Shown here one piece after another: positions 1 to 7,813 of a stretch of 7,813 bases of DNA (positions are counted from its first letter, which is position 1; the number at the start of each line of letters is the position of its first letter). Below the pieces are notes generated by a model. That model worked only from the letters and a program-made list of their open reading frames with translations. It made no database searches and had not been told where the DNA came from. The position numbers and the translations under genes are program-made. Source of the DNA: a bacterium (GTDB lineage Bacteria; UBP15; UBA6099; JAJRTR01); NCBI GenBank assembly GCA_024278215.1, contig JAJRTR010000158.1, positions 1-7,813 on the forward strand. Direction: 5' to 3'.

Positions 1-82
1 ATTGGCTCTACTGACATTGAATTGTACTGAAATCATATATGAATGGCTGTTTTTCAGGTGTTCATCAGAGTTGCCGGGACTT

Positions 83-2170
83 ATGAAAAATAAATTATCC
101 ATAATAACTGTAATTACGATATTACTGATATTTTGCGTTTCCGATGTTGCATCGGCATATATCGGTCCAGGCGCGGGCTTTGCGTTTATCACATCGTTTT
201 TTGTGCTTTTCGCGAGCATCGTCGTTGCAATACTTGTTTTACTGACAGCTCCGTTGAGGTTGCTTTACAGGGCTATCAGGCGGCGAGGTGTGAAAAAAGG
301 CAGGTTTGATCGTGTGGTGGTTCTCGGCCTCGACGGGATGGACCCGGGACTCGCGGGCGAGATGATGGACGCTGGCGAACTGCCCAATTTCAGCAGGCTT
401 GCTTCCGAGGGCGCATTCTCACCGCTTGAAACGACGCTTCCCGCCATGTCGCCTGTCGCATGGTCGTCTTTTATGACCGGTGTGACCGCCGCACGCCACA
501 ATATATATGATTTTCTCACTCCCGACAGAAAAAGCTATTTCCCTGCGCTGTCGTCTTCCGAGGTGCGTCCTCCATCGAAATCGCTCAAACTCGGCGGTTT
601 CAATATTCCGCTCGGCAAACCGGTTGTCAGGCTTATGCGCAAAGGCCGCCCTTTCTGGAATATTCTTTCCGATCACGGTATCTTTTCTTCAATTCTCAGG
701 GTGCCGATTACTTTCCCTGCCGAGCCTTTCGGGGGGCATCTGCTTTCGGCCATGTGTGTGCCGGATCTGCTCGGCACACAGGGCGAGTTCACTCTTTTTA
801 CGAGTATGAAGAACGCGGGCGAGATATACGAAGGCGGCAGGACAGTTATTGTAAACATCGTCAACCAGGGATTTAAAGCAGATATAAAGGGACCGTCGAA
901 CTCGCTGAAGCAGAACGGCGGTCCGATGAATGTCCCGCTTGTTGTTTTCATCGACCGGAAGGCGGGCGTTGCGGAGATTACGATAGGCGGAAAGACAACC
1001 GTTGCCGAACTCGGCAAACATACGGGATGGGTGACGATCCCGTTTAAAGCCGGGCCCGGTATCACTATTACGGGAATCTGCCGGTTCTGTCTCATGTCAA
1101 TCGAGCCGGAAGTGAATCTTTACATGAGCCCGATAAATATTGATCCGAACCAGCCTGCGCTCCCGATTTCTCACCCATACATTTTCTCGATGTATCTGGC
1201 GAAAGCCCAGGGGCCTTATGCAACTCTCGGGCTTGCGGAAGATACCTGGGCGCTCAATGAGCGTGTTCTCGACGAGGAGGCCTTCCTCGAACAGGCTTAT
1301 TTGAATCACGAGGAACGCGAGAAGATGTTTTTCCTGTCGCTGAAACGTGTGAGGCAGGGAACCGTGGCATGTGTGTTCGACACGACAGACAGGATACAGC
1401 ACATGTTCTGGCGCTACCATGAGAAATGCGAACACCAGCCGCTGGACAATTATGACACATACGTGGGAACTATCAGGGACCTTTACCGGCGAATGGACGA
1501 CCTGCTCGGACGCACACGAAAACAACTCGGTCCGAAGGACGCGCTGATAGTTATGTCCGACCACGGGTTCAAGGCGTTTCGGCGCGGTGTGGACCTCAAC
1601 GCGTGGCTCGAGCACGAGGGCTATCTCGCGCGCAGGCCGGACGCGAAGGGCGAGAAGTTTCTCAAGGATGTCGATTGGTCGCGGACGAAAGCTTACGCGC
1701 TGGGGCTGTCGGGGATATTCATCAACCTGAAGGGCAGGGAAGGGCGGGGTATCGTCGAAAAATCTGAAGTCGACGCGCTGAAACGGGAGATCGCGTCGAA
1801 ACTCGAGTGCCTTGCGGACGAGGAACGCGGCGAGACTGCGATTGCGAAGGTGCATATCGCCGACGAGGTTATGAACGGTCCATATCTCGGCAACGCGCCC
1901 GAATTGTTTGTCGGCTATAATATCGGATACCGGAATTCGTGGGATTGCGCAATCGGCCGCATCGGAGCGAATGTGTTTGAGGATAATAATAAGAGTTGGA
2001 GCGGCGACCACTGCATCGAACCATCGCTTGTGCCGGGCGTGTTGTTTACAAATTTGAAGCTGAACGGAGGTGCCGCGCCGCGAATTATCGACATTGCTCC
2101 CAGCATTCTTTCTCTTTTCAACGTTAAGCCGCCATCCAATATGGAAGGCAGGCCGGTGCTGAAGGTCTGA
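83..2170 (+). CDS. Membrane-anchored alkaline phosphatase superfamily protein (type I phosphodiesterase/NPP-like), first of a tandem pair
   Basis: A 695-residue enzyme predicted to cleave or transfer a phosphate ester or diester; the substrate is unknown. The alkaline phosphatase superfamily metal and nucleophile set is complete: Asp84 in LGLDGMDP, the nucleophile-position Ser123 in MSPVAWSSFMTG (aligned on the TG with the Thr of NPP enzymes), Asp436 and His440 in DRIQH, Asp493 and His494 in MSDHGF, and His643 in GDH. A beta-rich insert at about 245-350 makes it longer than a minimal NPP. The N-terminus has a signal-like segment (about 1-25, ending VASA), a YIGPGAG motif, a hydrophobic helix (about 33-60) and then RAIRRR. 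By the positive-inside rule this puts the catalytic domain in the cytoplasm unless the signal behaves otherwise. The frame stays open upstream to base 2, where a TTG could add 27 residues; I chose ATG 83 because it starts the signal-like segment. The RBS is weak. The paralog follows after 10 bases. Confidence 0.92.
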   Translation: MKNKLSIITVITILLIFCVSDVASAYIGPGAGFAFITSFFVLFASIVVAILVLLTAPLRLLYRAIRRRGVKKGRFDRVVVLGLDGMDPGLAGEMMDAGELPNFSRLASEGAFSPLETTLPAMSPVAWSSFMTGVTAARHNIYDFLTPDRKSYFPALSSSEVRPPSKSLKLGGFNIPLGKPVVRLMRKGRPFWNILSDHGIFSSILRVPITFPAEPFGGHLLSAMCVPDLLGTQGEFTLFTSMKNAGEIYEGGRTVIVNIVNQGFKADIKGPSNSLKQNGGPMNVPLVVFIDRKAGVAEITIGGKTTVAELGKHTGWVTIPFKAGPGITITGICRFCLMSIEPEVNLYMSPINIDPNQPALPISHPYIFSMYLAKAQGPYATLGLAEDTWALNERVLDEEAFLEQAYLNHEEREKMFFLSLKRVRQGTVACVFDTTDRIQHMFWRYHEKCEHQPLDNYDTYVGTIRDLYRRMDDLLGRTRKQLGPKDALIVMSDHGFKAFRRGVDLNAWLEHEGYLARRPDAKGEKFLKDVDWSRTKAYALGLSGIFINLKGREGRGIVEKSEVDALKREIASKLECLADEERGETAIAKVHIADEVMNGPYLGNAPELFVGYNIGYRNSWDCAIGRIGANVFEDNNKSWSGDHCIEPSLVPGVLFTNLKLNGGAAPRIIDIAPSILSLFNVKPPSNMEGRPVLKV

Positions 2171-2180
2171 AGTTTTTGTT

Positions 2181-4208
2181 ATGAAAAAAATAACTTTCAA
2201 ACATTTCTTTGTATTTGTTCTGATTGCAGTCAGCGGCTGCGTCGCAGTGTCGTGCGGGCGCGGCAACGGCTGGAAAAAAACCGATCACAAAGTGCTGGTG
2301 CTGGGCTTCGACGGAATGGACCCGAGACTGCTGGCTAATTTTATGAACAGAAGCGATTTTCCGAACTTCGATAAGTTGATTGCGGTCAACGGAATACGCA
2401 CACTCGCCACGAGCACCCCGCCGCAGAGCCCGGTGGCGTGGTCGAATTTCATTACCGGCAAGAATCCCGGCGGACACGCGATATTCGATTTCATCCACAG
2501 GAACCCGGAGAATTATCAGCCTTACCTTTCCATGTCACGCGCCGAGAACCCGGCCCGCACTCTGAAACTTGGCAATTATGTGATTCCTCTGGGAAAGGGT
2601 GATGTCAAGCTGTTGAGGAGGGGGACGGCCTTCTGGGAATTGCTTGTCGCGAGAAATATTCCAGCGACGATATTCAGGATTCCGTCGAATTTCCCGCCGG
2701 TGCCCGCAGGCAGGTCTATTGCGGGGATGGGAACGCCCGACCTGCTCGGCGGATACGGCTCGTTTTCATACTATACCGAGGAACCGCCCGCGCCGGACGC
2801 GGATGAGATCACGGGCGGAACGATCACACAGATAACGCCCGGAGCCGATGGGAAATATACTTTTTTCCTTACGGGGCCGCCGAATACGATGTTGAAAGAC
2901 AGGCCGACGACGAAGATAGAAATAAATGTGTGGAAGGATTCGACAAATCCTTCCGCCGAGATAAAGATCGGCGGCGACACGCTTGTGCTCGAAGAGGGGC
3001 AGTGGAGCGACTGGGTGCGGGTCGAATTCGAGATGATTCCCCACCTTTCATCCGTTTCCGGTATATGCCTTGTTTATCTCAAAAGCGTGCATCCTTATCT
3101 TAAGATTTATATATCGCCTGTGAATATCGATCCGGTAAAGCCTGCGATGCCTATCAGCAACCCGCCGGAGTACGCGGCGGAACTCGCCCGCGAGACCGGA
3201 CTCTACTATACACAGGGTATGCCCGAAGACACTAAAGCGCTCGATCACGGCGTTTTCACCGACATGGAATATCTCGAGCAGACAAAAATATTTCACGACC
3301 ACATCGAAAAAATGTTCCATTACGAATTGAACCGTTTCCGTTCCGGGCTTCTTTTCTTTTATTTCTCGAACACCGACCTCGGCTCGCACATGTTCTGGAG
3401 CGCGATGGATAAGAGCCATCCGGGATACGGACTACGCACGGAAGAAGCGCGTGATACAATATTTAAAATATATCAGAATATGGACCGCATGTTGGGCATC
3501 GCCATGGAAAAACTCGATCCAGGCGATACGATCATAGTGATGTCCGACCACGGGTTCGCCTCCTTCGCGCGTGGATTCAACCTTAATACGTGGCTTAAAG
3601 AAAACGGATACCTTGCGCTGATCGACGAGTTTTCGCAGGGCGATCAGGATTTCCTCGCGAATGTCGACTGGTCGCGCACAAGCGCTTACGCGCTCGGTTT
3701 TAACGCGCTGTATATCAACCAGATGGGACGCGAAGGTGAAGGGATAGTGCCTGTCGGTGACGCGAAAAAGCGGTTGCTCGAAAAGATAAGAGATGGGCTG
3801 TTGCAGGTGCGCGACCCCCTGACCGGCAAACAGGTGATTACGCATGTATATGTTGCTGATGAAATATATAGTGGAAAATACGTGAAAGATGCACCGGACT
3901 TGATTATAGGATACAACCGCGGCTACCGCGCATCCTGGGAAACAGCTATAGGCAGGGTGCCGCGCGAGCTGTTGTCCGACAACAAACAGAAGTGGACCGG
4001 CGACCATTGTATAGACCCGGCACATGTGCCGGGGATCGTACTCAGCAACAGAAAAATTAAATATGAACGCCCTTCGCTTTACGACCTCCCTGTAACTATT
4101 CTTAATGAGTTCGGAGTGGAGAAGAATCCGGATATGATCGGACACAATATCTTTGTGGGGGAGAAAAAACCGCCACGCAATGAAATCGAGCCTTTCGGGG
4201 AAAAGTAG
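2181..4208 (+). CDS. Lipoprotein alkaline phosphatase superfamily protein, tandem paralog
   Basis: A 675-residue paralog of the preceding enzyme, alignable over almost its whole length. Shared blocks include LG-[LF]-DGMDP, SPVAWS, the LKLG...IPLGK block, the NIDP..PA.PIS block, MSDHGF, and the VDWSRT..YALG block. The active-site set is complete: Asp44, Ser83, Asp399 and His403 (DLGSH), Asp456 and His457, and His609 (GDHC). The N-terminus is a short basic then hydrophobic segment with two possible lipobox cysteines, Cys20 (AVSGC) and Cys25 (VAVSC). This predicts a lipid-anchored, extracytoplasmic enzyme and differs from the first copy, which has a YIGPGAG-helix anchor. The insert at about 205-300 has the same IGG...W.W.V pattern as in the first copy. 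ATG 2181 is chosen because it starts the lipoprotein signal; no strong Shine-Dalgarno is visible, which fits translational coupling over a 10-base gap. Substrate unknown; phosphodiesterase, phosphomonoesterase or head-group transferase are all possible. Confidence 0.94.
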   Translation: MKKITFKHFFVFVLIAVSGCVAVSCGRGNGWKKTDHKVLVLGFDGMDPRLLANFMNRSDFPNFDKLIAVNGIRTLATSTPPQSPVAWSNFITGKNPGGHAIFDFIHRNPENYQPYLSMSRAENPARTLKLGNYVIPLGKGDVKLLRRGTAFWELLVARNIPATIFRIPSNFPPVPAGRSIAGMGTPDLLGGYGSFSYYTEEPPAPDADEITGGTITQITPGADGKYTFFLTGPPNTMLKDRPTTKIEINVWKDSTNPSAEIKIGGDTLVLEEGQWSDWVRVEFEMIPHLSSVSGICLVYLKSVHPYLKIYISPVNIDPVKPAMPISNPPEYAAELARETGLYYTQGMPEDTKALDHGVFTDMEYLEQTKIFHDHIEKMFHYELNRFRSGLLFFYFSNTDLGSHMFWSAMDKSHPGYGLRTEEARDTIFKIYQNMDRMLGIAMEKLDPGDTIIVMSDHGFASFARGFNLNTWLKENGYLALIDEFSQGDQDFLANVDWSRTSAYALGFNALYINQMGREGEGIVPVGDAKKRLLEKIRDGLLQVRDPLTGKQVITHVYVADEIYSGKYVKDAPDLIIGYNRGYRASWETAIGRVPRELLSDNKQKWTGDHCIDPAHVPGIVLSNRKIKYERPSLYDLPVTILNEFGVEKNPDMIGHNIFVGEKKPPRNEIEPFGEK

Positions 4209-4248
4209 CGCCGTGTCGATACCGGCAAAAGGGATAATCGGGAGTGAT

Positions 4249-4256
4249 TGGAGAGA
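4249..4256 (+). promoter_or_regulatory. Ribosome binding site that fixes the thioesterase start
   Basis: The purine run TGGAGAGA has its GGAG core at 4250-4253, eight bases before ATG 4262. An in-frame GTG at 4244 would add six residues but has its GGGAG directly abutting it with no spacer, so ATG 4262 is the better start. Confidence 0.65.
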
Positions 4257-4261
4257 GACTT

Positions 4262-4666
4262 ATGGAATATGAACCGGGCAGCCTGAAATACGCAAGGGAA
4301 ATAGTGGCGAAGGACCCTTACGCGCAATTTCTTGGAATCGAAGCTGTAGAAATATGCGATTCTTATGCGAAAATGAAGTTGACTGTGAAGCCCGAATATT
4401 GCAATTCGGTAGGCAGGGCGCACGGAGCGATAGTATACGGAGCGGCGGACCAGGCGTTTGCTGTGGCATGTAATTCACGGGGCGAGGCCGCGATGGCGCT
4501 TACTGTGACTATGCACTACCACGCGGGCGCGCAAGTCGGCACGACATTGATTTCCGAAGCTGAGCCGGTCAGTATCCACCGCAAAGTGAGCCTGTGGCGG
4601 CTGACGGTAAAGACGGAAGAGGGCATCCTGATCGCTACCGCTGAAGGCACGGCGTATCACAGATAA
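4262..4666 (+). CDS. PaaI-family hotdog-fold thioesterase
   Basis: A 134-residue single hotdog domain, the usual PaaI-family size. These cytoplasmic enzymes hydrolyse acyl-CoA or aryl-CoA thioesters as tetramers. The core signature is visible: Asn48 in YCNSVGRAHG, the HG pair at 54-55 starting the central helix, and Asp63 in GAADQAFAVACNS. The strand regions MALTVTMHYHAGAQVG and VSLWRLTVKTEEGILIATAEGTAYHR follow in family order, including the typical small-residue then G-hydrophobic-A pattern near the end. It lies 53 bases after the second phosphatase and 15 before the next gene, so it is probably co-transcribed. What an acyl-CoA thioesterase does beside phosphatase-like enzymes is unclear; lipid or aromatic-CoA metabolism are both possible. 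The substrate cannot be named from sequence. Confidence 0.88.
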   Translation: MEYEPGSLKYAREIVAKDPYAQFLGIEAVEICDSYAKMKLTVKPEYCNSVGRAHGAIVYGAADQAFAVACNSRGEAAMALTVTMHYHAGAQVGTTLISEAEPVSIHRKVSLWRLTVKTEEGILIATAEGTAYHR

Positions 4667-4681
4667 TCATGGGGGCGTTTT

Positions 4682-4873
4682 ATGTTCGGATCAAAACTCA
4701 AACTGGACAGGGACCTGCTCGCGAGAGCGGAAAAAGTCGCGGAAACAGCAGGCTACTCTTCCGTGAGCGAATTCATCACACATCTGCTCGAGAAGGAACT
4801 TGAAAAACTGGAAGGCGCGGCTAATGAAAACGAGATGCAGGAACGCCTGAAGGGGCTCGGCTACATTTCGTAA
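4682..4873 (+). CDS. Small ribbon-helix-helix-like protein with C-terminal LKGLGYIS motif
   Basis: A 63-residue protein. Residues 4-9 (SKLKLD) could form the short beta strand of a ribbon-helix-helix (CopG/Arc-like) fold. Two helices follow, about 10-22 (DLLARAEKVAETA) and 27-45 (SVSEFITHLLEKELEKLEG), joined by a GYSS turn. That spacing fits ribbon-helix-helix dimers, which bind DNA through the strand. The tail NENEMQERLKGLGYIS is separate and ends in a motif resembling the L-x-x-LGY-hydrophobic ends of many sulfatase or AlkP-type proteins. It has a GGGGG-containing ribosome site (4671-4675) six bases before ATG 4682 and sits 15 bases after the thioesterase and 13 before the membrane protein gene. 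It could be a DNA-binding regulator of the cluster or a protein-protein adaptor; the sequence does not decide. No toxin partner is adjacent, so an antitoxin role is not favoured. Confidence 0.8.
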   Translation: MFGSKLKLDRDLLARAEKVAETAGYSSVSEFITHLLEKELEKLEGAANENEMQERLKGLGYIS

Positions 4874-4886
4874 GTAGACGAATATT

Positions 4887-5711
4887 ATGGATTCATTAAA
4901 TCTTGCAATAACCTCGCTGTTCGATCTTTACTTCAACCTGTTTCAGGAAGTTTCACCATGGATCGGACTGTCCTTTATTTCACTCGTTACAGGAATTATT
5001 CTGCTTATTGTGTTCAGGTTCACATCGAATCAGGCGGCGATAGGAAAAACGAAGGAACGAATACGCGGGCATTTCCTCGAGATACGTCTCTTTCAGGACG
5101 ATCCCGTGATTGTTATCGGTTCGCTCGGTCGCATTATGAAGGATAATTTCATATATCTGCGCTATACGATGGTCCCGTTTCTGTTTATGCTTGTTCCTGT
5201 TGTGCTGATGCTGGTCCAGATGGACATGAGGTACGGCAGCCGGCCATTCACAGCGGGTGATGAAACAGTGTTGAGAGTTGAGACGGCGAAAGGAAGCAGG
5301 GAAAATCTTGAGAAACTGAAAATTGACGTGCCGGATTTTGTAAGGGTAAATGTCAGGCCTGTGAGGATACCTTCGACCGGGGAAGTACTGTGGGGACTGA
5401 AGATCACGGGCGAGGGCAGGGGAGACATCTCCATTTCGGCAAAAGGGTCGGCGCAAAAGCTATCTATTGTTTCCGGCGGCGGAGTGCCGCGTATTGTCGG
5501 CACGCGTACGAACGGCGGCTTCTGGAACAGGTTGCTGAACCCCGGTTCAAAAACGCTGCGCGGCGATTCAGGCCTGAAACTGATCGAGATAAAATATCCG
5601 GCAAGAGAAATGAAGATCGGCAATCGCACTGTTCACTGGTTAATCATTTATTTTGCCATTTCAGTTGTGTTCGGCTACAGCGTTAAGGGCTTGTTCGGAG
5701 TAGAAGTGTAG
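4887..5711 (+). CDS. Three-helix membrane protein with periplasmic domain, possibly Oxa1/DUF106-like
   Basis: A 274-residue protein of unknown function. Hydrophobic helices lie at about 25-44, 93-112 and 249-266. Between helices 1 and 2 is a basic, amphipathic stretch (KTKERIRGHFLEIRLFQDDP, then LGRIMKDN and YLRY) expected in the cytoplasm. Between helices 2 and 3 is a beta-rich domain of about 135 residues (about 114-248) expected outside the membrane. This gives N-out, C-in. The outline of helix, cytosolic charged helical segment, then helices 2 and 3 resembles the Oxa1 superfamily (YidC, DUF106, EMC3), but the large domain before helix 3 is not typical and I see no decisive motif. The RLFQDD and N-x-x-YLRY pattern is one I associate with uncharacterised conserved bacterial membrane proteins. 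The start is the first ATG, 13 bases after the upstream stop, with a weak ribosome site. Last gene of the cluster; no clear terminator follows. Confidence 0.85.
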   Translation: MDSLNLAITSLFDLYFNLFQEVSPWIGLSFISLVTGIILLIVFRFTSNQAAIGKTKERIRGHFLEIRLFQDDPVIVIGSLGRIMKDNFIYLRYTMVPFLFMLVPVVLMLVQMDMRYGSRPFTAGDETVLRVETAKGSRENLEKLKIDVPDFVRVNVRPVRIPSTGEVLWGLKITGEGRGDISISAKGSAQKLSIVSGGGVPRIVGTRTNGGFWNRLLNPGSKTLRGDSGLKLIEIKYPAREMKIGNRTVHWLIIYFAISVVFGYSVKGLFGVEV

Positions 5712-5728
5712 CCGGACCAGCCGCCGGA

Positions 5729-5746
5729 GAATTCTTCACCCGGCTA
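5729..5746 (+). repeat. 18-base direct repeat, copy 1
   Basis: GAATTCTTCACCCGGCTA matches 16 of 18 bases of the segment at 7317-7334 in the same orientation. It lies 18 bases after the membrane protein stop. A 7-base inverted pair TAGCCGG/CCGGCTA (5709-5715 and 5740-5746) overlaps it but is not followed by a T-run, so I do not call a terminator. Confidence 0.5.
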
Positions 5747-5796
5747 TTGTCGCGGTAACGATGAAAAGAAGTCCGAAAATGCTTTCTCCCGCATAT

Positions 5797-5941
5797 TTGA
5801 TTCGTGTGTAATAAATCATTTTCCAAAACAATGTTTTTGTCAAAGTCGGTCAAGATGCTTTAAAATACTGAATGCACGTTCGTTATAGTCGATCATTATT
5901 AATTGACAATTGTCATCTTCGACTTATTGCACACGAATCAA
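5797..5941. repeat. Long inverted repeat, MITE-like unit of 145 bases
   Basis: The arm at 5797-5817 (begins TTGATTCGTGTG, ends AATC) is the reverse complement of 5921-5941 with 19 of 21 positions matching. The bases TAT occur immediately outside both arms (5794-5796 and 5942-5944) and could be a 3-base target duplication, though that is weak in AT-rich DNA. The interior codes for nothing. A short non-autonomous element or a transcription-termination or regulatory structure would both fit. Confidence 0.55.
5904..5915. repeat. 12-base perfect palindrome, possible operator
   Basis: TGACAATTGTCA is a perfect palindrome lying just inside the right arm of the larger inverted repeat. It includes most of a TTGACA -35-like hexamer (5903-5908), but no good -10 follows at 16-18 bases. 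It could be a dimeric regulator site or only part of the repeat. Confidence 0.3.
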
Positions 5942-5966
5942 TATTGTGATGTTTCAAAAGTTCTCG

Positions 5967-6106
5967 GTATCCGTTCACAGGTGACTGTTCGCAACGGTAC
6001 ATCCGAAATTCCTGGAATGCAACGACTGTGTCGTTGCAACTATGAAGAAGTCGCATTTTGCAAAAACTGATGTTTTTGCGTTCCAGGATTTTCAGATAGT
6101 ACCGTT
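5967..6106 (+). repeat. Nested, multi-hairpin inverted-repeat element
   Basis: The outer arms 5993-6022 and 6077-6106 are near-complementary over about 30 bases, with one indel and three mismatches; the outermost eight (AACGGTAC/GTACCGTT) are perfect. Inside are two perfect hairpins: a 9-base stem with a 3-base loop (TGCAACGAC at 6018-6026, GTCGTTGCA at 6030-6038) and an 8-base stem with a 4-base loop (GCAAAAAC at 6060-6067, GTTTTTGC at 6072-6079). Each hairpin shares bases with the outer stem, so they cannot all form together. AACGGTAC can also pair upstream with GTATCCGTT (5967-5975, one bulged T), around a small ACAG-GTGA-CTGT hairpin. It may be a repetitive palindromic DNA element or a structured RNA; it ends 158 bases before the translin start. 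Confidence 0.6.
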
Positions 6107-6155
6107 AAAGTATTATGCCCAATGCACCACGTGAACGGCGCGGTCTGTTGCCTAT

Positions 6156-6161
6156 TATAAT
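6156..6161 (+). promoter_or_regulatory. Possible -10 element for the translin gene
   Basis: TATAAT matches the sigma-70 -10 consensus exactly and lies 103 bases before the translin ATG. No convincing -35 hexamer sits 16-18 bases upstream, so this is a weak call. Confidence 0.25.
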
Positions 6162-6264
6162 GCATATCATGAACAAATTGCGAATAATGTGATAAGATAA
6201 CAACGACAAAAGGATATTATAGAAAAGAAAGGTTTCAGGATACAACTGAAATACAGGGTGAGAC

Positions 6265-6879
6265 ATGGATCTGGATAAACTGTTCAAAGAAGCCGAGAGA
6301 CTGAAGGATCATTTCGACGCAATAGATAAGGACAGGGAAGAATGCTACAAGATCGCGCGCGAATTGCGCCGGATGTCGGTCAAATCGGTCAGGGACGCGC
6401 ATAACAAAAAATACGATCTGGCGAGAAAACAGATAGAAGACGGAAAGATATACGCGCGGCAGCTCGTGAAAAAGCAGCAGAGGTTCGGCTTTGTGGAAGA
6501 AGCGCTCCAGGAACATGCCGAGGCCGCCTTCACGCTCGCATTCCTGCTGGGCGAAGTGCCTCCCACCCAGGAAGAGATCGGCACGAACGAACGCGCATAT
6601 CTTCTCGGTCTGGCCGATACAATCGGAGAAATGCGGCGTAACACTCTTAACCTGCTTCGAGATGACAGGATCGAAGAAGCAAAAACTTTTATGAACCTTA
6701 TGGACGATCTTATGGGCATAATCGTAAGGTTTGATCACACGGACGCAGTGTTGCCCCTGAGGCGCAAGCAAGACCAGATGCGAGGCGTGATCGAGCGCAC
6801 ACGTGGCGACATGACGAATATTATCTGCCAGCAGCGGCTCGAAAAAACGCTACGCGAAAGAGTTCCCGTTACCGAGTAG
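6265..6879 (+). CDS. Translin family protein
   Basis: A 204-residue, almost entirely helical protein of the translin/TRAX family, in which octamers bind and cleave single-stranded RNA or DNA. The family's conserved blocks appear in order: DREECYKIARELRRMSVKSV (about 23-42), the internal VEEALQEHAEA block (about 77-87), AYLLGLADTIGEMRRNTL (111-128) and LRRKQDQMRGVIERTRGDMT (165-184). Glu83 and Glu86 in QEHAEA and Asp118 in GLAD match in position the acidic residues that form the nuclease centre of TRAX, so a catalytically competent enzyme is plausible. The length matches archaeal translins. ATG 6265 is preceded by AGGGTGAG, a good ribosome site. The gene stands alone, with more than 550 gene-free bases on both sides and no second translin/TRAX copy in the window, so a homo-oligomer is likely. 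Its bacterial role (RNA turnover, tRNA processing or nucleic-acid defence) is not known from this context. Confidence 0.92.
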   Translation: MDLDKLFKEAERLKDHFDAIDKDREECYKIARELRRMSVKSVRDAHNKKYDLARKQIEDGKIYARQLVKKQQRFGFVEEALQEHAEAAFTLAFLLGEVPPTQEEIGTNERAYLLGLADTIGEMRRNTLNLLRDDRIEEAKTFMNLMDDLMGIIVRFDHTDAVLPLRRKQDQMRGVIERTRGDMTNIICQQRLEKTLRERVPVTE

Positions 6880-6906
6880 TAACTGAATTCGTGAGATTCA
6901 CATAAG

Positions 6907-6960
6907 ACAGGACTAAAGATATAGATTCGACGCATCCGGGTTTTGAGTGGGTAGTCCTGT
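6907..6960 (+). repeat. Spaced 9-base inverted repeat after the translin stop
   Basis: ACAGGACTA (6907-6915) and TAGTCCTGT (6952-6960) are perfect reverse complements 36 bases apart, starting 28 bases past the translin stop. No T-run follows, so it is not a typical intrinsic terminator; a 3'-end RNA stem or repeat remnant is possible. Confidence 0.4.
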
Positions 6961-7044
6961 GGTAGTGTCGTGTCAACGATGAAAAGGTGTAAGAGCCAAC
7001 TGCAAAATTCTGATTCGGCTGCGGTCGGCTGCAATTGTCCATAG

Positions 7045-7092
7045 CCCACATATTTCCGGATTTCTTTGTGAGAAATCCGGGATAGCTGTGGG
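7045..7092 (+). repeat. Nested inverted repeat with a 10-base perfect stem
   Basis: CCGGATTTCT (7056-7065) and AGAAATCCGG (7071-7080) form a perfect 10-base stem with loop TTGTG. Outside it, CCCACA (7045-7050) is complementary to TGTGGG (7087-7092). The right outer arm also belongs to the next hairpin (7088-7104), so the two are mutually exclusive. Confidence 0.6.
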
Positions 7093-7108
7093 TCAAAAAC
7101 CCACTTTT
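7088..7108 (+). terminator. Terminator-like hairpin with short T-run
   Basis: GTGGGT (7088-7093), loop CAAAA, and ACCCAC (7099-7104) make a 6-base GC-rich stem followed by TTTTGTGT. The short T-run makes it a weak rho-independent terminator at best. It lies 208 bases past the translin stop. Confidence 0.35.
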
Positions 7109-7148
7109 GTGTCGCACACCCAATTCCGGGTACATGACTGGAATTTGT

Positions 7149-7300
7149 CCTTTAATTCCAATCACTGTTTACTTAAGGTCATGCCAGGTCCCCAGGCGGG
7201 ACGCCTGTGCTACTCTGTATCTCACAACATCGCGGCAGGGTACGACAGGTGTTTCGCCTGTCGTAAATAGCATTAAGTAAACTGTGTTGCCTTTAATTCC
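7149..7300. mobile_element. MITE-like palindromic unit with flanking direct repeats
   Basis: An 11-base direct repeat CCTTTAATTCC occurs at 7149-7159 and 7290-7300. Just inside, imperfect terminal inverted repeats lie at 7163-7178 (CACTGTTTACTTAAGG) and 7271-7286, matching at 14 of 16 positions. The interior has two hairpins: CAGGCG-GGA-CGCCTG (7193-7207) and an 11-base stem with one G-T pair and loop TTT (7241-7251 with 7255-7265). Terminal repeats, direct flanks and no coding capacity fit a non-autonomous transposable element or a REP/BIME-type interspersed repeat. No transposase is in the window. The gap of three bases between direct and inverted repeats means the ends are uncertain. Confidence 0.55.
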
Positions 7301-7316
7301 GAATTGTGTCCCCAGG

Positions 7317-7334
7317 GAATTCTTCACTTGGCTA
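7317..7334 (+). repeat. 18-base direct repeat, copy 2
   Basis: GAATTCTTCACTTGGCTA differs from the copy at 5729-5746 only at two adjacent bases (TT for CC). It begins 17 bases after the right flank of the MITE-like unit. Confidence 0.5.
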
Positions 7335-7383
7335 AAATGTTGCAAACTCACAAAATTCGATTCTATCTGCAAAAAGCACAAGT

Positions 7384-7416
7384 TTGTTAATAATATAATG
7401 AAAAATATGTTATGAT
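7384..7416 (+). promoter_or_regulatory. AT-rich promoter-like region for the PAS gene
   Basis: The region holds TATAAT (7394-7399), a perfect -10 with no clear -35, and TGTTATGAT (7408-7416), an extended -10 pattern with TTGTTA (7384-7389) 21 bases upstream of its TATGAT hexamer. Either could start a transcript about 55-70 bases ahead of ATG 7471. Confidence 0.35.
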
Positions 7417-7470
7417 TATTTTAATCCAGTGTTTCGCAATGAATGCAGAATCGGGCAGGTGAGTAATTAT

Positions 7471-7813
7471 ATGGTGACAAACGACTCTGAAATCAACAGG
7501 CTGAAAACCAGGCTTGATTACGCGGAGAGCCTGAACGATTCGCTCGATTTGATTATCAACGGGGCGAATATGCCGATATTTCTGCTTGATCTGTCCGGCA
7601 ATATAATTATGTGCAACAGGGCATTCGCAAATATTTTTAAAAAAGAAATAAAAAATGTTGAAGAAAAGATGCTGATAGAAGTTTTACCGGAGTCGGCGGC
7701 AGAACGCATGGTATCGTTTGTCAAGGAGAGTGCGGAAACAAGAACCACATTGACATACGAGGAAATAATCGGAGGAAGGTCTTTTCTCGGAGACATATCA
7801 CCGGTGAGCGATA
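7471..7813 (+). CDS. PAS-domain protein, N-terminal part (cut by window end)
   Basis: An open frame of 114 complete codons runs off the window edge with no stop. It begins MVTNDSEINRLKTRLDYAES, a likely coiled coil (about 5-27), followed by a PAS fold starting near residue 32: MPIFLLDLSGNIIMCNRAF is the typical hydrophobic-strand, LD-x-x-GNI-hydrophobic-x-x-NRAF opening, and GGRSFLGDISPVSD resembles a later PAS strand. PAS domains sense ligands, redox state or light, and usually sit ahead of a histidine kinase, diguanylate cyclase or transcription-activation module; which one lies beyond the edge cannot be seen. No transmembrane segment precedes the PAS, so this part is probably cytoplasmic. 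AGGTGA (7457-7462) is placed eight bases before ATG 7471 and supports this start. Confidence 0.82.
   Translation, partial: MVTNDSEINRLKTRLDYAESLNDSLDLIINGANMPIFLLDLSGNIIMCNRAFANIFKKEIKNVEEKMLIEVLPESAAERMVSFVKESAETRTTLTYEEIIGGRSFLGDISPVSD

Follow-up and report, generated by a model that had tools for sequence, protein, structure and literature searches.

A conserved TRAX-type member of the translin superfamily in the candidate bacterial phylum UBP15

The window analyzed here, i.e., the whole 7,813-nt stretch of DNA, constitutes a 7.8-kb contig whose forward strand carries an open reading frame at positions 6265-6879. This frame begins with ATG, encodes 204 residues free of internal stops, and is a TRAX-type gene of the translin superfamily. 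Further upstream, positions 86-2170 and 2181-4208 encode two large proteins of the type I phosphodiesterase/nucleotide pyrophosphatase family in tandem, and the N-termini of both look like signal or membrane anchors. Most of the spacer immediately upstream of the TRAX gene is made up of two dispersed repeat families, A (5797-5947, ~150 bp, with 21-nt inverted repeats) and B (5966-6109, ~144 bp, with a long-hairpin fold of -56.3 kcal/mol). Both occur in many copies, mostly 86-97% identical for family A and 85-92% for family B, and together they account for 43 matches genome-wide. At ~145 bp the two families are MITE-like, and both are able to form long hairpins. In the downstream spacer, positions 7163-7286 hold a 124-nt hairpin-forming stretch (-52.4 kcal/mol) with 14-nt inverted ends that is possibly a third repeat element. 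A first-pass annotation of this DNA had described the gene as standing alone between repeat-rich spacers and had taken this as consistent with transfer or with an independent role in RNA metabolism. The repeats are indeed there, with two families upstream, but since these families are dispersed throughout the genome they are uninformative about how the gene was acquired. An Rfam search of the window matched no RNA family. Likewise, no neighbor common to the UBP15 genera emerged as an operon partner or as a hint at a substrate; the adjacent genes vary from genus to genus, and among them are those for oxidoreductases, an ankyrin protein, and carbamoyl-phosphate synthase.

The assignment of the 6265-6879 product to its superfamily is supported by both sequence and predicted structure. 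A phmmer search of the PDB aligned residues 11-184 with AfTRAX of Archaeoglobus (3zc1; E = 1.3e-12), and NeqTRAX of Nanoarchaeum equitans (5jr9) was matched at an E of about 1e-6. The Pfam Translin model (PF01997) gave an E of 7e-5 at 23.3 bits, 2.6 bits short of its gathering score of 25.9, and a profile built from the family retrieved TRAX chains and no translin chains at E ≤ 0.01. AlphaFold2, run on a 73-row alignment, returned a model composed of helices only (pLDDT 97.1, pTM 0.90), whose top structural match was AfC3PO (Z 21.8; 2.2 Å over 185 residues), followed by NeC3PO (Z 20.9), the human TRAX chain 3pja_J (19.4), and Drosophila TRAX (18.4). A Foldseek search of the model agreed in placing C3PO/translin on top, while unrelated helical proteins stayed below Z 9. 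The protein is thus closer to TRAX (Z 17-19) than to eukaryotic translin, whose chains reached a Z of about 16. A very different identity is implied by the NCBIfam PRK14562 models (NF011156-NF011161), which are named "haloacid dehalogenase superfamily protein" and match the UBP15 protein at E-values down to 1.1e-39, though under their curated cut-offs; they also match all 73 family members. However, the predicted fold is devoid of strands and its best structural matches are all C3PO/translin, so that a haloacid dehalogenase has practically no chance of being the correct identity and is regarded as refuted. Considering that the name is contradicted by the all-helical prediction, it is apparently an annotation error. 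The translin-family membership noticed in the first-pass annotation is confirmed, and the product is almost certainly a TRAX/translin-superfamily protein.

Four acidic residues mark the predicted active site, i.e., Glu83 (codon at 6511-6513), Glu86 (6520-6522), Asp118 (6616-6618), and Glu122 (6628-6630), all on the forward strand. The first three share alignment columns with the acids of AfTRAX, as expected from the earlier statement that they align with the TRAX nuclease center; Glu122 has to be added to them, and the full set (E, E, D, E) is common to AfTRAX and NeqTRAX. Glu83 and Glu86 are predicted to be metal-binding or catalytic acids and, together with Glu122, show no variation in an alignment of 73 diverse members. 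Residue 118, a predicted catalytic acid, is Asp in 6/6 UBP15 and 32/32 archaeal proteins as well as in those of Archaeoglobus and Nanoarchaeum, whereas it is Glu in 91 of the 95 other bacterial members. Similarly, UBP15 and most archaea have Gln at position 82, where 94/95 of the other bacterial members have Lys. A catalytic role for Asp118 would fit the PDB pair 3zc0 and 3zc1, which differ by Ala versus Asp at the aligned position. In the model, Glu83 and Glu86 sit on a predicted helix spanning residues 75-94 and Asp118 and Glu122 on one spanning 109-132, and the alignment of the acids together with the overall superposition supports their putative convergence within the fold. With its archaeal-type active site, the UBP15 gene adds a new and well-conserved member from a candidate bacterial phylum to the TRAX branch.

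The contig belongs to a 4.55-Mb MAG that is 95% complete; a search of this MAG for a 16S gene found none. This MAG falls in the same order as UBP15_UBA6099. Since NCBI taxonomy lists UBA6099 under Bacteria candidate phyla and ADurb.Bin236, of the same order, under unclassified Bacteria, the host is a bacterium of candidate phylum UBP15. Independent MAGs of this order carry orthologues on contigs of their own, which rules out an archaeal contig or contamination and bears out the bacterial context that had been read from the window. No match was found in a plasmid or phage collection. Overall, the gene occurs in 6/7 UBP15 genomes and in all four genera, and orthologues in the five other genomes are 54-61% identical to it. 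The seventh genome, G001, is 97% complete and lacks the gene, probably through loss; given how nearly complete this genome is, the gene must be dispensable in at least one lineage. Comparisons of orthologues gave a dN of 0.046 against a dS of 0.46 for loci L035 and L036 and 0.002 against 0.10 for L036 and L037, i.e., dN/dS ratios of about 0.1 and 0.02, respectively. The gene is resident in its genome and under purifying selection, and it is old, conserved in UBP15, and native to the phylum.

The host genome contains one intact copy of the gene. The sole other match lies on contig C97 and is a disrupted piece of the N-terminal region; it is 88.6% identical to window positions 5793-6384, which include both repeats and the first 40 codons, and to positions 6989-7045 (L017, 70-126 and 282-875). 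The rest of its coding part contains stops, and the fragment looks like a decayed duplicate of the spacer and the 5' end of the gene with an internal deletion. Hence, the separate translin and TRAX genes that characterize eukaryotic C3PO were not found here. As the assembly is 95% complete, a second family gene may have been missed, although this is unlikely.

Translin-family genes, best known from animals and archaea, are not confined to UBP15 among bacteria. Matches occur in 82 of 151 sampled Chloroflexota genomes, in 16 of 386 genomes drawn broadly from bacteria, and in 106 of 150 in a draw centered on a Methanomassiliicoccaceae archaeon. In a scan of named genomes with a family-alignment query, at least 154 loci could be confirmed, and the 80 listed are mostly from Chloroflexota, with some from Actinomycetota and Armatimonadota. 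From the Chloroflexota count and the members in the other two phyla it follows that bacterial translins are common in some phyla. The first-pass annotation had considered bacterial members little studied; our searches turned up hardly any publications on bacterial TRAX proteins. Such members are not exceptional, given these counts and a 2012 paper by Gupta and colleagues, cited in the literature consulted, on the superfamily in eubacteria, archaea, and eukaryotes. Bacterial TRAX is easily missed, owing to the doubtful name of the NCBI models and to scores that often lie near or under the Pfam cut-off. One divergent TRAX in a bacterial bin (L033/L186; G073:C64:1421-1921) is Nanoarchaeum-like, with Gln82, Asp118, and a GELVRK motif, and could either lie on a contaminating archaeal contig or belong to a further lineage of bacteria. 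Among the matches listed, thiE lies directly upstream of the translin gene in at least 21 Chloroflexota loci, and at least 35 loci of Chloroflexota or Actinomycetota have a membrane pyrophosphatase downstream; the order thiE, translin, membrane pyrophosphatase is conserved in many Dehalococcoidia (the Chloroflexota loci of L040-L112). This neighborhood is no pointer to an RNA role.

To place the UBP15 proteins, our main tree comprised 74 bacterial and archaeal sequences. The UBP15 sequences formed a single clade (support 100/99) and the other bacteria a separate one (100/98), while archaea lay on one side of a 99/90 split and UBP15 on the bacterial side. In an earlier tree that included AfTRAX, the long branch of that protein landed among the bacterial rows. 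The first-pass annotation had called for a phylogeny against archaeal and eukaryotic proteins; its archaeal half, run here, yields the clade and split just described, and a tree constrained to unite UBP15 with euryarchaeal TRAX is worse by only 2.5 log units, a difference too small for its rejection (p-AU 0.45). The UBP15 proteins thus represent a deep, separate lineage, whose origin may be ancestral bacterial or an ancient archaeal gift. Recent horizontal transfer is unsupported and is ruled out by the presence of the gene in all four genera, by a GC3 of 0.624 that equals that of the two upstream phosphodiesterase-type genes, and by the tree; the genome-wide scatter of the repeats lends it nothing either. 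What is left of a transfer is an ancient event only, in which the gene would have come from archaea before UBP15 diversified. The archaeal-type Asp118 and the absence of Lys82, which set UBP15 apart from most bacterial members, and the constrained tree favor such an event. Yet the presence in 6/7 genomes and all four genera of the phylum, the neighbor-like GC3, the dispersed repeats, and the position of the clade in the best tree all speak against it, and we consider it doubtful, if conceivable.

An archaeal connection of another kind is raised by the tRNA-Cys genes of the phylum. Of the seven UBP15 genomes, four, the host included, have a SepRS that scores above the curated cut-off, six have such a SepCysS (in the host at G000:C65:4219-5310), and all have CysRS. 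UBP15 thus encodes an archaeal-type indirect Cys-tRNA route beside ordinary CysRS, and the phylum is absent from the main text of a 2022 survey. In the host genome and in G001, an archaeal Thr-tRNA editing domain is fused to the N-terminus of SepRS; such fusions lie at L204:8772-10685 (G000:C22, the host) and, elsewhere in UBP15, at L207:9176-11137. Desantisbacteria-like bacteria and a Nitrospirae bacterium are reported to have fusions of this type. Since the TRAX gene adjoins the SepRS gene in many archaea (PMC5424206, PMC8762117), TRAX, SepRS, and SepCysS might conceivably form a functional set in which TRAX trims or surveys tRNA. UBP15 would then hold an anciently acquired archaeal-style tRNA module of TRAX, the SepRS-editing fusion, and SepCysS, with TRAX acting in tRNA-Cys processing or quality control, and the phylum would make it possible to test in bacteria why the TRAX genes of archaea adjoin SepRS. 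Several observations weigh against the set. TRAX and SepRS do not share a contig in UBP15, SepRS occurs without TRAX in G001, CysRS is kept in every genome, and the Chloroflexota neighbors of TRAX are thiE and a membrane pyrophosphatase. Nor did the translin loci searched contain a convincing SepRS beside TRAX; one weak match lay 5 kb off, and most archaeal flanks covered 1.5-2 kb. Co-occurrence of TRAX and SepRS in UBP15 is suggestive only, and we regard a shared tRNA-Cys function as improbable, as we do the acquired module.

The interpretation that we favor, with reasonable though not full confidence, is that the gene encodes a catalytic-type, homo-oligomeric, metal-dependent RNase that is native to UBP15 and would act on small RNA by-products; this combines the sequence and model data with analogy to characterized systems. 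Working on its own as a catalytic homo-oligomer appears fairly likely from the sequence and the model. Since the search of the genome returned one intact copy and no translin gene to pair with it, self-assembly is the most likely arrangement, and it would produce a closed barrel (octamer) as described for archaeal C3PO. Glu83 and Glu86 from one helix and Asp118 and Glu122 from a later one would hold a divalent metal inside the cavity, and this center would cleave single-stranded or short duplex RNA. A protein of the same fold need not be a nuclease. Eukaryotic translin binds RNA and DNA and lacks the TRAX acids, and the UBP15 protein might similarly be an oligomer that binds RNA or ssDNA, chaperoning or storing RNA rather than cutting it. 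This is unlikely in our estimation, since four TRAX-type acids are retained under purifying selection and both fold and profile are nearer to TRAX than to translin. For the favored RNase, small RNAs or by-products of tRNA processing are a guess made by analogy; its likeliest cellular role would be the removal of small RNA by-products, e.g., the 5' leaders of precursor tRNAs. In eukaryotes, C3PO is believed to break down the 5' fragments that RNase P releases (PMC7586317), and in N. equitans oligomerized TRAX alone degrades RNA (PMC9051087).

Among known systems, human and Drosophila TRAX in C3PO (3pja, 3axj) resemble the UBP15 protein in fold (Z 18-19) and are found by the family profile; they form a hetero-oligomer with translin, whereas no second intact family member was found in the UBP15 genome. 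AfC3PO/AfTRAX (3zc0, 3zc1) is a single-protein system that shares the fold over 185 residues and the four acids, although identity is only 26%, the UBP15 host is bacterial, and the assembly and activity of its protein are predicted. NeC3PO (5jr9, 5jrc, 5jre) likewise shares fold and acids at about 20% identity, and NeqTRAX deviates at positions conserved elsewhere, e.g., Arg124 and Arg173. The PRK14562 proteins of Chloroflexota, Actinomycetota, and Armatimonadota show near full-length homology at about 31-39% identity and retain the three invariant glutamates, but they have Lys82 and mostly Glu118 where UBP15 has Gln82 and Asp118, they form their own clade, and in many Chloroflexota they are flanked by thiE and the membrane pyrophosphatase, neither of which was seen beside the UBP15 gene. 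Asp118 in UBP15 and the predominant Glu118 of other bacteria form a natural pair with which to test the residue requirements of TRAX RNases and the role of these enzymes in cells without RNA interference.
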